Source: Fluviicola sp. (lineage in GTDB: Bacteria; Bacteroidota; Bacteroidia; Flavobacteriales_D; Crocinitomicaceae). From it: 64,000 nt of DNA. The stretch spans positions 124,001 to 188,000 of the forward strand of contig JAGOAZ010000004.1 of assembly GCA_017983675.1 (NCBI GenBank). The letters run 5' to 3'. This document shows, one piece after another, positions 1 to 64,000 of this stretch. The position numbers and the translations under genes are program-made. How positions within the stretch are numbered: position 1 is the first letter of the stretch; every line of letters begins with the position of its first letter. The notes below the pieces were generated by a model that was given only the letters and a program-made list of their open reading frames with translations, was not told where the DNA came from and did not search any database.

Positions 1-2
1 CA

Positions 3-920
3 AAGCGCTTAATGAGCTCAAAAAACTGGGCGAATATGTACAAAAATCCCTATGTTGGTTGTACGTTTTATGGATCGAACTTAGGCAATAAAGAAATTTT
101 AGGATATGGATTTGGAGCATACGCATTTGTTGAATTTCCATTTGTGAATAGAAAAAAACACATTGTTACCGCAAAGTTATCGGCCGGATTAGGTTATGTT
201 TCGAAAGTGTTTGATCCAGAAACGAATAATAAAAATGTAGCGATTAGTGCACCTATTAATGCTTTACTTTGTTTTGGACTACAAGGAAGATGGAAATTCA
301 CTACCGAGCATGCACTCATTTACTCTTTCGATGTGACCCATTTTTCAAATGCTTCAACGAAAGTGCCTAATTTAGGATTAAACATGCCTTATCTTGGAAT
401 TGGTTATGCTTATAGTTTTGCAGGAAAGAAAAACAGTTATCGTACTCCATTAGTTGTAACTCACACACCATTTTTCACGAATTGGAAATTTCATTTAGTA
501 GGAATTATTTCTCAAAAAGAAGTATTTCCAACTGGCGGTAAAAAATATCCTATTTATGCAATAAATTCATTTTTTTCAAAGCGCTTCAAGCAAAAAGTCG
601 GAATGGAGTTTGGATGCGATTTTATTTCAAAACAATCGTTGTTTCGCTACAAAGCATACATACCAAAAACACAGTGGAGTATTTTCCAAATTGGAACATA
701 TGCTGCCTATGTTTTGCCTTTTGATAAATTGAAATTAGTTCTTGGTATGGGCGTTTATCTAAAAGACAGATATGATGCGGATAATGAAATATATCACCGA
801 GTTGGCATGCGTTATCAATGCGATAATGGGTTGTTGTTGAATGTGGTGTTAAAATCGCATTGGGCGAAAGCCGACTATGCCGAATGGGGAATAGGTTATA
901 CTTTTAATTACAAAAAATAA
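3..920 (+). CDS. PagL-like acyloxyacyl hydrolase (lipid A deacylase family), 5' truncated
   Basis: Probably an outer-membrane barrel that removes an acyl chain from lipid A. The reading frame is open to the window edge and the first visible Met has no signal peptide, so the N-terminus lies outside the window. The segment THFSNAS followed by PNLGLNMPYLGIGYAY resembles the catalytic His/Ser strand region of PagL-like proteins of Bacteroidota (His110 and Ser112 counted from the first visible Met). The C-terminal half is a run of amphipathic beta strands ending WGIGYTFNYKK, typical of a barrel. The stop codon overlaps the start of the next gene by one base (TAATG), suggesting translational coupling. 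Family call is from motif memory; a generic barrel is the alternative. Confidence 0.6.
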   Translation, partial: KRLMSSKNWANMYKNPYVGCTFYGSNLGNKEILGYGFGAYAFVEFPFVNRKKHIVTAKLSAGLGYVSKVFDPETNNKNVAISAPINALLCFGLQGRWKFTTEHALIYSFDVTHFSNASTKVPNLGLNMPYLGIGYAYSFAGKKNSYRTPLVVTHTPFFTNWKFHLVGIISQKEVFPTGGKKYPIYAINSFFSKRFKQKVGMEFGCDFISKQSLFRYKAYIPKTQWSIFQIGTYAAYVLPFDKLKLVLGMGVYLKDRYDADNEIYHRVGMRYQCDNGLLLNVVLKSHWAKADYAEWGIGYTFNYKK

Positions 921-1654
921 TGCGCTATCTTCAAATTGTATTGCTCTTGGGGCTAGTTTTTTCATGTAAGAAACCTGTTAATAGAACGTGTTGGAAATTT
1001 GCTGGAGAAACAAAAACAATTTCCATACCTGTAGGGGATTTTACTGCTATATTTTTGATGGGACATTTGAGTTATTCCCTTGTTCAAGATTCAACCGATA
1101 AACTTGTGATAACAGGAGGAGAGAATTTGATTGGCCATGTGAAATGGTCGAATGACAACGGTCTATTATCTTTAGAAAACGGGAATAAATGCAATTTTTT
1201 ACGCAATCCTAAAAACCTTATTCATGTTGAAATTCATTGCACTAATGTTGCCAATATTCGTTTCGAAGGAACAGAACCGTTGGTTGGGAAAGGCACTTTA
1301 AAATCAGATTATTTTGTTTTATTTATTCGCGATGGTGCTGGACCTGTAACACTCGATTTAGAATCGTTGGTTGTTGATGCTGATATTGCTCACGGTTGGG
1401 GAGAATATCATTTGAGTGGAACAACAAAAACAGCGCGAATTGCTGTCAGAAGTAACGGTTTTTGTACTGTCGACCAATTGCAAATTACTGATTCAGTTTA
1501 TGTTGGATCTGAATCACAAGGTGATATCACCTTAAATGCAAATGGCATACCGATGGCTGGATACATCAAGTCGGGAGGGAATATTCGCTACAAAGGAACA
1601 CCAAGTTCAATTACAGTAATAAAAACGGGTGACGGCAATTTAATTCCGATTTAA
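920..1654 (+). CDS. GIN-domain (DUF2807-like) lipoprotein
   Basis: Predicted envelope lipoprotein of 244 residues. The N-terminus is a short hydrophobic signal ending in the lipobox LVFSC (Cys16), so it should be acylated and anchored. The remainder is a regular beta-rich pattern (GDFTAIFLMGHLSYSL, LVITGGENL, repeated G-x-beta turns such as SGGNIRYKG) typical of the head GIN/auto-transporter adhesin-like DUF2807 fold, a right-handed beta-helix-like domain common in Bacteroidota. It starts inside the stop codon of the PagL-like gene, so the two are probably co-translated. Function of the family is unknown; there is no catalytic motif. Confidence 0.6.
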   Translation: MRYLQIVLLLGLVFSCKKPVNRTCWKFAGETKTISIPVGDFTAIFLMGHLSYSLVQDSTDKLVITGGENLIGHVKWSNDNGLLSLENGNKCNFLRNPKNLIHVEIHCTNVANIRFEGTEPLVGKGTLKSDYFVLFIRDGAGPVTLDLESLVVDADIAHGWGEYHLSGTTKTARIAVRSNGFCTVDQLQITDSVYVGSESQGDITLNANGIPMAGYIKSGGNIRYKGTPSSITVIKTGDGNLIPI

Positions 1655-1661
1655 TAACCGT

Positions 1662-2324
1662 TTAACGTCCGCGTTTCAATTGCATCAATACTTTAAAGGC
1701 TTTGTCGACGTGATCTTGTTTCACAACAACAGTAAATTCATTGGCTGTTGAAACAACTTCAACAATATTTAATCCTTCCCAAGCTAAATGCTTCAATAAG
1801 TAGTAGTAGATACCATATACTTCAGAATTTACGGAAGGCAGTTTTACTGTAATTGACGCTAAATCTTTTGTATGTGATTTTAATCGTTCTTTTGCTAAAA
1901 GCGTACTAATTTTATCGGAAATGCTTTGTGATACAATGATTGTCGTTTCTGTAACTCCGCGACAAATAGTGTAGAAAACATCTGAATCGGCATTAACCAG
2001 TTGTACTAAATCAGCTTGTTTTAAGCGCAGTGATTCAGTATTCTCAAATGTAAAATCTTCCAGATTTGAGCGAACTAAAAAATCACCTAATTCGCCAATT
2101 ATATTCGTTATTTTGAAGTTCAAGCGATGATATAATCCGGGTGACATGCGTTTAATTGCCATAACAATTGCGCCTTCTTTCACTTCTTTACCTACTACTT
2201 CCTCAATTTCTGGTTTGATTTTACGCGCTAACGATGAAATGTTGATCAAGTCATCTGTCATTGCCTCCCGTAGAAAGGGACTTCTGCCAATAATTTCTTC
2301 TGTTATTTTACCGATTGATTGCAT
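1662..2324 (-). CDS. Conserved ACT-domain-like protein (cytoplasmic)
   Basis: A 220-residue soluble protein without signal peptide or membrane segment. The N-terminal half is helical, with a DDLINISSLARKIKPEIEE segment that looks like a small winged-helix-type unit. The C-terminal 70 residues (ASITVKLPSVNSEVYGIYYYLLKHLAWEGLNIVEVVSTANEFTVVV, split here by the pattern beta-alpha-beta-beta) match the ACT fold, like the regulatory part of aspartate kinases. No kinase domain is present, so an enzyme role is unlikely; ligand-sensing regulation is an inference. It converges on the GIN lipoprotein with only 7 bp between stop codons. Confidence 0.5.
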   Translation of the reverse strand: MQSIGKITEEIIGRSPFLREAMTDDLINISSLARKIKPEIEEVVGKEVKEGAIVMAIKRMSPGLYHRLNFKITNIIGELGDFLVRSNLEDFTFENTESLRLKQADLVQLVNADSDVFYTICRGVTETTIIVSQSISDKISTLLAKERLKSHTKDLASITVKLPSVNSEVYGIYYYLLKHLAWEGLNIVEVVSTANEFTVVVKQDHVDKAFKVLMQLKRGR

Positions 2325-2446
2325 AGTGATAAAAATTAGTTTTGTTAAAATTACAACAAAAATTACTTTTTTTCTACAATTAATTCAAAAACACATCAAA
2401 ATGTGTATTAAATATGGTGTTAAAATAAAGGAGTAGCGAAAGAAAT

Positions 2447-3139
2447 TTAAATTAATTCGTCAACTAATTTCATAACGAAAGCGAGTTGTTCTTCTTGATT
2501 CAGGAAAGAATTATCGAGCACAATGGCATCTTCAGCTTGAACCAACGGACTTTCATTTCGCGTTTTATCGAGATGATCGCGGTGTGCTAAATTTTCTGCG
2601 ATTGCTTCAAAACTTGTTGCATCTCCTTTGGCTTGCATTTCATCAAAACGTCGCTGTGTGCGAATGTTGCTATCGGCGGTTAAAAACAATTTGAGTTCAG
2701 CTGTTGGAAAAACAACAGTTCCGATATCACGTCCATCCATTATAACTCCGCCTGTTTCTCCGATTTGTTGTTGTTGTTTTACCAATGCAACGCGCACTTC
2801 TTTTATCGCTGCAATTTCACTTACCTTTTGTGCAACAGCTATGGAGCGAATCTTTTCAGAAACATCAATCCCGTTTAAAAGAAGTGAACGATTACCATTA
2901 TTATCAGCTGTTCCAAATGAAATAACGATATTCGTTAGTTGAGTAACTAATTTTTTAACATCGATGGAATCACCTTGAATAATGTTGTTTTCTATTGCGA
3001 AAAGTGTCACTCCACGGTACATTGCACCCGAATCGATAAAAACATAATTCAGTTTTTTAGCTAAAGCTTTAGCTAGGGTACTTTTCCCACAAGCAGAAAA
3101 GCCATCGATTGCAATGTTGATTCGTTTTTTTTGTGACAT
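2447..3139 (-). CDS. cmk: Cytidylate kinase
   Basis: Phosphorylates CMP/dCMP with ATP in pyrimidine nucleotide metabolism. The 230-residue protein has a Walker A loop GFSACGKS at residues 13-20, the FIDSGAMYRG nucleotide-monophosphate-binding segment, and the MDGRDIGTVVFP motif typical of bacterial Cmk; length is standard. It is the last gene of a leftward run (phosphoesterase, porQ, barrel, cmk). A cmk gene close to porQ is a recurrent arrangement in Bacteroidota, here interrupted by one barrel gene. Confidence 0.95.
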   Translation of the reverse strand: MSQKKRINIAIDGFSACGKSTLAKALAKKLNYVFIDSGAMYRGVTLFAIENNIIQGDSIDVKKLVTQLTNIVISFGTADNNGNRSLLLNGIDVSEKIRSIAVAQKVSEIAAIKEVRVALVKQQQQIGETGGVIMDGRDIGTVVFPTAELKLFLTADSNIRTQRRFDEMQAKGDATSFEAIAENLAHRDHLDKTRNESPLVQAEDAIVLDNSFLNQEEQLAFVMKLVDELI

Positions 3140-3157
3140 TCAGAATGAAATAAGTTA

Positions 3158-3829
3158 TTAAAACCGCCAGCCTAAGCGCAAAGAACTCATGTAATTACTA
3201 CCTATTGTTGTTAAAGATGATTTGGGTGTTTTAACAACTGCTGTTTGATTATCTATTGTAATAGTTTCTACACCTTCGTGGTAGTATGTTGTTTTCCACA
3301 TGAGACCAAATTCAACACCTAAATAGATGTTTTGGGTGAAATAATAATCTCCTCCAGCTACCAAATTCATTCCTATTACTGTGTAATTTGATTTGTTGGT
3401 ACTGGCATAATTGATTGTCCAATTACTACCATCATAATTTGTGCGGTTTTTACTTAATACACCAAATCCATAAAAAAGATCTCCTCCGATATAAGGAGAA
3501 AATTTCGTTGTTCCTTTCAAATGATATTCTCCTCCAATAGCAATTGTTGCAGTTATCGCACGGTTTTTCTCTGACCCAATGTCTCCTGATAAATCTGAAA
3601 ATTGATAATGAAAGCTGGTATTTCCTGATTGAGCGATATTTAATGCATATCGAGAAGCAAAATTGGGTGTATGGAAATAACGAAAGCGAATTGTTGGTGC
3701 ACTAAATGCAAGCCCTTTATCGATTTTTAATTGACCTTCTAATGAATAACGTTCAGTAATGCCGGGAGTTTGAGAAAAACTAACGAAAGATAAGGCAAAT
3801 ACAAATGATACGAGGACTAAATTTTTCAT
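3158..3829 (-). CDS. Outer-membrane beta-barrel protein
   Basis: A 223-residue protein with a clear signal peptide (MKNLVLVSFVFALSFVSFSQ, cleavage after Gln20 region) followed by alternating hydrophobic/polar strands and a C-terminal MSSLRLGWRF strand ending in Phe, the usual signature of an outer-membrane barrel. The sequence IGGEYHLKGTTKFSPYIGGDLFYGFG resembles OmpA-like/porin-type eight-strand barrels. A perfect -7 box lies 14 bp upstream, so it may head its own transcript that continues into cmk, 18 bp downstream. No specific function can be assigned. Confidence 0.6.
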   Translation of the reverse strand: MKNLVLVSFVFALSFVSFSQTPGITERYSLEGQLKIDKGLAFSAPTIRFRYFHTPNFASRYALNIAQSGNTSFHYQFSDLSGDIGSEKNRAITATIAIGGEYHLKGTTKFSPYIGGDLFYGFGVLSKNRTNYDGSNWTINYASTNKSNYTVIGMNLVAGGDYYFTQNIYLGVEFGLMWKTTYYHEGVETITIDNQTAVVKTPKSSLTTIGSNYMSSLRLGWRF

Positions 3830-3843
3830 TCAGCAATTTTTAA

Positions 3844-3851
3844 CAAAAATA
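3844..3851 (-). promoter_or_regulatory. -7 promoter element for the barrel gene ending at 3158
   Basis: Reads TATTTTTG on the minus strand, an exact TAnnTTTG match, 14 nt before the ATG at 3829. No convincing -33 TTG was found. Confidence 0.55.
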
Positions 3852-3860
3852 AAAAAAATA

Positions 3861-4886
3861 TTACGGCTTCCCTAGCGGTATAGTGATAGCAATAGCATGT
3901 TGGAATCCAGCCGCAGAATAAATAAGCCAGCCATAATCTAAAGTAAATCGTTTGAAATACATGCCTGTACCGAAACTAAAACCCGCTAATCCAGGTCGAT
4001 TTGTCGCGGCCAATTCTTTTCGTCGTTGGTAATCGAATCCAATACGTAAATGAAATTTTGGTCCGAACAATAATTCAGTTTGAAAACGCAGGTGTCGTGC
4101 TACTTTTTCAGCAAAACTGGCACGTTGTACAAAAATTGTATCGCCTGTCAACGGGTCTATTTCATTTTTTTCATTCGGATCAATATAACTTAAATCCCAG
4201 CGTTGCAGATGCTGTCCGGTAATAGAAAATCGAAATGGTGCATGTTCTAATTTTTTAGAAATACCAATTTCAACGGAAAGGGGTAAGGGCTCGCGCACGC
4301 CGGTGTAACTTTTAATGGTCACTCCTAAATTACGAACAACTCCAGCAACGACCAATCTTTTTTCATCATTTGTATACGCTCCACCTACCGTTAGACTTGT
4401 TCCAAACGCAGTATAATTATCTAGTTGTGAATACAATAAATTTACTGTTGCGCCAATATGTAACCGTTCGTTGATGTTTTTTGCAGCAGATGCTCCCACA
4501 ATAAAATCACCTGGAGAAAATGTTCCTAATTCCGTCCCGTTGATGTCTGTTCGGGTCATTTTTCCATAAGATATATAGCGAAAGTTTAGACTGGAATAAT
4601 AGTTTTTTATAGTTTTTCCGTAGGCAAGACTTCCAGTGTTTGCTCCACCTGAAAGCACAGATTGATTGATAGATCCCCTGCCCATCATTTTAACATTAAT
4701 CAATGCGGGGTTTGACAAACCAAGGTTAATATCTCCGTCTTTCACGGCTATTAGATCACCACCCAAACCGATTGTACGCGCATGATAAAATGCATTTAAG
4801 TTTTGAAAACTATAGAGTCCACCCGTTTGTGCGTGAGAGAATGTCACAACAAAACCAACTGCGATAAAAGAAAAAAGCTTTTTCAT
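3861..4886 (-). CDS. porQ: Type IX secretion system protein PorQ
   Basis: PorQ is an outer-membrane barrel of the T9SS attachment complex, which links cargo proteins to the cell surface after secretion. The protein has a signal peptide (MKKLFSFIAVGFVVTFSHAQ) and the PorQ/PorV-like pattern: FQNLNAFYHARTIGLGG near the N-terminus, SNPALIN, then barrel strands including RIGFDYQRRKELA and a C-terminal GFQHAIAITIPLGKP. The frame is open to a TTG at 4910, but the signal peptide begins at the ATG at 4886, which gives 341 residues; an ATG at 4895 is also possible. It follows the phosphoesterase gene closely and the window encodes several T9SS cargo proteins. Confidence 0.88.
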   Translation of the reverse strand: MKKLFSFIAVGFVVTFSHAQTGGLYSFQNLNAFYHARTIGLGGDLIAVKDGDINLGLSNPALINVKMMGRGSINQSVLSGGANTGSLAYGKTIKNYYSSLNFRYISYGKMTRTDINGTELGTFSPGDFIVGASAAKNINERLHIGATVNLLYSQLDNYTAFGTSLTVGGAYTNDEKRLVVAGVVRNLGVTIKSYTGVREPLPLSVEIGISKKLEHAPFRFSITGQHLQRWDLSYIDPNEKNEIDPLTGDTIFVQRASFAEKVARHLRFQTELLFGPKFHLRIGFDYQRRKELAATNRPGLAGFSFGTGMYFKRFTLDYGWLIYSAAGFQHAIAITIPLGKP

Positions 4887-4910
4887 GTTCAACATAACGT
4901 AAAAGTACAA

Positions 4911-5423
4911 TTAGAATTGTTTTGAAGCACTTCTTTTTCCAATTTCTATCGCTTCCATATCGGTTATTTTATCGTTGTCAATACTAAAACGGAGTAGTGT
5001 ACGCATGTGATGAAAGCCTTTGTTTCCGCATGCGCCAGGATTTAACCACAATACATTTGATTGGTTATCAAATTTAACTAATAAAATGTGCGAGTGGCCG
5101 CAAATAAATAATTTTGGTTGATGTTCTTTGATTAAAGCGCGAGCTGGCAGCGATAAATTTCCAGGTCTACCTCCAATATGTGTCAGGACAACTTTTACTT
5201 TTTCAATGGTGAAAATTTCATGTTCGTTGAATTCCGAACGAGCAAGTTGGTCATCAATATTTCCAAAAACTGCACGTAATGGTTTGAATTTTTTCAAGGC
5301 ATCTGTTACTTTCAAATCACCGATATCACCAGCATGCCAGATTTCATCAACTGCTGAAAAATAGTCGAAAACTTGTTCAGGTAAATCACCATGAGTATCT
5401 GAAAGCAAGCCGATTTTTATCAT
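4911..5423 (-). CDS. Metallophosphoesterase, YfcE/MJ0936 family
   Basis: A 170-residue cytoplasmic calcineurin-like phosphodiesterase. Metal-binding motifs appear in order: LLSDTHG (D-x-H) at the N-terminus, HAGDIGD (GD), FGNIDD (GN.D), TH in VLTHIGGRPG, and ICGHSHI (GHSH). Natural substrate is unknown; relatives hydrolyse cyclic nucleotides or phosphodiesters in vitro. The reading frame extends nine codons further upstream, but that region contains the promoter box at 5448-5455, so the ATG at 5423 is the start. It heads the leftward run to porQ and cmk. Confidence 0.85.
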   Translation of the reverse strand: MIKIGLLSDTHGDLPEQVFDYFSAVDEIWHAGDIGDLKVTDALKKFKPLRAVFGNIDDQLARSEFNEHEIFTIEKVKVVLTHIGGRPGNLSLPARALIKEHQPKLFICGHSHILLVKFDNQSNVLWLNPGACGNKGFHHMRTLLRFSIDNDKITDMEAIEIGKRSASKQF

Positions 5424-5447
5424 TTTAGAAAAATTTTCATTCCGTTT

Positions 5448-5455
5448 CAAAACTA
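5448..5455 (-). promoter_or_regulatory. -7 promoter element for the phosphoesterase-porQ run
   Basis: Minus-strand TAGTTTTG fits TAnnTTTG exactly and lies 24 nt before the ATG at 5423. It excludes the longer N-terminal extension of the phosphoesterase. Confidence 0.6.
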
Positions 5456-5561
5456 CAAAAAACTAATTGAAACACGGATTCTATGTGTCATTTTTACACT
5501 TACTTTCAGAAATCAAATCATTAAACTTTCAAAAAGCGCTTTTTTTCTTACTTGTTCTTGT

Positions 5562-5569
5562 TATATTTG
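5562..5569 (+). promoter_or_regulatory. -7 promoter element for pdhA
   Basis: TATATTTG, an exact match, 29 nt before the pdhA ATG; the upstream region is T-rich but has no clear -33 TTG at the usual spacing. Confidence 0.55.
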
Positions 5570-5598
5570 TCGGTTAAACTTTCAATTAAACGATACGT

Positions 5599-6648
5599 AT
5601 GGCAATAAAAGATGCATCAAAACCGTCGAGAGCAACAAATAAAGGGGCATTAAAAAACGCACCTAAATTTTCGAAAGAGACATATATCAAATGGTATAAA
5701 GACATGTTGTTGATGCGCCGTTTTGAGGAGAAAGCAGGACAATTGTATATCCAACAAAAATTTGGTGGATTTTGTCACTTGTACATAGGACAAGAGGCTG
5801 TTGTAGCTGGTACAGTGAGTGCATCGCGCCCAACTGATTCTCACATGACAGCTTACAGAGATCACGCTCATCCAATCGGTTTAGGAACAGATGTGCGCGT
5901 ATTGATGGCTGAATTGTACGGACGTACAACTGGTTGTTCGAAAGGAAAAGGTGGATCAATGCACTTTTTTGACAAATCACGCAATTTTATGGGCGGACAC
6001 GGAATCGTTGGAGCTCAAATTCCAATGGGAACTGGTGTCGCTTTCGCTGAACAATACAAAGGAACTGACAATGTTGTTTTTGTTTCAATGGGTGATGGCG
6101 CTGTTCGTCAAGGTGCTTTACATGAAACATTTAATATGGCGATGAACTGGAAATTACCAGTAATCTATATCATTGAAAACAACAATTACGCAATGGGTAC
6201 TTCCGTTGAGCGTACAACAAATGTTACCGATTTATCAAAAATTGGACTTTCTTATGAAATGCCTTCGAAATCAGTAGATGGAATGTCTCCTGAAGCTGTT
6301 CATGAAGCTATTGAAGAAGCAGTAGCTCGTGCTAGAAGAGGTGACGGTCCATCTTTATTAGATATCAGAACATACCGTTACAAAGGTCACTCGATGTCCG
6401 ATCCACAAAAATACCGTTCGAAAGAAGAAGTTTCTGAGTGGATGGAACAAGATCCAATTGAACATTGTTTAACAATGATTCAAAAAAACAAGTGGTTAAC
6501 AGACAAAGAAATTGACGAGATTAACAGCTGGGTGAAAAACGAAGTGGAAGAGGCGGTGACATTTGCTGAAAATTCGCCATACCCAGAAGCTGACGATTTA
6601 TACGACGATATTTATCAAGAGCCCAATTACCCATACATTATTGAATAA
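5599..6648 (+). CDS. pdhA: Pyruvate dehydrogenase E1 component, alpha subunit
   Basis: Thiamine-diphosphate-dependent subunit that decarboxylates pyruvate in the pyruvate dehydrogenase complex, feeding acetyl-CoA to the TCA cycle. The 349-residue protein carries the ThDP motif GDGAVRQGA...IIENN at about residues 165-195, the GGSMHFFD loop, GAQIPMGTG, and the regulatory-loop segment TYRYKGHSMSDP. The N-terminal 30 residues are a basic extension (KPSRATNKGALKN). E2 follows 27 bp downstream and is certainly co-transcribed; no E1-beta gene is present in the window, so pdhB must lie elsewhere, an arrangement frequently seen in Bacteroidota. Confidence 0.95.
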   Translation: MAIKDASKPSRATNKGALKNAPKFSKETYIKWYKDMLLMRRFEEKAGQLYIQQKFGGFCHLYIGQEAVVAGTVSASRPTDSHMTAYRDHAHPIGLGTDVRVLMAELYGRTTGCSKGKGGSMHFFDKSRNFMGGHGIVGAQIPMGTGVAFAEQYKGTDNVVFVSMGDGAVRQGALHETFNMAMNWKLPVIYIIENNNYAMGTSVERTTNVTDLSKIGLSYEMPSKSVDGMSPEAVHEAIEEAVARARRGDGPSLLDIRTYRYKGHSMSDPQKYRSKEEVSEWMEQDPIEHCLTMIQKNKWLTDKEIDEINSWVKNEVEEAVTFAENSPYPEADDLYDDIYQEPNYPYIIE

Positions 6649-6675
6649 TTTACAAACGAAATAATCTTCGAAAGA

Positions 6676-7941
6676 ATGGCTGAAATAGTATACATGCCAA
6701 AATTAAGCGATACCATGACTGAGGGAGTGGTTGCTGAATGGCACAAAAAAGTAGGTGATACAGTAAAATCAGGTGAATTATTAGCTGAAATCGAAACAGA
6801 TAAAGCTACTATGGAATTCGAATCTTTTTACGATGGTGTATTATTACATATTGGGATTGAAAAAGGTAAAACTGTACCAGTTAATTCATTATTAGCTATT
6901 ATTGGAAATGCAGGTGAAGATGTTCAAGCATTGATCGCTCAAGCAGGTTCAAGTACAACAGGTGATACACCTAAGTCAGAAGTTGTTACGCCAGAGCCTG
7001 CTCCTGCACCAACTCCTGCACCTGTAGCAGTTGCTACACCTGCTGCGGCTCCTGTAGCAACATCAACTGTTTCTAATACAAATGCAAGCGGACGTATTTT
7101 AGCGTCACCGTTGGCGAAAAAATTGGCTGAAGAAAAAGGTGTTGATTTAGCTTTTATTGCTGGAACAGGTGAAGGTGGACGTATCACAAAACGTGATGTT
7201 GATCATTATGTACCTTATAATGCGCCAGCACGTTCAGTTGCACAAGCGACAGTTGGAGTTGAATCGTTCACAGATGAGCCAATTTCTCAAATGAGAAAAA
7301 CGATCGCTCGTCGATTAGCAGAATCAAAATTCACTGCACCGCATTTCTATTTGACAATTTCAATTGACATGGATAATGCAATTGCTGCACGTAAATCGAT
7401 GAACAGTCAAGATGGTGTGAAAGTTTCATTTAATGACATGGTCGTGAAAGCTGTTGCAATGGCATTGCGCAAACACCCGACAGTAAACTCTTCTTGGTTA
7501 GGCGATGTTATTCGTACCAATCACCACGTTAATATAGGTGTAGCGGTTGCAGTAGAAGATGGCTTGTTAGTTCCAGTTGTTCGTTTTGCGGATAACAAAG
7601 GATTGATGGAAATCGGAAACGAAGTGAGAACATTTGCTCAAAAAGCGAAAGATAAAAAATTACAACCAGCTGACTGGGAAGGAAATACATTTACGATTTC
7701 TAACTTAGGAATGTTTGGTATTGAACAATTCACGGCGATTGTAAATCCGCCTGATAGCTGTATTATGGCTGTTGGTGGAATTTCAGAAGTGCCAGTTGTC
7801 AAAAACGGACAAGTAGTTCCTGGTAACATCATGAAAGTAACACTTTCGTGCGACCACCGTGTCGTGGATGGAGCATCAGGTTCTGCATTTTTACAAACGT
7901 TCAAACAATACATGGAAAATCCAGTTACCATGTTAGTATGA
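6676..7941 (+). CDS. pdhC: Pyruvate dehydrogenase E2, dihydrolipoamide acetyltransferase
   Basis: Core of the pyruvate dehydrogenase complex; transfers the acetyl group from lipoyl-lysine to CoA. Domain order in 421 residues: one lipoyl domain with lipoylation site ETDKATME (Lys43), an Ala/Pro-rich flexible linker (about residues 95-130), a peripheral-subunit-binding domain (ILASPLAKKLAEEKGVDL...GGRITKRDV, about 139-177), and the catalytic acyltransferase domain ending in the DHRVVDG motif with His394 and Asp398. A single lipoyl domain is usual for this phylum. A strong terminator follows the gene. Confidence 0.95.
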   Translation: MAEIVYMPKLSDTMTEGVVAEWHKKVGDTVKSGELLAEIETDKATMEFESFYDGVLLHIGIEKGKTVPVNSLLAIIGNAGEDVQALIAQAGSSTTGDTPKSEVVTPEPAPAPTPAPVAVATPAAAPVATSTVSNTNASGRILASPLAKKLAEEKGVDLAFIAGTGEGGRITKRDVDHYVPYNAPARSVAQATVGVESFTDEPISQMRKTIARRLAESKFTAPHFYLTISIDMDNAIAARKSMNSQDGVKVSFNDMVVKAVAMALRKHPTVNSSWLGDVIRTNHHVNIGVAVAVEDGLLVPVVRFADNKGLMEIGNEVRTFAQKAKDKKLQPADWEGNTFTISNLGMFGIEQFTAIVNPPDSCIMAVGGISEVPVVKNGQVVPGNIMKVTLSCDHRVVDGASGSAFLQTFKQYMENPVTMLV

Positions 7942-7963
7942 TGTTCATTTGAATAAAATAATT

Positions 7964-7994
7964 AAAAAGGAGAATGAAGGTTCTCCTTTTTTTT
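7964..7994 (+). terminator. Rho-independent terminator after pdhA-pdhC
   Basis: An 11-bp stem (AAAAAGGAGAA paired with TTCTCCTTTTT) around a 6-nt loop, followed by a T run. Confidence 0.85.
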
Positions 7995-8106
7995 GCACTA
8001 ATAATCAGCGTTCTAGCTGTGTTTGGAAATAAAAAATGAAATTAATTCAAAATAAACACCTCATATTCAATTAATTGTTTCATCTTTGCTGAATTAATAG
8101 AATATT

Positions 8107-8298
8107 ATGAATAAAGGAATTGTAAAGTTCTTCAATGAGACAAAAGGTTTTGGGTTCATTAAAGAAGAAGAGTCAAACAAAGAGTACTTCGTACACGTAA
8201 GTGGCTTAGTTGACCAAGTTAAAGAAAACGACGAGGTTACGTTTGAACTAGAAGAAGGAAGAAAAGGATTGATGGCAATAAATGTAAAACAAGCATAG
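8107..8298 (+). CDS. Cold-shock domain protein, CspA family
   Basis: A 63-residue single cold-shock-domain RNA/DNA-binding protein, acting as an RNA chaperone. The RNP1 motif is KGFGFI (residues 13-18) and RNP2 is YFVHVS (about 27-32), with the usual NKGIVKFFNETKG start. Length equals the bare domain. Upstream, CATCTTTG (8089-8096) resembles a degenerate -7 box. The gene is monocistronic and ends in a terminator. Whether it is cold-induced cannot be told from the sequence. Confidence 0.93.
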   Translation: MNKGIVKFFNETKGFGFIKEEESNKEYFVHVSGLVDQVKENDEVTFELEEGRKGLMAINVKQA

Positions 8299-8317
8299 TC
8301 AAACATTTAAGTTCTTG

Positions 8318-8346
8318 AAAACCTCGAAGTAATTCGAGGTTTTTTT
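8318..8346 (+). terminator. Terminator after the cold-shock gene
   Basis: ACCTCGAA/TTCGAGGT stem with flanking A/T pairs, a GTAA loop and a run of T. The flanking A tract means it can also act weakly on leftward transcripts of the next gene. Confidence 0.85.
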
Positions 8347-8360
8347 ATGCCTTTTTTTTC

Positions 8361-8960
8361 CTATTTATTTTTGATCGCTTCCCAAGTAGCCAATAATTTT
8401 TCTTGACTCGGTCTGTTTGCTTCCTCTTCACGCAAGGGTTCACAAGCAATTAAAGTTTCATGACATTCTTTAGGGAGTTGTTGGTACAAAGCTGTTCCTT
8501 TTGTTTTCCAAGACAACATTTCTTCAGAAACTTCTTTGATTACTCGTGCAGGATTTCCTACAATTAAACTGCGTTTTGGGAATGTAGATTTTGCACCAAC
8601 GAAACTCAAAGCACCTACGATTGATTCGTCTTCAATAATCACTTCGTCCATAATAACAGCATTCATACCGATTAAGCAATTTTCCCCGATTGTTGCTCCG
8701 TGTATGATTGCACCGTGTCCAATATGCGCTCCTTTTTTCAACGTTACTGTTGCACCTGGGAAAATATGAATGGTACAATTTTCTTGAACATTACAACCAT
8801 CTTCAATGACTATTTTCCCCCAATCGCCTCGTATGGCTGCCCCAGGACCTATATAAACATCCTCACCAATAATTACGTTTCCAGTTACTGAAGCTTGAGG
8901 ATGAACAAAACTTGAAGCTTTAACAACCGGAATAAATCCATTAAATGCGTAAATTGCCAT
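8361..8960 (-). CDS. Left-handed beta-helix protein, gamma-carbonic-anhydrase/PaaY-like
   Basis: A 199-residue hexapeptide-repeat protein; trimeric relatives are metal-dependent carbonic anhydrases or thioesterases such as PaaY. Hexapeptide repeats run from ASVTGNVIIGEDVYIGPGAAIRGD through GKIVIEDGCNVQENCTIHIF, HIGHGAIIHGATIGENCLIGMN. Conserved His residues in HIF, HIGHG and IIHG are in the positions that bind the metal in this family. The C-terminal helix differs from typical gamma-CA by a longer charged tail. The frame extends upstream across the promoter box and into the divergent tag gene, so the ATG at 8960 is chosen. Metal and substrate are not determinable. Confidence 0.82.
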   Translation of the reverse strand: MAIYAFNGFIPVVKASSFVHPQASVTGNVIIGEDVYIGPGAAIRGDWGKIVIEDGCNVQENCTIHIFPGATVTLKKGAHIGHGAIIHGATIGENCLIGMNAVIMDEVIIEDESIVGALSFVGAKSTFPKRSLIVGNPARVIKEVSEEMLSWKTKGTALYQQLPKECHETLIACEPLREEEANRPSQEKLLATWEAIKNK

Positions 8961-8967
8961 ACATTTG
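8960..8967 (+). promoter_or_regulatory. -7 promoter element for tag
   Basis: TACATTTG, an exact match, 31 nt before the tag ATG. It overlaps the first base of the divergent gene's start codon, so the two promoters are interleaved. Confidence 0.5.
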
Positions 8968-8974
8968 TTTTTTA

Positions 8975-8982
8975 CAAAAATA
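8975..8982 (-). promoter_or_regulatory. -7 promoter element for the PaaY-like gene
   Basis: TATTTTTG on the minus strand, 14 nt before the ATG at 8960. Confidence 0.55.
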
Positions 8983-8998
8983 ATCAAACCAAATTGAA

Positions 8999-9514
8999 AT
9001 GAATTATTGTGAATTTGCAGCGCTACAAGATGAAAATAACGTTCATCGGATTTACCATGATTTACATTATGGTACGCCATTAACCAACGATAATGAGTTG
9101 TTTGGACGATTAATTCTTGAAATCAACCAAGCTGGCTTGTCTTGGTCAACAATTTTAAACAAAGAAGCAAATTTTCGTGCAGCATTTGATCATTTTGATA
9201 TTGAAAAAATTGCCGAATATGACCAAGAAAAATTCGATGAATTGATGAATAATGCAGGTATAATTCGCAATCGATTAAAAATAAATGCTGTGATACATAA
9301 TGCGCAACAAGTCATTGAAATACAAAAAGAATTTGGTACTTTTAAGCATTGGTTAGATCAACACGGCGAACTCACTAAGCTTGAATGGGTGAAAATCTTC
9401 AAAAAACGATTTAAATTTGTCGGCGGAGAAATTGTTAACGAATTTCTAATGAGTTTGAATTATTTACCAGGTGCGCATCATCCTGGTTGTTTTAGATACA
9501 TTGAATACAAATAA
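8999..9514 (+). CDS. tag: DNA-3-methyladenine glycosylase I
   Basis: Base-excision repair enzyme that removes 3-methyladenine from alkylated DNA. In 171 residues the zinc-snap ligands expected for Tag are present: Cys4 (MNYCEF), His20 in YHD, and His160/Cys164 in the C-terminal HHPGC. The helical segment NQAGLSWSTILNKEANFRAAF and the FKFVGGEI segment are the classic Tag signatures. It is a little shorter than the E. coli enzyme in the inter-helix loop. A barrel gene begins 8 nt after the stop codon and may be co-transcribed. Confidence 0.93.
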   Translation: MNYCEFAALQDENNVHRIYHDLHYGTPLTNDNELFGRLILEINQAGLSWSTILNKEANFRAAFDHFDIEKIAEYDQEKFDELMNNAGIIRNRLKINAVIHNAQQVIEIQKEFGTFKHWLDQHGELTKLEWVKIFKKRFKFVGGEIVNEFLMSLNYLPGAHHPGCFRYIEYK

Positions 9515-9521
9515 TATACAC

Positions 9522-10187
9522 ATGAAATTAATACTTGCTATTACCCTTTTATTCTTCACTCATTCTGTATTTTCTCAAACGGGAATTTCAGCAGGTGGTT
9601 CGATTATGAATGGATTTGGAACACAAAAACGTTTGCCAGCACTGAATTTAGGTGTTGAAATTCCGCGTGATAGTGAATCGTCACTTTATATCCGCACCAC
9701 TTTTAGTACAAGAAGTTCAACAACTGAACAAGTTACATTTCAAGCAATAGATAATCAAACTTTCCCGGTGATTCAGAATGGTAAATGTGATTTTAAAACA
9801 GGATATTTCAATTTAGAAGGAGGAACAAGGTACTATTTTGGTGAAGGTTACGATTCAGGATTGGCCTTGTATGGAGGAACTATGTTGATGCTCAACACAA
9901 CAGGAGTTGTACGGAGAGAAGCAGAAGGTATTGATGAAACAAAATATGAATTTGTTAATTCCATAGGAGAAGCTTATGCTAAAAAAGGGCGTATTTTATC
10001 ATTCAATATTGGTTTGAATGTCGGAGTTAAAAAACATGTTGGTATAGGCATGTTCTTTTTTGATATTACTGGCGCTTATTCCATTTTCGCACTTTCATCC
10101 AATAGTTTGGCTACTGATTACGGTCAAAAATTATTTTCACCGATAATGTTTGCATTTAATTTCGGGTTTCGTAGAGACTTATATTAA
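9522..10187 (+). CDS. Predicted outer-membrane barrel protein
   Basis: A 221-residue protein with signal peptide MKLILAITLLFFTHSVFSQ followed by barrel-type strands (TGISAGGSIMNGF, YFNLEGGTRYYFGEGYDSGLALYGG, ILSFNIGLNVGVKKHVGIGMF, IMFAFNFGFRRDLY). The reading frame starts upstream inside tag with GTG, but the signal peptide sets the start at the ATG at 9522. Its TAA overlaps the convergent kinase stop within the tetramer TTAA. I do not recognise a specific family. Confidence 0.6.
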   Translation: MKLILAITLLFFTHSVFSQTGISAGGSIMNGFGTQKRLPALNLGVEIPRDSESSLYIRTTFSTRSSTTEQVTFQAIDNQTFPVIQNGKCDFKTGYFNLEGGTRYYFGEGYDSGLALYGGTMLMLNTTGVVRREAEGIDETKYEFVNSIGEAYAKKGRILSFNIGLNVGVKKHVGIGMFFFDITGAYSIFALSSNSLATDYGQKLFSPIMFAFNFGFRRDLY

Positions 10188-11068
10188 CTACGCCACCAAC
10201 TATTCTGGGTCAATCTTATCCAATCGCATGAGAATTGGCTTAGGTATTGATAGCGTTTGTTTTGCGCACTTTGTAAGCGTGAAATGACATCTTCCTTTTT
10301 TAATTGATTTGCAGGAACTTCAAACGGATATTTCGCGCATAATTTTTCTAAAAGCATGTGGAATTTTCTCGGAATCATTGTGCTTTCAGGCAAAGGGTGA
10401 TTTAACTGTAAATTTGTGAAGATCGTTGGATTAGGATGGGCGAGTGGCAATCGATTTGTCAAACAATTCCAAAGTGTAATTCCCAAACTGTAATAATCAG
10501 TAGTTCTGTTACAAATCGTTAGTTCATTTAAAATCAATTCTGGTGCAGCAAATCCTAATGGGAAAAGTGTTTTTCTGTCGTCAAAAGTTGATGTACGCAA
10601 TGCAAGCCCAAAATCTATCAATGAAACACGAACGTTTTCATTGGTTAATGCAACTAAAATATTACTTGGTTTGATATCTAAATGAAGAATCCCTTGTTCA
10701 TGAATAAAATGAAATAAATCACTAAGTTTCAACAAAATTTCACCAAGCAAACGTCTTCTTTTTTTTTGAGAAAAAGGAGCTAAGAATTCATTTATTGGAA
10801 TTCCTTGTTCGTACTTTTTTACCAGTTTAATGGAAAAATCATCTTCAAAAAAATCAAGTGCTTTCGGGAGTCCGTCGTAGTCAAATGAAAACGTAGCTTC
10901 TTGACGAAGTCGTTCTTGTTCTATTGTATTGTATTCCGTTTTCTGTAATTGTTTTAAGACATAATGGTCGTTTGAGATAGTGCTTTTACAGCTGTAAACT
11001 TCCGAAAACTTTCGTTTATTCGTTTTAGACAAGTTTTCTATCACCGTATATTGACCGTTCAATACCAT
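10184..11068 (-). CDS. Small Ser/Thr protein kinase (Hanks type), no membrane anchor
   Basis: A 294-residue kinase-fold protein. Visible motifs are the VAIK-type lysine in YVLKQL (Lys39), the catalytic loop ILHLDIKPSN (Asp131), LIDFGLA (Asp152) and the FAAPEL motif, followed by TDYYSLGITLW of helix F. The glycine-rich loop is degenerate (LSKTNKRKFSEVYSC lacks G-x-G-x-x-G) and the HRD arginine is Leu. There is no transmembrane helix, PASTA or other sensor domain, so it is cytosolic. Catalytic residues suggest activity; substrate unknown. TATTTTTA at 11100-11107 on the minus strand is a one-mismatch -7 box. Confidence 0.82.
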   Translation of the reverse strand: MVLNGQYTVIENLSKTNKRKFSEVYSCKSTISNDHYVLKQLQKTEYNTIEQERLRQEATFSFDYDGLPKALDFFEDDFSIKLVKKYEQGIPINEFLAPFSQKKRRRLLGEILLKLSDLFHFIHEQGILHLDIKPSNILVALTNENVRVSLIDFGLALRTSTFDDRKTLFPLGFAAPELILNELTICNRTTDYYSLGITLWNCLTNRLPLAHPNPTIFTNLQLNHPLPESTMIPRKFHMLLEKLCAKYPFEVPANQLKKEDVISRLQSAQNKRYQYLSQFSCDWIRLTQNSWWRS

Positions 11069-11210
11069 TTTTTAATGTAACATTTTGATTAAAAGTATCT
11101 AAAAATAGTGAAGCAGCATTTAGCGAATGATTTTTTCAACGATTTTTCATAAAGTTTCTGAAAAATCATCTCAATTGCTTCAAAAAAAGCTCAAATAACA
11201 TCAATTTGTT

Positions 11211-11218
11211 TATTTTTG
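11211..11218 (+). promoter_or_regulatory. -7 promoter element for the 85-aa gene/Skp-like operon
   Basis: TATTTTTG, exact, 16 nt before the ATG at 11235. Confidence 0.5.
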
Positions 11219-11234
11219 TTTCTTTACAACAATT

Positions 11235-11492
11235 ATGCGCGTAGTAGCTGATATTCCTCATGCACGGTACAAAATTCAAATTTTTTCGTACAATGCAAAA
11301 TACCTTGTAAAGATCGAATTAGGTCAGTTTGAACAAGTATTTAAAATTAATGAAGCAGATGTGCTTGGACTAGAGGACGTGAAACGCATGGTTTCAGACG
11401 AATTATTAAAAAACAGTTTGGATCGGTTTTTAACGATGCGAACAGATTGGGAACAAGCATTTAAATTAAAAGACACTCATGAAACTAATTAA
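11235..11492 (+). CDS. Small conserved hypothetical protein
   Basis: An 85-residue soluble protein: an N-terminal beta-rich part (ARYKIQIFSYNAKYLVKIELGQFEQVFKI, given in two pieces: ARYKIQIFSY and KYLVKIELG) and a C-terminal helix (LEDVKRMVSDELL). No catalytic motif and no export signal. The last 14 bases overlap the start of the Skp-like lipoprotein gene in another frame, indicating coupled translation; a promoter box sits 16 nt upstream. I do not recognise a function, but the coupling with an envelope chaperone and DUF4924 gene suggests a conserved three-gene operon. Confidence 0.65.
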   Translation: MRVVADIPHARYKIQIFSYNAKYLVKIELGQFEQVFKINEADVLGLEDVKRMVSDELLKNSLDRFLTMRTDWEQAFKLKDTHETN

Positions 11493-12081
11493 TTACCTTG
11501 GTTTGAGCATTGCACTTGCGACAGTTGCATGTTCTGGAAATGAAAAAAAAGAAGTAAAACAAGAATCGGCACCAACTGTACCTACGGTTGCAACAAACGG
11601 TTTGAAAATCGCTTATTACTACACAGATAGTTTGAAAAAACAATTCACGTTTTTCAAAAAAGAAGATGATCGCCTAACAGCGAAAGGAAAAGCATTTGAA
11701 GGACAATTAATGACGCGTCAAAAGGCTTTAGATGGTTTAAAAATGCGTTTCCAAGAACGCTATCAAGCTGGAACAGCTTCTGCTGAAGAAATGATGAACC
11801 TCGAGAATGAAATCAAACGAAAAGAACAACAATACTTGATGTTTCAGCAAACACAAGGAACTGCATTGGAAAAAGAAACAAACGAATCGTTGGAGTCATT
11901 GACGAAAAAAATTGAAGCTGCAGGTAAGAAATATTGTGAAAAATATGGAATTGATATCTTGTTGATTCATGGTCAAGGTGGTCAAATCAATTTCATCAAT
12001 AAAAAAATGGATGTAACGCGTTCGTTTATTGATTACCTCAACTACGAACAACAACAGTTGGAAAAAGATATGGGGAAATAA
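11479..12081 (+). CDS. OmpH/Skp-like periplasmic chaperone lipoprotein
   Basis: A 200-residue lipoprotein: signal with lipobox ATVACS (Cys18), a short low-complexity linker, then a beta strand (LKIAYYYTDSL), two long helices forming a coiled coil (about residues 65-145, rich in K/E/Q) and a return to a strand near the C-terminus (IDILLIHGQG). This tentacle arrangement is that of Skp/OmpH, which holds unfolded outer-membrane proteins. Being a lipoprotein rather than soluble is common in Bacteroidota paralogues. It overlaps the 85-aa gene by 14 bp and is followed after 3 bp by the DUF4924 gene. Confidence 0.8.
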   Translation: MKLINYLGLSIALATVACSGNEKKEVKQESAPTVPTVATNGLKIAYYYTDSLKKQFTFFKKEDDRLTAKGKAFEGQLMTRQKALDGLKMRFQERYQAGTASAEEMMNLENEIKRKEQQYLMFQQTQGTALEKETNESLESLTKKIEAAGKKYCEKYGIDILLIHGQGGQINFINKKMDVTRSFIDYLNYEQQQLEKDMGK

Positions 12082-12084
12082 TCA

Positions 12085-12636
12085 ATGTTGATAGCTCAAA
12101 AAAAATTAAACGAAAATATTGCTGAATACATTTTATACATGTATCAGATTGAAGACGTTATTCGTTCCTATGAATTTGATTTGGAACGAATAATAACTCA
12201 TTTTGTACGACCACAATTACCTGATACCTCGTTTGTTGCTCAATACGAACAATGGTACAGTGAGTTGATACGAGAAATGAAAGTGGAACGCATCACTGAA
12301 TCAGGTCATTTATCGCGTTTACAAGAAGTCATGGTGGAGTTATCCTTTTTGCATAACTCACTTTTGACCGTCATGAACGATGAAAAATACAAGCGCTTGT
12401 TTGAAACAGCAACGCCATTTTTAACCGATTTCATGGATCATTCTAATCTCAAGGATAAAAACCATGTGGAGGTTTGTTTCCATGGTTTGTACATGAAATT
12501 ATTACTGCGTTTGCAGAAAAAAGATATCAGTGCAGCAACAGAAGAAGCATTTGATGCCATGCGTATTCTAATTGCTTACCTATCAAGAGCTTATCACCAA
12601 ATGAAAAATGGTGAAGGCGCTTATTGGAACAATTAA
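12085..12636 (+). CDS. DUF4924 family protein
   Basis: A 183-residue all-helical cytoplasmic protein beginning MLIAQKKLNENIAEYILYMYQ, which matches what I remember of DUF4924, a Bacteroidota-restricted family of unknown function. No catalytic residues or membrane segments are evident. It is the third gene of the 11235 operon, separated from the Skp-like gene by 3 bp. Its TAA shares the tetramer TTAA with the convergent FAD oxidase gene, with no terminator between them. Confidence 0.7.
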   Translation: MLIAQKKLNENIAEYILYMYQIEDVIRSYEFDLERIITHFVRPQLPDTSFVAQYEQWYSELIREMKVERITESGHLSRLQEVMVELSFLHNSLLTVMNDEKYKRLFETATPFLTDFMDHSNLKDKNHVEVCFHGLYMKLLLRLQKKDISAATEEAFDAMRILIAYLSRAYHQMKNGEGAYWNN

Positions 12637-14039
12637 TTCAGTTCAGGGAATATTTTTCCGGGATTTAAGATGTTTTTCGGGTCGAATGTATGCTTGATCG
12701 CTTTCATCAAATTGATACTATCAGCCGAAAAAGCAAGTTTCATATATTCCCGTTGCACCAAACCAATTCCGTGTTCACCTGAAATAGTTCCGCCCAAAGC
12801 AACAACTGTTTCGAATAATTCGTGAATCGCTTTTGGTAATTCCGTTTGCCATTGTTCGTCTGTCAAGGCACCTTTTACAATGTTCACATGCAAATTACCA
12901 TCTCCAGCATGGCCATAACAAACAGGTTGGAAACCATATTTTTTCGCCAATTCTTTGACACGTTTCAATAATTTAGGTAATTCAAAACGAGGAACAACGG
13001 TATCTTCTTCTTTGTATATGGAATGCGATTTGACACATTCACCAATTTTTCGGCGTACCCTCCAAAGACTTTCTTTTTGTGCCTCCGTTTCAGCAAACAA
13101 TATTTCGTCGATTGAAAATTGTTCGCAAATGTCTACGATTTTCTCGCAATCATTCATGAGAATGTCTGGATTAAATCCGTCCAATTCGATTAATAAATGG
13201 GCATCGTGGTCGTCTTTTAATATATCAGGTGCATCATCAACAAATGGTAAAGTAAAGAGCAAAGCTTCACGGTCCATAAATTCAATTCCACTTGGTAAAA
13301 TTCCCGCCATAAAAATCTTCCCAACTGCTTCACACGCTTCTTCACCTTTCCGAAATGGAACTAATAACAACAGCGTATGAGTAGGGTGTGGGATTAAGCG
13401 CAAAACTATTTTTGTGACAATTGCCAAGGTTCCTTCACTTCCTACTATTAATTGAGTTAAGTTATATCCCGTCGCATTTTTAATCACATTTGCTCCTGTC
13501 CACATGATGTCTCCATTTGGCAAAACAACTTCGAGGTTGAGCACCCAATCTTTGGTAACACCATATTTCACTGCTTTCGGTCCTCCTGAATTTTCAGCAA
13601 TATTACCACCAATGAAACAAGAACCTTTCGAAGCTGGATCAGGCGGATAAAACAATCCTTTTTCTTTCACAGCAATTTGCAAGGCTTCCGTGACTACGCC
13701 AGGCTCAGTAATTACTTGGTGATTTTCTTCATCGATTTTAATGATTTTATTCATGCGCTCCAAACTGAGCAACACACCACCATGATTTGCAAGTGCACCG
13801 CCACTCAAGCCTGTTCGAGCTCCCGAAGGCGTTACAATCAGTTCGTTTTCAAAACAGTATTTCATGATTTGAGCAACTTCTTCCGTCGTTTCTGGTAGGA
13901 CAACAATACTTGGATAAAACACAAAATCCTCCGTGTGATCGGATGCATAGTGCGGGTTTATTTCCGAACCAACTTGTATTCGTGCACCAAGTAATGATTG
14001 AAAATAAGAAAGATGTGTTGCCGTTATCGAACCGTTCAT
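12633..14039 (-). CDS. FAD-linked oxidase, GlcD/D-lactate dehydrogenase type
   Basis: A 468-residue flavoprotein of the VAO/PCMH family that oxidises 2-hydroxy acids such as D-lactate or glycolate. The PCMH FAD-binding region contains PSGARTGLSGGAL and PDPASKGSCFIGGNIAENSGG; the C-terminal domain carries CYGHAGDGNLHVNI and SGEHGIGLVQREYM, which hold catalytic His residues and metal in relatives. There is no membrane anchor and no Fe-S subunit gene nearby, so it is more like the stand-alone D-2-hydroxyacid dehydrogenases than glycolate oxidase complexes. Exact substrate cannot be read from the sequence. Confidence 0.85.
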   Translation of the reverse strand: MNGSITATHLSYFQSLLGARIQVGSEINPHYASDHTEDFVFYPSIVVLPETTEEVAQIMKYCFENELIVTPSGARTGLSGGALANHGGVLLSLERMNKIIKIDEENHQVITEPGVVTEALQIAVKEKGLFYPPDPASKGSCFIGGNIAENSGGPKAVKYGVTKDWVLNLEVVLPNGDIMWTGANVIKNATGYNLTQLIVGSEGTLAIVTKIVLRLIPHPTHTLLLLVPFRKGEEACEAVGKIFMAGILPSGIEFMDREALLFTLPFVDDAPDILKDDHDAHLLIELDGFNPDILMNDCEKIVDICEQFSIDEILFAETEAQKESLWRVRRKIGECVKSHSIYKEEDTVVPRFELPKLLKRVKELAKKYGFQPVCYGHAGDGNLHVNIVKGALTDEQWQTELPKAIHELFETVVALGGTISGEHGIGLVQREYMKLAFSADSINLMKAIKHTFDPKNILNPGKIFPELN

Positions 14040-14053
14040 GAACTGATTTTTTT

Positions 14054-14061
14054 CAAATTTA
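14054..14061 (-). promoter_or_regulatory. -7 promoter element for the FAD oxidase gene
   Basis: TAAATTTG on the minus strand, 14 nt before the ATG at 14039. Confidence 0.5.
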
Positions 14062-14168
14062 ATTAAAATCAGCTACTGTTTAATAAATGAGAATTGCAGA
14101 TTAAGTTTATTTTTTTTTTCGCGGAAATATTAGTTATAAATTTCATTGAAACATTAAAACCAGAACAC

Positions 14169-17100
14169 ATGAACTTAAGACTACTTTGTAAAGTAATGCT
14201 ATGCGTTATTTTTAGCTCTCCTTCAATTTTTGGGCAACAACTAAAAGGAGAGAAGGCTCAAGCAAGAGTAAACGGATCAAATCACGTTATTTTAAATGAA
14301 AAAACCAATGCTATTAAAGGGATTACTTTATTGCCAAAGATTTACGATTCTTTGAATTTATCGGTATTCAATAAACAAGTGTTTGGTTCTCGTTTGGAAG
14401 ATACTTGGGTATTAAAGAAAACAGAACGAGATCAAATTGGGATGACACACAGTAGATTTCAACAACACTACAAAGGATTAAAAGTTGCAGGCTATGTATA
14501 TATTTATCATTTCAAAGATGGATATTTAAAATCTGCAAATGGTGATTTCTTTCCAAATATTTCACTAGAAACAACCCCTCAACTATCAAAAGAACAAGCT
14601 TTGAATTATGCATTAGCAAAAAGTGAGGCGAAACTTTCTAGCAATCAACTCGACTTTAAAGAGGTAGAATTAATTGTGTTTATTCATGAAGAGCATCCAG
14701 TTTTGGCTTATAAATGTATTATTAGCTCAAAAGCACCACTTTTAAACAATCAAGTATTTGTTGATGCAAATTCAGGTGCAATATTAAAAGTAATTGACAA
14801 CATATGTTCTATTGATGTCGTTGGAACGGCACATACGCATTTTTCTGGAGTGAAAACAGTTACTACAGACAGTATTGCGCCGTCTAGTTTTATTTCGGAA
14901 GAATATAGCCGAGGAAATGGCATTAAAACGTATAATATGGAAACACTTGCTCCTTTTTATGATACTGATAATAACTGGAACAACACGAATACGGAAAATG
15001 AAAAATTTGGCATGGATGTTCATTATGGGGTGGAAGCTACTTTTGATTTTTATATGAATCAATTTAATCGCTCTTCCTACGATGGGAATGGTGGATTGCT
15101 ATTAAGTTATGCTAACGATCCATTTGTCATGGTTAATGCATATTGGACTGGTTATCCATTTAATGAAATGTATTATGGAAATGGAGATGTTGATCATTAT
15201 CCAGTAGCGTCTTTGGAAATTGTAGGTCATGAATTTACACATGGAGTAACTCAAAATACTGCAGATTTATTTTACAGTGATCAATCAGGTGCTTTGAATG
15301 AATCGTTCAGCGATATTTTTGGAGCCACAATCCGATTTTTAAATGCGCCATCGGTTGCAACTTGGTATGTTGGTGATCAATTATTAAAACCAACAGGAAC
15401 AGGAAACACAGCATTTCGTAATATGGCTAATCCAAATGAGTTTCAACATCCTGATTGTTTTTATGGTTCTTATTATGGTAATGGAGACATCGTCCATAAT
15501 GATAGTGGTATTCAAAACTATTGGTATTATTTGTTGGTAGAAGGAGGAAATGGGGTAAATGATTTAGGTAATTCGTACCTAGTAAATTCAATTGGTTTAA
15601 TGGATGCAATGAAAATTGCTTATCGAAACCTAGCGTACTACTTACCTTCATATGCTGATTTTTTAGGTGCTCGCTACGGTTCTGAACTAGCAGCGATTGA
15701 TTTATTCGGAGAATGTTCACCTCAACACAATGCAGTAATAAATGCTTGGTATGCTGTTGGAGTAGGAGATGTGCAATCGCTGTTAACTATTTCAGCTGAC
15801 TTTACAATGTCAGATCAAATTTCATGTACTGCACCTTTTACGGTTGATTTTCAATCAGTACAAGGGTACGACAATTACTATTGGAATTTTGGTGATGGAA
15901 CGACAGCAAATGTATTCAATCCTTCGCATACGTATCTTTCTAATGGAAATTACACGGTTTCTTTAATGGTTGTAAATAATATGGGGTGCTTCTCATCTGA
16001 CATCTCTGTTATTACGAATGCGATAAGTATTTCTCCAGCGCCTTTAGAAGCAGATTTCACGTACATTTTGCCAAATACATTTAATCTAGTAGCTGGTTCA
16101 GTAATTAGTTTTTTAGACAACACATCAAATTCTCCAGAATCGTGGAATTGGTCATTTGGCGATGGTGCTACTTCGAATCTAAAAAATCCTAGTTATATTT
16201 ATGCAAACACAGGATTCTATAACGTTCGACTGATCGTTCAAAATTGTAATAGTACTGATACAATTGAAAAATTAATAAACATTGATAACGAATTCTTCGG
16301 GTGTTTTGATTACTTTATATCCAGTCCTAATGGAGTGTTGGTTTCGGTAGGTATAGATAGTAATTCCACAGCATCTTATTATGGCTGTTCATATTATTTG
16401 AATCCCTGTAATGCATCTTCCATCAATTTCACAATTGATAGTTTACATTTATCAGCTAATGATTCTATTTTTATTTACGATAACTATAATCAAACAACAC
16501 TTTATCAGGTGATTACAATGAATAATTATCAAACTAATTTCAATATCAATACCAATAATGTAATTGTAATTTATCGTTTTCAGAATTCAGGAACATCAGT
16601 TCAATCATTTTTTAAAATAAGTTATCAAGGAATTGTCGATCAAAATCAACCGCAACCAGTTGTGTCAATGGATATTCAACCTTATTTTGATCAATTTATT
16701 TTTTCGAACACGAGTAATCCTTGGCCAATTTATATGTTATGGGATTTCGGTGATGGAACGACTAATGAAAATTTCTCAGTACTACACAAGTATTTAAATC
16801 CAGGAGAATACATAGTTTCTTTAACAGTCGGTTATTGTGATGGTACTTTTTCGACAATTTATGATACGATAGTTACAAATTTCCTTGGAGTTGAAACAAA
16901 TGAAATTGGGGAAACAATGTTTTCACTTTATCCTAATCCAGCAAATGATTTTTTCACAATTTCAACAACTGAAAATTGGACAAATGTTAGATTGGAATTA
17001 CTTGACATGGCAGGACGTTGTGTGAAAAAAGAAGATTTACCTTTTGTTGATAACGAAGGAATTAATGTCAACATTGAAGATTTAGTGAAAGGTCAATATG

Positions 17101-17171
17101 TCTTAAAATTGTTTTATTCCCTTGAAAACGGAAGCGAACGTTTAGCGCACAAAAAAATTCAATTGAAATAA
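14169..17171 (+). CDS. Secreted M4 (thermolysin-like) metalloprotease with PKD domains and T9SS type-A signal
   Basis: A 1000-residue extracellular protease. Order: signal peptide (MNLRLLCKVMLCVIF...IFGQ), FTP/PepSY propeptide (about 60-210), M4 catalytic domain with zinc ligands HEFTH (His354, His358) and Glu378 in NESFSD, catalytic His443 in HNDSG, then three PKD domains (centred on NFGDGT, SFGDGA and DFGDGT), and a C-terminal T9SS sorting domain starting LYPNPANDFF (about residue 915). The frame opens earlier at a TTG, but the signal peptide sets the ATG at 14169. A terminator follows. Probably degrades extracellular protein as a nutrient source, an inference from the family. Confidence 0.92.
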   Translation: MNLRLLCKVMLCVIFSSPSIFGQQLKGEKAQARVNGSNHVILNEKTNAIKGITLLPKIYDSLNLSVFNKQVFGSRLEDTWVLKKTERDQIGMTHSRFQQHYKGLKVAGYVYIYHFKDGYLKSANGDFFPNISLETTPQLSKEQALNYALAKSEAKLSSNQLDFKEVELIVFIHEEHPVLAYKCIISSKAPLLNNQVFVDANSGAILKVIDNICSIDVVGTAHTHFSGVKTVTTDSIAPSSFISEEYSRGNGIKTYNMETLAPFYDTDNNWNNTNTENEKFGMDVHYGVEATFDFYMNQFNRSSYDGNGGLLLSYANDPFVMVNAYWTGYPFNEMYYGNGDVDHYPVASLEIVGHEFTHGVTQNTADLFYSDQSGALNESFSDIFGATIRFLNAPSVATWYVGDQLLKPTGTGNTAFRNMANPNEFQHPDCFYGSYYGNGDIVHNDSGIQNYWYYLLVEGGNGVNDLGNSYLVNSIGLMDAMKIAYRNLAYYLPSYADFLGARYGSELAAIDLFGECSPQHNAVINAWYAVGVGDVQSLLTISADFTMSDQISCTAPFTVDFQSVQGYDNYYWNFGDGTTANVFNPSHTYLSNGNYTVSLMVVNNMGCFSSDISVITNAISISPAPLEADFTYILPNTFNLVAGSVISFLDNTSNSPESWNWSFGDGATSNLKNPSYIYANTGFYNVRLIVQNCNSTDTIEKLINIDNEFFGCFDYFISSPNGVLVSVGIDSNSTASYYGCSYYLNPCNASSINFTIDSLHLSANDSIFIYDNYNQTTLYQVITMNNYQTNFNINTNNVIVIYRFQNSGTSVQSFFKISYQGIVDQNQPQPVVSMDIQPYFDQFIFSNTSNPWPIYMLWDFGDGTTNENFSVLHKYLNPGEYIVSLTVGYCDGTFSTIYDTIVTNFLGVETNEIGETMFSLYPNPANDFFTISTTENWTNVRLELLDMAGRCVKKEDLPFVDNEGINVNIEDLVKGQYVLKLFYSLENGSERLAHKKIQLK

Positions 17172-17191
17172 ATTAATTCATCATCATTTTT

Positions 17192-17221
17192 AAAAAGCTG
17201 TCCTAAAAAGACAGCTTTTTT
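17192..17221 (+). terminator. Terminator after the M4 protease
   Basis: Perfect 11-bp stem AAAAAGCTGTC/GACAGCTTTTT with a 7-nt loop and trailing T. Confidence 0.85.
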
Positions 17222-17264
17222 GTATTTTCGTAAAAACGATGCTACAAAACAAAACTTCGTATCA

Positions 17265-18533
17265 ATGAATCAAATAAACTGCCCCAATTGTGGAACTGCG
17301 ATAGATGTAAACGACATACTTGCTCATCAATTAGAAGAACAAATCAAACAAAAATACCAAGCACAATTATCGGTACAACGCGATGAGTTTTCTAAAAAAC
17401 AACGTGATTTATTAGCGGATAAAGAAGCTTTTGAAGCAAAAAAGTTGCGTGAAAATGAATTGTTTCAGGAAAAAATTGAGGCAAAAATCAAACAAGAAAA
17501 AGCGCTTATTGAACAAAAACTCAAGCAACAACTTGTTTTGGAACAACAAGATCAATTTCAGTTGTTACAAAAAGAGTTGAATGAAAAATCGGAACAAATC
17601 AAAGAACTCAACCTTACGAAAGCAGAGATTGAAAAATTAAAACGCGAAAAATCGGAACTAAAAGAAGCAATTGAAGCAGAATCACAATTGAAATTAAATC
17701 AATTAATTCTCGAAGAAAAAGAGAAAATCCGCAAAATAGAAGAGGATAAAAACGAATTACGTGTCAAAGAATTACTGAAACAATTAGAAGATCAGAAAAA
17801 ATTGACGGAGGAAATGAAGCGCAAACAGGAGCAAGGGTCGATGCAATTACAAGGTGAAGTGCAAGAACTTGCAATTGAAGAATGGTTGGCAACTCAATTC
17901 CCACTCGATACGATAGACGAGATTAAAAAAGGTGCGCGTGGTGGCGATTGCATTCAAACGGTGCATACCCGTCAACAGCAAAATTGCGGGACAATCTATT
18001 ACGAATCAAAACGAACAAAAGATTTCCAACCAAGTTGGATTGAAAAATTCAAAGCAGATATCCGCGAAAAAAGTGCAGATATTGGCGTGTTAGTAACGGA
18101 TGTTTTACCCAGTGACATGGCACGAATGGGTTTAAAAGACGGAATTTGGATTTGTACGTTTGAAGAATTCAAAGGCTTATGTACCGTTTTGCGAGAAACA
18201 TTAATCCGTTTGAATACGTCCTTGGTTTCGCAAGAAAACAAAGGCGATAAAATGCATTTATTGTACGATTTCTTGACCAGTAATACTTTCCGCATGCAGG
18301 TGGAAGCTATTGTTGAAGGCTTTTCGCAAATGAAAGCGGATTTAGAAACTGAAAAAAGATCAATGCAACGAATTTGGAAACAACGCGAAAAACAAATTGA
18401 AAAAGTAATCGTCAATACCATTGATATGTATGGTTCTGTTCGCGGAATTGCAGGAAATGCAGTTCAAGCTGTAAAAGCACTCGAATTAGAAAGCGATGAT
18501 TTCGATGAATTAACTTCGGATGAGGAGAACTAG
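17265..18533 (+). CDS. DUF2130 domain protein (coiled coil plus nuclease-like domain)
   Basis: A 422-residue cytoplasmic protein. It begins with a zinc-ribbon-like INCPNCG motif, continues with a long charged coiled coil (about residues 20-205), and ends in the DUF2130 domain. That domain contains GARGGDCIQ and, further on, IYYESKRTK, a D...E-x-K arrangement of the PD-(D/E)XK nuclease type. Function is unestablished; DNA-related activity is an inference from the fold. The longer frame from 17220 overlaps the preceding terminator, so the ATG at 17265 is used. TATTTTCG (17223-17230) is a one-mismatch -7 box. Its stop codon lies within its own terminator loop. Confidence 0.8.
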   Translation: MNQINCPNCGTAIDVNDILAHQLEEQIKQKYQAQLSVQRDEFSKKQRDLLADKEAFEAKKLRENELFQEKIEAKIKQEKALIEQKLKQQLVLEQQDQFQLLQKELNEKSEQIKELNLTKAEIEKLKREKSELKEAIEAESQLKLNQLILEEKEKIRKIEEDKNELRVKELLKQLEDQKKLTEEMKRKQEQGSMQLQGEVQELAIEEWLATQFPLDTIDEIKKGARGGDCIQTVHTRQQQNCGTIYYESKRTKDFQPSWIEKFKADIREKSADIGVLVTDVLPSDMARMGLKDGIWICTFEEFKGLCTVLRETLIRLNTSLVSQENKGDKMHLLYDFLTSNTFRMQVEAIVEGFSQMKADLETEKRSMQRIWKQREKQIEKVIVNTIDMYGSVRGIAGNAVQAVKALELESDDFDELTSDEEN

Positions 18534-18551
18534 ATTTCTCCTAACTTTTTT
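18523..18551 (+). terminator. Terminator overlapping the DUF2130 stop codon
   Basis: AGGAGAA/TTCTCCT stem with the loop CTAGAT, which contains the TAG stop; a T6 run follows two bases further on. Confidence 0.7.
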
Positions 18552-18607
18552 GTGCTATTCTTGAATTTCAGTTAAATTTACAGCACTATTAAACGAAAAA
18601 AATTAGA

Positions 18608-19816
18608 ATGAGTAAAGAAGCATACATTGTTGCTGGTGTTCGTACACCAATTGGAAATTTTGGGGGAACATTGTCACCAGTGCGCGCCGACGATTTGGCT
18701 GCTCATGCGTTAAAAGCATTGTTAGAAAAAGTCCCGAATTTGGATCCCTCAGCAATTGAAGACGTCATTTTAGGTTGTGCCAATCAAGCGGGTGAGGATA
18801 ACCGAAATGTTGCACGTATGGCTTTATTACTTGCTGGATACCCAATTTCTGTTGGTGGTGAAACGGTTAATCGCTTGTGCGCTTCAGGAATGGCTGCAAC
18901 AATCAATGCAGCGCGTGCTTTGAAAGATAATGCGGGCGACATTTATGTTGCTGGTGGCGTTGAACACATGACGCGTGGACCTTGGGTACTTTCTAAATCG
19001 GCTACACCGTATGGTCGTGATCAACAATTATTCGATTCTTCTTTTGGTTGGCGATTTATCAATCCAAAAATGGAAGAGTTGTATGGAGTTGACCCGATGG
19101 GAATGACTGCTGAAAACCTTGCTGTTAAGTATGCCATATCACGCGAAGATCAAGATAAATTTGCTGCATGGTCGCAAATGAAAACGGCTATTGCACAACA
19201 AAATGGAATATTGGCGCAAGAAATTACGCCTGTTATGATTCCTCAAAAACGAAAAGATCCCTTGTTGTTTGAACACGACGAGTTTTTACGACCAACAACA
19301 ACGATAGAAACCTTAGCGGCATTGCGCCCGGCGTTTCAAAAAGATGGTTCGGTAACTGCAGGAAATGCTTCAGGATTGAATGACGGTGCTGCTGCGTTGT
19401 TGTTAGCTTCAGATAATGGATTAAAAACACATCAATTGCAACCACTAGCACGCATCGTTAGCGCTGCTGTTTCTGGTGTTGAACCACGAATCATGGGAAT
19501 TGGTCCTGTGGAAGCTTCGCAAAAAGCGTTGCAACGAGCTGGTTTAACCTTGGATCAAATGGATGTAATCGAATTGAACGAAGCGTTTGCAGCACAAGTG
19601 TTAGCTTGTACGCGCGCCTTAGGCTTAGCGGATGATGATGCACGAATCAATCCGAATGGTGGAGCGATCTCACTTGGACATCCACTAGGAATGTCTGGTT
19701 CACGCATATTATTAGCAGCAGCTAATCAATTGAAACGTACTAACGGAAAATATGCTTTGGTTACAATGTGTATTGGTGTTGGTCAAGGATACGCAGCAAT
19801 AATCGAAAACGTATAA
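18608..19816 (+). CDS. Thiolase, acetyl-CoA acyltransferase (PcaF/PaaJ-like)
   Basis: A 402-residue thiolase that cleaves 3-oxoacyl-CoA with CoA. The nucleophile is Cys91 (NRLCASG), with His358 in GHPLG and Cys388 in CIGVGQG completing the active site. Segments VEPRIMGIGP and TAGNASGLNDGAAA are closest to 3-oxoadipyl-CoA thiolases, but no other pca/paa genes are nearby, so a fatty-acid or amino-acid catabolic role is equally possible. It is followed after 2 bp by a lipoprotein gene, making it the likely first gene of an otherwise envelope-related run. Confidence 0.9.
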   Translation: MSKEAYIVAGVRTPIGNFGGTLSPVRADDLAAHALKALLEKVPNLDPSAIEDVILGCANQAGEDNRNVARMALLLAGYPISVGGETVNRLCASGMAATINAARALKDNAGDIYVAGGVEHMTRGPWVLSKSATPYGRDQQLFDSSFGWRFINPKMEELYGVDPMGMTAENLAVKYAISREDQDKFAAWSQMKTAIAQQNGILAQEITPVMIPQKRKDPLLFEHDEFLRPTTTIETLAALRPAFQKDGSVTAGNASGLNDGAAALLLASDNGLKTHQLQPLARIVSAAVSGVEPRIMGIGPVEASQKALQRAGLTLDQMDVIELNEAFAAQVLACTRALGLADDDARINPNGGAISLGHPLGMSGSRILLAAANQLKRTNGKYALVTMCIGVGQGYAAIIENV

Positions 19817-19818
19817 CC

Positions 19819-21405
19819 ATGAAAAAACTACTGTTTGTTGCTTTATCTGTTTTTGTGCTGAGTATAATATTCAGTTGCAAACGTGAACAAACAGTTTGGG
19901 ATTCGAATTGGCAATTGCCATTATTGAGTGATTCATTGACCTTAACAAATTTGGTGGATGATTCAATCCTAACTGTCGTTGGTGGAAATTACCAACTTTC
20001 TATTGATCGTGAATTGTTGTCATTGAAACTGAGTGATTTCGTTGAAATTCCTGACACAACTATCAATCATGCTTTTGCAATGGCATTGAATGGAATATCA
20101 ATCCCTCCTGGGACATCTTTTGTGAATGATATCCAAGAACATGATTTGAATTTGGGCGCTATTGAATTGAAAAAAATCGTTGTCAAAAGTGGCGGGATAA
20201 AAATCAAAGTACTCAATCCCATTGCAACCAAAACAAATTTTACGGTCGAATTACCAGGAGTAACAAAAAATGGCGCGACCTTAAGTCAATTTTTTGTTGC
20301 ACCAGCTGGAACAAATACGCAACCTGGACAAGTTGATGGATTCGTCGATTTATCTGGTTACTCAGTAGATTTGCGCGGCGCTGACATAGGTGGGTTTAAT
20401 CTCATTCAATCACGTTTGATTGTTCAATCAGATCCCTCAGGTCAATCTGTAATACTATCGAATCAAGATTCCATGCGTTTTGTTTTCGAACTTGCAGACA
20501 TTCAAATCGATTATGCACGAGGATACTTTGGTTCACAACTGATTTCTGAAACAATTGATAAAAATAGCGCACTTTTAGCTAGTATTCAATCAGGTTTGAT
20601 AGATATAGATGCAGCTACACTTGGTATTCGCATTGAAAACGGATTGAAATTGAGTGCGAAGTTTCGCTTGAATGAATTTAAAAACACCAATCACCAAGCG
20701 CAAACTGTTTCCTTGACCCATTCAATAATTGGAAATTGGCAGACGATAAACGCCGCAACAGGAACTTATGCATCACATACGCCAAGTGTTTACAACATGG
20801 TAGTTGATGGCACCAATTCAAATTTAGAGCAATTTATTGAGAATCATGGTGGTGCAATCGGTGTGAATTATGATTTGCATGTAAATCCTTGGGGAAATAT
20901 TTCAGGTGGTTGGGACGAAATTTGGGACAAATACCCGCTAAGTGTTCAAATAACTGGTGATTTACCATTGAATATACAAATGGACAACTTTTTAATACAA
21001 GATACCTTTGCATTATCAATAAAAAATGATCCTACGAAAACACATATCAAAGCAGGTAAAATTTGGATGAATGCAACCAATGCCTTCCCATTACAAGGAG
21101 CTGTTGTTTTGCAATTATTGGATAACAATAATAACCTCATTACAACTCTTACAGGTACATCAATTGTAGCGTCCAGTTTAACGGGTAATCTTGTAAATGG
21201 CTTGTATCAAAAGGATTCTTATATTGTTTTTGATTTTCCAGAAAGTATTGTTGATCTTGTTGGTACAACGAGTAAATGTGTTGTTAAACTCGTATTAAAC
21301 ACACCGAATGCAACGCAATCGAGTAATACGAAGGTTAGTATTCCTGAAAATGCGTTTTTTAAATTCAAAGTAGGAACGAAAATAACCTTAGAAAATCGCT
21401 TGTGA
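19819..21405 (+). CDS. Large lipoprotein of unknown function
   Basis: A 528-residue predicted lipoprotein: MKKLLFVALSVFVLSIIFSC with lipobox cysteine at residue 20. The body is beta-rich with alternating hydrophobic strands and many Asn/Thr/Ser turns, and no recognisable catalytic motif. The upstream in-frame extension lies within the thiolase gene and has no signal, so the ATG at 19819 is the start. Its TGA overlaps the next gene's ATG (TGATG). I do not recognise the family. It is probably anchored in the outer membrane and may work with the barrel and the T9SS protein that follow. Confidence 0.7.
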   Translation: MKKLLFVALSVFVLSIIFSCKREQTVWDSNWQLPLLSDSLTLTNLVDDSILTVVGGNYQLSIDRELLSLKLSDFVEIPDTTINHAFAMALNGISIPPGTSFVNDIQEHDLNLGAIELKKIVVKSGGIKIKVLNPIATKTNFTVELPGVTKNGATLSQFFVAPAGTNTQPGQVDGFVDLSGYSVDLRGADIGGFNLIQSRLIVQSDPSGQSVILSNQDSMRFVFELADIQIDYARGYFGSQLISETIDKNSALLASIQSGLIDIDAATLGIRIENGLKLSAKFRLNEFKNTNHQAQTVSLTHSIIGNWQTINAATGTYASHTPSVYNMVVDGTNSNLEQFIENHGGAIGVNYDLHVNPWGNISGGWDEIWDKYPLSVQITGDLPLNIQMDNFLIQDTFALSIKNDPTKTHIKAGKIWMNATNAFPLQGAVVLQLLDNNNNLITTLTGTSIVASSLTGNLVNGLYQKDSYIVFDFPESIVDLVGTTSKCVVKLVLNTPNATQSSNTKVSIPENAFFKFKVGTKITLENRL

Positions 21406-22634
21406 TGAAAAGTTTTGTTTTCAAATTCGCTGTCATTTTGCTTTGCTCGTTTTCGGTTAAAGCTCAGTTTTATTTACCCTTAACGCAAGATAGTAGTTTT
21501 TCTAAAAACACTTATTTTATTGAATCGGGAACAGAATATCATTCCAATTCCCTTCCTAATTCGTTAACTAATAAATTTATTTTTGGTGGACAAATCCCCA
21601 ATGAACAACTACAGAACACGTTTAATGATCAAGCGTCGATTAATCGTTTTGCTGTGCAGTCATTTAATGAATTCCGCTGTTTTATTGGAAACAAAAAATT
21701 GCTCAAGGATTCGCTTTCTTTTGGTGTAAAAGCAGGTTTTTATGGGCATGCAAACACATTTTTTAGTAAAGATGCTTTTGGATTAGCTTTTTTAGGAAAC
21801 GAACAATACTTAGGAAACGCAGCAAATTTTTCCGAGTTAAGCCTGAATACAGCAATTTTTCAAAAAATTGGTTTTGGTATTTTTAATAAATCAAGTAAAA
21901 GTTCTTTTTTTCTGAATTTGGTTAATTTACAACAATATTCGAAAGCATATTTTAGAAAAGCATATTTGACACAAAATAGTGATGCTTCTGAAATTGATTT
22001 AAAATTACAAGGAGAATTAGCGTTTACACCAACAAATGCATTTTCAACTGGAATTGGTTTTGCGCTTGATCTTGACAAACGAATTGCTGTTCAATTGCAA
22101 AACGAACAAAAAGCAACGATTCAAATTCAGGTTCAAAATCTCGGTTTAGCCTTTGTAAATGATGGTTTAAGACGTTATGAAATTGATTCCACGTACAATT
22201 ATAGCGGTTTTCAAATCAATCAGTTAATCAATGCAAACGAATTTTTCGGGTCAAATTTCTCATTGATGGATTCACTTGGAATAAAACAGCGAATAACGAA
22301 AAGTTGGGTCTTATTACCAGCGTTTATTCAGGTATCAAAATTGATCGACGGCACGAGTACCAAAAAATTCCAAACGTATTACGGTATTAAATTATATCCA
22401 ACGATTGCAGCAATTCCAGCAGGATTTTTAGGTCTTTATTGGAAAATTAACTCAAAAACCGCTTTGGCATCATCAATTTCTTACGGGGCTTTTGGTAGCT
22501 TTAGAAATGGTTGGTATTTCACCTTTACGGGCAAGAAAATTTCAGGTTCACTAGGTACCGATGATGCTTTAGGTTTTGTTTCGAAAAAAGCATTTGGTCA
22601 ATCATTATTTTTACGTTTTTCTTGGTCAATATGA
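21405..22634 (+). CDS. Outer-membrane barrel protein (DUF5723-like)
   Basis: A 409-residue protein with signal peptide MKSFVFKFAVILLCSFSVKAQ and a long succession of barrel strands, ending in FLRFSWSI. Mid-sequence segments such as SLSFGVKAGFYGHANTFFSK and TIAAIPAGFLGLYWKINSKTALASS fit large T9SS-associated or FadL-like barrels; DUF5723 is my best guess from overall appearance only. It overlaps the preceding lipoprotein stop (TGATG) and the next gene's start (ATGA), so all three products are likely made in fixed proportion. Confidence 0.6.
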   Translation: MKSFVFKFAVILLCSFSVKAQFYLPLTQDSSFSKNTYFIESGTEYHSNSLPNSLTNKFIFGGQIPNEQLQNTFNDQASINRFAVQSFNEFRCFIGNKKLLKDSLSFGVKAGFYGHANTFFSKDAFGLAFLGNEQYLGNAANFSELSLNTAIFQKIGFGIFNKSSKSSFFLNLVNLQQYSKAYFRKAYLTQNSDASEIDLKLQGELAFTPTNAFSTGIGFALDLDKRIAVQLQNEQKATIQIQVQNLGLAFVNDGLRRYEIDSTYNYSGFQINQLINANEFFGSNFSLMDSLGIKQRITKSWVLLPAFIQVSKLIDGTSTKKFQTYYGIKLYPTIAAIPAGFLGLYWKINSKTALASSISYGAFGSFRNGWYFTFTGKKISGSLGTDDALGFVSKKAFGQSLFLRFSWSI

Positions 22635-24097
22635 AGTATCTGTATGCGTTGTTTTTCATTTTTTTAGCCTTAACACCTTCTGTTTTAGGTCAAAATTCTT
22701 CGTTCCACAAAGTTTTTTCGGGTAACGGTTACGACAAGGCCTTGGGTGTTGCTCAATTACCTGACAGTTCATACTTAATAACCGGTTCGTCATCAAGCTT
22801 TGACGAAGCACCAACACAAGCATTTTTATTGAGTTTGAGCAAAACTGGAACTTATCAATGGTCAAAAGCTTACGGTGGTTCAGAATTTGAAGAGGGAGTT
22901 CGTGTTTTACCCGTCGCTGGTTTTGGAAATTACATTATTGGTACAAGTTCAAGTGGTCCTTCTGCAAACTTTGATGCGGTGGTTTATTTTACTGATAACT
23001 CAGGTAATTTATTGTGGGAAAAATATTTCGACAATGGAGGATGGGAGCGCATTTCAGATGCCTTGCTTTTAGCTGATACGTCAATAATAATGGTTGGTGA
23101 AACGGATGCGACCAATTCTGGAAATCCTGACATTTATATGCTGCGCATCGACAAAACAGGTGCAATAAATTGGACCATGCAAATGGGAACGCCTGGAGTA
23201 GACCGCTTAACGAGCATTGAAAAAACATCTGATACAACGTTTGTTGTTGCAGGAACATTGTATAACCAAGATTCTTTGTTGAACAAAGCTTATGTAGCGC
23301 ATTACCATACCAATAGTTCGTTGGATTGGGAAGTGAACTTGGGAGCAAAAGGTGCATTTACCATCAACGACATCGTGGTTTCAGTAGTTGACATTTTAGT
23401 TGTAGGTGAAGGAATTCAAACTGGAAAAACGGATTTTGATGCTTTTCGGGCGAATATTTCTTTTACTGGAATTATTAATTTGACAGAAGAAGGCTATGTT
23501 CCCGAAAGTGTGCGCTATGGACAAGTCGTACGATACAATTCAACTATTGGACCAAAACATTTTGTCGCTTCCCAATTAATCAATGCCTCCTATCCAACTT
23601 TTGCTTCGGGAGAAGATGCATTTATATTCCGCTATGACGGAAATTTTTATTGGAATAATTACGGCGTTGGTTACAGCGGAATCGGTCAAGATCAATTCAT
23701 TCACATGATCAATACACTCGATGGCTTTGCAATAGCTGTTGGGATGCATACGTTCTATGGCGCTGGCGGTTCATCTGCCATGGTTGTAAAAATTGGAGAT
23801 GATGCGAGTTTCCCTCCTTTCTTAGCGAGTCCTTTGGTCGAGAATCTAGTCGACTTAACTGAAAGTCTGAACACAAATTCAGTTGTAGTTTCGCCGAATC
23901 CATTTCAAGAAACATTGAAGATAACTGCTCAGTCCTTCGGAAATACAGTCTCGGTTTTTGGATCTATTGGAGATGAAAGCGCAACCTATCACTTCGATGA
24001 ATACTTGGAGTTGAACACAGAGTTGTGGGCATCTGGTGTTTATTTCTTGCACTTCACAACCGAAAAAGGCACATCACTTATTAAAGTAGTAAAGTAA
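22631..24097 (+). CDS. T9SS type-A secreted beta-propeller-like protein
   Basis: A 488-residue exported protein. Signal peptide MKYLYALFFIFLALTPSVLGQ; then repeated blades of about 50 residues with the pattern D-x-S/T-x-L/V-x-x-G-S/E...D-x-x-x-x-x-x-x-x-x-G-x-x-x-W-x-x-x-x-G (for example LLSLSKTGTYQWSKAYGGSE and MLRIDKTGAINWTMQMGTPG), characteristic of SBBP-like propellers. The C-terminus has the T9SS sorting domain VVSPNPFQETLKI...ASGVYFLHF. It begins inside the stop codon of the barrel gene. Ligand unknown; probably surface-exposed. Confidence 0.8.
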   Translation: MKYLYALFFIFLALTPSVLGQNSSFHKVFSGNGYDKALGVAQLPDSSYLITGSSSSFDEAPTQAFLLSLSKTGTYQWSKAYGGSEFEEGVRVLPVAGFGNYIIGTSSSGPSANFDAVVYFTDNSGNLLWEKYFDNGGWERISDALLLADTSIIMVGETDATNSGNPDIYMLRIDKTGAINWTMQMGTPGVDRLTSIEKTSDTTFVVAGTLYNQDSLLNKAYVAHYHTNSSLDWEVNLGAKGAFTINDIVVSVVDILVVGEGIQTGKTDFDAFRANISFTGIINLTEEGYVPESVRYGQVVRYNSTIGPKHFVASQLINASYPTFASGEDAFIFRYDGNFYWNNYGVGYSGIGQDQFIHMINTLDGFAIAVGMHTFYGAGGSSAMVVKIGDDASFPPFLASPLVENLVDLTESLNTNSVVVSPNPFQETLKITAQSFGNTVSVFGSIGDESATYHFDEYLELNTELWASGVYFLHFTTEKGTSLIKVVK

Positions 24098-24430
24098 ACA
24101 ACTAACAAGAAACAGGCTTCTTCATTCGTCCATTTTTTGTTGGATAATCTTCCATTTTATTTAGTTTAGTTTGCGTCGATATTTATCTTATTCCGATTAT
24201 TTTTCAATAATTTTTCTTATATTTAATTGAAATCGTTTCTGAATAGTTCGGTTTTGAAAATTATTGTAACAACAAGTTGATTTCATTTTACTTCGGAATG
24301 GAATAGTTCACAATGAAATACTACATGACTAAGTCCACAATCTATTTTGAGGAAAATTAAAGGAAAGATCCAATCAATTTGTCACGTTAATTTTTTTCAG
24401 AGAGAAAAAGAATTTTAATAAAAATCTAAG
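24098..24430 (+). other. 333-bp gap between the T9SS propeller gene and the RAYT gene
   Basis: AT-rich, with no reading frame or RNA gene that I can support. It holds a 9-bp direct repeat GAATAGTTC at 24241 and 24301, exactly 60 bp apart, and an 8-bp inverted repeat ATTTCATT/AATGAAAT (24280-24287 and 24312-24319). These may belong to the transposase-associated unit, but no clear REP hairpin is visible. An imperfect hairpin AAGAA...TTCTT just after the propeller gene is too short to call a terminator. Confidence 0.4.
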
Positions 24431-25036
24431 GTGAAACAAAAATTTGCATATCACATAACGACAGCTATTCACGACAGTCGAACATCTCAACGTATGATAG
24501 ATTATCGTGCAAGAGAGCGTCGTTTTGATGGAGAGAAACCACTACCGGATGTCAATTACATGTCAAAAGAAATAGAAGAACTAATAGCTGTAACCGTTTC
24601 AGAAATAGTGAACGAAGAAAAGCTAACCATCGCTGCTTTCAATCTATGCCGTGACCACATGCATATTTTGCTCGTTTGTGCAGAGGACGAAGTTCCAAAA
24701 ATCATGCACAAAATAAAAGGTAGAACTGCTAGGGTCTGCAACAAGTGGATCGCCAACAACAATGGGAATCTCCACAACAAGGGGATTAATCCCCTTGACG
24801 ATAGATGTAATCCCCTTGACGGAAAACACTCTACCACGAAACTAAAGGACGGTTCCACGCCATTTTGGACACAGAAATACGGGTGCAATCCGATTAAAAC
24901 AAACGAACATTATTGGAATACAGTTAATTACATTGAGAAAAACAAAGTAAAACATAATTTGCCCAACAATCCCAAATTACAAGCAATTATTCAATGTTTT
25001 GTGAAATCCTATGAAGAATGTTTCAAAGCAAATTAA
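24431..25036 (+). CDS. REP-associated (RAYT-like) Y1 HUH transposase
   Basis: A 201-residue member of the IS200/IS605 Y1-transposase superfamily, of the stand-alone REP-associated type. The metal-binding HUH motif is HMH at residues 76-78 (RDHMHILL) and the nucleophilic tyrosine is probably Tyr167 in NYIEKNKVKH. It starts with GTG at 24431; no ATG lies nearby. Residues about 111-142 form a low-complexity insertion (NNGNLHNKGINPLDD...) encoded by a palindrome and a 21-bp repeat, between the conserved core and the FWTQKYG motif. No left/right ends or target duplication were found, so it is likely a domesticated or single-copy RAYT. DNA cleavage/joining is inferred from the family. Confidence 0.82.
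   Translation: MKQKFAYHITTAIHDSRTSQRMIDYRARERRFDGEKPLPDVNYMSKEIEELIAVTVSEIVNEEKLTIAAFNLCRDHMHILLVCAEDEVPKIMHKIKGRTARVCNKWIANNNGNLHNKGINPLDDRCNPLDGKHSTTKLKDGSTPFWTQKYGCNPIKTNEHYWNTVNYIEKNKVKHNLPNNPKLQAIIQCFVKSYEECFKAN
24778..24821 (+). repeat. Palindrome and 21-bp tandem repeat inside the RAYT gene
   Basis: A 20-bp perfect palindrome (AAGGGGATTAATCCCCTT with one more C/G pair, 24778-24797) is followed by a second copy of its right half: TAATCCCCTTGACG occurs at 24787-24800 and 24808-24821, a 21-bp period that keeps the frame and encodes two NPLD units. It is inside the coding region and has no T run, so it is not a terminator. Confidence 0.8.
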
Positions 25037-25107
25037 ATGGTTGGTTTTGATATGGTGATAAAATACGTCGAATGAGTAGAAAGAATTGTTTTTTCAAAAT
25101 GAAAACC

Positions 25108-25626
25108 TTACCAAAAATAAGCGTCGTCGTTCATCCATTTTCCTTGTACACGCATCACCTGTTCAATCACGTCTCGAACACATCCTTTTCCACCTAGAAT
25201 AGGGGATTGATAGTGACAAATCGCTTTCACTTCTACAGCAGAGTCTTGCGGACAAGTACTCACGCCAACTGCTTTTAATACAGGAATGTCTGGAATATCA
25301 TCACCCATGTACAAAATCTCTTCGTCGTTTAAAGAATATTTCTCCTTGATCGTTTCGTACACTTTTGCTTTATTCGACGAACGTAAAAACACTTCTTTCA
25401 CACCAGATGCTAACAAGCGCGCTTTGACATCCTCTGAATTTCCTCCAGTAATAATGAATATTTGGAAGTCTTTTTTTACCGCATATTGGAGTGCATAACC
25501 ATCTTTGGAATGCATGGTGCGAATCACATCGTTGTTGATGAGTTGCACATCGCCTGTGGTCAAAACTCCATCGACATCAAAAATAAAAGTGGTTACTTTT
25601 GGTAAACGTTCTTTGTAACTAATCAT
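25108..25626 (-). CDS. kdsC: KDO 8-phosphate phosphatase-like HAD hydrolase
   Basis: A 172-residue type C0 HAD phosphatase that would dephosphorylate 3-deoxy-manno-octulosonate 8-phosphate in LPS core synthesis. Motif I is FDVDGVLT (about residues 16-23), motif II Thr in IITGGNS, the conserved Lys in SSNKAKVY, and motif III/IV GDDIPD. No cap domain, matching the tetrameric KdsC family. It overlaps the upstream DUF2520 gene by 8 bp and is therefore translated in a coupled manner. KdsC-like proteins can also have other sugar-phosphate substrates. Confidence 0.87.
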   Translation of the reverse strand: MISYKERLPKVTTFIFDVDGVLTTGDVQLINNDVIRTMHSKDGYALQYAVKKDFQIFIITGGNSEDVKARLLASGVKEVFLRSSNKAKVYETIKEKYSLNDEEILYMGDDIPDIPVLKAVGVSTCPQDSAVEVKAICHYQSPILGGKGCVRDVIEQVMRVQGKWMNDDAYFW

Positions 25627-26389
25627 TGGTTTGAAAGCGTTGTTGAATACTTTTTGTTATTGTACGATAAATCGATAAAAGCGGTTCTTCGAGTTGCGCT
25701 TCGTGCGCTTGAATGGTTGCTTGATCGTTGCGTTTTGCTGGTCCTGTTTGGTTGTTTTTTGCGGGATTTTTCAATGCTTTTGCGACTGTTTCGTTCAATA
25801 AAGGCGCAAACCACTGAAAATCTAATTGATTTTCTGAAGAAAAATCTTGCATCAAGTCGAGTAGGTGATTGGTGAAATTATTCACAAAGACACCAACAAC
25901 ATGCAATTTTTTGCGCTGTTCAGCATTCATTTCAATAACTGTATCGGCTAATTTGTTTGCGAAAATCGATATTTCAGCAAGAAAAGTGCTGTCACTGGCT
26001 TCAATAAACAACGGAATCGATTGAAATGGAAGTGCCGCCGTTTTGGTCATTGTTTGAAGCGGATACATTACTCCGATTGGAAATTGGTGTTCAAACGCAC
26101 ATACATCGACAGTTCCAGAAGTAGAAAGTACAGGGCAAATGCTTGCAAGTTGCGGTATGAGTGTTGCTAGCGCATCGTCTGAGACACAAGCGATGATGAC
26201 ATCTAAACCTTCCAATTCACTCAAATCTTGAGTAAATGGAACGTCGAATTGTTTCGAAAATTCAGCGCCACTTTTAGTATTTCTACCATAACAAACAATT
26301 GGTTTGATCCCGTTTGCAACAAGCGCATTGGTCAATTGTACTGCGACATTGCCCGATCCAACAATTCCTATTTTCTGAAAACTTTTCAT
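25619..26389 (-). CDS. Rossmann-like/DUF2520 oxidoreductase-like protein
   Basis: A 256-residue protein with an N-terminal NAD(P)-binding Rossmann fold (IGIVGSGNVAVQLTNAL, a G-x-G-x-x-A pattern) and a C-terminal helical DUF2520 domain (VVGVFVNNFTNHLLDL). It resembles the ketopantoate-reductase/F420-dependent reductase superfamily; the specific substrate is unknown. It is co-transcribed with kdsC, a pairing common in Bacteroidota. A perfect -7 box ends only 4 nt before the ATG, so the message may be leaderless. It converges on nothing upstream; secA's terminator lies behind it. Confidence 0.82.
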   Translation of the reverse strand: MKSFQKIGIVGSGNVAVQLTNALVANGIKPIVCYGRNTKSGAEFSKQFDVPFTQDLSELEGLDVIIACVSDDALATLIPQLASICPVLSTSGTVDVCAFEHQFPIGVMYPLQTMTKTAALPFQSIPLFIEASDSTFLAEISIFANKLADTVIEMNAEQRKKLHVVGVFVNNFTNHLLDLMQDFSSENQLDFQWFAPLLNETVAKALKNPAKNNQTGPAKRNDQATIQAHEAQLEEPLLSIYRTITKSIQQRFQTND

Positions 26390-26393
26390 GCAA

Positions 26394-26401
26394 CAAAACT
26401 A
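26394..26401 (-). promoter_or_regulatory. -7 promoter element immediately before the DUF2520 gene
   Basis: TAGTTTTG on the minus strand with only 4 nt between its G and the ATG at 26389; the transcription start probably coincides with the start codon. Confidence 0.6.
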
Positions 26402-26413
26402 CGTGTTGTCGTT

Positions 26414-26447
26414 GAATAAAAAAAGGCTTTGAAACTCAAAGCCTTTT
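26414..26447 (-). terminator. secA terminator
   Basis: A perfect 12-bp stem AAAAGGCTTTGA/TCAAAGCCTTTT with a 3-nt loop; leftward transcripts meet a T8 run after the hairpin. It begins just 4 nt past the secA stop. Confidence 0.9.
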
Positions 26448-26450
26448 GTA

Positions 26451-29400
26451 TTATTTTCCGTGACATTGTTTGTATTTCTTTCCGCTACCACAAGGACAAG
26501 CATCGTTGCGACCAATTTTCGGTTCAGCTACAACGGGTTGTTGTTTTTCGCGTTGTTGCATCGAATTGCGCATCGCTTCGTCATACCCTTCACTTCCTTG
26601 GAATTTAGAAGGTTCAGTAGCAGTTGTGTTTGTGGTTGCATTTGCATAACGATTTTCAGCAGTTGCTTCTTTTTTCGTTGCAGCAATATCATTTCCATCT
26701 TCACGTGCAATATCCGCTTTCGTTAAAAACTCAATCGTTTCAAAACTCAAACGGCTCATCATTGCTTTGAATAATTCAAATGACTCTAATTTGTATATCA
26801 GCAACGGATCTTTTTGTTCGTATACGGCTTGTTGAACCGAAGAACGTAAATCATCCATTTCACGTAAATGTTCTTTCCACTCGTTGTCAATCATTCCTAA
26901 TACCAAGTTGCGTTCAATTGCAGTTGGAATTGTTGCACCATTTGATTCGTATGCTTCTTTTAAATTGACTAAAATGTTCGTTTCTTTAATTCCATCAGTA
27001 ATTTGGAATTGAATATTCTTGAATTGCGGCATTGTTTCATGCACGTGTTTCAATTGCGGGAAAACATTTAGAGCGATTTTCTCGTTCTTAGCACGGTAAT
27101 GAGCAACAACTCCATCGTAAAGGTCATCGATCAAATCACTGTTTTTTGTTGTTCTGAATGCTTGTTCATCAACAGGTGATTGCATACCTAAAACGCGCAT
27201 CATTTCTAAGTCAAATGCTTCGAATGAACCTCCTTGATGTGTTGCAACAAGAGATTCGATTACATCATAGAACATGTTGGATACATCAACATCCAAACGA
27301 TCACCAAATAATGCATTATGACGTTTTCTATAAATCGCTTTACGTTGCGCGTTCATGACATCATCGTATTCCAATAAACGCTTACGAACTCCAAAGTTAT
27401 TTTCTTCCACTTTTTTCTGTGCACGCTCGATCGATTTTGAAACCATTCCATGTTGAATCACTTCTCCTTCTTTCAATCCAAGTCTATCCATGATTTTCGC
27501 AATGCGCTCAGATCCAAATTTACGCATCAAATCATCTTCTAACGAAACAAAGAATTTAGAAGAACCTGGATCTCCTTGACGACCAGAACGACCTCTCAAC
27601 TGACGGTCAACACGACGAGAATCATGTCTTTCAGTACCGATAATAGCTAAACCACCAGCTTGTTTGACGCCTTCACCCAACTTAATATCGGTTCCACGAC
27701 CAGCCATGTTGGTTGCAATCGTTACTGCGCCTGCTTTCCCCGCATCGGCAACAATTTCCGCTTCGCGTTGGTGGTACTTTGCATTCAATACTTGATGAGG
27801 TATGTTACGCATTTTTAACATACGGCTCAATAATTCGGAAATCTCAACTGTTGTTGTACCAACTAAAATCGGTCTTCCAGCTGCGACAGTTTTTTCCACT
27901 TCTTCAATGACAGCGTTGTATTTTTCACGTGCCGTTTTGAAAACCAAATCGTGTTCGTCTTTACGAGAAATCGGACGGTTTGTTGGAATAACAACCACAT
28001 CTAATTTGTAAATATCCCAAAATTCTTTCGCTTCAGTTTCTGCAGTCCCCGTCATACCCGCTAATTTGTGGTACATACGGAAGTAATTTTGCAAGGTAAC
28101 TGTTGCGTATGTTTGTGTTGCTGCTTCGACAGTCACATTTTCTTTCGCTTCAATTGCTTGGTGAAGTCCATCTGAATAACGACGGCCTTCCATAATACGA
28201 CCTGTTTGCTCGTCAACAATTTTGATTTTGTTTTCCATGATGACATATTCCACTTCTTTTTCAAAAAGGGTATATGCTTTCAATAGTTGCGTCACCGAGT
28301 GAATACGTTCCGATTTGATACTGTAATCTCTGATCAATAAATCTTTTTGCTCATTGAATGCTTCAGGAGCAAGTGCCTGTTTTTGTAAATGAGTGATACC
28401 AGTTGAAATATCAGGCATGACAAAGAAATTTCGATCATCTGAACCTGAAATCAAATCAATTCCTTTTTCCGTTAATTCAACAGTATTGTTTTTTTCATCG
28501 ATCACAAAGAATAATTCCACATCAATTTTCTTCATGTGTTTTCCTTGTTCCGCCATGTATTGATTTTCAACTTTCTGTAAAAGTGTTTTCACACCTGGTT
28601 CAGAAAGGAATTTTATCAACGCTTTGTTTTTTGGTAAACCTCTAAACGCACGTAACAAAGCAATACTTCCTTCTTCTAGAGCTGTTTTGTTATCGCCAGA
28701 ATTTTCGCCGCTCAACGCGACACCCAATAAACGTTTTGCATCTGCTAACGCTTGGTTGACATATTTTCGTTGCGCTTCAACTACACGTTCTACGCGTGGT
28801 TTTAGCTCGTAAAATTCATGTTGGTCACCTTTTGGTGTTGGACCAGAAATAATCAAAGGTGTACGAGCATCATCAATTAATACAGAATCGACCTCATCGA
28901 CAATTGCAAAGTGGTGTTTGCGTTGTACCAAATCTTCAACTGCACTCGCCATGTTGTCGCGCAGGTAATCAAAACCAAACTCATTGTTTGTTCCAAACGT
29001 AATATCCGCATTGTAAGCATCTCTTCTTGCTTGTGAATTTGGTTGGTGTTTATCAATACAATCAACAGTTAAACCATGGAATTGATAAATAGGCCCCATC
29101 CATTCCGAGTCACGTTTTGCCAAATAATCATTGACAGTAACCAAGTGAACTCCTTTTCCAGAAATTGCATTCAAATAAACAGGTAATGTAGCAACCAATG
29201 TTTTACCTTCTCCTGTTTGCATTTCAGCAATATTTCCACGGTGCAAAACAGCTCCACCCATCAACTGAACATCGTAATGAACCATTACCCATTCAACATT
29301 TGCGCCAGCAGCTGTCCATTTATTGTGCCAAATTGCTTTGTCACCATCAATAGTAATCCCGTCTTTTTGTGTTGCTAAAGTACGATCCAAGTCAGTTGCA

Positions 29401-29792
29401 GTTACAGTCAAATGACCGTTTTCAGCCCAACGACGAGATGTTTCTTTGACTACAGCAAATGCTTCAGGTAATATTTCTTCTAGAACACGCTCTATTTCTT
29501 CGTTGATTGCTTTTTCTTTTGCATCAATTGTTTCGTACAATCCTTCTTTTTCATGCAATGGAAGTGTTAAATCAGTCGATTTCTCTTTCAATGAAGCAAC
29601 TTCAGCTTCTAGAGAAGCAATAGCTGTTTTTACTTTTTCTTGAAATTGAGCCGTTTTTTGACGTAATTCGTCATCACTTATCGCTTGAAGTTTGCTGAAT
29701 TCTTTTGCAACTTGTTCAATAACAGGTTGGTATTTTTTTCTATCGCTGGCAGATTTGTCGCCAAGTATCTTTTTTAAAATTCCTCCTAACAT
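26451..29792 (-). CDS. secA: Preprotein translocase ATPase SecA
   Basis: Motor ATPase that pushes unfolded preproteins through SecYEG; required for export of all the signal-peptide proteins here, including T9SS cargo. The 1113-residue protein is long, as usual in Bacteroidota, owing to insertions around residues 30-150 and 330-400. Walker A is GEGKTLVA, the DEAD-like motif VDEVDS, motif TSI-like AGRGTDIKL, and the C-terminus has the zinc-binding CPCGSGKKYKQCH tail (SecB/ribosome-binding) after a linker. A -7 box lies 21 nt before the ATG and a strong terminator follows. guaA is divergent with a 198-bp intergenic region. Confidence 0.97.
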   Translation of the reverse strand: MLGGILKKILGDKSASDRKKYQPVIEQVAKEFSKLQAISDDELRQKTAQFQEKVKTAIASLEAEVASLKEKSTDLTLPLHEKEGLYETIDAKEKAINEEIERVLEEILPEAFAVVKETSRRWAENGHLTVTATDLDRTLATQKDGITIDGDKAIWHNKWTAAGANVEWVMVHYDVQLMGGAVLHRGNIAEMQTGEGKTLVATLPVYLNAISGKGVHLVTVNDYLAKRDSEWMGPIYQFHGLTVDCIDKHQPNSQARRDAYNADITFGTNNEFGFDYLRDNMASAVEDLVQRKHHFAIVDEVDSVLIDDARTPLIISGPTPKGDQHEFYELKPRVERVVEAQRKYVNQALADAKRLLGVALSGENSGDNKTALEEGSIALLRAFRGLPKNKALIKFLSEPGVKTLLQKVENQYMAEQGKHMKKIDVELFFVIDEKNNTVELTEKGIDLISGSDDRNFFVMPDISTGITHLQKQALAPEAFNEQKDLLIRDYSIKSERIHSVTQLLKAYTLFEKEVEYVIMENKIKIVDEQTGRIMEGRRYSDGLHQAIEAKENVTVEAATQTYATVTLQNYFRMYHKLAGMTGTAETEAKEFWDIYKLDVVVIPTNRPISRKDEHDLVFKTAREKYNAVIEEVEKTVAAGRPILVGTTTVEISELLSRMLKMRNIPHQVLNAKYHQREAEIVADAGKAGAVTIATNMAGRGTDIKLGEGVKQAGGLAIIGTERHDSRRVDRQLRGRSGRQGDPGSSKFFVSLEDDLMRKFGSERIAKIMDRLGLKEGEVIQHGMVSKSIERAQKKVEENNFGVRKRLLEYDDVMNAQRKAIYRKRHNALFGDRLDVDVSNMFYDVIESLVATHQGGSFEAFDLEMMRVLGMQSPVDEQAFRTTKNSDLIDDLYDGVVAHYRAKNEKIALNVFPQLKHVHETMPQFKNIQFQITDGIKETNILVNLKEAYESNGATIPTAIERNLVLGMIDNEWKEHLREMDDLRSSVQQAVYEQKDPLLIYKLESFELFKAMMSRLSFETIEFLTKADIAREDGNDIAATKKEATAENRYANATTNTTATEPSKFQGSEGYDEAMRNSMQQREKQQPVVAEPKIGRNDACPCGSGKKYKQCHGK

Positions 29793-29813
29793 GATTTTCT
29801 TTTATTCTGAAGT

Positions 29814-29821
29814 CAAAAATA
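29814..29821 (-). promoter_or_regulatory. -7 promoter element for secA
   Basis: TATTTTTG on the minus strand, 21 nt before the secA ATG. Confidence 0.6.
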
Positions 29822-29977
29822 ATGAAATTACGCTTGCTTCTTTGATTACAGCGAAGGAAATGTCATAAATTGTTCCAAAAGTTACTTTTCTGACAAAATG
29901 GCGTAATAAAATGAAATGTGTCAGTAAACTTTTTACAAGTTTTCCTAAAAATAGAACGTTCATTTTGAATTACTCGC

Positions 29978-29985
29978 TATCTTTG
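29978..29985 (+). promoter_or_regulatory. -7 promoter element immediately before guaA
   Basis: TATCTTTG with 5 nt to the ATG at 29991 (14 nt to the alternative ATG at 30000). Confidence 0.6.
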
Positions 29986-29990
29986 CAAGT

Positions 29991-31523
29991 ATGCAAGAAA
30001 TGGTACTTATTTTAGATTTTGGCTCGCAATATACGCAGTTAATTGCCAGAAGAGTTCGTGAATTAAACGTCTATTGTGAAATTCATCCGTGGAATAAAAT
30101 CCCTGAATTAGGAGGGAATATCAAAGGGATTATCCTTTCAGGAAGTCCATTTTCAACACGTGACCCACAAGCGCCAAAACCTGATTTGTCGGCTATTAAA
30201 GGGAGTTTTCCTTTGTTAGGTGTTTGTTTTGGTGCGCAATATTTGGCGCAAAACTTTGGTGGCGAAGTATTGCCTTCAACGATTCGTGAATATGGTCGTG
30301 CCAATTTATCATACGTAGATAAGTCACACGAGTTGACCAAAGGAATGAACGATGGTTCTCAAGTATGGATGAGTCACGGCGATACAATTAAAAATGTACC
30401 AGCTAATTATCAAATTATTGCAAGTACAAAAGATGTTGAAGTAGCAGGTTATCATATTCAGGGTGAACAGACCTATGGAATTCAATTTCACCCAGAAGTT
30501 TACCATTCATTAGAAGGTGCAACTTTATTGAAAAACTTCATCGTTGGAATTTGTGGTTGTTCACAAGATTGGACACCTGATTCTTTTGTTGATAGCACAG
30601 TTGCTCAATTACAAGCACAATTAAACGACGATAAAGTAATACTTGGACTTTCTGGTGGAGTCGATTCTTCTGTAGCGGCAATGTTGTTGCACAGAGCAAT
30701 TGGCAAGAATTTACATTGTATTTTCGTTGATAATGGATTGTTGCGTAAAAACGAGTTTGAATCAGTTTTAGAAAGCTACAAAGGCTTAGGATTGAATGTA
30801 AAAGGAGTGGATGCTTCGAAAGATTTTTATGCTGCACTAGCTGGAGTAACAGATCCTGAGTTAAAACGAAAAGCAATTGGTAAAGTGTTTATCGATGTTT
30901 TTGATGCAGAATCAAAATTAGTAACCGATGCAAAATGGTTGGGTCAAGGAACAATTTATCCCGATGTTATCGAATCGGTTTCAGTTAATGGCGGTCCTTC
31001 TCAAACTATCAAATCGCACCACAATGTTGGTGGTTTACCTGACTACATGAAGTTGCAAGTGGTAGAGCCGCTTCGCTTGTTATTCAAAGACGAAGTGAGA
31101 AGAGTAGGTCGTTCATTGCAATTGCCTGAAAATATTTTAAATAGACACCCGTTCCCAGGTCCAGGACTAGGAATTCGTATCTTAGGTGAAGTAACGGCTG
31201 AAAAAGTGGCGATTTTACAAGAAGTAGATGCGATTTTCATTGACGGTTTGAAAGAGCATGGTTTGTACAACGATGTTTGGCAAGCTGGAGCTATTTTCCT
31301 ACCAATTCAAAGTGTTGGAGTAATGGGTGACGAACGAACGTATGAAAATGCAGTTGCCTTACGTGCTGTTTCTTCAACAGATGGAATGACAGCAGATTGG
31401 TGCCATTTACCTTATGAATTTTTAGCGTTGATTTCCAATAAAATAATCAATCAAGTGAAAGGAATTAATCGTGTAACTTACGATATTAGTTCGAAACCGC
31501 CTGCAACGATTGAATGGGAATAA
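29991..31523 (+). CDS. guaA: GMP synthase (glutamine-hydrolysing)
   Basis: Converts XMP to GMP with glutamine and ATP. The 510-residue protein starts [16 protein letters not shown]; the class I amidotransferase domain has the nucleophile Cys79 in GVCFGAQ and the FHPEV histidine/glutamate; the synthetase domain has the PP-loop [11 protein letters not shown]; the C-terminal dimerisation domain ends [12 protein letters not shown], the standard GuaA terminus. A second ATG at codon 4 (30000) could also serve as start. The promoter box is so close that the transcript is leaderless or nearly so. A LysM/PBP gene and hemF follow, probably in one operon. Confidence 0.97.
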
Positions 31524-31555
31524 TGCTATACAAACCTACTTTTAAAATAAATCGC

Positions 31556-33349
31556 ATGAAAAAAAGCTTGTTTTTTTTCTTTTTGTTGTTTGCCTTCTCG
31601 GTATTTTCTCAAACAAATGAAGATGTATTGTACGAATATGTCAATAACAAGAAACATGTTGTACATACAGCACAAGTAGGAAATACACTTTGGGGACTTC
31701 AGTCCACATATAAAGTTCCTGTTGATTCAATTATTTCAGTGAATCCTTCGTTGAAAAATGGTATTCAAGAAGGTGTGAGCTATTTGATTCCAATCGGGAC
31801 AGCGGAAGGTGAATATGCCAATGGAACACAAGTCTTGGAACATTACATTTTAAAAGGAGAAACTCAATTTTCGCTAACTAAAAAGTTTCTAGTTACAACG
31901 GATGATTTAGTTATATTTAATCCAAGCTTATCAAGTGATTTGAAAGTAGGTCAACTCGTACGCATTCCCATTAAAAAAAATGAAGACGGAAATATTTTAG
32001 TGAACGATAATAAACTACAAACAGGTTCACTTGACAATAAAACGAATGCACCAAAATCGACTATCGTTTTTTCAGATTCATTAATTCAATATACCGTTTT
32101 ACCTGGTGAAACATTGTATACGATTTCAAAACGTTTCATGGTTCCCGTTGCTGATTTGATTAAAATTAACAACTTGCCAAATAATAAGATTAAACCAAAT
32201 GACACCTTAAAAATTCCGCTAAAAAAGGAAGTGATTAAGCCGGTTGAAATCAGACAAATTGAACCAATAAAAGAATTGCCAAAAGTTGACGAAACATTGC
32301 TTTTTAAAAAGAAAGAAAAATACGAAATAGCAGTTTTGTTACCTTTTGATTTAGATAGTAAAGGTAAAAACTCATTAAAAACAGTAGCGACTGAATTTTA
32401 CATGGGGGTTGAATTGGCAGTCGATTCTCTAAAAAACTTAGGGTACAATGCGACTGTTACTGTTATTGATTTTCCAGTTGATTCAGTTGAAATTGTTGCT
32501 GAGTTAAAAAAAACAAAATACAAGAACCTCGATTTGATATTTGGTCCATTATTACCTCAAAATGTTGACATAGTAAGTGCTTGGTGTAAGAAAAACAACG
32601 TCAGAATGGTTTGTCCTTCGGCTGTTAATACAACTGTTTTGAATGCAAATCCATTCGTTTATGCTGCTGTTTCTTCAGATATTACACAACAACGTATTTT
32701 AGCACGATACGCATTGCGTGAATATGCTGATTATCAAATTGTTTTGGTCAATTCTGGCTATGCAAAAGACAAAGATATCTACGATGCTTTTAGAAATCGT
32801 TTTCTAGAATTAGCAAAATCATATGGTTCACAAAAATTGATTGAAGTGAAACTAGCGGATTTCACAACGTTTATTCGCAAAAACGGAAACACTTTATTGG
32901 TTATTCCAACGAGAGATAAAACGCTGGCGACAAAATTTATGAATCAGTTGTACAAAGCAAATGGTAAGTCAACAACTTCAACTGTAACGGTATTTGGAAC
33001 AAAAGAGTGGGCAAATTTCGATGAAATTTCGTCTTATTTGAAAAATAAATACACCGTTCAATGGGCTACATCAACAGATTTGAATTATTCGCTACCTGAA
33101 ACAATGCACGTTTTGAAATTGTATCGAACGAAATACAAAGCGGACATGAATAAAGTCGCAGTACAAGGTTTTGATGTGTTTCTTTATTTTACACAATACC
33201 TATTGTGGAATGAAACGACGGATAATTTGGTTGCAAATGACTTTAAAATGAAATCGTTTGTTGCAGGATCAGGTTATGAAAATTCGAAGTGTTTTGTCAT
33301 TAAACACGAAAATTATCAAATCAATCGAGTTGGATCATTCAATGAATAA
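31556..33349 (+). CDS. LysM and periplasmic-binding-protein-like (PBP1) protein
   Basis: A 597-residue exported protein. Signal peptide MKKSLFFFFLLFAFSVFSQ; three LysM modules (about residues 35-75, 95-140, 175-215; for example VLPGETLYTISKRFMVPVADLIKINN, quoted in parts: LPGETLYTISKRF), then a type I periplasmic-binding fold (IAVLLPFDLDSKGKNSL...GVELAVDSL). LysM modules bind peptidoglycan; the ligand of the PBP domain is unknown. The combination is known in Bacteroidota. The frame opens in guaA's last codons, but the signal peptide fixes the ATG at 31556. It overlaps hemF by 8 bp. Confidence 0.85.
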   Translation: MKKSLFFFFLLFAFSVFSQTNEDVLYEYVNNKKHVVHTAQVGNTLWGLQSTYKVPVDSIISVNPSLKNGIQEGVSYLIPIGTAEGEYANGTQVLEHYILKGETQFSLTKKFLVTTDDLVIFNPSLSSDLKVGQLVRIPIKKNEDGNILVNDNKLQTGSLDNKTNAPKSTIVFSDSLIQYTVLPGETLYTISKRFMVPVADLIKINNLPNNKIKPNDTLKIPLKKEVIKPVEIRQIEPIKELPKVDETLLFKKKEKYEIAVLLPFDLDSKGKNSLKTVATEFYMGVELAVDSLKNLGYNATVTVIDFPVDSVEIVAELKKTKYKNLDLIFGPLLPQNVDIVSAWCKKNNVRMVCPSAVNTTVLNANPFVYAAVSSDITQQRILARYALREYADYQIVLVNSGYAKDKDIYDAFRNRFLELAKSYGSQKLIEVKLADFTTFIRKNGNTLLVIPTRDKTLATKFMNQLYKANGKSTTSTVTVFGTKEWANFDEISSYLKNKYTVQWATSTDLNYSLPETMHVLKLYRTKYKADMNKVAVQGFDVFLYFTQYLLWNETTDNLVANDFKMKSFVAGSGYENSKCFVIKHENYQINRVGSFNE

Positions 33350-34235
33350 AAAAGAGATAAGTCATGAAATGCGGTCGTTGCAATTATTTATTTGCAACGA
33401 ATTAGAACGTATTGATGGAAAGGCTACTTTTCAACAAGATCAATGGGAGCGTGCTGAAGGAGGAGGAGGTTATACCAACACCATTAATAATGGCGATTTA
33501 ATTGAAAAAGGTGGCGTTGCTTTTTCAGAAGTTTACGGTCCTGTTTCAGATGTCATGCGCAAACAATTAGGTTTGAATGGCAATGAATTTTTCGCAACAG
33601 GTGTTTCCATCGTTTTACATCCATCAAATCCACATGTGCCAATAATTCACATGAATGTGCGCTATTTTGAACTCGATTCAGGCGAATATTGGTTTGGAGG
33701 AGGAATTGACTTAACACCACATTATGTAATTCCTGAAAACGCAGTTGTTTTTCACCAACGATTAAAAAGTATTTGTGATCAATACAATGCCGAATTTTAT
33801 GATAAATTCAAAAAATGGGCAGATGAATACTTCTACATTCCCCATCGTCAAGAAACAAGAGGGATTGGTGGGATTTTTTACGACCACTTGGATGAAAAAG
33901 TTGGTTTGTCAAAAACGGAATTACTTCAATTTGCTCTTGAATTAGGTCGAAGTTTTCCTTTTATTTATGAGGAACAAGCCCAATTTGGAAGAGAGAAAGA
34001 AGTCAACTCGAGTCAGTTAGCTTGGCGCAATTTACGCAGAGGACGATATGTGGAATTTAACTTGGTGAATGATCGTGGAACGAAATTCGGCTTGTTATCT
34101 GGTGGAAGAACAGAGTCGATTTTGATGAGTTTACCGCCACTTGCTAATTGGGAATACAATTTGAAAATAGAACCAGATTCGTTAGAATACAAAACATTAG
34201 AATATCTTAAAACGCACCAAAATTGGTTGGGTTAA
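33342..34235 (+). CDS. hemF: Oxygen-dependent coproporphyrinogen III oxidase
   Basis: Converts coproporphyrinogen III to protoporphyrinogen IX using O2, in haem synthesis; its presence indicates aerobic growth. The 297-residue protein shows the family signatures HMNVRYFEL, FGGGIDLTPHY, and FYIPHRQETRGIGGIFYDHL (given as FYIPHRQETRGIGG), plus GRYVEFNLVNDRGTKFGL. Residues His at HMN and in HR are in the substrate pocket. It begins 8 bp inside the preceding gene; the longer frame has no homology. No terminator was recognised downstream. Confidence 0.95.
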   Translation: MNKKEISHEMRSLQLFICNELERIDGKATFQQDQWERAEGGGGYTNTINNGDLIEKGGVAFSEVYGPVSDVMRKQLGLNGNEFFATGVSIVLHPSNPHVPIIHMNVRYFELDSGEYWFGGGIDLTPHYVIPENAVVFHQRLKSICDQYNAEFYDKFKKWADEYFYIPHRQETRGIGGIFYDHLDEKVGLSKTELLQFALELGRSFPFIYEEQAQFGREKEVNSSQLAWRNLRRGRYVEFNLVNDRGTKFGLLSGGRTESILMSLPPLANWEYNLKIEPDSLEYKTLEYLKTHQNWLG

Positions 34236-34321
34236 TACCTTGAAATTCAAAATAATTGAATAAATTGTTCACATTTATTAACATCTCTTTATTTTAAGGC
34301 AACCATTTTAAAATCTATTCG

Positions 34322-34329
34322 TATTTTTG
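34322..34329 (+). promoter_or_regulatory. -7 promoter element for the first type-B adhesin-like gene
   Basis: TATTTTTG, 25 nt before the ATG at 34355. Confidence 0.5.
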
Positions 34330-34354
34330 GTATTAATTAGTTAACTAGTTTATC

Positions 34355-37144
34355 ATGCGTTTTTATACCATTAAATTACTATTTACGATCACTTGTGTAG
34401 TAACATTGTCAATAAACTCATTTGGACAAGGTTGTCCGAACGCGAATTTTTCAATGAATAATTTTAACAATTGGCTTGGTTTCACGGGGTCATTTGCCGC
34501 TCCATCAACAACACCTGGAATTGTTGCTGGTAGACATACGATAATCAGTACAGCAGGAACCGATCCAAATACAGGTGGAGGTTTACCTATGTTACCTCCC
34601 GGATCAACTTATTCTTGTCGATTAGGTAATAATTCTACTGGTGCTGAAGCGGAGGTAATCAAATATACCTTGAATGTAAATCCAAATAATGCCTTATTAA
34701 TTTACAAATTCGCAGCGGTATTGGAAAATCCAACAGGTCACGGTCCAACCGAGCAACCGAAATTCGAGGTGCGTTTATTAGATGCTTTGGGTAACGTCAT
34801 TACGAATCCTTGTTCTCAATACGATGTCTATGGTGGTCAACCAGGTCAAGGTTTTCAAACTACAGGTAGTGTTACTTGGATGCCATGGAAAACTGTAGCG
34901 TTAAACTTACAACCATATATTGGGCAAACAATCCAAGTTGAATATACAACTAAGGATTGTAGTTTATCTGGTCACTTTGGATATGCCTACGTTTCTGCTC
35001 AGTGTTATCCATTAACGTTGAATGTGAATTATTGTCTTGGCGCAAATAATGTTGTTGTTACAGCGCCGACAGGTTTTCAGAATTACTTATGGCAAAATGG
35101 ATCAACTAATCAATCGTATAATATTACAAATCCAACTTATGGACAAACTGTTACGTGTACTATGACAACGTTTAGTAATTTGAACAACTGTCAGGTTACT
35201 ATTTCAACACAAGTTTATCCAACAGAGTTTGAGTCTGGATTCATGACAGATACTGTTTGTGTGAATACACCTACACACTTTACTGATACATCAAGTGTAA
35301 ATGTAGGAAATACAATTACAGGTCGTGTTTGGAATTTTGGAGATGGAACAGGTTCTGTTCAAGCTAACCCAAATCACACCTACACCACATCAGGAACTTT
35401 TTTAGTTCGTTTGATATTAACTTCGAATGATAATTGTAAAGATACCGTTTTCCAAAATGTTGTTGTAAAACCTGCACCTGCGTTAAATTTTTCAGCAACA
35501 GATGTTTGTTTTGGTGATACATCTTATTTTATCAATCAATCCTTAGATACTTTATCACCATCATTTACATGGTTTTTAAGTAATGGACAACCCATGATAG
35601 CGGACACGAATGCTCAATATCTGTATCCAAATTTAGGAACGTATAATATCATTCTTTTTGCGACGAATTCATTAGGATGTCAAGCAAGTTTAACGAAACC
35701 GCATTCTGTTCACGATAAACCTGTTGTAAATGCAGGTCCAGATATTGATATATGTGCAGGTGTGCCAATATTGTTACATGGTCAAGGAGCATTAACTTAT
35801 GCATGGGATAATAATGTTATTGATAGCGTAAATTTTATTCCTTTAGCAACAGGTGATTTTGTAGTTGTCGGAACAGATGTTTATGGATGTTTTGACAGTG
35901 ATACCATGCATATTAATTTATATACTGTTCCAATTGTAGATGCTGGTGTCGATCAGGAAGTTTGTGAAGGAACAAGTGTTCTTTTTAGTGCAACTGGAGC
36001 AGACACTTATTCATGGTCAAATAATGTAGTCGATAGTGTACAGTTTACACCTACTGTAGGTACAACAACTTATTATGTAACTGGTTTTGGTCAAAATAAC
36101 TGTCAATCAATTGATAGTTTGGTGCTGATTGTCAATGCAGCGCCTATTGTTCAAGCTGGAAATGATACAATAATATGTGTTGGAGAACCAATTACTTTAG
36201 CTGGATTAGGGGCTTCAAACTATGTTTGGGATAATAATGTTATAAATGGAGTTGCATTTATTCCAACAACAACTGCTATATATAACGTGGTTGGAACAAC
36301 TGCTGAAGGTTGTACCGGAACAGATCAACGAACGGTAACGATTGAACCAAGAATTAATCCATCTTTTTCTTCAGATGTAATTGAAGGGTGTGTTCCGCTT
36401 GATGTACTGTTTACGAACACTTCTACAGGAACGCCATATGTTCAAACAACGTGGAATTTAGGCGACGGAAATAGTAGTAGTTTGGCTACTAACATCGCAA
36501 ATACATATTATGCTGCTGGATGTTATGATGTGTCTTTAACTTTAAAATCTGCGTTAGGTTGTCAATGGGATACAACAATAATAGATTACATCTGTGTTTA
36601 TCCGAATCCAGTTGCAAGTTTTACTCCGAATCCAGGTATACTAAGTGAAATAGATCCAGTTACGACAATGAGCAATACATCATTGGGTGCTGTAACTTAT
36701 GTATGGGATTTCCAAGATGGATCAGCTAATTCTACAGAATTTAATCCCGAACATACATTCCCAACTTCTCCTGTACAAAATTATGTGGTACAATTAATGG
36801 CAATTTCTGATAAAGGATGTAAAGATAGTATCACTAAAAATGTCTTAATGACTGAAGGAAATTTGTACTTTGTTCCAAATGCATTTACGCCAGATGAAGA
36901 TGAATTCAATCCTACTTTTCAGCCAATTTTCACATCAGGATTTGATCCATATGATTTTAATATGAAAATTTATAATCGTTGGGGAGAAGTGATTTTCGAA
37001 TCCAATTCTCATACAGCTGGTTGGGATGGTACATATCATGGTAAATTAGTTCGTGAAGGGATATATAACTGGACGATTGAGTTTAAAAAAGCAAAAACAG
37101 ATGAACGTAAAATTATTTACGGCCATGTGACAATCATGAAATAA
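34355..37144 (+). CDS. T9SS type-B (gliding-motility-associated C-terminal) PKD/Ig-like adhesin
   Basis: A 929-residue secreted protein. Signal peptide to SINSFGQG; an N-terminal jelly-roll-like domain (to about 225); PKD units (NFGDGTGS region about 310-370 and a second about 380-450); three tandem Ig-like repeats of about 71 residues (456-665); two more PKD units (WNLGDG, VWDFQDG); and the CHU_C/gliding-motility-associated C-terminal domain from VPNAFTPDEDEFNP with YNRWGEVIFES and GWDGTYHGKLV. That C-terminus is the T9SS type-B signal. Function as a surface adhesin or matrix protein is inferred from domain content. The two genes downstream are on the same strand and probably co-transcribed. 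Confidence 0.9.
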   Translation: MRFYTIKLLFTITCVVTLSINSFGQGCPNANFSMNNFNNWLGFTGSFAAPSTTPGIVAGRHTIISTAGTDPNTGGGLPMLPPGSTYSCRLGNNSTGAEAEVIKYTLNVNPNNALLIYKFAAVLENPTGHGPTEQPKFEVRLLDALGNVITNPCSQYDVYGGQPGQGFQTTGSVTWMPWKTVALNLQPYIGQTIQVEYTTKDCSLSGHFGYAYVSAQCYPLTLNVNYCLGANNVVVTAPTGFQNYLWQNGSTNQSYNITNPTYGQTVTCTMTTFSNLNNCQVTISTQVYPTEFESGFMTDTVCVNTPTHFTDTSSVNVGNTITGRVWNFGDGTGSVQANPNHTYTTSGTFLVRLILTSNDNCKDTVFQNVVVKPAPALNFSATDVCFGDTSYFINQSLDTLSPSFTWFLSNGQPMIADTNAQYLYPNLGTYNIILFATNSLGCQASLTKPHSVHDKPVVNAGPDIDICAGVPILLHGQGALTYAWDNNVIDSVNFIPLATGDFVVVGTDVYGCFDSDTMHINLYTVPIVDAGVDQEVCEGTSVLFSATGADTYSWSNNVVDSVQFTPTVGTTTYYVTGFGQNNCQSIDSLVLIVNAAPIVQAGNDTIICVGEPITLAGLGASNYVWDNNVINGVAFIPTTTAIYNVVGTTAEGCTGTDQRTVTIEPRINPSFSSDVIEGCVPLDVLFTNTSTGTPYVQTTWNLGDGNSSSLATNIANTYYAAGCYDVSLTLKSALGCQWDTTIIDYICVYPNPVASFTPNPGILSEIDPVTTMSNTSLGAVTYVWDFQDGSANSTEFNPEHTFPTSPVQNYVVQLMAISDKGCKDSITKNVLMTEGNLYFVPNAFTPDEDEFNPTFQPIFTSGFDPYDFNMKIYNRWGEVIFESNSHTAGWDGTYHGKLVREGIYNWTIEFKKAKTDERKIIYGHVTIMK
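35720..36346 (+). repeat. Three tandem Ig-like repeats in the adhesin gene
   Basis: Units begin at 35720, 35930 and 36143 (periods 210 and 213 bp). Each starts P-V/I-V-x-A-G-x-D and contains a Cys, a G-A-x-x-Y-x-W-x-N-N-V sequence and a terminal G-C or N-C. The repeats have diverged in DNA but the protein pattern is clear. Confidence 0.85.
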
Positions 37145-37172
37145 AAAATTAAAATACTACCAAAAAATTGCA

Positions 37173-37601
37173 ATGGATATGAATAAAATGAAAATATTTT
37201 TTGTGCTTTTTACACTCTCATTATCGACTAGTGTTTTTAGTCAAGAAATTGATGAAAGATTAGTTAAAAACAAAGGTGAATTAGCACAATCAGCTTTCAA
37301 ATACAATATGAATGCTTATAATTACCTTGTATTTGAACTCGATTATGGTTATCAAGTTGTAGCCAAAAAAGGACTTTCAAAAGAAGAGCGAAAGTTGATT
37401 CAAACACTTCCTGTTTCTTCAAATGTTTCAGAACAACTTGCTTTTATTGGTACGAATAAGTTTAATTATTGCACACTTGGTGTTTCATTGAAATCAAAAG
37501 AAAAACAATATTTTCTATTACCAAACAATCAGATATTAGTATTGTTACCAATTGCTGAAATCACTCAGTTATTTATCAAATATCCTTCAAATACAAAATG
37601 A
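37173..37601 (+). CDS. Small secreted protein of unknown function
   Basis: A 142-residue protein with a signal peptide (KMKIFFVLFTLSLSTSVFSQE) and a mixed alpha/beta mature part with no known motif. It sits between two giant T9SS type-B proteins, 28 bp after the first and 1 bp before the second, so it is very likely part of the same operon. Starts at 37179 or 37188 are also possible. I do not recognise the family; a periplasmic or surface accessory for the adhesins is only an inference from position. Confidence 0.6.
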   Translation: MDMNKMKIFFVLFTLSLSTSVFSQEIDERLVKNKGELAQSAFKYNMNAYNYLVFELDYGYQVVAKKGLSKEERKLIQTLPVSSNVSEQLAFIGTNKFNYCTLGVSLKSKEKQYFLLPNNQILVLLPIAEITQLFIKYPSNTK

Positions 37602-37602
37602 T

Positions 37603-40600
37603 ATGAAAGCGATACTATTCATTTTTTCGTTGTTGCTTGGGGGGGCGATATTTGGGCAAACAACTATTCCTTTTTCACCTTCTTCAAATAATCAAACATT
37701 TAGTACTTGTAATGGGTTTATTATAGATTCTGGAGGACAAGGTGGGCCAGGTTATTCCAATGGTGAAAACACTACAATTACAATTTGTCCAGGTACAACA
37801 GGTAATATTATTTCAATCGTTTTTAATCTATTTCAATTAAGTACAACTGACGATAATCCACTTCCAAATGTCACAAATGTAGATTACATGGATGTGTACG
37901 ATGGAAATTCAACTGCTGCACCTACTTTGGGTACATACTCAGGAACACAATTGCAAGGGGTTGTTATTAGCGCTACGCCATTTAACTCAACAGGTTGTAT
38001 TACATTACGTTTCCGATCTAATACGCTTGGAACAGGTATGTTTTCAGCATCTGCAACTTGTACAACTCCTTGTGCAACTCCAACAGCAAGTGGTGTGATT
38101 GTTGGAGGGGAAACAGCTGATAGCACGCGTGTTTGTGTTGGAGAAGTAGTGAATTTCGCTAACAATTTATCAACTGCTGCTACTGGATTTACTTTAGCAA
38201 ATTACTACTGGGATTTCATGGATGGAACAAGTGCAACCGGTCAAACTGTTTCACATGTGTATGATACTCCAGGATATTATTTAGTGCAGCTATTCGTTAC
38301 GGATAACAATGGTTGTGGTAATACTAACTTGATTGATTTACAAGTTTATGTTGCAACCATACCTAGTTTTGTAGGCTTATCGAATGACACTACATTATGT
38401 TTGGGTGAAAGTTTACAAGTTAATCCTGATCCCGAATTTAGTGAGGTAGAGTGGAATGGTTTTGATGGAATTGAAACGATAGACGATGGTTGTTTACCAG
38501 ATACTTTATTAGGTGTTTCTCAAGATATTCAAATTCTGCAAACGGGTTTTCAACCAGGAGCTACCATTACCCAATTAAGTGACATTGTAAGTTTTTGTAT
38601 CGATTTAGAACACTCATTTATGGGGGATCTAGTCTTATTAGTAGAATGTCCAAATGGTCAAACACAGATTTTCCACCAACAAGGGGGTGGGGGAACACAA
38701 ATTGGAATACCTAATCCAGCGGATAACGTAGATTGTAGCGACCCAACTACGCAAGGAACACCATTTACCTATTGTTTTACACCTTCAGCAACCGATACAT
38801 GGGTAACTTGGGCCGGGAACAATGGATTTGGTGCAACTATTCCTGCGGGTTCTTACGCTCCTGTTCAACCTTTCAGTAATTTATTTGGTTGTCCTTTGAA
38901 TGGAATCTGGACGTTGACAGTTATCGATAATTGGGCAGCAGATGATGGAACCTTATTTGCTTTCGATATTAACTTAAATCCAAATCTTTATCCACCTGTT
39001 CCTTCTTTTGAACCTCAAATCGGACCAGGTAGCGATTCTTCTTTTTGGTCTATCCCTGCTCTTTTTGCAACTATTTCAACGGATGGAGATAGTTTAACAA
39101 TTAATCCAACAGTGCCAGGGGTATATAATTACACATACAATTTGATAGATAATTTTGGATGTACAAATGATTCAACATTTACACTAACGGTCAATGCGAA
39201 TCAAATTCCTGATGCTGGACCAGATATTATTGCTTGCATAGGAGATTCTGTTCAGCTAAACGGTTCTGTTTCTGGTGGTAGTTTGAATTGTGATTATACC
39301 TTTAGTCTCGAAGATTCCTTTGGTGATGGTTGGAATGGAAATAATCTACTTGTGACCATTAATGGAGTAACAACATCTTATACAATTCCTGCAGGTGATA
39401 CTGCGAGTTATACTGTTTCGATTCCTCACGGAACACAAGTTACTTTCCAATTTGATAGTATCGGTTTTTTTGTATCGGAATGTAGTTATGAAATCATTGA
39501 TCCAAGTGGGACTGTTATTTTCTCTGATGGCGGAAATTTTGTTGCACCTTCTGCAGCAATTCAAACATTTACATCAAATTGTTTTGGTGGATTAATTTTT
39601 GATTGGTCTCCAGCTGCGCTATTAAACAACAATACTATTCCAAATCCTATCGGTTTGTTTGATACTGTAGGTGTTATGTATTTGACAATTCATCCCGCAG
39701 GTCATCCTTTGTGTGTTACAACAGATAGTTTGAATTTTTCGGTTGTTCCTTATTTGAATCCAGGTAATGATAGTACCTTGACAATCTGTTCTCAAGGTGC
39801 TCCTACGGATTTATTTCCTTTATTGGGACCAAATGCTACACCGAATGGTGAATGGACTAATCCAACTGGTGCAATTGTAACGATGCCTTATGACCCTATT
39901 ACAATGAACCCTGGCGTTTATACTTATTCAGTTGACACAAGTGGTTGTATTAGTACCGCAGAAGTAGTCGTAACTGAAATTGTTACCACTGTGACTGTGA
40001 ATCCTACAAATGCGAATTGTTATGGTTTCGCTAATGGTTCAGCAGTAATAACCGTTGCAAATGGGAATCTTTATTCTTTGGATGGAGGAACACCTTTAGC
40101 AATAACATCTTCTCCTTTTACAATTTCAAATCTAGCTGCAGGTCCTCATGTCATTGTCGTTAGCGGATTAAATGGATGTGGTGCATTTGCAAATTTCACA
40201 ATTAATCAACCATTACCACTTCAAATAACGACTATTACACCTAATTTGACTGCTTGTCCTGAAGCGAATACGCAAATTACAGCAGCTGCTACAGGTGGTT
40301 CATCTACTTATACATTTACATGGATCGCAAATAATACAATTGCAGGAACTGGAGCAAATTTCAATGTATCACCAGACGTTACTACTCAATATTGTTTAGT
40401 TTTAACTGAAGCTTGTGGTTCACTTCCTGATACTGCTTGTATGACGATAACTGTTCCTGCACCTGTTTCCTTTGTGATTACAGCAGACGATACTGAAGGC
40501 TGTTACCCAGTACCAGTTAACTTTACGAATAACTCAACAGGTTCTACAATTGTAACAAGTCAAGTGAGCTTTGGTGATGGAAATAGTGCAATTGTTCCAG

Positions 40601-41265
40601 GATCTAATTCGTTTTTTAATGAATATCAAACACCAGGTGTTTATACAGTAACAATAACATCTACTTCGAATCAAGGGTGTGTTTATGACACAACTTATAC
40701 TGCTCTGATTGAAGTTTTTGATAAGCCTGAAGCTGATTTCAACATCAATCCAAATCCAGTTGGAATGTTTGATGGGAAGGTTAACTTATACAATAGTAGT
40801 TCCAATGATGTTGTTTCATTTAATTGGATGATTAATGATGGCGATCCAGCACAATCTGCTAACGAAGACTTATCTGTTCAATTCGAACAAGGTGTCGCTG
40901 GTAATTATAACGTAACTTTATATGTAACGAATGCTGATGGTTGTATAGATTCGATTACTAAAATTGCTCAAGTAGTTAGTGAAGTGATTGTGTTTGCTCC
41001 AAATACATTTACACCTGATGACGATGAACGCAACCCGCAATGGTTGTTGTACATTCAAGGTGCCGACATCATGCAGTTTAACTTGAAGATTTACAACAGA
41101 TGGGGGGAAATCATTTGGGAGAATAACGATCCTTCAATTCCTTGGGATGGTTCTTACAAAGGACAAATTTGTCCACAAGGAGTGTATTCTTGGACGTTGG
41201 AAACAAAAGATATCACAACTGATAGACGTTACCGATTTGATGGAAGCATCAATTTATTAAGATAA
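37603..41265 (+). CDS. Giant T9SS type-B protein with CUB, P-domain, SprB-like and PKD modules
   Basis: A 1220-residue exported protein. Signal peptide MKAILFIFSLLLGGAIFGQ; a CUB-like domain (about 25-150); a PKD (about 165-250, WDFMDGT); a proprotein-convertase P-like domain (about 295-465, with SFCIDLEHSFMGDLVLLV and TLTVIDNWAADDGTL); a further beta-sandwich (GWNGNNLLVTING, about 555-640); a SprB-like repeat (about 797-870); two PKD-like domains (about 956-1115); and the type-B C-terminal domain with APNTFTPDDDERNP and YNRWGEIIWEN. It starts one base after the preceding stop. A strong terminator ends the cluster. Likely a cell-surface adhesin or motility-associated protein; no enzyme motif seen. 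Confidence 0.9.
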   Translation: MKAILFIFSLLLGGAIFGQTTIPFSPSSNNQTFSTCNGFIIDSGGQGGPGYSNGENTTITICPGTTGNIISIVFNLFQLSTTDDNPLPNVTNVDYMDVYDGNSTAAPTLGTYSGTQLQGVVISATPFNSTGCITLRFRSNTLGTGMFSASATCTTPCATPTASGVIVGGETADSTRVCVGEVVNFANNLSTAATGFTLANYYWDFMDGTSATGQTVSHVYDTPGYYLVQLFVTDNNGCGNTNLIDLQVYVATIPSFVGLSNDTTLCLGESLQVNPDPEFSEVEWNGFDGIETIDDGCLPDTLLGVSQDIQILQTGFQPGATITQLSDIVSFCIDLEHSFMGDLVLLVECPNGQTQIFHQQGGGGTQIGIPNPADNVDCSDPTTQGTPFTYCFTPSATDTWVTWAGNNGFGATIPAGSYAPVQPFSNLFGCPLNGIWTLTVIDNWAADDGTLFAFDINLNPNLYPPVPSFEPQIGPGSDSSFWSIPALFATISTDGDSLTINPTVPGVYNYTYNLIDNFGCTNDSTFTLTVNANQIPDAGPDIIACIGDSVQLNGSVSGGSLNCDYTFSLEDSFGDGWNGNNLLVTINGVTTSYTIPAGDTASYTVSIPHGTQVTFQFDSIGFFVSECSYEIIDPSGTVIFSDGGNFVAPSAAIQTFTSNCFGGLIFDWSPAALLNNNTIPNPIGLFDTVGVMYLTIHPAGHPLCVTTDSLNFSVVPYLNPGNDSTLTICSQGAPTDLFPLLGPNATPNGEWTNPTGAIVTMPYDPITMNPGVYTYSVDTSGCISTAEVVVTEIVTTVTVNPTNANCYGFANGSAVITVANGNLYSLDGGTPLAITSSPFTISNLAAGPHVIVVSGLNGCGAFANFTINQPLPLQITTITPNLTACPEANTQITAAATGGSSTYTFTWIANNTIAGTGANFNVSPDVTTQYCLVLTEACGSLPDTACMTITVPAPVSFVITADDTEGCYPVPVNFTNNSTGSTIVTSQVSFGDGNSAIVPGSNSFFNEYQTPGVYTVTITSTSNQGCVYDTTYTALIEVFDKPEADFNINPNPVGMFDGKVNLYNSSSNDVVSFNWMINDGDPAQSANEDLSVQFEQGVAGNYNVTLYVTNADGCIDSITKIAQVVSEVIVFAPNTFTPDDDERNPQWLLYIQGADIMQFNLKIYNRWGEIIWENNDPSIPWDGSYKGQICPQGVYSWTLETKDITTDRRYRFDGSINLLR

Positions 41266-41289
41266 AAAAAGCCCGAAAGGGCTTTTTTT
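41264..41289. terminator. Bidirectional terminator between the type-B adhesin and proline dehydrogenase
   Basis: AAAAAAAGCCC/GGGCTTTTTTT stem with a GAAA tetraloop. It serves both convergent genes; the proline dehydrogenase stop codon lies at its edge. Confidence 0.9.
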
Positions 41290-42460
41290 ATTTGATTGCT
41301 TTTCTGCGATTTTGTTCCGTTAATATGAGGTTTAATTCGCGTCCTGTTTGACCTTTAACAGAAGTGTTTTCATCGGCTCTTCTTAACAAATAGGGCATAA
41401 CCTCTTTAATTGGGCCATAAGGAACATATTTTGCAACATTGAAACCTGCATGTGCTAGATTATAAGAAATATGATCACTCATACCTAATAATTGTGCAAA
41501 ATAAATGCGCTGATCATTCGGAGTGATGTTTTTCTGAGCTAGTAGTTCTGTTAAATACAAAGACGATGCTTCATTATGAGTTCCAGCACATAGTGCAATA
41601 TGCTCAATTTCAGTTGTCAAGTAATCCAAACAACGATTATAATCTTCGTCGCAACTTGTTTTGTCTTTTTGAATTGGAGATGGATAGTCGTTATCCAACG
41701 CACGTTGACGTTCTTTTTCCATGTATGCACCACGGACAAGTTTCACACCGTATTTTATTCCATTCGCTTTTGCCCATTCGACACTTTTTTGAAGAAAATC
41801 AAAACGATCGTGTCTGTATATTTGAAGCGTGTTGAAAATAAGCGCTTTTTCTTTGTTGTATTTCAACATCATTTCATGTGTAATACGATCGATGACATCT
41901 TGAATCCATGTTTCCTCAGCATCAATGAAAACAGGAACATCTGCTTCAAAACCTGCTTTGCATATACGATCTATACGAGCGATTGTCGCGTCATATTCAT
42001 GTTGAAGTTCAGCACTTAATGTTGCATTTTCATCATTTGTTGTTTCAAGTAGACCAAAACGAGCTATTCCAGTAACTTTAAATACAGCAAATGGTATCGC
42101 ATCATTTCCTTTCGCTTTCGCGATAGTTGCTATGATTTCATTTGTTGTTGCTTCAAAATCTTCAGCTGAAGTTTTTCCTTCTACCGAATAGTCTAAAATT
42201 GTACCAACACGACTGTTCCACATTACTTGAATGGTAGAAGTACATTCTTCGATCGTTTCGCCGCCACAGAATTGTTTAAAAATAGTTCCGCGAATAATAC
42301 CTTTGATTGGAAGACCAATTGCCAGACTTGTATTCGTAACGTTTTTACCAACCTTCACTAAGGTTGGACTTGCTATCACACGAAATAAAAAGTTTGCTCG
42401 TTGTAAATCACGATTACTTTTGTGTTTGAATGCAATTTCTGTATTGTTAAATGAAATCAT
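41288..42460 (-). CDS. Proline dehydrogenase (monofunctional)
   Basis: Flavoenzyme that oxidises proline to pyrroline-5-carboxylate; the downstream P5C dehydrogenase is separate in this lineage. The 390-residue TIM-barrel has KLVRGAYMEKER, the YFAQLLGMSDH and YVPYGPIKEVMPYLLRRADEN segments (given in parts: YVPYGPIKEV, YLLRRADEN) characteristic of FAD and proline binding. Insertions relative to the shorter bacterial PutA PRODH are typical of Bacteroidota. A perfect -7 box ends 4 nt before the ATG, so the transcript is probably leaderless; there is no other plausible start. It diverges from aroB with 74 bp between starts. Confidence 0.92.
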   Translation of the reverse strand: MISFNNTEIAFKHKSNRDLQRANFLFRVIASPTLVKVGKNVTNTSLAIGLPIKGIIRGTIFKQFCGGETIEECTSTIQVMWNSRVGTILDYSVEGKTSAEDFEATTNEIIATIAKAKGNDAIPFAVFKVTGIARFGLLETTNDENATLSAELQHEYDATIARIDRICKAGFEADVPVFIDAEETWIQDVIDRITHEMMLKYNKEKALIFNTLQIYRHDRFDFLQKSVEWAKANGIKYGVKLVRGAYMEKERQRALDNDYPSPIQKDKTSCDEDYNRCLDYLTTEIEHIALCAGTHNEASSLYLTELLAQKNITPNDQRIYFAQLLGMSDHISYNLAHAGFNVAKYVPYGPIKEVMPYLLRRADENTSVKGQTGRELNLILTEQNRRKAIK

Positions 42461-42464
42461 ACTA

Positions 42465-42472
42465 CAAAATTA
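42465..42472 (-). promoter_or_regulatory. -7 promoter element immediately before proline dehydrogenase
   Basis: TAATTTTG on the minus strand, 4 nt before the ATG; a TTG about 22 bp further upstream (42495-42497) could be the -33 element. Confidence 0.65.
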
Positions 42473-42484
42473 AACTGTTTCTGC

Positions 42485-42492
42485 TATTTTTG
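42485..42492 (+). promoter_or_regulatory. -7 promoter element for aroB
   Basis: TATTTTTG, 42 nt before the aroB TTG, lying between the -7 and the possible -33 of the divergent proline dehydrogenase promoter. Confidence 0.55.
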
Positions 42493-42534
42493 TTCAACTT
42501 AAGAGTCAAATTCTTATAAACTAATTTATTTTTA

Positions 42535-43611
42535 TTGAAAACACTTGAACTCTCCGGAACAACTATCGAAATCGGAAACTTAGAAGCTTCATCATTGTCA
42601 TCATTATTAACTGAAAAATATGGCAATGCGCGCAAAGTTATCTTGGTGGATGAAAACACACACGACAATTGTCTAGAGTATCTGATTACTGCCTTTCCTG
42701 GATTGGAAGAAGCGGAAGTGATGTTGTTACCAGCTGGTGAAGAAAATAAAGTGATGGAAGTTTGTTTTCAAGTTTGGGAAGCACTTTCGGAATATCACAT
42801 TTCACGATCCGATTTAGTCATCAATCTTGGTGGGGGAGTAGTAACAGATATGGGAGGTTTTATTGCGTCTATTTTTAAACGGGGAATAGATTTCATTAAC
42901 ATTCCAACAAGTTTATTAGGCATGGTCGATGCGGCAATTGGAGGTAAAAATGGTGTGGATTTAGGTCCGTATAAAAATCAATTGGGAGTTTTTAATCATC
43001 CGAAAGCAATTTTCATCGATTCACGTTTTTTATCGACACTTCCTTCTGAGGAAATAATAAATGGTGTTGCTGAAATGTTGAAACATGCACTAATTACTAG
43101 TCTAGACCATTGGAACGAATTGACGAAACGATCACTTGCTATCGATCACGATGCACCTATTTGGAATAAATTAATTGAAGATTCAGTAGCAATTAAAACG
43201 GCAATAGTACAACGCGATCCAACAGAAAAAGGAGAGCGCAAGTTGTTGAATTTTGGACATACTATTGGACATGGTATCGAAGGTTATTGCTTAGAAAACG
43301 AAATGCCAATAGCTCATGGTCATGCAGTTGCACTTGGAATGATTGCTGAGAGTCATCTATCGTTTCAAAAAGGTCTTTTGTCAGAAAAGGAATTGCATCA
43401 GATTGTTGACCTATTGAAAGGTTGGTATCATGGTGTTGAATTATCGGATAAAATCAGATTGAATAACATCATACTAAACGACAAGAAAAATGATCATTTA
43501 GGAATTAAATGTGTTTTATTGAATAAGATTGGTTCTGCTTCTTTTGATCACTTAATTTCTGAAGAAGAATTAACTACAAGCTTGGATTACTTGGAGAGTG
43601 TTTATGCTTAG
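42535..43611 (+). CDS. aroB: 3-dehydroquinate synthase
   Basis: Second step of the shikimate pathway (DAHP to 3-dehydroquinate), NAD- and Zn/Co-dependent. The 358-residue protein has LPAGEENK, the NAD-binding GGGVVTDMGGF, IPTSLLGMVDAAIGGKNGVD (given as PTSLLGMVDAAIGGKNG), and metal-binding HTIGHGIE and HGHAVALGM. There is no ATG near the N-terminus; the TTG at 42535 aligns with the usual MKTLEL-type start and is the likely initiator. Its TAG shares the tetramer TTAG with the convergent MerR gene. Confidence 0.94.
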   Translation: MKTLELSGTTIEIGNLEASSLSSLLTEKYGNARKVILVDENTHDNCLEYLITAFPGLEEAEVMLLPAGEENKVMEVCFQVWEALSEYHISRSDLVINLGGGVVTDMGGFIASIFKRGIDFINIPTSLLGMVDAAIGGKNGVDLGPYKNQLGVFNHPKAIFIDSRFLSTLPSEEIINGVAEMLKHALITSLDHWNELTKRSLAIDHDAPIWNKLIEDSVAIKTAIVQRDPTEKGERKLLNFGHTIGHGIEGYCLENEMPIAHGHAVALGMIAESHLSFQKGLLSEKELHQIVDLLKGWYHGVELSDKIRLNNIILNDKKNDHLGIKCVLLNKIGSASFDHLISEEELTTSLDYLESVYA

Positions 43612-43997
43612 TTCGTTTGTTTCAAAAGCAATAACTGTTCTTTTATTTTTTCCAATTTGGTAATTAATTCTGAATGATTTGTTGCGTTATCTTCAGATTT
43701 TAATGCTGGACTTTTAGACTTTAATGCTTTTTTAGCACCATCTAACGTGTAACCTTCTCCTTTTACGAGTTGGTAAATCTTGTTAAAAAGTTCAATGTCT
43801 TTAACAGTGAAAAGTCGCTCACCTTTTTTGTTTTTCTTGGGCTGAATTTGAGAGAATTCTTTTTCCCAGAACCTTATCAATGAAGTGTTTACATCAAAAA
43901 TTGATGCAACCTCACCGATTGAATAATACAGCTTTGTTAATTTAATTCCTTCTAATTTGCTCAAAATGAATGATTTTGAATTCGTGAAAATAATCAT
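43608..43997 (-). CDS. MerR-family transcriptional regulator
   Basis: A 129-residue DNA-binding protein: winged helix-turn-helix of MerR type (LYYSIGEVASIFDVNTSLIRFWEKEF, quoted as YYSIGEVASIFDVNTSLIRF) with the wing PKKNKKGERLFTVKDIE, followed by a short C-terminal coiled coil (ELITKLEKIKEQLLLLKQ) and no ligand domain. The ATG at 43997 adds 26 residues before the domain; a later non-ATG start cannot be excluded because no promoter is seen upstream and the divergent NlpC start is only 12 bp away. The target may be the divergent gene or itself, an inference from position. Confidence 0.8.
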   Translation of the reverse strand: MIIFTNSKSFILSKLEGIKLTKLYYSIGEVASIFDVNTSLIRFWEKEFSQIQPKKNKKGERLFTVKDIELFNKIYQLVKGEGYTLDGAKKALKSKSPALKSEDNATNHSELITKLEKIKEQLLLLKQTN

Positions 43998-44004
43998 AAT
44001 TTTG
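43997..44004 (+). promoter_or_regulatory. -7 promoter element immediately before the NlpC/P60 gene
   Basis: TAATTTTG, 5 nt before the GTG at 44010, touching the start codon of the divergent MerR gene. Confidence 0.6.
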
Positions 44005-44009
44005 CAACC

Positions 44010-44573
44010 GTGAAATTAAAGGTGCTTTTTATTGCAAACTTTTTGGGAATACTAACGATTCTGCAAACCAATACGAGTTGGTCTCAAACTGTACCTGATA
44101 GTTTAGTCAATCAAACAAGTGCACATTCTTCTACAGGAAATGATACCATCAATCAATATGTTGATGAAATCATTAAATTTTCAAAAAAGTTTTTAGGAAC
44201 ACCTTATCAATATGCTGGATCCACACCTTCTGGATTTGATTGCTCAGGATTCATTAACTATGTCATGGGGAATTTTGGATTTCAATTATCACGTTCATCA
44301 CCAGGAATTGCAGAATTTGGAAAAACGGTTAAGTTATCAGAATTACAACCAGGCGATTTGATGTTCTTTAAAGGACGAAGTGTCAATTCAACTTCAGTTG
44401 GACACGTAGCAATGGTAGTTGAAGTGAACAATGGCGTAATTAAATTTATTCATTCATCTACTTCAAGGGGCGTTGTAATTGATACGTTTAACGGTAGTCA
44501 ATACTACGTTCCAAGGTATTTAAAAGCAAAACGATTGGACTATGGTGTAGTTGATGCATCAAATTTTCGTTGA
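44010..44573 (+). CDS. NlpC/P60 peptidoglycan endopeptidase
   Basis: A 187-residue secreted cysteine peptidase that cuts peptidoglycan stem peptides. The signal sequence KLKVLFIANFLGILTIL is followed by a short linker and the NlpC/P60 domain: FDCSGFINYV with nucleophile Cys78, LQPGDLMFFKG, and GHVAMV with His132. No LysM or SH3 domain. It starts with GTG right after its promoter box; no alternative ATG is available. Its 3' end overlaps the convergent MFS gene by 34 bp. Likely role in cell-wall turnover. Confidence 0.88.
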   Translation: MKLKVLFIANFLGILTILQTNTSWSQTVPDSLVNQTSAHSSTGNDTINQYVDEIIKFSKKFLGTPYQYAGSTPSGFDCSGFINYVMGNFGFQLSRSSPGIAEFGKTVKLSELQPGDLMFFKGRSVNSTSVGHVAMVVEVNNGVIKFIHSSTSRGVVIDTFNGSQYYVPRYLKAKRLDYGVVDASNFR

Positions 44574-45727
44574 TGATGCGGATGTTTTAATAAATGCCAA
44601 ATCAAATAAACAATCGTTATAACCGCTGAACCAACGCCCACTAAAAACACCTGATATACAGATTGAAATGTGTTTTCATACAAGTAATTGGTCAATAAAG
44701 CACCCGAAAAAATCCCAAATTCCAAAGCGATAAACATGGTGCCTGCTCCAATTCCTCTTCTTGATTCAGGAGATAAATCGGCCGTCCACGCAAAGATAGT
44801 AGGAGAGGAGATGCCCGTTGCAACACCAAAAATAATCGATGCACTTGTATACGAAAATGCTGTTTGTGCTGTTCCAATTTGAAACATAGAAAATGCAAGC
44901 AAGCTCATCCCGATTAACAAAACTTGTCTTCTACCTATTCGATCTGAAAGTTTTCCGGCTGTTAAACGAATGGTAATTGTTGCAAGGACATAATAAATAA
45001 AGAAGGATCCTTTGTTTTCAATCTTCAAATAAGTTGAGATATCTGGGGTGAGCACAAAAATTATTCCACTACATATTGCCGAAAGAAACATCACTACTGC
45101 TACGGGTATGACAGAAGGCTCAATGATTTCATCTTTTTTAATGCGTAATAATTTAAATGAAAATTTTTCCCTTTTAACAAGTGTTTCTTTTGTTTGAGCG
45201 ACAAAAAGTTGCGCTACAATTACCATTAAAGCTGAGAATAGGAACAATCCATTTAAACCAACTTGATGTACGATAAATGTGCTAATTCCTTGTCCAACGC
45301 CGATACCAAGTGAAATGAAAGTTCCCCAAATTCCCATTCCAGTTCCGCGCTTGTCTTTCGGTAAAATATCTGTAATTAAAGCGGTTGCACCTGTAGGGAA
45401 AAATCCGGTTGCAAAACCATGTATAAAACGAATGATTAACAAGGTCAAAACCGAAAAGCTAAAAACGTAGGAAACACTTGCAATCAAACTGACTATAATT
45501 CCAAACAGCAACACTTTTTTACGACCAATTGAATCCGACAATTTACCTGAAAATGGGCGAGATAACCCTGCAGAAATGGTAAATAATCCTATAATCCATC
45601 CTTTGTACGATGCACCTTCTAAATCCGTGATTATTGCATTCATTTCTGGGATGATACAATTGAAACTCAATATAAAAAAGAACATTGAGAGACAAATAAA
45701 CCAGAAATTGCGTGAGTAATTTTTCAA
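44540..45727 (-). CDS. MFS transporter, 12-TM multidrug-type
   Basis: A 395-residue major-facilitator permease with 12 hydrophobic segments and both signature loops: SGKLSDSIGRKKVLLFG after TM2 and AGKLSDRIGRRQVLLIG in the second half. The N-terminal FWFICLSMFFFILSFNC is TM1. Resembles drug:proton antiporters such as YfcJ/AraJ-like proteins; substrate unknown. The initiator is a TTG at 45727 (the first ATG would cut into TM1), 7 nt after a perfect -7 box. The 3' end overlaps the NlpC/P60 gene. Confidence 0.85.
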   Translation of the reverse strand: MKNYSRNFWFICLSMFFFILSFNCIIPEMNAIITDLEGASYKGWIIGLFTISAGLSRPFSGKLSDSIGRKKVLLFGIIVSLIASVSYVFSFSVLTLLIIRFIHGFATGFFPTGATALITDILPKDKRGTGMGIWGTFISLGIGVGQGISTFIVHQVGLNGLFLFSALMVIVAQLFVAQTKETLVKREKFSFKLLRIKKDEIIEPSVIPVAVVMFLSAICSGIIFVLTPDISTYLKIENKGSFFIYYVLATITIRLTAGKLSDRIGRRQVLLIGMSLLAFSMFQIGTAQTAFSYTSASIIFGVATGISSPTIFAWTADLSPESRRGIGAGTMFIALEFGIFSGALLTNYLYENTFQSVYQVFLVGVGSAVITIVYLIWHLLKHPHHQRKFDASTTP

Positions 45728-45734
45728 AGTGGTG

Positions 45735-45742
45735 CAAAAGTA
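45735..45742 (-). promoter_or_regulatory. -7 promoter element for the MFS gene
   Basis: TACTTTTG on the minus strand, 7 nt before the TTG start at 45727. Confidence 0.55.
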
Positions 45743-45819
45743 CGTTTTTAATCAGCTTAAATGATCGGCATCAAACAATATTACTTGAATTCTGTTTAAC
45801 TTTATAAAAATTGAAGATT

Positions 45820-46350
45820 ATGATGGAAGCTACATTCGGAGCAGGTTGTTTTTGGTGCATAGAAGCATGTTTTAAAGCAGTTACAGGAATTGTGAGTGTT
45901 GTGCCCGGTTTTTCAGGTGGAACCTTGGAAAATCCAACTTATCAAGAAGTGTGTACTGGTACAACTGGTCATGCAGAAGTTGCACGGGTTGTGTATGATG
46001 AAACAGTTATTTCGTACGAAGAATTACTTGAATTATATTGGTTTGTTCATGATCCAACGCAATTGAACCGTCAAGGGAATGATGTTGGAACGCATTACCG
46101 ATCTGTCATTTTTTATCACAATGACGCACAACGACAATTAGCTGAACAATTCAAAGCACGTTTGACTGAAGAAAAAGTGTGGGATCTACCAATTGTTACA
46201 GAAATCAGTCCATTGATAAATTTTTATCCTGCAGAGGATTACCATGTAAACTATTACGAACTAAATCCTGGTAATGCATATTGCCAAGCAATTGTTCGAC
46301 CCAAAGTGGAGAAATTTAAAAAAGTATTTGCGAAAAAATTAAAAGATTAA
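45820..46350 (+). CDS. msrA: Peptide-methionine (S)-S-oxide reductase
   Basis: Reduces methionine S-sulfoxide in oxidised proteins with thioredoxin. The 176-residue protein carries the active-site GCFWCIEA with catalytic Cys10, the substrate motif GYSGG as GFSGG, and HYRSVIFYH, EDYHVNYYELN. Two adjacent ATGs (45820 and 45823) are possible starts; the earlier TTG is unlikely. There is no MsrB domain. TAACTTTA (45797-45804) is a one-mismatch -7 box. A bidirectional terminator follows. Confidence 0.93.
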   Translation: MMEATFGAGCFWCIEACFKAVTGIVSVVPGFSGGTLENPTYQEVCTGTTGHAEVARVVYDETVISYEELLELYWFVHDPTQLNRQGNDVGTHYRSVIFYHNDAQRQLAEQFKARLTEEKVWDLPIVTEISPLINFYPAEDYHVNYYELNPGNAYCQAIVRPKVEKFKKVFAKKLKD

Positions 46351-46389
46351 AAAAAATCCCCAACTACACTTGTAATTGGGGATTTTTTT
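46351..46389. terminator. Bidirectional terminator between msrA and the Spy-like gene
   Basis: A 13-bp stem AAAAAATCCCCAA/TTGGGGATTTTTT around a 12-nt loop, flanked by A and T runs suited to both convergent genes. Confidence 0.88.
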
Positions 46390-46825
46390 ATAATTCGATT
46401 TCAACTTTTCGTTTACCTGATTTTGATTCCATTTCTTTTTGAATCATTTCAAATTTTTTAAATTGATCTGGGGTTAAATGTTGTTTATACATTTCTACGC
46501 GTGCTTTATTATTAGCTTCTATCATTTTCTTCTTTTGTTCAGCTGTTAATGATTGATTATTTCTAACAGCATCATTTTTTTTAGCGATTCCTACATTTAC
46601 TTCATTAATTAAACCAACTTGAGAAGGGGTTAAATTGAGTTGTTTAGTCATTACTTTTGTTAAGCGTTCAGCTCTTTCTTCTGGTGTCAAAATAACAAGT
46701 TTTTCAACTTTTTTTGTTTCAATTTTACCTTTCGGCATTGAAGTTGTTTTTTTCACCTGTTTTGTTTGACCAAATGCACTTGATCCTGCAATAATTGTAC
46801 AAACTAATAGAATTGTTTTTATCAT
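46388..46825 (-). CDS. Secreted helical protein (Spy/CpxP-like, LTPxQ)
   Basis: A 145-residue periplasmic protein: signal peptide MIKTILLVCTIIAGSSAFGQ and a helical body with the LTPEERAERLTKVMTKQLNLTPSQ and LTPDQFKKFEMIQKEM pattern (LTPxQ repeats) seen in Spy/CpxP-type chaperone-like proteins of Bacteroidota. No catalytic residues. The start was set at 46825 by the signal peptide; the 31-residue upstream extension is AT-rich, lacks coding character and partly overlaps the CPBP gene. Role in envelope stress is an inference. Confidence 0.65.
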   Translation of the reverse strand: MIKTILLVCTIIAGSSAFGQTKQVKKTTSMPKGKIETKKVEKLVILTPEERAERLTKVMTKQLNLTPSQVGLINEVNVGIAKKNDAVRNNQSLTAEQKKKMIEANNKARVEMYKQHLTPDQFKKFEMIQKEMESKSGKRKVEIEL

Positions 46826-46877
46826 TTTTTTAAACTTAAAATTAATAATTAAATAGTTTTCAAAAATTGTGCCATTA

Positions 46878-47414
46878 TTAATTAAGTTTACTCCAATAAT
46901 AAAAGAGTACAAAATCATAAGTTATATGGGCGGCAATGCAAAACCAAATTCCTAACGGTTCAAGTGCGTAACTGATTACGATTATAAAAAACAATACAAA
47001 AATTCCATACTTTGTTGTTGACCAGTCTTTTGGATTGATGTACCCATGTATCGTGACAAAAAATACTGCTGCTATCAAGGGATGTAGCCATTCTTGAAGT
47101 GCTAAACGGAATAAAATTTCTTCTCCAAATCCAGCACAAATGGATAAAAACAAGAGTTCAAAAACCGTAAGATGAAGCGATTTAATCGTTGCAATTTGGG
47201 CTGAAATGGACGTGCTTTCGCTACCTATATTCGTCAGTACAATCATGAAAAAACCAAAAACAAATCCAAATTCTGCACCAATCATGGTCCAAGTCAATGA
47301 GTATTTTCCAAGTTGTAAAAAGGTTTCAATTGTAGGCATTCCAACAATTAACCATCCCAATGGTGCCATCAGTAAGGTCAAAACACCCAACAATAAAAAC
47401 TTGCTTTTTTTCAA
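46878..47414 (-). CDS. CPBP-family intramembrane metalloprotease
   Basis: A 178-residue membrane protein with five or six hydrophobic segments and the CPBP/Abi motif GEEILFR (EE-x-x-x-R), a histidine in FVTIHGY and a second in IAAHITYD. Relatives process prenylated or bacteriocin-like peptides; the substrate here is unknown. It starts with TTG at 47414, just 2 nt after the cupin gene's stop, indicating coupled translation; the next Met is well inside the first helix. Confidence 0.82.
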   Translation of the reverse strand: MKKSKFLLLGVLTLLMAPLGWLIVGMPTIETFLQLGKYSLTWTMIGAEFGFVFGFFMIVLTNIGSESTSISAQIATIKSLHLTVFELLFLSICAGFGEEILFRLALQEWLHPLIAAVFFVTIHGYINPKDWSTTKYGIFVLFFIIVISYALEPLGIWFCIAAHITYDFVLFYYWSKLN

Positions 47415-47416
47415 GT

Positions 47417-47896
47417 TTATGTCATTTTTAGGATGATTTCCTTGTGTTGCGGATAGAGTGGTAATAAATCTTGAGCGGTGAATAATTCAAAATCTGCAAA
47501 ATCAAAACCAGGAGCAACAGCACAAGAAACCAAGGCGTAACCTTCTCTTCCGAGAACTTCTGATCCAAAAATAGTTCCACCTTTAACGAGTAAAAATGGC
47601 TGTTCACCAGCTTCGTTTGCTAATCCCAAGTGATGTGCAGTGTGCGTTTCACCCTCAATTGTATGAACCAACAACGTGTTTCCTTCGTGAAAATACCACG
47701 CTTCATCTGATGTGATACGGTGAAAACGTGAATAATTTTCTCCAGTAAGTAGAAAATAAATACTGGTCATTAATTGTCTTTCTGAACCTTGAATAGTTGT
47801 TTCAGAACGATACGTTTCTTTGTAAAAACCACCTTCAGGATGTGGAAGTAATCCTAATTGATCAATCAATTCTTGAGCTCTCTTTGGTAATTCCAT
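47417..47896 (-). CDS. Cupin-like DUF985 protein
   Basis: A 159-residue soluble protein matching the DUF985 (cupin_5) family: LLPHPEGGFYKETYRS, SIYFLLTGENYSRFHRI, DEAWYFHEGN, and VAPGFDFADFEL. The fold is a small jelly-roll barrel; metal- or sugar-binding is suggested for relatives but the enzyme activity is not established. It overlaps the upstream barrel gene by one base and is followed by the CPBP gene after 2 bp. Confidence 0.87.
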   Translation of the reverse strand: MELPKRAQELIDQLGLLPHPEGGFYKETYRSETTIQGSERQLMTSIYFLLTGENYSRFHRITSDEAWYFHEGNTLLVHTIEGETHTAHHLGLANEAGEQPFLLVKGGTIFGSEVLGREGYALVSCAVAPGFDFADFELFTAQDLLPLYPQHKEIILKMT

Positions 47897-48669
47897 TATT
47901 CAATTGGTCCTTTAGGAAATGTAATGTTTCTATTTTTTTGATTCGGAAGGTAATAGCGCAAATCGATAGTAAAATAACCAGCTATAATAGGTTTGTATGC
48001 AACTATTTTATTACCTGTACCAGATTGATTGAAGATGCTTACACCAAAAAGCGTTGGTCGAAAAGGAACTTTTGCTCCTGCTCCTATATAAATGATGCCC
48101 GATTTTTCTGTTCGGTATTCAAAACCAATTCCAGCATTCATTGAAAAATAGGTGCGATTGGTTCTTCTTCCTTCAACATATATACTTTTTCCTTGTCCAA
48201 CAATAATCGAGTCCCGAACATCGGAAGGGTAGTGGTTAATTGCGATTCCCAAATTTGCATTCATGAACCATTTCCTATCCAATTGCACATGGATCATGCC
48301 GTTGATTGGGACATCATAGTTAACAAATGCAAGTTCTTGATTTCTGTAGATACCTGAATCGGGTATGTTTACTTGCGCATTGTAAATTCTTCTAACTTGT
48401 GATAGTCCTGTTTCGATTGAAATGTTTTTTGTTAGTCCAATTCGTATTATTCCGCCAAAAGTATAACCAACTTTATTCGTGAAAGTAGTTTGCATTGCGC
48501 CAGTTGTATCCTCAAAATAGGTAGCTTTTGCGCCAATAAAATTAGTTGGAATCACCGGAGAAGCACAAATACCAAAATACGTTGGGTATTTTTGATTGGA
48601 AAATTTCATTTGGGCATTCAAAGAGAATGTCAGAAAACCCAATAAACAAAGCAATCGTAATTTTATCAT
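47896..48669 (-). CDS. Outer-membrane barrel protein
   Basis: A 257-residue protein: signal peptide MIKLRLLCLLGFLTFSLNAQ, then OmpW/porin-like strands (KVGYTFGGIIRIGLTKNISIETGLSQVRRIY, quoted as TFGGIIRIGLTKNISIETG) and C-terminal FTIDLRYYLPNQK with a short tail. The TTG-initiated extension of six codons is unlikely. It is the first gene of a leftward operon with the cupin and CPBP genes. No specific function. Confidence 0.6.
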   Translation of the reverse strand: MIKLRLLCLLGFLTFSLNAQMKFSNQKYPTYFGICASPVIPTNFIGAKATYFEDTTGAMQTTFTNKVGYTFGGIIRIGLTKNISIETGLSQVRRIYNAQVNIPDSGIYRNQELAFVNYDVPINGMIHVQLDRKWFMNANLGIAINHYPSDVRDSIIVGQGKSIYVEGRRTNRTYFSMNAGIGFEYRTEKSGIIYIGAGAKVPFRPTLFGVSIFNQSGTGNKIVAYKPIIAGYFTIDLRYYLPNQKNRNITFPKGPIE

Positions 48670-48715
48670 ACTTTTTGTTTTAACCAATAACGTAGAAATG
48701 AGTGATTTCGTTTGT

Positions 48716-49303
48716 TTACTCGGATTTCCAAGTTGTTACGTATTCTATTGGTTTTCGCTGTCCTTTTGGCCATTCAATTTCTGGATAACCAAGGTAAAAC
48801 AAGCCAATACAAGATTGTTGTTCATTTAACGCAAGAAAAGTACGGAATTGATTTGATTTCACCATGTTTGTTGACGACCAAAAAGCACCAATTCCTTGAG
48901 CAGTAGCTGTTAAATGCATGTTTTGAACAGCACATGCTACTGCAGCAAAATCATCTGCTTCACTAATTTTTGTTGTCGCCTCACGTTCAACAATAAGCGC
49001 TATGACAGCTGAAGCTAATTTGGGACGATTAATCAATTTGATTAACTTTTTATCGTTTTGAAGTTCTTTTGGCGTTTCTGCTAAATATGCATTGCCTAAA
49101 ACTTCACTCAATTTCATTAATGCGTTATCTTGTAGCACGACAAAACGCCACGGTTGAGTTAATCCATGTGAAGGTGCCCAAATTGCATTGTTTAATAACA
49201 ATTCAATTTGTTCGCGGTGAATTTTACGTTTGCTGTATTGTTCAGGATAAATAGATCTTCTATCGCGAATGATTTCTGTTATTTCACTTAAATTGTAACG
49301 CAT
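48716..49303 (-). CDS. Nitroreductase-family flavoprotein
   Basis: A 195-residue FMN-dependent NAD(P)H oxidoreductase of the YdjA/nfsB superfamily. Typical segments: IIRDRRSIYPEQY (FMN-binding Arg), AIWAPSHGLTQPWRFVVL (given as WAPSHGLTQPWRF), ACAVQNMHLTATAQGIGAFW (FMN contacts) and FYLGYPEIEWPKGQRKP. Natural substrate is unknown. The ATG at 49303 is chosen because the reading frame's upstream extension runs into the promoter box at 49319-49326. Confidence 0.9.
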   Translation of the reverse strand: MRYNLSEITEIIRDRRSIYPEQYSKRKIHREQIELLLNNAIWAPSHGLTQPWRFVVLQDNALMKLSEVLGNAYLAETPKELQNDKKLIKLINRPKLASAVIALIVEREATTKISEADDFAAVACAVQNMHLTATAQGIGAFWSSTNMVKSNQFRTFLALNEQQSCIGLFYLGYPEIEWPKGQRKPIEYVTTWKSE

Positions 49304-49318
49304 ACGTGCTTTTTTAAG

Positions 49319-49326
49319 CAAAGATA
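49319..49326 (-). promoter_or_regulatory. -7 promoter element for the nitroreductase gene
   Basis: TATCTTTG on the minus strand, 15 nt before the ATG at 49303. Confidence 0.6.
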
Positions 49327-49362
49327 CATTCGTTTTTTGAATGCTGAAATAAACAAAATGAA

Positions 49363-50793
49363 TTATCGCTCGTTTTGGCTATCGATTACTTTTTGAATAG
49401 CAAAAAAAGTTTTGTCAATCGTTTCGTATTGTCCATTTGGTAATGGTCCTAAAGCAGGTGCTGCGACGAGATAACCAGCGGCATCAATTAAATTATAACT
49501 CGGTGTAACAGCTACTTTATACGATTTAAACAACTCGTTATTTGCATTTACAGCGATACTTTCCCATGGATAAGCATTTTTAAACGTCATTAATTCTTGA
49601 TCGGTAACATTTCGTTCGTTTTTAATAACCATCAAGAAATTGACAGCTTTGTAGTATTTATTGTAAATCGGAATTAATAAATCCAATTGTTTGCGCTGTT
49701 CTTGACTCGTTGGATCGACGAAAAACAAATACAAGTGTTTTCCTTCAAATTGTTTTAAATCAACTACTTTTCCGTTATCAACAATCATGAATTCAGGTGC
49801 TTGGGCACCAATTGCTAAATCTGTTAATCGTTCGTATATGTTTTTGGCAATGAGTTTATTTTCTTTAAATCCACCAAAACGAGCGACACTATCAAGAATG
49901 GTTAAGATGGTCGTTTGCGGATATTCTTTTTGATAATAAACTTCGCTCAGTAGTTTAATCATCACATATTCACGCAACTTTAAATTATTCTTCATTGTGT
50001 ATTCACTGGCCATCGCTCGGTTGATGATTGTTGGACTTGACTGGACAATTCCCTGGTATATTTTTTCATTTAATTTGCTGTCAACATGTTGCATGAATTG
50101 GGCATAAAAAACATTGATGTATTCCATGTAAGCAGTTGAATGATAATTCATTGGGATATTTTTAATGTAAAAATCGTATTTTTCATAGCGATTTCTATTT
50201 CCTAAAAATGTTAAATTATCTAAGCGTGCAATCGTGAACTTTCGGTGATAATTGAAGAAATCATTCAAGGTGTCAGCTACATAATATTTTTCAACATTCG
50301 TCTTGAATGAATCAAGTTGAAGTGCAAAAATGGGTGATTCAATATTTTTTTTAGTGTAATAGCGTGCCAAGAACTCGTCTGCCCAGCTGTCCAGTTCTAA
50401 AACTTGAAAGTTCACATCCTTCTCCGATAAATTTTGAAATGCGATTTCAACAAAATTACCTGCTGGACGATAAGGATCATATGGATTTTTGGCTGGAAGG
50501 TATATATCATAACTTTTTCCAGGTGCTGCTAAAATGATGCCTTTGTTGTTATTGCTAACAATATACAATTGTTGCGTTGTCGTTAAAAAAAACGAAACGG
50601 TAAAAGTACTGTCTTCTTGGACGATAACAGAAGCAATTTGATCCGTTTTAAAGGACAATAAATCAGAAATTTGTAAAATATCAACTTGCTTTCCAACGTA
50701 AGCTGGAGCATAACCATGTATTGTTGTAATTTCTGTAGCAGAACCAACAAATGCACTGAAGATTAAAAAAACGAATAAAATAAACTTAATCAT
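49363..50793 (-). CDS. Exported thioredoxin-like protein lacking CXXC
   Basis: A 476-residue exported protein: signal peptide MIKFILFVFLIFSAFVGS, an N-terminal DUF4369-like beta domain (about 20-120), a long helical middle (about 130-330), and a TlpA/thioredoxin-like C-terminal domain (APEFMIVDNGKVVDLKQFEGK, quoted as QAPEFMIVDNGK, then HLYLFFVDPTSQEQRKQL). The position of the redox CXXC is occupied by DPTSQEQ, and I find no cysteine anywhere in the protein, so it cannot be a disulfide oxidoreductase. It is 5 bp from coaD in the leftward operon. Role unknown, perhaps structural or binding. Confidence 0.78.
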   Translation of the reverse strand: MIKFILFVFLIFSAFVGSATEITTIHGYAPAYVGKQVDILQISDLLSFKTDQIASVIVQEDSTFTVSFFLTTTQQLYIVSNNNKGIILAAPGKSYDIYLPAKNPYDPYRPAGNFVEIAFQNLSEKDVNFQVLELDSWADEFLARYYTKKNIESPIFALQLDSFKTNVEKYYVADTLNDFFNYHRKFTIARLDNLTFLGNRNRYEKYDFYIKNIPMNYHSTAYMEYINVFYAQFMQHVDSKLNEKIYQGIVQSSPTIINRAMASEYTMKNNLKLREYVMIKLLSEVYYQKEYPQTTILTILDSVARFGGFKENKLIAKNIYERLTDLAIGAQAPEFMIVDNGKVVDLKQFEGKHLYLFFVDPTSQEQRKQLDLLIPIYNKYYKAVNFLMVIKNERNVTDQELMTFKNAYPWESIAVNANNELFKSYKVAVTPSYNLIDAAGYLVAAPALGPLPNGQYETIDKTFFAIQKVIDSQNER

Positions 50794-50798
50794 GTTTC

Positions 50799-51257
50799 TT
50801 AAACGAGCAAAGCTGCATTAGTTACAAATTGATCAATGTTTCCTCCAGATTTGTGTATTTCTCGAATTATCGTTGAATTGATAGCTAAAAATTGAGGGTT
50901 TGGCAATAAAAAAACCGTTTCAATTGCTGCTAAATCTCTATTTAATAATGCGATAGGTTGCTCGTAATTGAAATCTTTGGTGTCGCGCAATCCACGTACG
51001 ATATGTGTGCAGTTGTTTTTAGCACAAAAGTCAACTGTTAATCCTTGAAAAAAAGTAATCGAAACTCTTGCTTCATTATTAAATAAAGTCGAAATGTGTT
51101 CCAAGCGTTTTTGTTTGTCAAAAAAAGATTGTTTCGATGTGTTTTCGCCAATTGCAATGATGACTTCATCAAAGAGTGTAAGCGCTCTTTTAACAATATC
51201 TTCGTGACCTTTTGTAAAGGGGTCAAATGAACCAGGGAAACAAGCGCATGTTTTCAT
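50799..51257 (-). CDS. coaD: Phosphopantetheine adenylyltransferase
   Basis: Penultimate step of coenzyme A synthesis (4'-phosphopantetheine to dephospho-CoA). The 152-residue protein shows the nucleotidyl-transferase motif PGSFDPFTKGHEDI and IVRGLRDTKDFNYEQPIALLNRDL (quoted as VRGLRDTKDFNYE), with ISSTIIRE-like NSTIIREIHKSGG near the end. Starts inside the rsmD stop (ATGA overlap), so they are coupled. Confidence 0.96.
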   Translation of the reverse strand: MKTCACFPGSFDPFTKGHEDIVKRALTLFDEVIIAIGENTSKQSFFDKQKRLEHISTLFNNEARVSITFFQGLTVDFCAKNNCTHIVRGLRDTKDFNYEQPIALLNRDLAAIETVFLLPNPQFLAINSTIIREIHKSGGNIDQFVTNAALLV

Positions 51258-51799
51258 GACTGAGTAATTTGAAAAAAACTAAAGTAAACATTTCCAAAAT
51301 TTCGAACATCATAAAAATGCGGTAAATGACTTAAGTCAGTTTGCCTACCATGTTCGATGATCATCCAACCACCTGGGTTTAAGATGTCAAATTCGTAAAC
51401 TTTTTGAACCAATGCTGCGTGAAAAGTCGCATCATATGGAGGATCGGAGAATATTAAATCGTAAGTAGCTTTTGTTTTTTCCAAGAATTGAAGCACATCG
51501 TTTTTAGCAATTTGCCATTCGTCACCAATTGCTAATTCTTTCCAAAGTTTGTACATGTATTTGATACAAACAGGATGTCTATCAACCGATGTAACTGTTC
51601 CAGCTTCGCGCGATAAAAATTCCAAGGATATATTTCCGGTACCAGCACATAAATCAAGAATAGTCAAATTCAACAAATCCATTCTATTTTCAATCATGTT
51701 GAAAAGCCCTTCTTTCGCATAATCTGTTGTTGGTCGAGAAGGAAAACTTTTTGGCGGGCTAAATCTTCTTGCTTTATAAATCCCTCTTACTATACGCAC
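51254..51799 (-). CDS. rsmD: 16S rRNA (guanine-N2) methyltransferase RsmD
   Basis: Methylates G966 of 16S rRNA using SAM. The 181-residue protein contains MRIVRGIYKARRF, RPTTDYAKEGLFNMI, the SAM-binding LDLCAGTGNISLEFLSR and the catalytic DPPY in IFSDPPYDA. The adjacency to coaD is conserved in many bacteria. It overlaps the upstream DUF3822 gene by 10 bp. Confidence 0.95.
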   Translation of the reverse strand: MRIVRGIYKARRFSPPKSFPSRPTTDYAKEGLFNMIENRMDLLNLTILDLCAGTGNISLEFLSREAGTVTSVDRHPVCIKYMYKLWKELAIGDEWQIAKNDVLQFLEKTKATYDLIFSDPPYDATFHAALVQKVYEFDILNPGGWMIIEHGRQTDLSHLPHFYDVRNFGNVYFSFFQITQS

Positions 51800-52539
51800 A
51801 ATGTTTGGTATTGAATATGTTTATTTGGAAGAAACTCGAAATGAACTTCTTTAAAAGGTGGTAAGCTTTTCGCTAAGGTCGTCAATTGATTTGCTTTATC
51901 GATTGTCTCTTGTTGTGTAGCACTCAAACTAAGAATAGTCTTTTCGGAAATAGCTAATTTCTGAATACAAGTGAGTGTTTGGTACAAAACATCTTCAATT
52001 GCTTGATAAACGTGAGCGGTAGCATGAACGATAGCACCTCCTTTTCGAATGACGATTAAAAAAATATCTTCTTGTAATACGATTTCAATTTTTGTTGCAC
52101 TAATTGCTCCTCCTTGTAAACCACGCAATACATGTGTTAATTCATGTTGAATGACAATGCGCGGATACTTAACAATTAAAACTGATTTTATCCAAAGTGG
52201 CAGTTGATAAACGGCTACAGCATTCCATTCTAACAAGCGGTTATAATCCGTTTCGCCTTTTGGTATGGGTTCACTTTGTGTAAATTGTAACAATTTATCC
52301 ACTTTATTTGTTGCAAAAAGCGGAGAAGGAACAAGCGTGAAATTAGTGGAAGCATAGGAACATGAAAAGTTCTCATACGTTACATCAGTTGGTAACGTGT
52401 CGATTAACTGTAAAAAAGTTTCTTTGTATCCGAAATCTGTTTTGTTTGGACAGGTTAATGATTCCAACGCATGTAGGGAGGTCCCATCCCATTGAAAGGC
52501 AGAAATTCGAGAAGAGGTAATTTCAAAAATTAATTGCAC
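51790..52539 (-). CDS. DUF3822 family protein
   Basis: A roughly 249-residue protein resembling DUF3822, an actin/ASKHA-like family in Bacteroidota: strand-rich segments QLIFEITSSRISAFQWDG and, later, IVIRKGGAIVHATAHVYQAIEDVLYQ (quoted as LIVIRKGGAIVHATAHVYQ). The open frame runs further upstream to 52701, but the region contains a perfect promoter box at 52557-52564 and overlaps the divergent helicase, so I take the GTG at 52539. It heads the operon with rsmD, coaD and the thioredoxin-like gene. Function unknown. Confidence 0.65.
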   Translation of the reverse strand: MQLIFEITSSRISAFQWDGTSLHALESLTCPNKTDFGYKETFLQLIDTLPTDVTYENFSCSYASTNFTLVPSPLFATNKVDKLLQFTQSEPIPKGETDYNRLLEWNAVAVYQLPLWIKSVLIVKYPRIVIQHELTHVLRGLQGGAISATKIEIVLQEDIFLIVIRKGGAIVHATAHVYQAIEDVLYQTLTCIQKLAISEKTILSLSATQQETIDKANQLTTLAKSLPPFKEVHFEFLPNKHIQYQTLCV

Positions 52540-52556
52540 AAGCTTTTCCTTTCTTA

Positions 52557-52564
52557 CAAAGGTA
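52557..52564 (-). promoter_or_regulatory. -7 promoter element for the DUF3822-rsmD-coaD operon
   Basis: TACCTTTG on the minus strand, 17 nt before the proposed GTG start at 52539. Confidence 0.5.
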
Positions 52565-52619
52565 AGACTTTCTTTAGTTAATTTGTATTTTCCAAAAAAG
52601 GAAGTAACACAATTTTGGC

Positions 52620-52627
52620 TACATTTG
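52620..52627 (+). promoter_or_regulatory. -7 promoter element immediately before the helicase gene
   Basis: TACATTTG, 4 nt before the ATG at 52632. Confidence 0.65.
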
Positions 52628-52631
52628 AGCA

Positions 52632-54071
52632 ATGTCTGATTCCAACACATTTTCTGAACAATTAAAAAAACAATTTGCGGCGCATTTTTCGCACGAACCA
52701 AATGCAGAACAAGCAGTTGCTATCAATGAATTAATTCATTTTACCGCTCATTCAGAAAAAAACACGTGTTTTATTTTAAAAGGCTATGCCGGAACAGGAA
52801 AAACCTCTTTGTTAGGCGCTTACATCCAATCACTTGCTGTTCTTAAAAGAAAAACCGTATTGATGGCTCCAACTGGTCGTGCAGCGAAAGTGTTGTCGTT
52901 GAAATCGAAAAAAGTTGCAACAACCATTCACAAACGCATTTATTTTTCGGGGGCTGATGCGAGTGGGTCGTTCCGTTTAAATTTGGCGCCAAACAAATCG
53001 AAAGATACCTTATTCATTATCGATGAAGCGTCGATGATTGGTGATTATTCGTTGCAAGCTGATGGAAGTATATCCCGCAATTTATTAGCTGATATTTTCG
53101 AATATGTTTACCAAGGGGATAATTGTAAATTAATTTTCTTAGGCGATGAAGGACAGCTTCCTCCAGTTGGTTCAACAGCAAGTCCAGCATTAAGTGCTGA
53201 ATACTTGAGTCATCATTTTCCAATGATCGATTTTGTGGTCGTTGGACTTTCAACAGTTGTTCGACAACAAGCAACTTCAGGTATTTTAGTGAATGCAACA
53301 ACTATCAGAGATGCACAAGTAAATGATTTTATTCCAACGATTGATTTAAACAGTTTTCAAGATACACAAGCCGTTCCTGGTGATGAATTAATCGAGAAAA
53401 TTGATAGTGCCTACAGCAAAGTTGGTGCAGACGAAGTAATGATCATTACGCGATCTAATAAACGTGCAAACTTGTATAACCAACACATTCGAAATAGTAT
53501 TTTATACATGGAAGAAGAGTTGTGTGGCGGCGATTTGGTGATGGTTGTTAAAAACAACTATTTTTGGTTGGATCCATTGAGTCAAGCGGGATTTATTGCA
53601 AATGGTGAATTGTTGAAAATTCACCGGGTGAAACGCATTGAAACGGTTTACAACGTTCGTTTTGCACACCTCGAAGTTTCATTGATTGACTACCCAGAAA
53701 TGGATCGTTTTGAAACGATTGCATTTATGGACTCCTTGACTATAGAGGAGCCAAATTTGAACCGAACATTTTTAAAAGCATTATTTTTTGAGATTGAAAA
53801 AGATTTTCTGCACGAAAAAAACAAGCAAAAACGCTACCAATCTATCATGAAGTCGCCCTATTTTAATGCGTTACAAATCAAGTTTGCTTATGCGGTCACT
53901 TGTCACAAATCACAAGGTGGACAGTGGGCAGTAGTTTTTGTCGATCATGGTTATATCGAACCAACACAAGTCGATAATTCATTTTTACGTTGGTTGTATA
54001 CTGCAACAACGCGAGCAACAGAACAATTGTATTTTGTTAATTTATTGAATGAATTAGTAGTCGAAGATTAA
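52632..54071 (+). CDS. RecD2-like superfamily 1 DNA helicase
   Basis: A 479-residue 5'-3' SF1B-type helicase. Walker A GYAGTGKTS (about residues 50-58), motif Ia LMAPTGRAAKVL, Walker B FIIDEASM, motif III GDEGQLPPVG, motif V/VI AYAVTCHKSQGGQW and WLYTATTRATEQLYF. It is much shorter than full RecD2 and has no N-terminal or SH3 insertion domains beyond a small 2B-like region, similar to Dda-type helicases. Likely a repair or replication-restart role. A perfect -7 box ends 4 nt before the ATG. Shares the TTAA tetramer with the convergent 54068 gene. Confidence 0.9.
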   Translation: MSDSNTFSEQLKKQFAAHFSHEPNAEQAVAINELIHFTAHSEKNTCFILKGYAGTGKTSLLGAYIQSLAVLKRKTVLMAPTGRAAKVLSLKSKKVATTIHKRIYFSGADASGSFRLNLAPNKSKDTLFIIDEASMIGDYSLQADGSISRNLLADIFEYVYQGDNCKLIFLGDEGQLPPVGSTASPALSAEYLSHHFPMIDFVVVGLSTVVRQQATSGILVNATTIRDAQVNDFIPTIDLNSFQDTQAVPGDELIEKIDSAYSKVGADEVMIITRSNKRANLYNQHIRNSILYMEEELCGGDLVMVVKNNYFWLDPLSQAGFIANGELLKIHRVKRIETVYNVRFAHLEVSLIDYPEMDRFETIAFMDSLTIEEPNLNRTFLKALFFEIEKDFLHEKNKQKRYQSIMKSPYFNALQIKFAYAVTCHKSQGGQWAVVFVDHGYIEPTQVDNSFLRWLYTATTRATEQLYFVNLLNELVVED

Positions 54072-56335
54072 TGAACTAATTCTTGCCAATTAAATGAAAT
54101 AGGACCACAACTGATGCGCGTAGCATCCAGTGTTTTGTTCAATCGATCAATAACAATTTTCGCTTCTTCACGCGATAAATATGAACCAGCTAATATATTT
54201 AATTCACTTTTCAATTTCTGAATGACACTTGCGGCGCGTAAAGCACTTAAATAATCATTGTCGGATAATTGATAGTCAGCTAATAAGTTTTTATGATCTT
54301 CAGGTTTGACAATGTTCGTTTTAACAGGATCAGTGAACGTGTTGATTTCTAAGAATAATCCACGGTTGATAAACAAACTAATTTGAGTAGTGCGTAAACG
54401 AACCATACTGGTATCCATAGCTGGAATTAAGTAACTGTCCCATTCCTTTTTTACATTGGTCCGAACGGTTTTGTAACCATTCCAACTGCCAACACCATTT
54501 CCACGCAAAATCGTTTTAAAAGGCATTTTTTTATCGAGTAAGGCTTCAAAAAACTGTTGGATCGCAACGCTGTCCGATAGTTGAATTAGTTGTTCATTTA
54601 ATTTCCAATCATTGGAAGCGAATAAATCGTTTTGTTCAAATTGAAAACGTGCATCATATCCTTTTTTCGCATCGATCACGTTTATGTGCAACATAACTTC
54701 ATCAACATCTTCGGATAGAGGTGCATTTGGAATAGCTATTAGTCGAATTGTAAAGGGTGATTTTAGGCTGTCTGCTTTGAATGTAAAATCTTGTGTGTAC
54801 AAATCAAACGTCGTGGAATCCGAAAATGTGTATAATCCATTTTTCTCGGTATAATCCATCCAATGCAAGCCCATAGCTTGTGAATATTGTTCCAATTTCT
54901 GTTGATATCCAGCTAAAATAACGAGTGCATTTTCTTTTTCAAGTGTTAATTCGTTGATTTTTTTTGTGAAATACTCGTAACGTCCATACAAATTAACCAA
55001 TTCAGCTTGTTTTTTTCCTTTTGCCGATTTGTTAGCTTTTGCCGTTGGATTTCCATTATAAGTTGAACCTGGTTTTTTTGCAGCAGCTTTCCGAGCTTTG
55101 TTCACTTTTCGGGATGCTTTGCTACTAGTTGTTATCGGTTGATTTGACAACTCTGTATACTCTTTTTCTGTTTTATCAATTTTTAATTTCGTTTCGTCTT
55201 TTTTTCGTTGCGCTTCTGCAATTTGAAAATCATATCCCTTTTTACCATAAATGCGCTCTTCAATCGGTTTGATTTTAGTGGTTTTTAATTCATTTATGAC
55301 AGCCTGAAATGTTTTACCTTCATTGAACGAAGAGTCTGGAGAGAGAAAACGAGTATCATTGGATCCAAATAAGTGATAACTATGGCCATTTCTTTCAATA
55401 ACAACGGTAGTTTGCTTTTTCGAGTTATATCCCCAAACATCAAAATGAATTTGTGTTTGTTTGTTTTCTCCGACTGATTGCAAATCAATCAACGGCATTG
55501 TTTGAGGTTCCAACACAGATTGTTTGCGTTTTTGTTTTTCTTTCAACCGAACTTGATACGGGAAAAGACCAACTGCTTTTGGTAACCCTTTGTTCCAGCG
55601 CCCATTTTCATCTTTTTCTCGTTCATTTAGCAGACCAGATGTTTCTGAACCATCGCCGGCTGCAATTAAAATGTTTTCAAAATAGCTTGCTTGACCACCC
55701 AAAGCGGAAAATATCGCCATTGTCCGCTGTTTCACATAGTCGTTAATACTTTCATTCAATGCAGTTATCACATTTAACTGATCATCATCACTCAAAAAAC
55801 TCATAGAAGAAAGCATGGCAGCTTTGTCATCAAAGTTTAAGCTTGGATTTAATGCTGCTAACAGTTTTTTATGAATACGTACTGTTTCTCCTGTTTGTTG
55901 TTTTGCTTTTTCAGGTAATTTACTCAGAACAATTGCTTCAAATTGGTCAAATTGATGTTTGAATTTTTCAAAATCTTCTTCGCTTCCTCTTGCAGCTAAT
56001 AAAAGTTTGTTCAATTCCCAAAGAGCCATTTTATTGGCAGCTTCCGCTAGAATTCCTTTTTGTGATTTTGCGATTTCACTTGTTCGTATGAACAATTTAT
56101 CGGGTTGATTGATAATGATTGTTTCAATCGAATCGTAATTCAATTGCTTATTCATGAATTGAATTACAGGACCAGAATACTCAAAATACCGACCAATATT
56201 GGTGTCTAGAATCGGACTTTTTTTCACGATATGAAACAAATAGGCGCGTTCTTCGGGTGTGAGGACATCACTTGTTTGGTTGTATGCAAAGAAAGTGATG
56301 AATGTGAAGAAAATAAGCGATTGTAGCTGTTTCAT
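54068..56335 (-). CDS. Large exported protein of unknown function
   Basis: A 755-residue protein with signal peptide MKQLQSLIFFTFITFFAYNQ. The mature part starts with a helical region (about 25-230), then a beta-containing part, a Lys/Ala-rich disordered stretch with SKASRKVNKARKAAAKKPG (about 405-450) flanked by predicted coiled coil, and a C-terminal beta-rich half. Six residues of the longest frame lie before the signal peptide and are excluded. No T9SS signal, lipobox or enzyme motif is visible. TCAATTTG (minus strand, 56340-56347) is a one-mismatch -7 box 4 nt before the start. I do not recognise the family. Confidence 0.6.
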   Translation of the reverse strand: MKQLQSLIFFTFITFFAYNQTSDVLTPEERAYLFHIVKKSPILDTNIGRYFEYSGPVIQFMNKQLNYDSIETIIINQPDKLFIRTSEIAKSQKGILAEAANKMALWELNKLLLAARGSEEDFEKFKHQFDQFEAIVLSKLPEKAKQQTGETVRIHKKLLAALNPSLNFDDKAAMLSSMSFLSDDDQLNVITALNESINDYVKQRTMAIFSALGGQASYFENILIAAGDGSETSGLLNEREKDENGRWNKGLPKAVGLFPYQVRLKEKQKRKQSVLEPQTMPLIDLQSVGENKQTQIHFDVWGYNSKKQTTVVIERNGHSYHLFGSNDTRFLSPDSSFNEGKTFQAVINELKTTKIKPIEERIYGKKGYDFQIAEAQRKKDETKLKIDKTEKEYTELSNQPITTSSKASRKVNKARKAAAKKPGSTYNGNPTAKANKSAKGKKQAELVNLYGRYEYFTKKINELTLEKENALVILAGYQQKLEQYSQAMGLHWMDYTEKNGLYTFSDSTTFDLYTQDFTFKADSLKSPFTIRLIAIPNAPLSEDVDEVMLHINVIDAKKGYDARFQFEQNDLFASNDWKLNEQLIQLSDSVAIQQFFEALLDKKMPFKTILRGNGVGSWNGYKTVRTNVKKEWDSYLIPAMDTSMVRLRTTQISLFINRGLFLEINTFTDPVKTNIVKPEDHKNLLADYQLSDNDYLSALRAASVIQKLKSELNILAGSYLSREEAKIVIDRLNKTLDATRISCGPISFNWQELVH

Positions 56336-56380
56336 AAAGCAAATTGAATACAAGAATGATTGTATGATTAAAATAATTTC

Positions 56381-56413
56381 AAAAAAAACCGATTCTACAA
56401 TGTAAAATCGGTT
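56381..56413 (-). terminator. Terminator for the T9SS protein at 56434
   Basis: AACCGATT/AATCGGTT stem with an 11-nt loop rich in A-T pairs, followed on the minus strand by a run of T8. Confidence 0.85.
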
Positions 56414-56433
56414 CGAGCGTTATAATTTCTCGT

Positions 56434-57438
56434 TTATTGGATAATTAACTTTTCCGTTTTTGAACCTAACTCAGTAGCGATCGTAACAAAATATACACCT
56501 GCTTTTAAATCACTAATTGTTAGTGAATCAGTTGTTGAAATTGCTTGTGATTGAGCGATTTTTCCATTCAAATCTGTGATTACTACTTGACCATTAACTG
56601 GTAAATTTGAAATAGTTACATTAGTTGTAGCAGGATTTGGCACAATTGAAACACCAGCAAGTGCATTGTTTTCAATAGCTAATGTTTCATCATGTTGAAC
56701 AGAACTCAACACCAAGTTCAAGGTCTGTAAATTTCCGTTGATTGAAACGTCAATTTTTGTATGAATAAACGCAGGTAAGTTGGAAGTTGCAAAATGATAA
56801 TACTCGTATTGAACGCGTTTCATTGTAACATTTCCAAATAACGTATTTGCTGCCAATGAATCCACTAATTTATAACGCAATACATTTGTTAATGTAGTTG
56901 CAGCGTTTAATTTCAATGTTCCAGATCCATCAACTGCAGCAGCAGCTGTACCTGTACAATTGAATGTTCCTAAACTCACGTTAATTGTACCAGCAACTGC
57001 ATCAACCAAATTGTTTGTCACTGCAAATGGATACGTCATTAATAATTCATTGTCGGTTCCTAAGACTGCGTTTACTGCGCCAAAAGTTGGTTCAATAAAG
57101 GTGAAACCTTGAGAGTTTCTTGATGAAGTTGTAGAAGTAAAATAAGAAGTTGTAAATCCTGGGATTTCAATTGCTTTGGTTGAATTGGAAAACAAAGAAG
57201 CTTGTGTTGTTGTAGAAGGATTAACAACATTCAATTGCTTTGATTGATTCAAAACACGAGGAGTTTGTGTATAATCCCAAGTAACATTAGATCCAGTAAT
57301 GGAAGCGTAATTTGGCGCAAATGAATCAACTAAGTACAAGGTTCTTGAATCACCAATAACAGGTTCGTTTGCTTGCGTGAATTGTCCAAAACTCAAAACG
57401 CTTGACAATAACGAGAGGGAAAGTATAATTTTCTTCAT
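56434..57438 (-). CDS. T9SS type-A sorting-domain protein
   Basis: A 334-residue secreted protein. Signal peptide MKKIILSLSLLSSVLSFGQ; an all-beta mature region of unknown function (GSNVTWDYTQTP, YPFAVTNNLVDAVAGTI); and a C-terminal T9SS sorting domain of about 75 residues beginning VSIVPNPATTNVTISNLP and ending KTEKLIIQ. A perfect -7 box lies 14 nt before the start and a strong terminator follows, so it is monocistronic. Likely displayed at the cell surface by the PorQ-containing machinery. Confidence 0.88.
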   Translation of the reverse strand: MKKIILSLSLLSSVLSFGQFTQANEPVIGDSRTLYLVDSFAPNYASITGSNVTWDYTQTPRVLNQSKQLNVVNPSTTTQASLFSNSTKAIEIPGFTTSYFTSTTSSRNSQGFTFIEPTFGAVNAVLGTDNELLMTYPFAVTNNLVDAVAGTINVSLGTFNCTGTAAAAVDGSGTLKLNAATTLTNVLRYKLVDSLAANTLFGNVTMKRVQYEYYHFATSNLPAFIHTKIDVSINGNLQTLNLVLSSVQHDETLAIENNALAGVSIVPNPATTNVTISNLPVNGQVVITDLNGKIAQSQAISTTDSLTISDLKAGVYFVTIATELGSKTEKLIIQ

Positions 57439-57452
57439 GGTTTATTTTTTAT

Positions 57453-57460
57453 CAAATTTA
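57453..57460 (-). promoter_or_regulatory. -7 promoter element for the T9SS protein at 56434
   Basis: TAAATTTG on the minus strand, 14 nt before the ATG at 57438. Confidence 0.6.
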
Positions 57461-57508
57461 ATAAATAATCAGAAATTAACACAACACATTTTTGAAAAGG
57501 AATATTGT

Positions 57509-57516
57509 TACATTTG
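57509..57516 (+). promoter_or_regulatory. -7 promoter element for the amino-acid permease
   Basis: TACATTTG, 18 nt before the ATG at 57535; it rules out the TTG-initiated extension from 57505. Confidence 0.6.
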
Positions 57517-57534
57517 TTCAACAAGTCAAAAAAC

Positions 57535-59460
57535 ATGCAAGACAATTCATTATTCAGAAAAAAGAAAGTAGCAGACATTTTAAAAGCAAGCGAGCAAGCG
57601 CAATTAGACGGACATGCATCGCTTGGTAAACATTTAAAAGTTAGGGATTTAACTGCTTTTGGGATTGCCGCAATCATTGGTGCAGGAATTTTTTCAACGA
57701 TTGGTGAAGCAAGTTCAAACGGTGGACCAGCTGTTATTTTCTTGTTCATCTTTACTGCTATTGCTTGCGGTTTTGCTGCGTTTGCTTATGCTGAATTTGC
57801 ATCAATGGTTCCAGTTGCTGGATCAGCATACACGTATTCGTATGTTGCTTTTGGCGAAATCATTGCATGGATTATCGGTTGGTCATTAATCATGGAATAT
57901 GCCATAGGAAACATAACAGTCGCCATTTCTTGGAGTGATTATTTTACTGGAATGGTTGAAGGACTCGGTTGGAAATTGCCCTACTGGGTGCAAATGGATT
58001 ATTTATCAGCACACAATGGCTTTAACGAAGCTGTTTCTTTGATGAATGGCGGAAAAGCATTTGCGAATATTGAAGAAAGTGTGCAATCAGCTTATTACGC
58101 ATGGACAAGCGCACCTAACATTTTTGGGTTCCATTTTGTAGCTGATTTACCTGCTTTGTTTATTATCGTTGTAATTACTTGGTTGGTTTACAGAGGAATG
58201 AAAGAAAGTCGGAATGCATCCAATGCCATGGTAATTGTCAAATTAGCAATCATATTATTGGTCATTGCCGTTGGGATATTTTATGTTGATCCCAAAAATT
58301 GGAATCCTTTTGCACCAAATGGAGTGGGGGGGATCTTGAAGGGTGTTTCTGCCGTTTTCTTCGCATACATAGGTTTTGATGCAATTTCCACCACAGCTGA
58401 AGAATGTGAAAATCCTCAGCGCGACTTACCACGAGGAATGATGTGGGCAATTATTATTTGTACGATTTTGTATGTCATCATTGCGTTGATTTTAACTGGA
58501 ATTGTATCGTATGATCAATTAGCTGTTGGAGATCCACTGGCGTTTGTTTTTGATAAAATTCATTTGGGATGGATGTCGGGAATAATCGCTGTTAGTGCTG
58601 TTGTTGCAATGGCTTCGGTGTTGCTCGTTTTCCAAATGGGACAGCCACGTATTTGGATGAGCATGAGCCGCGATGGTTTGTTGCCAAAGAAATTTTCAAA
58701 AGTTCACCCGAAATACAAAACGCCTTCTTTTGCGACAATTGTAGTCGGATTTGTGGTTGCTATTCCTGCATTGTTCATGAACTTGAAAATGGTCACGGAT
58801 TTGTGCAGTATTGGCACCTTGTTTGCTTTTGTATTGGTTTGTGGGGGAGTTTTGGTGTTGCAAAATAAAACGGATATTCCACGCGGGAAATTTAGAACAC
58901 CGTACATCAATGGAAAGTATGTTTTGCCAATTTTAGTGATCGGTTCGGTTATCTTACTCTTTACTTCTTACAAAGCTGAAACGCTTCATTTTTTAACGAA
59001 TGAAAAAGACCTAAAAACACAAGAAGAGATTGTAACATCGATGACTCCAGCTGAATCGATTCAATTAAAAAACACGTTGTTATTGCAAGATCCAAAAGGA
59101 TTTAAAGCAGTTGGAGGTGATGTCTTAGCTTATTATGAAACAAAAGAAATGCCTCAATTTACCGCAGCGCTTTCAGCAATTGGCATCAAAGAATCATCTC
59201 TTTACCACGAAGGTTTTTCTCATTTTGCTACTAAAATCCCAACGTGGATATTTTTACTGTTTACGGTCTTCATCACCTTTGTAACGGTGTTGAAAAATTA
59301 TTCACTCATACCTTTACTTGGTTTGCTTTCTTGTTTGTACATGATGAGTCAAGTTGAATTGAAAAACTGGATTGCATTTGTTATTTGGTTAATAGCAGGT
59401 TTGATCATCTATTTTGTGTATAGTCGAAAAAATTCAAAGTTGGGCCAACAAACGGCATAA
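57535..59460 (+). CDS. APC-family amino-acid permease with C-terminal periplasmic insertion
   Basis: A 641-residue inner-membrane transporter. The APC signature is LKVRDLTAFGIAAIIGAGIFSTIGEAS with the G-[AS]-G substrate-binding loop, followed by 12 or more membrane segments and the helix-6 region AVFFAYIGFDAISTTAEE typical of the cationic amino-acid transporter group. A soluble loop of about 100 residues (roughly 480-580, TNEKDLKTQEEIVTSM...FATKIP) lies between the last transmembrane helices, longer than usual. Substrate is not determined; cationic amino acids are a guess from the closest family. Confidence 0.87.
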   Translation: MQDNSLFRKKKVADILKASEQAQLDGHASLGKHLKVRDLTAFGIAAIIGAGIFSTIGEASSNGGPAVIFLFIFTAIACGFAAFAYAEFASMVPVAGSAYTYSYVAFGEIIAWIIGWSLIMEYAIGNITVAISWSDYFTGMVEGLGWKLPYWVQMDYLSAHNGFNEAVSLMNGGKAFANIEESVQSAYYAWTSAPNIFGFHFVADLPALFIIVVITWLVYRGMKESRNASNAMVIVKLAIILLVIAVGIFYVDPKNWNPFAPNGVGGILKGVSAVFFAYIGFDAISTTAEECENPQRDLPRGMMWAIIICTILYVIIALILTGIVSYDQLAVGDPLAFVFDKIHLGWMSGIIAVSAVVAMASVLLVFQMGQPRIWMSMSRDGLLPKKFSKVHPKYKTPSFATIVVGFVVAIPALFMNLKMVTDLCSIGTLFAFVLVCGGVLVLQNKTDIPRGKFRTPYINGKYVLPILVIGSVILLFTSYKAETLHFLTNEKDLKTQEEIVTSMTPAESIQLKNTLLLQDPKGFKAVGGDVLAYYETKEMPQFTAALSAIGIKESSLYHEGFSHFATKIPTWIFLLFTVFITFVTVLKNYSLIPLLGLLSCLYMMSQVELKNWIAFVIWLIAGLIIYFVYSRKNSKLGQQTA

Positions 59461-59521
59461 AAATCACAAAGATTAATTCATATTTATCTCGTTCGACGGA
59501 TAAAATTCGATTTATAGTGGT

Positions 59522-59529
59522 TATCTTTG
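59522..59529 (+). promoter_or_regulatory. -7 promoter element for ffh
   Basis: TATCTTTG, 30 nt before the ATG at 59560. It contains the TTG that would start the longer frame, so that start is excluded. Confidence 0.65.
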
Positions 59530-59559
59530 TCACACAACTCAATAAAAACGCTCAAAAGC

Positions 59560-60918
59560 ATGTTTGAAAATCTTACTGACAAGTTTGAACGCGCCTTTAA
59601 AGTACTTAAAGGACATGGACAAATTACTGAAATAAATGTAGCTGAAACATTGAAAGAAGTGCGACGTGCGCTTTTAGATGCCGATGTTAATTTCAAAACA
59701 GCGAAAGATTTTACCGTTCGAGTGAAAGAAAAAGCACTGGGACAAAATGTATTAACGGCAATCTCTCCGGGACAATTGATGGTAAAAATCTGTCACGAGG
59801 AATTGGTTGCTTTAATGGGTGAAAACGAAATCGATATTCAGATCCAAGGAAATCCTGGAATCATTTTAATGTCGGGTTTGCAAGGTTCAGGAAAAACAAC
59901 ATTCTCTGGAAAACTTGCGAACTACCTAAAAACAAAAAAAGGAAAAAAACCGCTTTTAGTAGCATGTGACGTTTATCGTCCTGCAGCTATTGACCAACTT
60001 CATGTATTAGGTGAACAATTAGGCATTGAGGTTTATTCAAATAAAGAAGAAAAAGATCCCGTTAAAATTGCTACAGACGCTATCAATCATGCGCGTAGTA
60101 AAGGCTTTAACGTGGTTATCGTCGATACAGCTGGTCGTTTGGCTGTTGATGAGGTGATGATGGATGAAATTGAGCGTGTAAAACGTGCAATTCAACCAAC
60201 TGAAACCTTGTTCGTAGTTGATTCAATGACTGGACAAGATGCGGTAAATACAGCAAAAGCGTTCAATGAACGTATTAATTTTGATGGGGTTGTTTTAACG
60301 AAATTAGATGGTGATACCAGAGGTGGTGCTGCCTTATCAATCAAAGCTGTTGTTGACAAACCAATCAAGTTTGTTGGAACAGGTGAGAAAATGGATGCCT
60401 TGGATGTATTCTATCCAAAACGTATGGCTGACCGTATTCTTGGAATGGGTGATGTTGTATCTTTGGTGGAAAGAGCGCAAGAGCAATTCAGCGAAGAAGA
60501 AGCGCGAAAGTTGCAAAAACGTATCCAAAAAGATCAATTTGACTTCAACGATTTCTTGGGACAAATTCAACAGATCAAAAAAATGGGGAATGTCAAAGAT
60601 TTGATGGGTATGATACCAGGTATGGGGAAAGCAATCAAAGATGTTGATATTCAAGACGATGCTTTCAAGCATATCGAAGCAATTATCCAGTCAATGACAC
60701 CAAAAGAACGTGCAAATCCATCGTTAATCAATGTGCCACGTAAAAACAGAATTGCTGCTGGATCAGGAACAAACATTCAAGAAGTCAACAAACTCATGAA
60801 ACAGTTTGAGGATACGCGCAAAATGATGAAAATGATGAGCAATCCGAAAAACATGATGAGCATGATGAAACAAATGAAAGGTATGAAAGGCGGAATGCCT
60901 GGTATGCCTGGAATGTAA
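59560..60918 (+). CDS. ffh: Signal recognition particle protein Ffh
   Basis: SRP54 GTPase that targets nascent membrane proteins to FtsY/SecYEG. The 452-residue protein has the N domain (MFENLTDKFERAFKVL), the G-domain P loop GLQGSGKTT (residues 106-114), CDVYRPAAIDQL, VDTAGRLAVD and TKLDGDTRGG, and a Met-rich M domain ending in MKQMKGMKGGMPGMPGM, which binds signal peptide and 4.5S RNA. The 4.5S RNA gene was not found in the window. Starts at the ATG at 59560. Confidence 0.97.
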   Translation: MFENLTDKFERAFKVLKGHGQITEINVAETLKEVRRALLDADVNFKTAKDFTVRVKEKALGQNVLTAISPGQLMVKICHEELVALMGENEIDIQIQGNPGIILMSGLQGSGKTTFSGKLANYLKTKKGKKPLLVACDVYRPAAIDQLHVLGEQLGIEVYSNKEEKDPVKIATDAINHARSKGFNVVIVDTAGRLAVDEVMMDEIERVKRAIQPTETLFVVDSMTGQDAVNTAKAFNERINFDGVVLTKLDGDTRGGAALSIKAVVDKPIKFVGTGEKMDALDVFYPKRMADRILGMGDVVSLVERAQEQFSEEEARKLQKRIQKDQFDFNDFLGQIQQIKKMGNVKDLMGMIPGMGKAIKDVDIQDDAFKHIEAIIQSMTPKERANPSLINVPRKNRIAAGSGTNIQEVNKLMKQFEDTRKMMKMMSNPKNMMSMMKQMKGMKGGMPGMPGM

Positions 60919-60928
60919 TCGTCTTCTT

Positions 60929-61495
60929 GTGCAACTTCCTGTATCCGATCTAACTGCAACTGGTTCAATTTCAGTTGCGTTTCGGAAACTAAATATTACA
61001 GATTTTCACGCTGCTTGTGACTTTGTTCATCAGTTACCTTATGGACGAAACGCATCGAGAAGTGATTTCTCATTGGTACTATCTGAAAAGCAAGGAACCT
61101 GTTCATCAAAACATGCATTATTGGCATTATTAGCCGAAGAAAATGCACTACAAAACGTGGAATTAATAGTTGGTATTTACCTACTTTCTGAGGAAACAAA
61201 TCCGCAAGCTGCTCCTGTTTTAGCAAAATATAAGCTAACGAATCTTCCAGAATGCCATGTTTATTTGCGGTACAAAGGCAAGCGCTATGATTTTACATTT
61301 CCATCCCTATCAATTGGATCGATCGAAAATAAAATCGTTCGAGAACAGCGTATTGAACCACAGCAAGTCATCGATTGGAAAATAGTCATCCACAAAGATT
61401 ACCTCACAAGATGGTTAGCTAGAAATCCAAGTATCGCTTATGATTTAAACCAAATTTGGGCAATAAGAGAAGAAATAATCGCGCAATTAGTTTGA
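60929..61495 (+). CDS. Transglutaminase-like conserved protein
   Basis: A 188-residue cytoplasmic protein of unknown function. The pattern GTCSSKHALLALLAEE with Cys58, then LPECHVYLR with His110 and YDFTFP with Asp121 gives the Cys-His-Asp order of transglutaminase-like cysteine hydrolases. It starts with GTG at 60929, 10 nt after ffh, and is probably co-transcribed with it. No signal peptide. Enzyme activity is an inference from the triad only. Overlaps the convergent rhodanese gene by 9 bp. Confidence 0.6.
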   Translation: MQLPVSDLTATGSISVAFRKLNITDFHAACDFVHQLPYGRNASRSDFSLVLSEKQGTCSSKHALLALLAEENALQNVELIVGIYLLSEETNPQAAPVLAKYKLTNLPECHVYLRYKGKRYDFTFPSLSIGSIENKIVREQRIEPQQVIDWKIVIHKDYLTRWLARNPSIAYDLNQIWAIREEIIAQLV

Positions 61496-62173
61496 AAATC
61501 GATTCATCCATGTTGCTAATTCTTCAACTGTGAAAACGCCTTGTTTTCTATCTAATTCAACACCGTTTTTAAATAGGATTAATGTTGGAAAAGTTGTCGC
61601 TTTTAGTGCTTTAGCACATTCTTTTTGGACACCACCATCCAATGGAACAACGGCATAACCCATTTGAGTTAATTGGTCTATCGTGGGTTTCATTTTACGA
61701 CATGGAGGACACCATTCAGCACCAACATCAACTAGAACTACGTTGTCTTTTGGTAAAGATACAAGCAAGTCTTTGTAAGCGATTTGAGGAACATAGACAG
61801 CACCTTCCAATGGAAGACCTGCTTGATTCCAAGCGTTGATTCCTCCTTTCAAATTGATGACTTTTTTAAAACCATTTGCCAAAAGCCAGCTTTGCGCTCC
61901 TGCACTTCTTCCACCACTCAAACAATAAATATAAATCACTTTATTGGTATCCAACGATTGAACACGTTCAACGAATTGTTCTTTGTTCAACCAGTTTGCA
62001 TGCAACGCACCATTTATTGCGCCCGTTTCAAATTCTTCTGGCGTGCGCACGTCCAAAATTTGTGCACTTGTGCCTTCAACAGAAAGTGCTTTATTAAAAA
62101 ATAATGGAGCTAATTCACTTTGTGCAGAAGCAGTGAAAATGACAAAACTTAAAACGAATAAAAGTGTTTTCAT
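61487..62173 (-). CDS. Periplasmic rhodanese-thioredoxin fusion
   Basis: A 228-residue exported protein: signal peptide MKTLLFVLSFVIFTASAQ; a rhodanese domain (about 25-125) with DVRTPEEFETG and active-site Cys84 in YCLSGGRSAG; then a thioredoxin domain (about 130-228) with AEWCPPCRKM (Cys155 and Cys158) and the cis-Pro loop TTFPTLILF. The two domains could pass persulfide or electrons between them, an inference. The frame extends 18 codons upstream, but the -7 box at 62185-62192 and the signal peptide place the start at 62173. Confidence 0.9.
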   Translation of the reverse strand: MKTLLFVLSFVIFTASAQSELAPLFFNKALSVEGTSAQILDVRTPEEFETGAINGALHANWLNKEQFVERVQSLDTNKVIYIYCLSGGRSAGAQSWLLANGFKKVINLKGGINAWNQAGLPLEGAVYVPQIAYKDLLVSLPKDNVVLVDVGAEWCPPCRKMKPTIDQLTQMGYAVVPLDGGVQKECAKALKATTFPTLILFKNGVELDRKQGVFTVEELATWMNRFSN

Positions 62174-62184
62174 GATTTTTTTCT

Positions 62185-62192
62185 CAAAGATA
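62185..62192 (-). promoter_or_regulatory. -7 promoter element for the rhodanese-thioredoxin gene
   Basis: TATCTTTG on the minus strand, 11 nt before the ATG at 62173. Confidence 0.6.
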
Positions 62193-62244
62193 GCAAAGCA
62201 GTTAGTATAAGAATTTGAACTTAACATTTGTTACCAATACAAAA

Positions 62245-63999
62245 TTACTTTCCGTGAAAAAATACCGCATTTGAAAATAAAACTTTTCCTGATTCCCAGA
62301 AATTTCTAAAAAGTGGGCTATCCACAAAATAGATGAACGTACCATTTCCAATTTCACTTGCTCCAAAAACGATTCCTGTGGTCAAATGTTGTTTCGCTTT
62401 GTACCCAACAAAACCAGTTAAATAGCTATCCTGTTGAATAGCACCAACATTCCAAGCGTCTTTCGATAAATTGACTAAATCTGTTGATTGTTTCAAATCA
62501 TAGTAGCGAGGCAATCCAAAACAAAGAGGGTGGCTTTTATCAAGATGAACTTCATAAATTGCACCAGGAATACTTGTGCTCAAATATGCGCGCTCTCTGT
62601 TTGCATACGTTGGAATTGATGTAAATGAGAGCGTATCTTCAGGAATTTGCTTCATGGATAAATTAAATTTATTGGCTTGAGCAAATTGATTCACACTTCC
62701 TTCTAACGCGATAATCGTTCCTCCACGAGCGGCAAATTCAGCTAATTTTTCTGAATTAGTAATTAAATCACTGACATCTCCACTTGGAATGATTAGTACA
62801 TCAAATTCTGATAAATTGATGTAATTGATATAATTCCCTGGAATTTGTGTAATCGGGTAGTGCAGTTCATTGTCGAAATAACTCCAAATTTCACCTACTG
62901 ACAAACTAGAAAAATCTTCACCAGTTAATGTTGCAATACGAGGCGCTTGCGCAATAATTTTTACATCAGGTGAACCAAAATCCGAACCAGCTTGCACATA
63001 ACCACTTGAGAGTGCTACCGATTGCACCTGATTTTCACTGCATATTTTTTGTGTAATTGCTGCCCAATCACCTGAATTTACTGTTCGTAGCACCAAGATA
63101 CACCCAGGGTTGTATTTGACATCGTTTAGCTGAATTGGTTTTTCGTTGTAATGAATTTTGATACCTGCTTTCAACAATTGCGCCAATACTTTCGCTGATT
63201 GAAACGAATTGTGGGGAATCAAATAACCATAATTAGATGAAGAAGTAACAATCTTTTTTTCTGTGATGGGCTGGATTGATAAACTTATTTTTGATGCAAA
63301 TCCTTTCACACCAAAAGCATACGGTAATGACCAAGCAGTGATATCATACGTATTTGAATCACTCACAGTTGTGACAGGTTCAAATAAAACATTAGCAAGT
63401 ACACCATGGACTTGATTTGTATTAATAGCTAAAACTGCTCCTTCGGAAATGAAAACACCTTCTTTTTTGGTTTGATAATCAAATGCTTTGATATTGTTTT
63501 CTTTGACAGTTCCGTATTCAATATTATTTTTTTGAAGCAATGATTTTATTCCAGCTAATTCTTGGTCGCTTTTTGCAGTTAGTAAATAGGTTTTGTAAAA
63601 AGCAAAAGATCCTTTGCGACTATCTGCATAATATTTTTTGAAGTTTTTCACCAAGTCAGCAGCATTTGTCGAAGCGGTTTCAATGGTCGAAAGACTTGTT
63701 GTGAAATGATGTTGTACTCGGTCAACTAACGTCAAGGTATCATTCGTCTCATCGATAATCGCTAATCCGCCACCAATTCCTCCTTGTTCATAGGTCATGC
63801 CGATTGCACCATTATACATCGGATACGTATCTCCGTATGATGGATACAATAAATCAAAACGTTCTTTGGTAAAATACAACCATGCTTCTTTGTCAAAATA
63901 ACGTGTATGATTGACGCCAACTTTTGTTTGGAATTCACGTTGCCAAGGCGTAATTGTAGCATGAATTGGCTCCGCAGCTGGTGCAAAATAATACGGCTC
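62245..63999 (-). CDS. M14-family zinc carboxypeptidase-like protein, 5' truncated at window edge
   Basis: The visible 584 codons are the C-terminal part of a large M14 metallopeptidase of the kind common in Bacteroidota (usually over 800 residues). The frame is open to the window end: codons before the first Met-like position read ...YYFAPAAEPIHATITPWQ, NHTRYFDKEAWLYFTKERFD, so no start is present. Then YPSYGDTYPMYNGAIGMTYEQGG, whose Glu in MTYEQ is the catalytic general base. The remainder is a helical/beta region with a glutamine-amidotransferase-like fold (FDVLIIPSGDVSDL, ARGGTIIALEG). The zinc-ligand H-x-x-E part lies outside the window. Probably exported. Confidence 0.85.
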   Translation of the reverse strand, partial: EPYYFAPAAEPIHATITPWQREFQTKVGVNHTRYFDKEAWLYFTKERFDLLYPSYGDTYPMYNGAIGMTYEQGGIGGGLAIIDETNDTLTLVDRVQHHFTTSLSTIETASTNAADLVKNFKKYYADSRKGSFAFYKTYLLTAKSDQELAGIKSLLQKNNIEYGTVKENNIKAFDYQTKKEGVFISEGAVLAINTNQVHGVLANVLFEPVTTVSDSNTYDITAWSLPYAFGVKGFASKISLSIQPITEKKIVTSSSNYGYLIPHNSFQSAKVLAQLLKAGIKIHYNEKPIQLNDVKYNPGCILVLRTVNSGDWAAITQKICSENQVQSVALSSGYVQAGSDFGSPDVKIIAQAPRIATLTGEDFSSLSVGEIWSYFDNELHYPITQIPGNYINYINLSEFDVLIIPSGDVSDLITNSEKLAEFAARGGTIIALEGSVNQFAQANKFNLSMKQIPEDTLSFTSIPTYANRERAYLSTSIPGAIYEVHLDKSHPLCFGLPRYYDLKQSTDLVNLSKDAWNVGAIQQDSYLTGFVGYKAKQHLTTGIVFGASEIGNGTFIYFVDSPLFRNFWESGKVLFSNAVFFHGK

Positions 64000-64000
64000 G

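Follow-up and report, generated by a model that had tools for sequence, protein, structure and literature searches.

To our knowledge, it is still unsettled how REP palindromes spread and whether they are moved by RAYT transposases. The closest described system is RAYT subclass 2.4, which corresponds approximately to Bertels group 4, has hosts that include Bacteroidetes and is characterized by the motifs NH[IFV]H, WQ and YIxNNP; Quentin et al. 2018 (PMC6006769) give REPs lying in frame between the HUH and Y motifs as unique to this subclass. A second related system consists of the CGTC-tagged REPs that Di Nocera et al. 2013 (PMC3733652) described; they are known in Bacteroidetes, were reported without a dedicated transposase and are defined by an AA..TT stem of 8–9 bp, a loop of 4–5 nt and a neighbouring CGTC tag. 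The Rickettsia palindromic elements RPE-4 and RPE-6 are likewise palindromes in frame in coding genes, and a transposase link is not known for them.

The locus described here lies in the window, which is the whole 64,000-nucleotide stretch of Fluviicola DNA that was analysed. It contains a perfect 20-bp palindrome that is probably a REP-like hairpin of the RAYT lineage, situated in frame in the gene of the very enzyme that would bind it and would nick and join beside it. The system is best read as a pair of the REP/RAYT type whose hairpin has been kept, and has accumulated, in the enzyme's own gene. As in RAYT/TnpA_REP systems, the transposase is associated with a REP, here with the hairpin within the gene in nearly all homologues. 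With subclass 2.4, the window lineage shares a Bacteroidetes host and an in-frame hairpin in the enzyme's gene, usually located between HUH and Tyr; it is set apart by its motifs, DH[MILV]H, W[TA]QK and Y[IV]xxN[KR]xKH. Unlike that subclass as published, most members of the window lineage are found inside type IIG restriction-modification enzymes. Such fused forms would be missed by the published survey because its pipeline discarded unusually long proteins. The window palindrome resembles the CGTC-tagged REPs as a short hairpin with a stem starting AA..TT, a small loop and CGTC at one end, and may be linked to them; unlike them, the CGTC-flanked palindrome of the window's family lies inside a RAYT gene. 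In contrast to RPE-4 and RPE-6, the palindromes concentrate in the transposase's own gene. In the open-access literature, neither a RAYT embedded in a restriction enzyme nor the exact core sequence of the palindrome was found.

A RAYT-like gene with an in-frame palindrome

The window protein matches Pfam Y1_Tnp with an E-value of 1.1e-10 and carries the motifs DHMH, WTQK and YIEKNKVKH. The Y1 HUH and Tyr catalytic core is present, with H76, H78 and Y167 invariant in alignment A1. Against NCBIfam REP_Tyr_transpos the protein scored 44.4 bits, below the curated cut-off of 80, and its score was also under the cut-off of transpos_IS200. The AlphaFold model has a mean pLDDT of 73 with the HUH/Tyr core in place, and the top solved structures identified by Foldseek were IS608, ISDra2 and the E. 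coli TnpA_REP/REP complex (4er8). The gene is present in a single copy, and neither a strong hairpin pair nor a REP was seen flanking it; it does not fit an autonomous IS200/IS605 insertion sequence, which would have terminal hairpins and several copies. Coordinates of the features are summarized in Table 1.

Table 1. Features of the RAYT-like gene and its palindrome (window coordinates).
Feature	Position	Strand	Basis
Stand-alone RAYT-like Y1 (HUH/Tyr) transposase gene, 201 aa, GTG start	24431..25036	+	Pfam, NCBIfam, fold
HUH motif codons D75-H76-M77-H78	24653..24664	+	H76 and H78 invariant in homologue alignment A1
Variable low-confidence loop, residues 112-139, HUH helix to Tyr helix	24764..24847	+	AlphaFold pLDDT <50; length differs among homologues
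Perfect 20-bp palindrome CAAGGGGATTAATCCCCTTG, coding KGINPL; probable REP-like hairpin	24778..24797	neutral	
GACG adjoining the stem (CGTC tag on the minus strand)	24797..24800	-	Sequence; same tag at most family-f1 loop palindromes
Second right-arm copy with tag, 21 bp downstream, in frame, coding NPLD again	24808..24821	+	
Conserved Trp codon W146, past the loop	24866..24868	+	Invariant in A1
Candidate catalytic Tyr codon Y167	24929..24931	+	Invariant in A1; role inferred from Y1-family motif order

The 14-mer TAATCCCCTTGACG occurs at 24787–24800 and again at 24808–24821, a spacing of 21 bp, and both the palindrome and the repeated 14-mer are in frame within the open reading frame 24431–25036, in the HUH-to-Tyr interval. 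The coordinates thus confirm a first-pass annotation of the DNA, which had described a perfect 20-bp palindrome with an in-frame repeat of its right arm at a 21-bp period and a repeated NPLD. Its core point, that a substrate-like sequence lies in the enzyme's own gene between HUH and Tyr, is supported, and in the model the site falls in a low-confidence loop, residues 112–139 (pLDDT <50), which contains KGINPLDDRCNPLDG; the point has a published precedent in the in-frame REPs of Quentin et al. 2018.

A zero-loop palindrome of 20 bp is expected 0.0006 times per gene of this size and 0.06 times per 64 kb, and dinucleotide shuffles of the window did not yield even a copy with three mismatches. 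A chance palindrome was ruled out by these expected counts and shuffles. The palindrome stretch folds better than its shuffles, with z-scores of −2.9 as RNA and −3.2 as DNA; the predicted fold is a hairpin with an 8-bp stem and a 4-nt loop, and in computed single-stranded DNA pairings the left arm can pair with either right arm. The most likely reading of the 21-bp repeat is a partial duplication or what remains of a second palindrome copy, and a similar doubling is seen at three other loci (L186, L195 and L221; L and G denote loci and genomes).

The transposase domain inside type IIG enzymes

In G026 and G080, the RAYT homologue belongs to a longer open frame, of ~1230 residues. In such fused proteins the Pfam Eco57I match is split around Y1_Tnp, and the PADLOC model PDLC03609 (Eco57I-like) assigns the protein to the type IIG restriction-modification enzymes (E 1.6e-258, and 1e-258 or better across the host proteins); the host protein is an Eco57I-like enzyme to which the fused form adds a Y1 transposase domain. 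The domain is placed between ...AFxWxxEFPxVF and GGFDVVIGNPPY, after the GNSL region and just ahead of the NPPY motif, at a site where type IIG homologues without the domain are uninterrupted, as for example in EFPDVFANGGFDVVIGNPP. A transposase domain in restriction enzymes with so clean an empty-site counterpart links genome defence with REP biology, a link through an embedded domain that was not found described in the open-access literature. In one type IIG gene (L243 in G612), the same site holds an insert (AYHVTWATYNSR...) without palindromes of the window type.

The fused architecture is present in 18 of the 27 tree rows, including a MAG labelled Chloroflexi whose fusion bears a distinct palindrome at this position, in the HUH-Tyr loop. 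The stand-alone RAYTs of the window's genus form a 100/100 clade together with three fused sequences from the window's family (f1) and are nested among fused sequences, and the nearest relative of the window gene is itself a fused one, with 70% identity. A single origin of the stand-alone forms, as against two, was neither demonstrated nor rejected (AU p = 0.17). On these sequence relationships, the window gene is best explained as a putative stand-alone descendant, or offshoot, of a lineage that is mainly embedded in type IIG enzymes. A broader reading, which we hold only tentatively, would make the fusion a composite gene, selfish or defensive: a REP transposase built into a type IIG enzyme would use the coding sequence of the fusion as the main home of its mobile hairpins, and the transposase domain would sometimes leave to stand alone, as in the window.

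Palindromes within and beyond the enzyme's own gene

Fused genes contain up to 11 palindromes in frame (L032), and L195 has 10. The in-gene copies are read as KGINPL or, in a different frame, as TRGLIPL, and 66 of the 68 lie outside frame 0, the frame in which TAA stops the common palindrome types. They account for 10 of the 21 copies in the genome of G150 (P = 2e-25), 11 of 32 in G151 and 5 of 9 in G149, and exceed the expectation from gene length in all ten genomes tested. Type IIG genes with the domain hold 50 palindromes in 64.7 kb, against none in 44 kb of those without it, although counts for fused genes are biased upwards because it was the palindrome that led to several of these loci. 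One of the palindrome-free, domain-less genes sits in G699, where the wider family has 51 copies at other places. Hairpins piled up in the enzyme's own gene, paired changes in their stems and their absence from domain-less homologues together amount to a direct natural test of the movement of REPs by RAYTs.

Palindromes also lie 18–161 bp outside the reading frame at three loci (L188, L190 and L218), placed as REPs are around RAYT genes. The one at L188 (G444) is a perfect palindrome of 48 bp, GCCAACCTACCAGCCAAGGGGTTGCAACCCCTTGGCTGGTAGGTTGGC, 18 bp outside the fused frame. At L221/L222 (G157), numerous palindromes in tandem and in frame, which give TREHAPLPLIQ-like repeats, enlarge the HUH-Tyr loop, and the locus is divided over contig ends. 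In L032 and L113, compared with L192 at residues 216–223, some palindromes seem to substitute residues, the length being that of palindrome-free homologues.

Inheritance alone, in which the gene takes its old insertions along from host to host and leaves dispersed copies behind, would produce an excess of in-gene copies with no preference in cis. Such a history agrees with the neighbouring genes of the RAYT, which differ between congeneric genomes, and with the insertion sites shared by related fused genes (L032, L112 and L113); however, the presence of tandem and variant copies in one and the same gene (L195 and L221) suggests continued local gain, and we regard inheritance as a doubtful account of the whole pattern. 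Carriage of the RAYT by phage or plasmid was rejected, since protein searches gave no matches in plasmids or phages and none in viral contigs.

The exact 20-mer was found in at least 120 loci of an 84,980-genome collection, where ~0.2 would be expected (2.57e11/4^20). The first-pass annotation had raised the case of a palindrome that occurs nowhere else. This holds within the window's own genome, where neither the palindrome nor the 14-mer has a copy beyond the RAYT gene; in the Fluviicola strain of the window the palindrome is therefore not a dispersed repeat, and a dispersed REP family was not found there. It does not hold among relatives: genomes of the genus with the RAYT have 0–3 further copies, and five without it have no exact copy, one of these, an incomplete genome, having a copy with one mismatch. 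The tie between the RAYT and dispersed copies at the genus level is weak (5 of 9 versus 0 of 5, Fisher p = 0.06). No known RNA family was matched at gathering scores at the dispersed copies of the genus.

There are also palindrome-rich genomes in which no RAYT of the clade was found, namely G160 (a MAG with 148 exact copies) and G162, and at E <= 1e-15 the clade profile matched nothing in G503 (43 wider-family copies) or G699 (51). Either the palindromes in these genomes are moved by other RAYTs, or the link is looser than proposed. In G160 (Cytophagaceae TD116_bin49; for example L039, L072 and L116), the palindrome is at the centre of a ~95-bp MITE-like repeat, at which the contigs of this genome often end.

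Abundance of this kind without the RAYT clade is what a general selfish palindromic element would show, one that inserts into permissive loops of coding genes in the manner of the Rickettsia palindromic elements and has no special link to the enzyme, and intragenic REPs and RPEs are indeed known in many genes (PMC3733652). Such an element is nonetheless an unlikely explanation, given that the palindromes are absent from RAYT-less type IIG homologues, are strongly concentrated in RAYT-bearing ones and keep one site across nearly all homologues.

Conservation of codons and stem pairing

Codons were compared among nine family RAYTs that are 53–71% identical to the window protein, counting pairs with the same residue. 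Codon identity is 200 of 208 (96%) in KGINPL versus 2016 of 3715 (54%) in the rest of the gene, and the best other six-codon window reaches 84%; the rare codons GGG, CCC and CTT are used in KGINPL throughout. In G080, the residues are REHAPL instead, yet a different perfect palindrome, CAAGGGAGCATGCTCCCTTG, occupies the same place. The possibility, raised in the first-pass annotation, that homologues carry the same residues in synonymous, non-palindromic codons is clearly contradicted, as both codons and palindrome are conserved.

Stem pairing was assessed for 14 different palindromes, the majority of them taken from the HUH-Tyr loop, with the rows for L188/L190 and L221 taken from outside the automated loop parse. 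Two-sided changes are present at five of the eight stem pairs and 99% of the cells are paired, in excess of shuffles and slid controls; the 99% is partly built in because most of the 14 rows were picked as palindromic, and the two-sided changes are the better evidence, though they stem from this selection too. Of the 26 parsed HUH-Tyr loops, 23 have a palindrome whose stem is 7 or longer, and another two fall short by a single base. In the set obtained by protein search only, 11 of 13 parsed loops have a perfect palindrome. The same-loop palindrome extends across Bacteroidota and other phyla, and is broken or missing in some homologues (L021 and L193). The HUH-Tyr loop is the oldest and most constant palindrome site, and the alignments strongly suggest that the constraint on the hairpin is on structure rather than letters. 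CGTC flanks the loop palindromes in most of family f1, on the minus strand in the window and on the plus strand in G026; outside this family the tag differs (TGAC-like).

A strong structural constraint with letters free to vary would also suit an autoregulatory hairpin, by which the transposase or the mRNA structure limits expression of the gene through the palindrome. The predicted RNA hairpin is stable, and the second right arm would offer an alternative pairing partner. The varied positions of copies in fused genes, and the broken or missing palindrome in L021 and L193, are unlike one regulatory site, however, and make autoregulation quite improbable as the main explanation; it is compatible with the REP/RAYT reading as an added role. 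A protein spacer alone, with KGINPL kept as amino acids and the palindrome a by-product, would fit the conservation of KGINPL in the genus within an otherwise variable loop, but is contradicted by the codon and covariation data, by REHAPL in G080 and by copies read in the TRGLIPL frame, and has almost nothing left to recommend it. Of the three readings offered in the first-pass annotation, an inserted repeat and a self-regulatory site consequently remain, and an inserted or cognate REP-like element is favoured.

Under the REP/RAYT reading, the hairpin is probably the enzyme's substrate. By analogy with E. coli TnpA_REP, which binds REPs, the HUH/Tyr enzyme of the window would bind and cleave its hairpin in single-stranded form. 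Nicking and joining beside the hairpin would then make copies that are kept, and the palindrome copies would owe their origin to this activity. Copies landing in disordered loops of the enzyme's own gene, in either stop-free frame, may be tolerated, and would pass with the gene from host to host and then be re-matched by the enzyme; the hairpin may also bring some benefit. The position of the hairpin, its codon conservation and paired changes, the own-gene excess, the restriction of palindromes to those type IIG genes that have the RAYT domain and the nesting of the window gene among fused forms are computed directly. The longest palindrome in the genus, 26 bp with CGTC at both ends, belongs to a congeneric RAYT that is split by a frameshift or stop (L028/L030; G007:C2:21266-21780).
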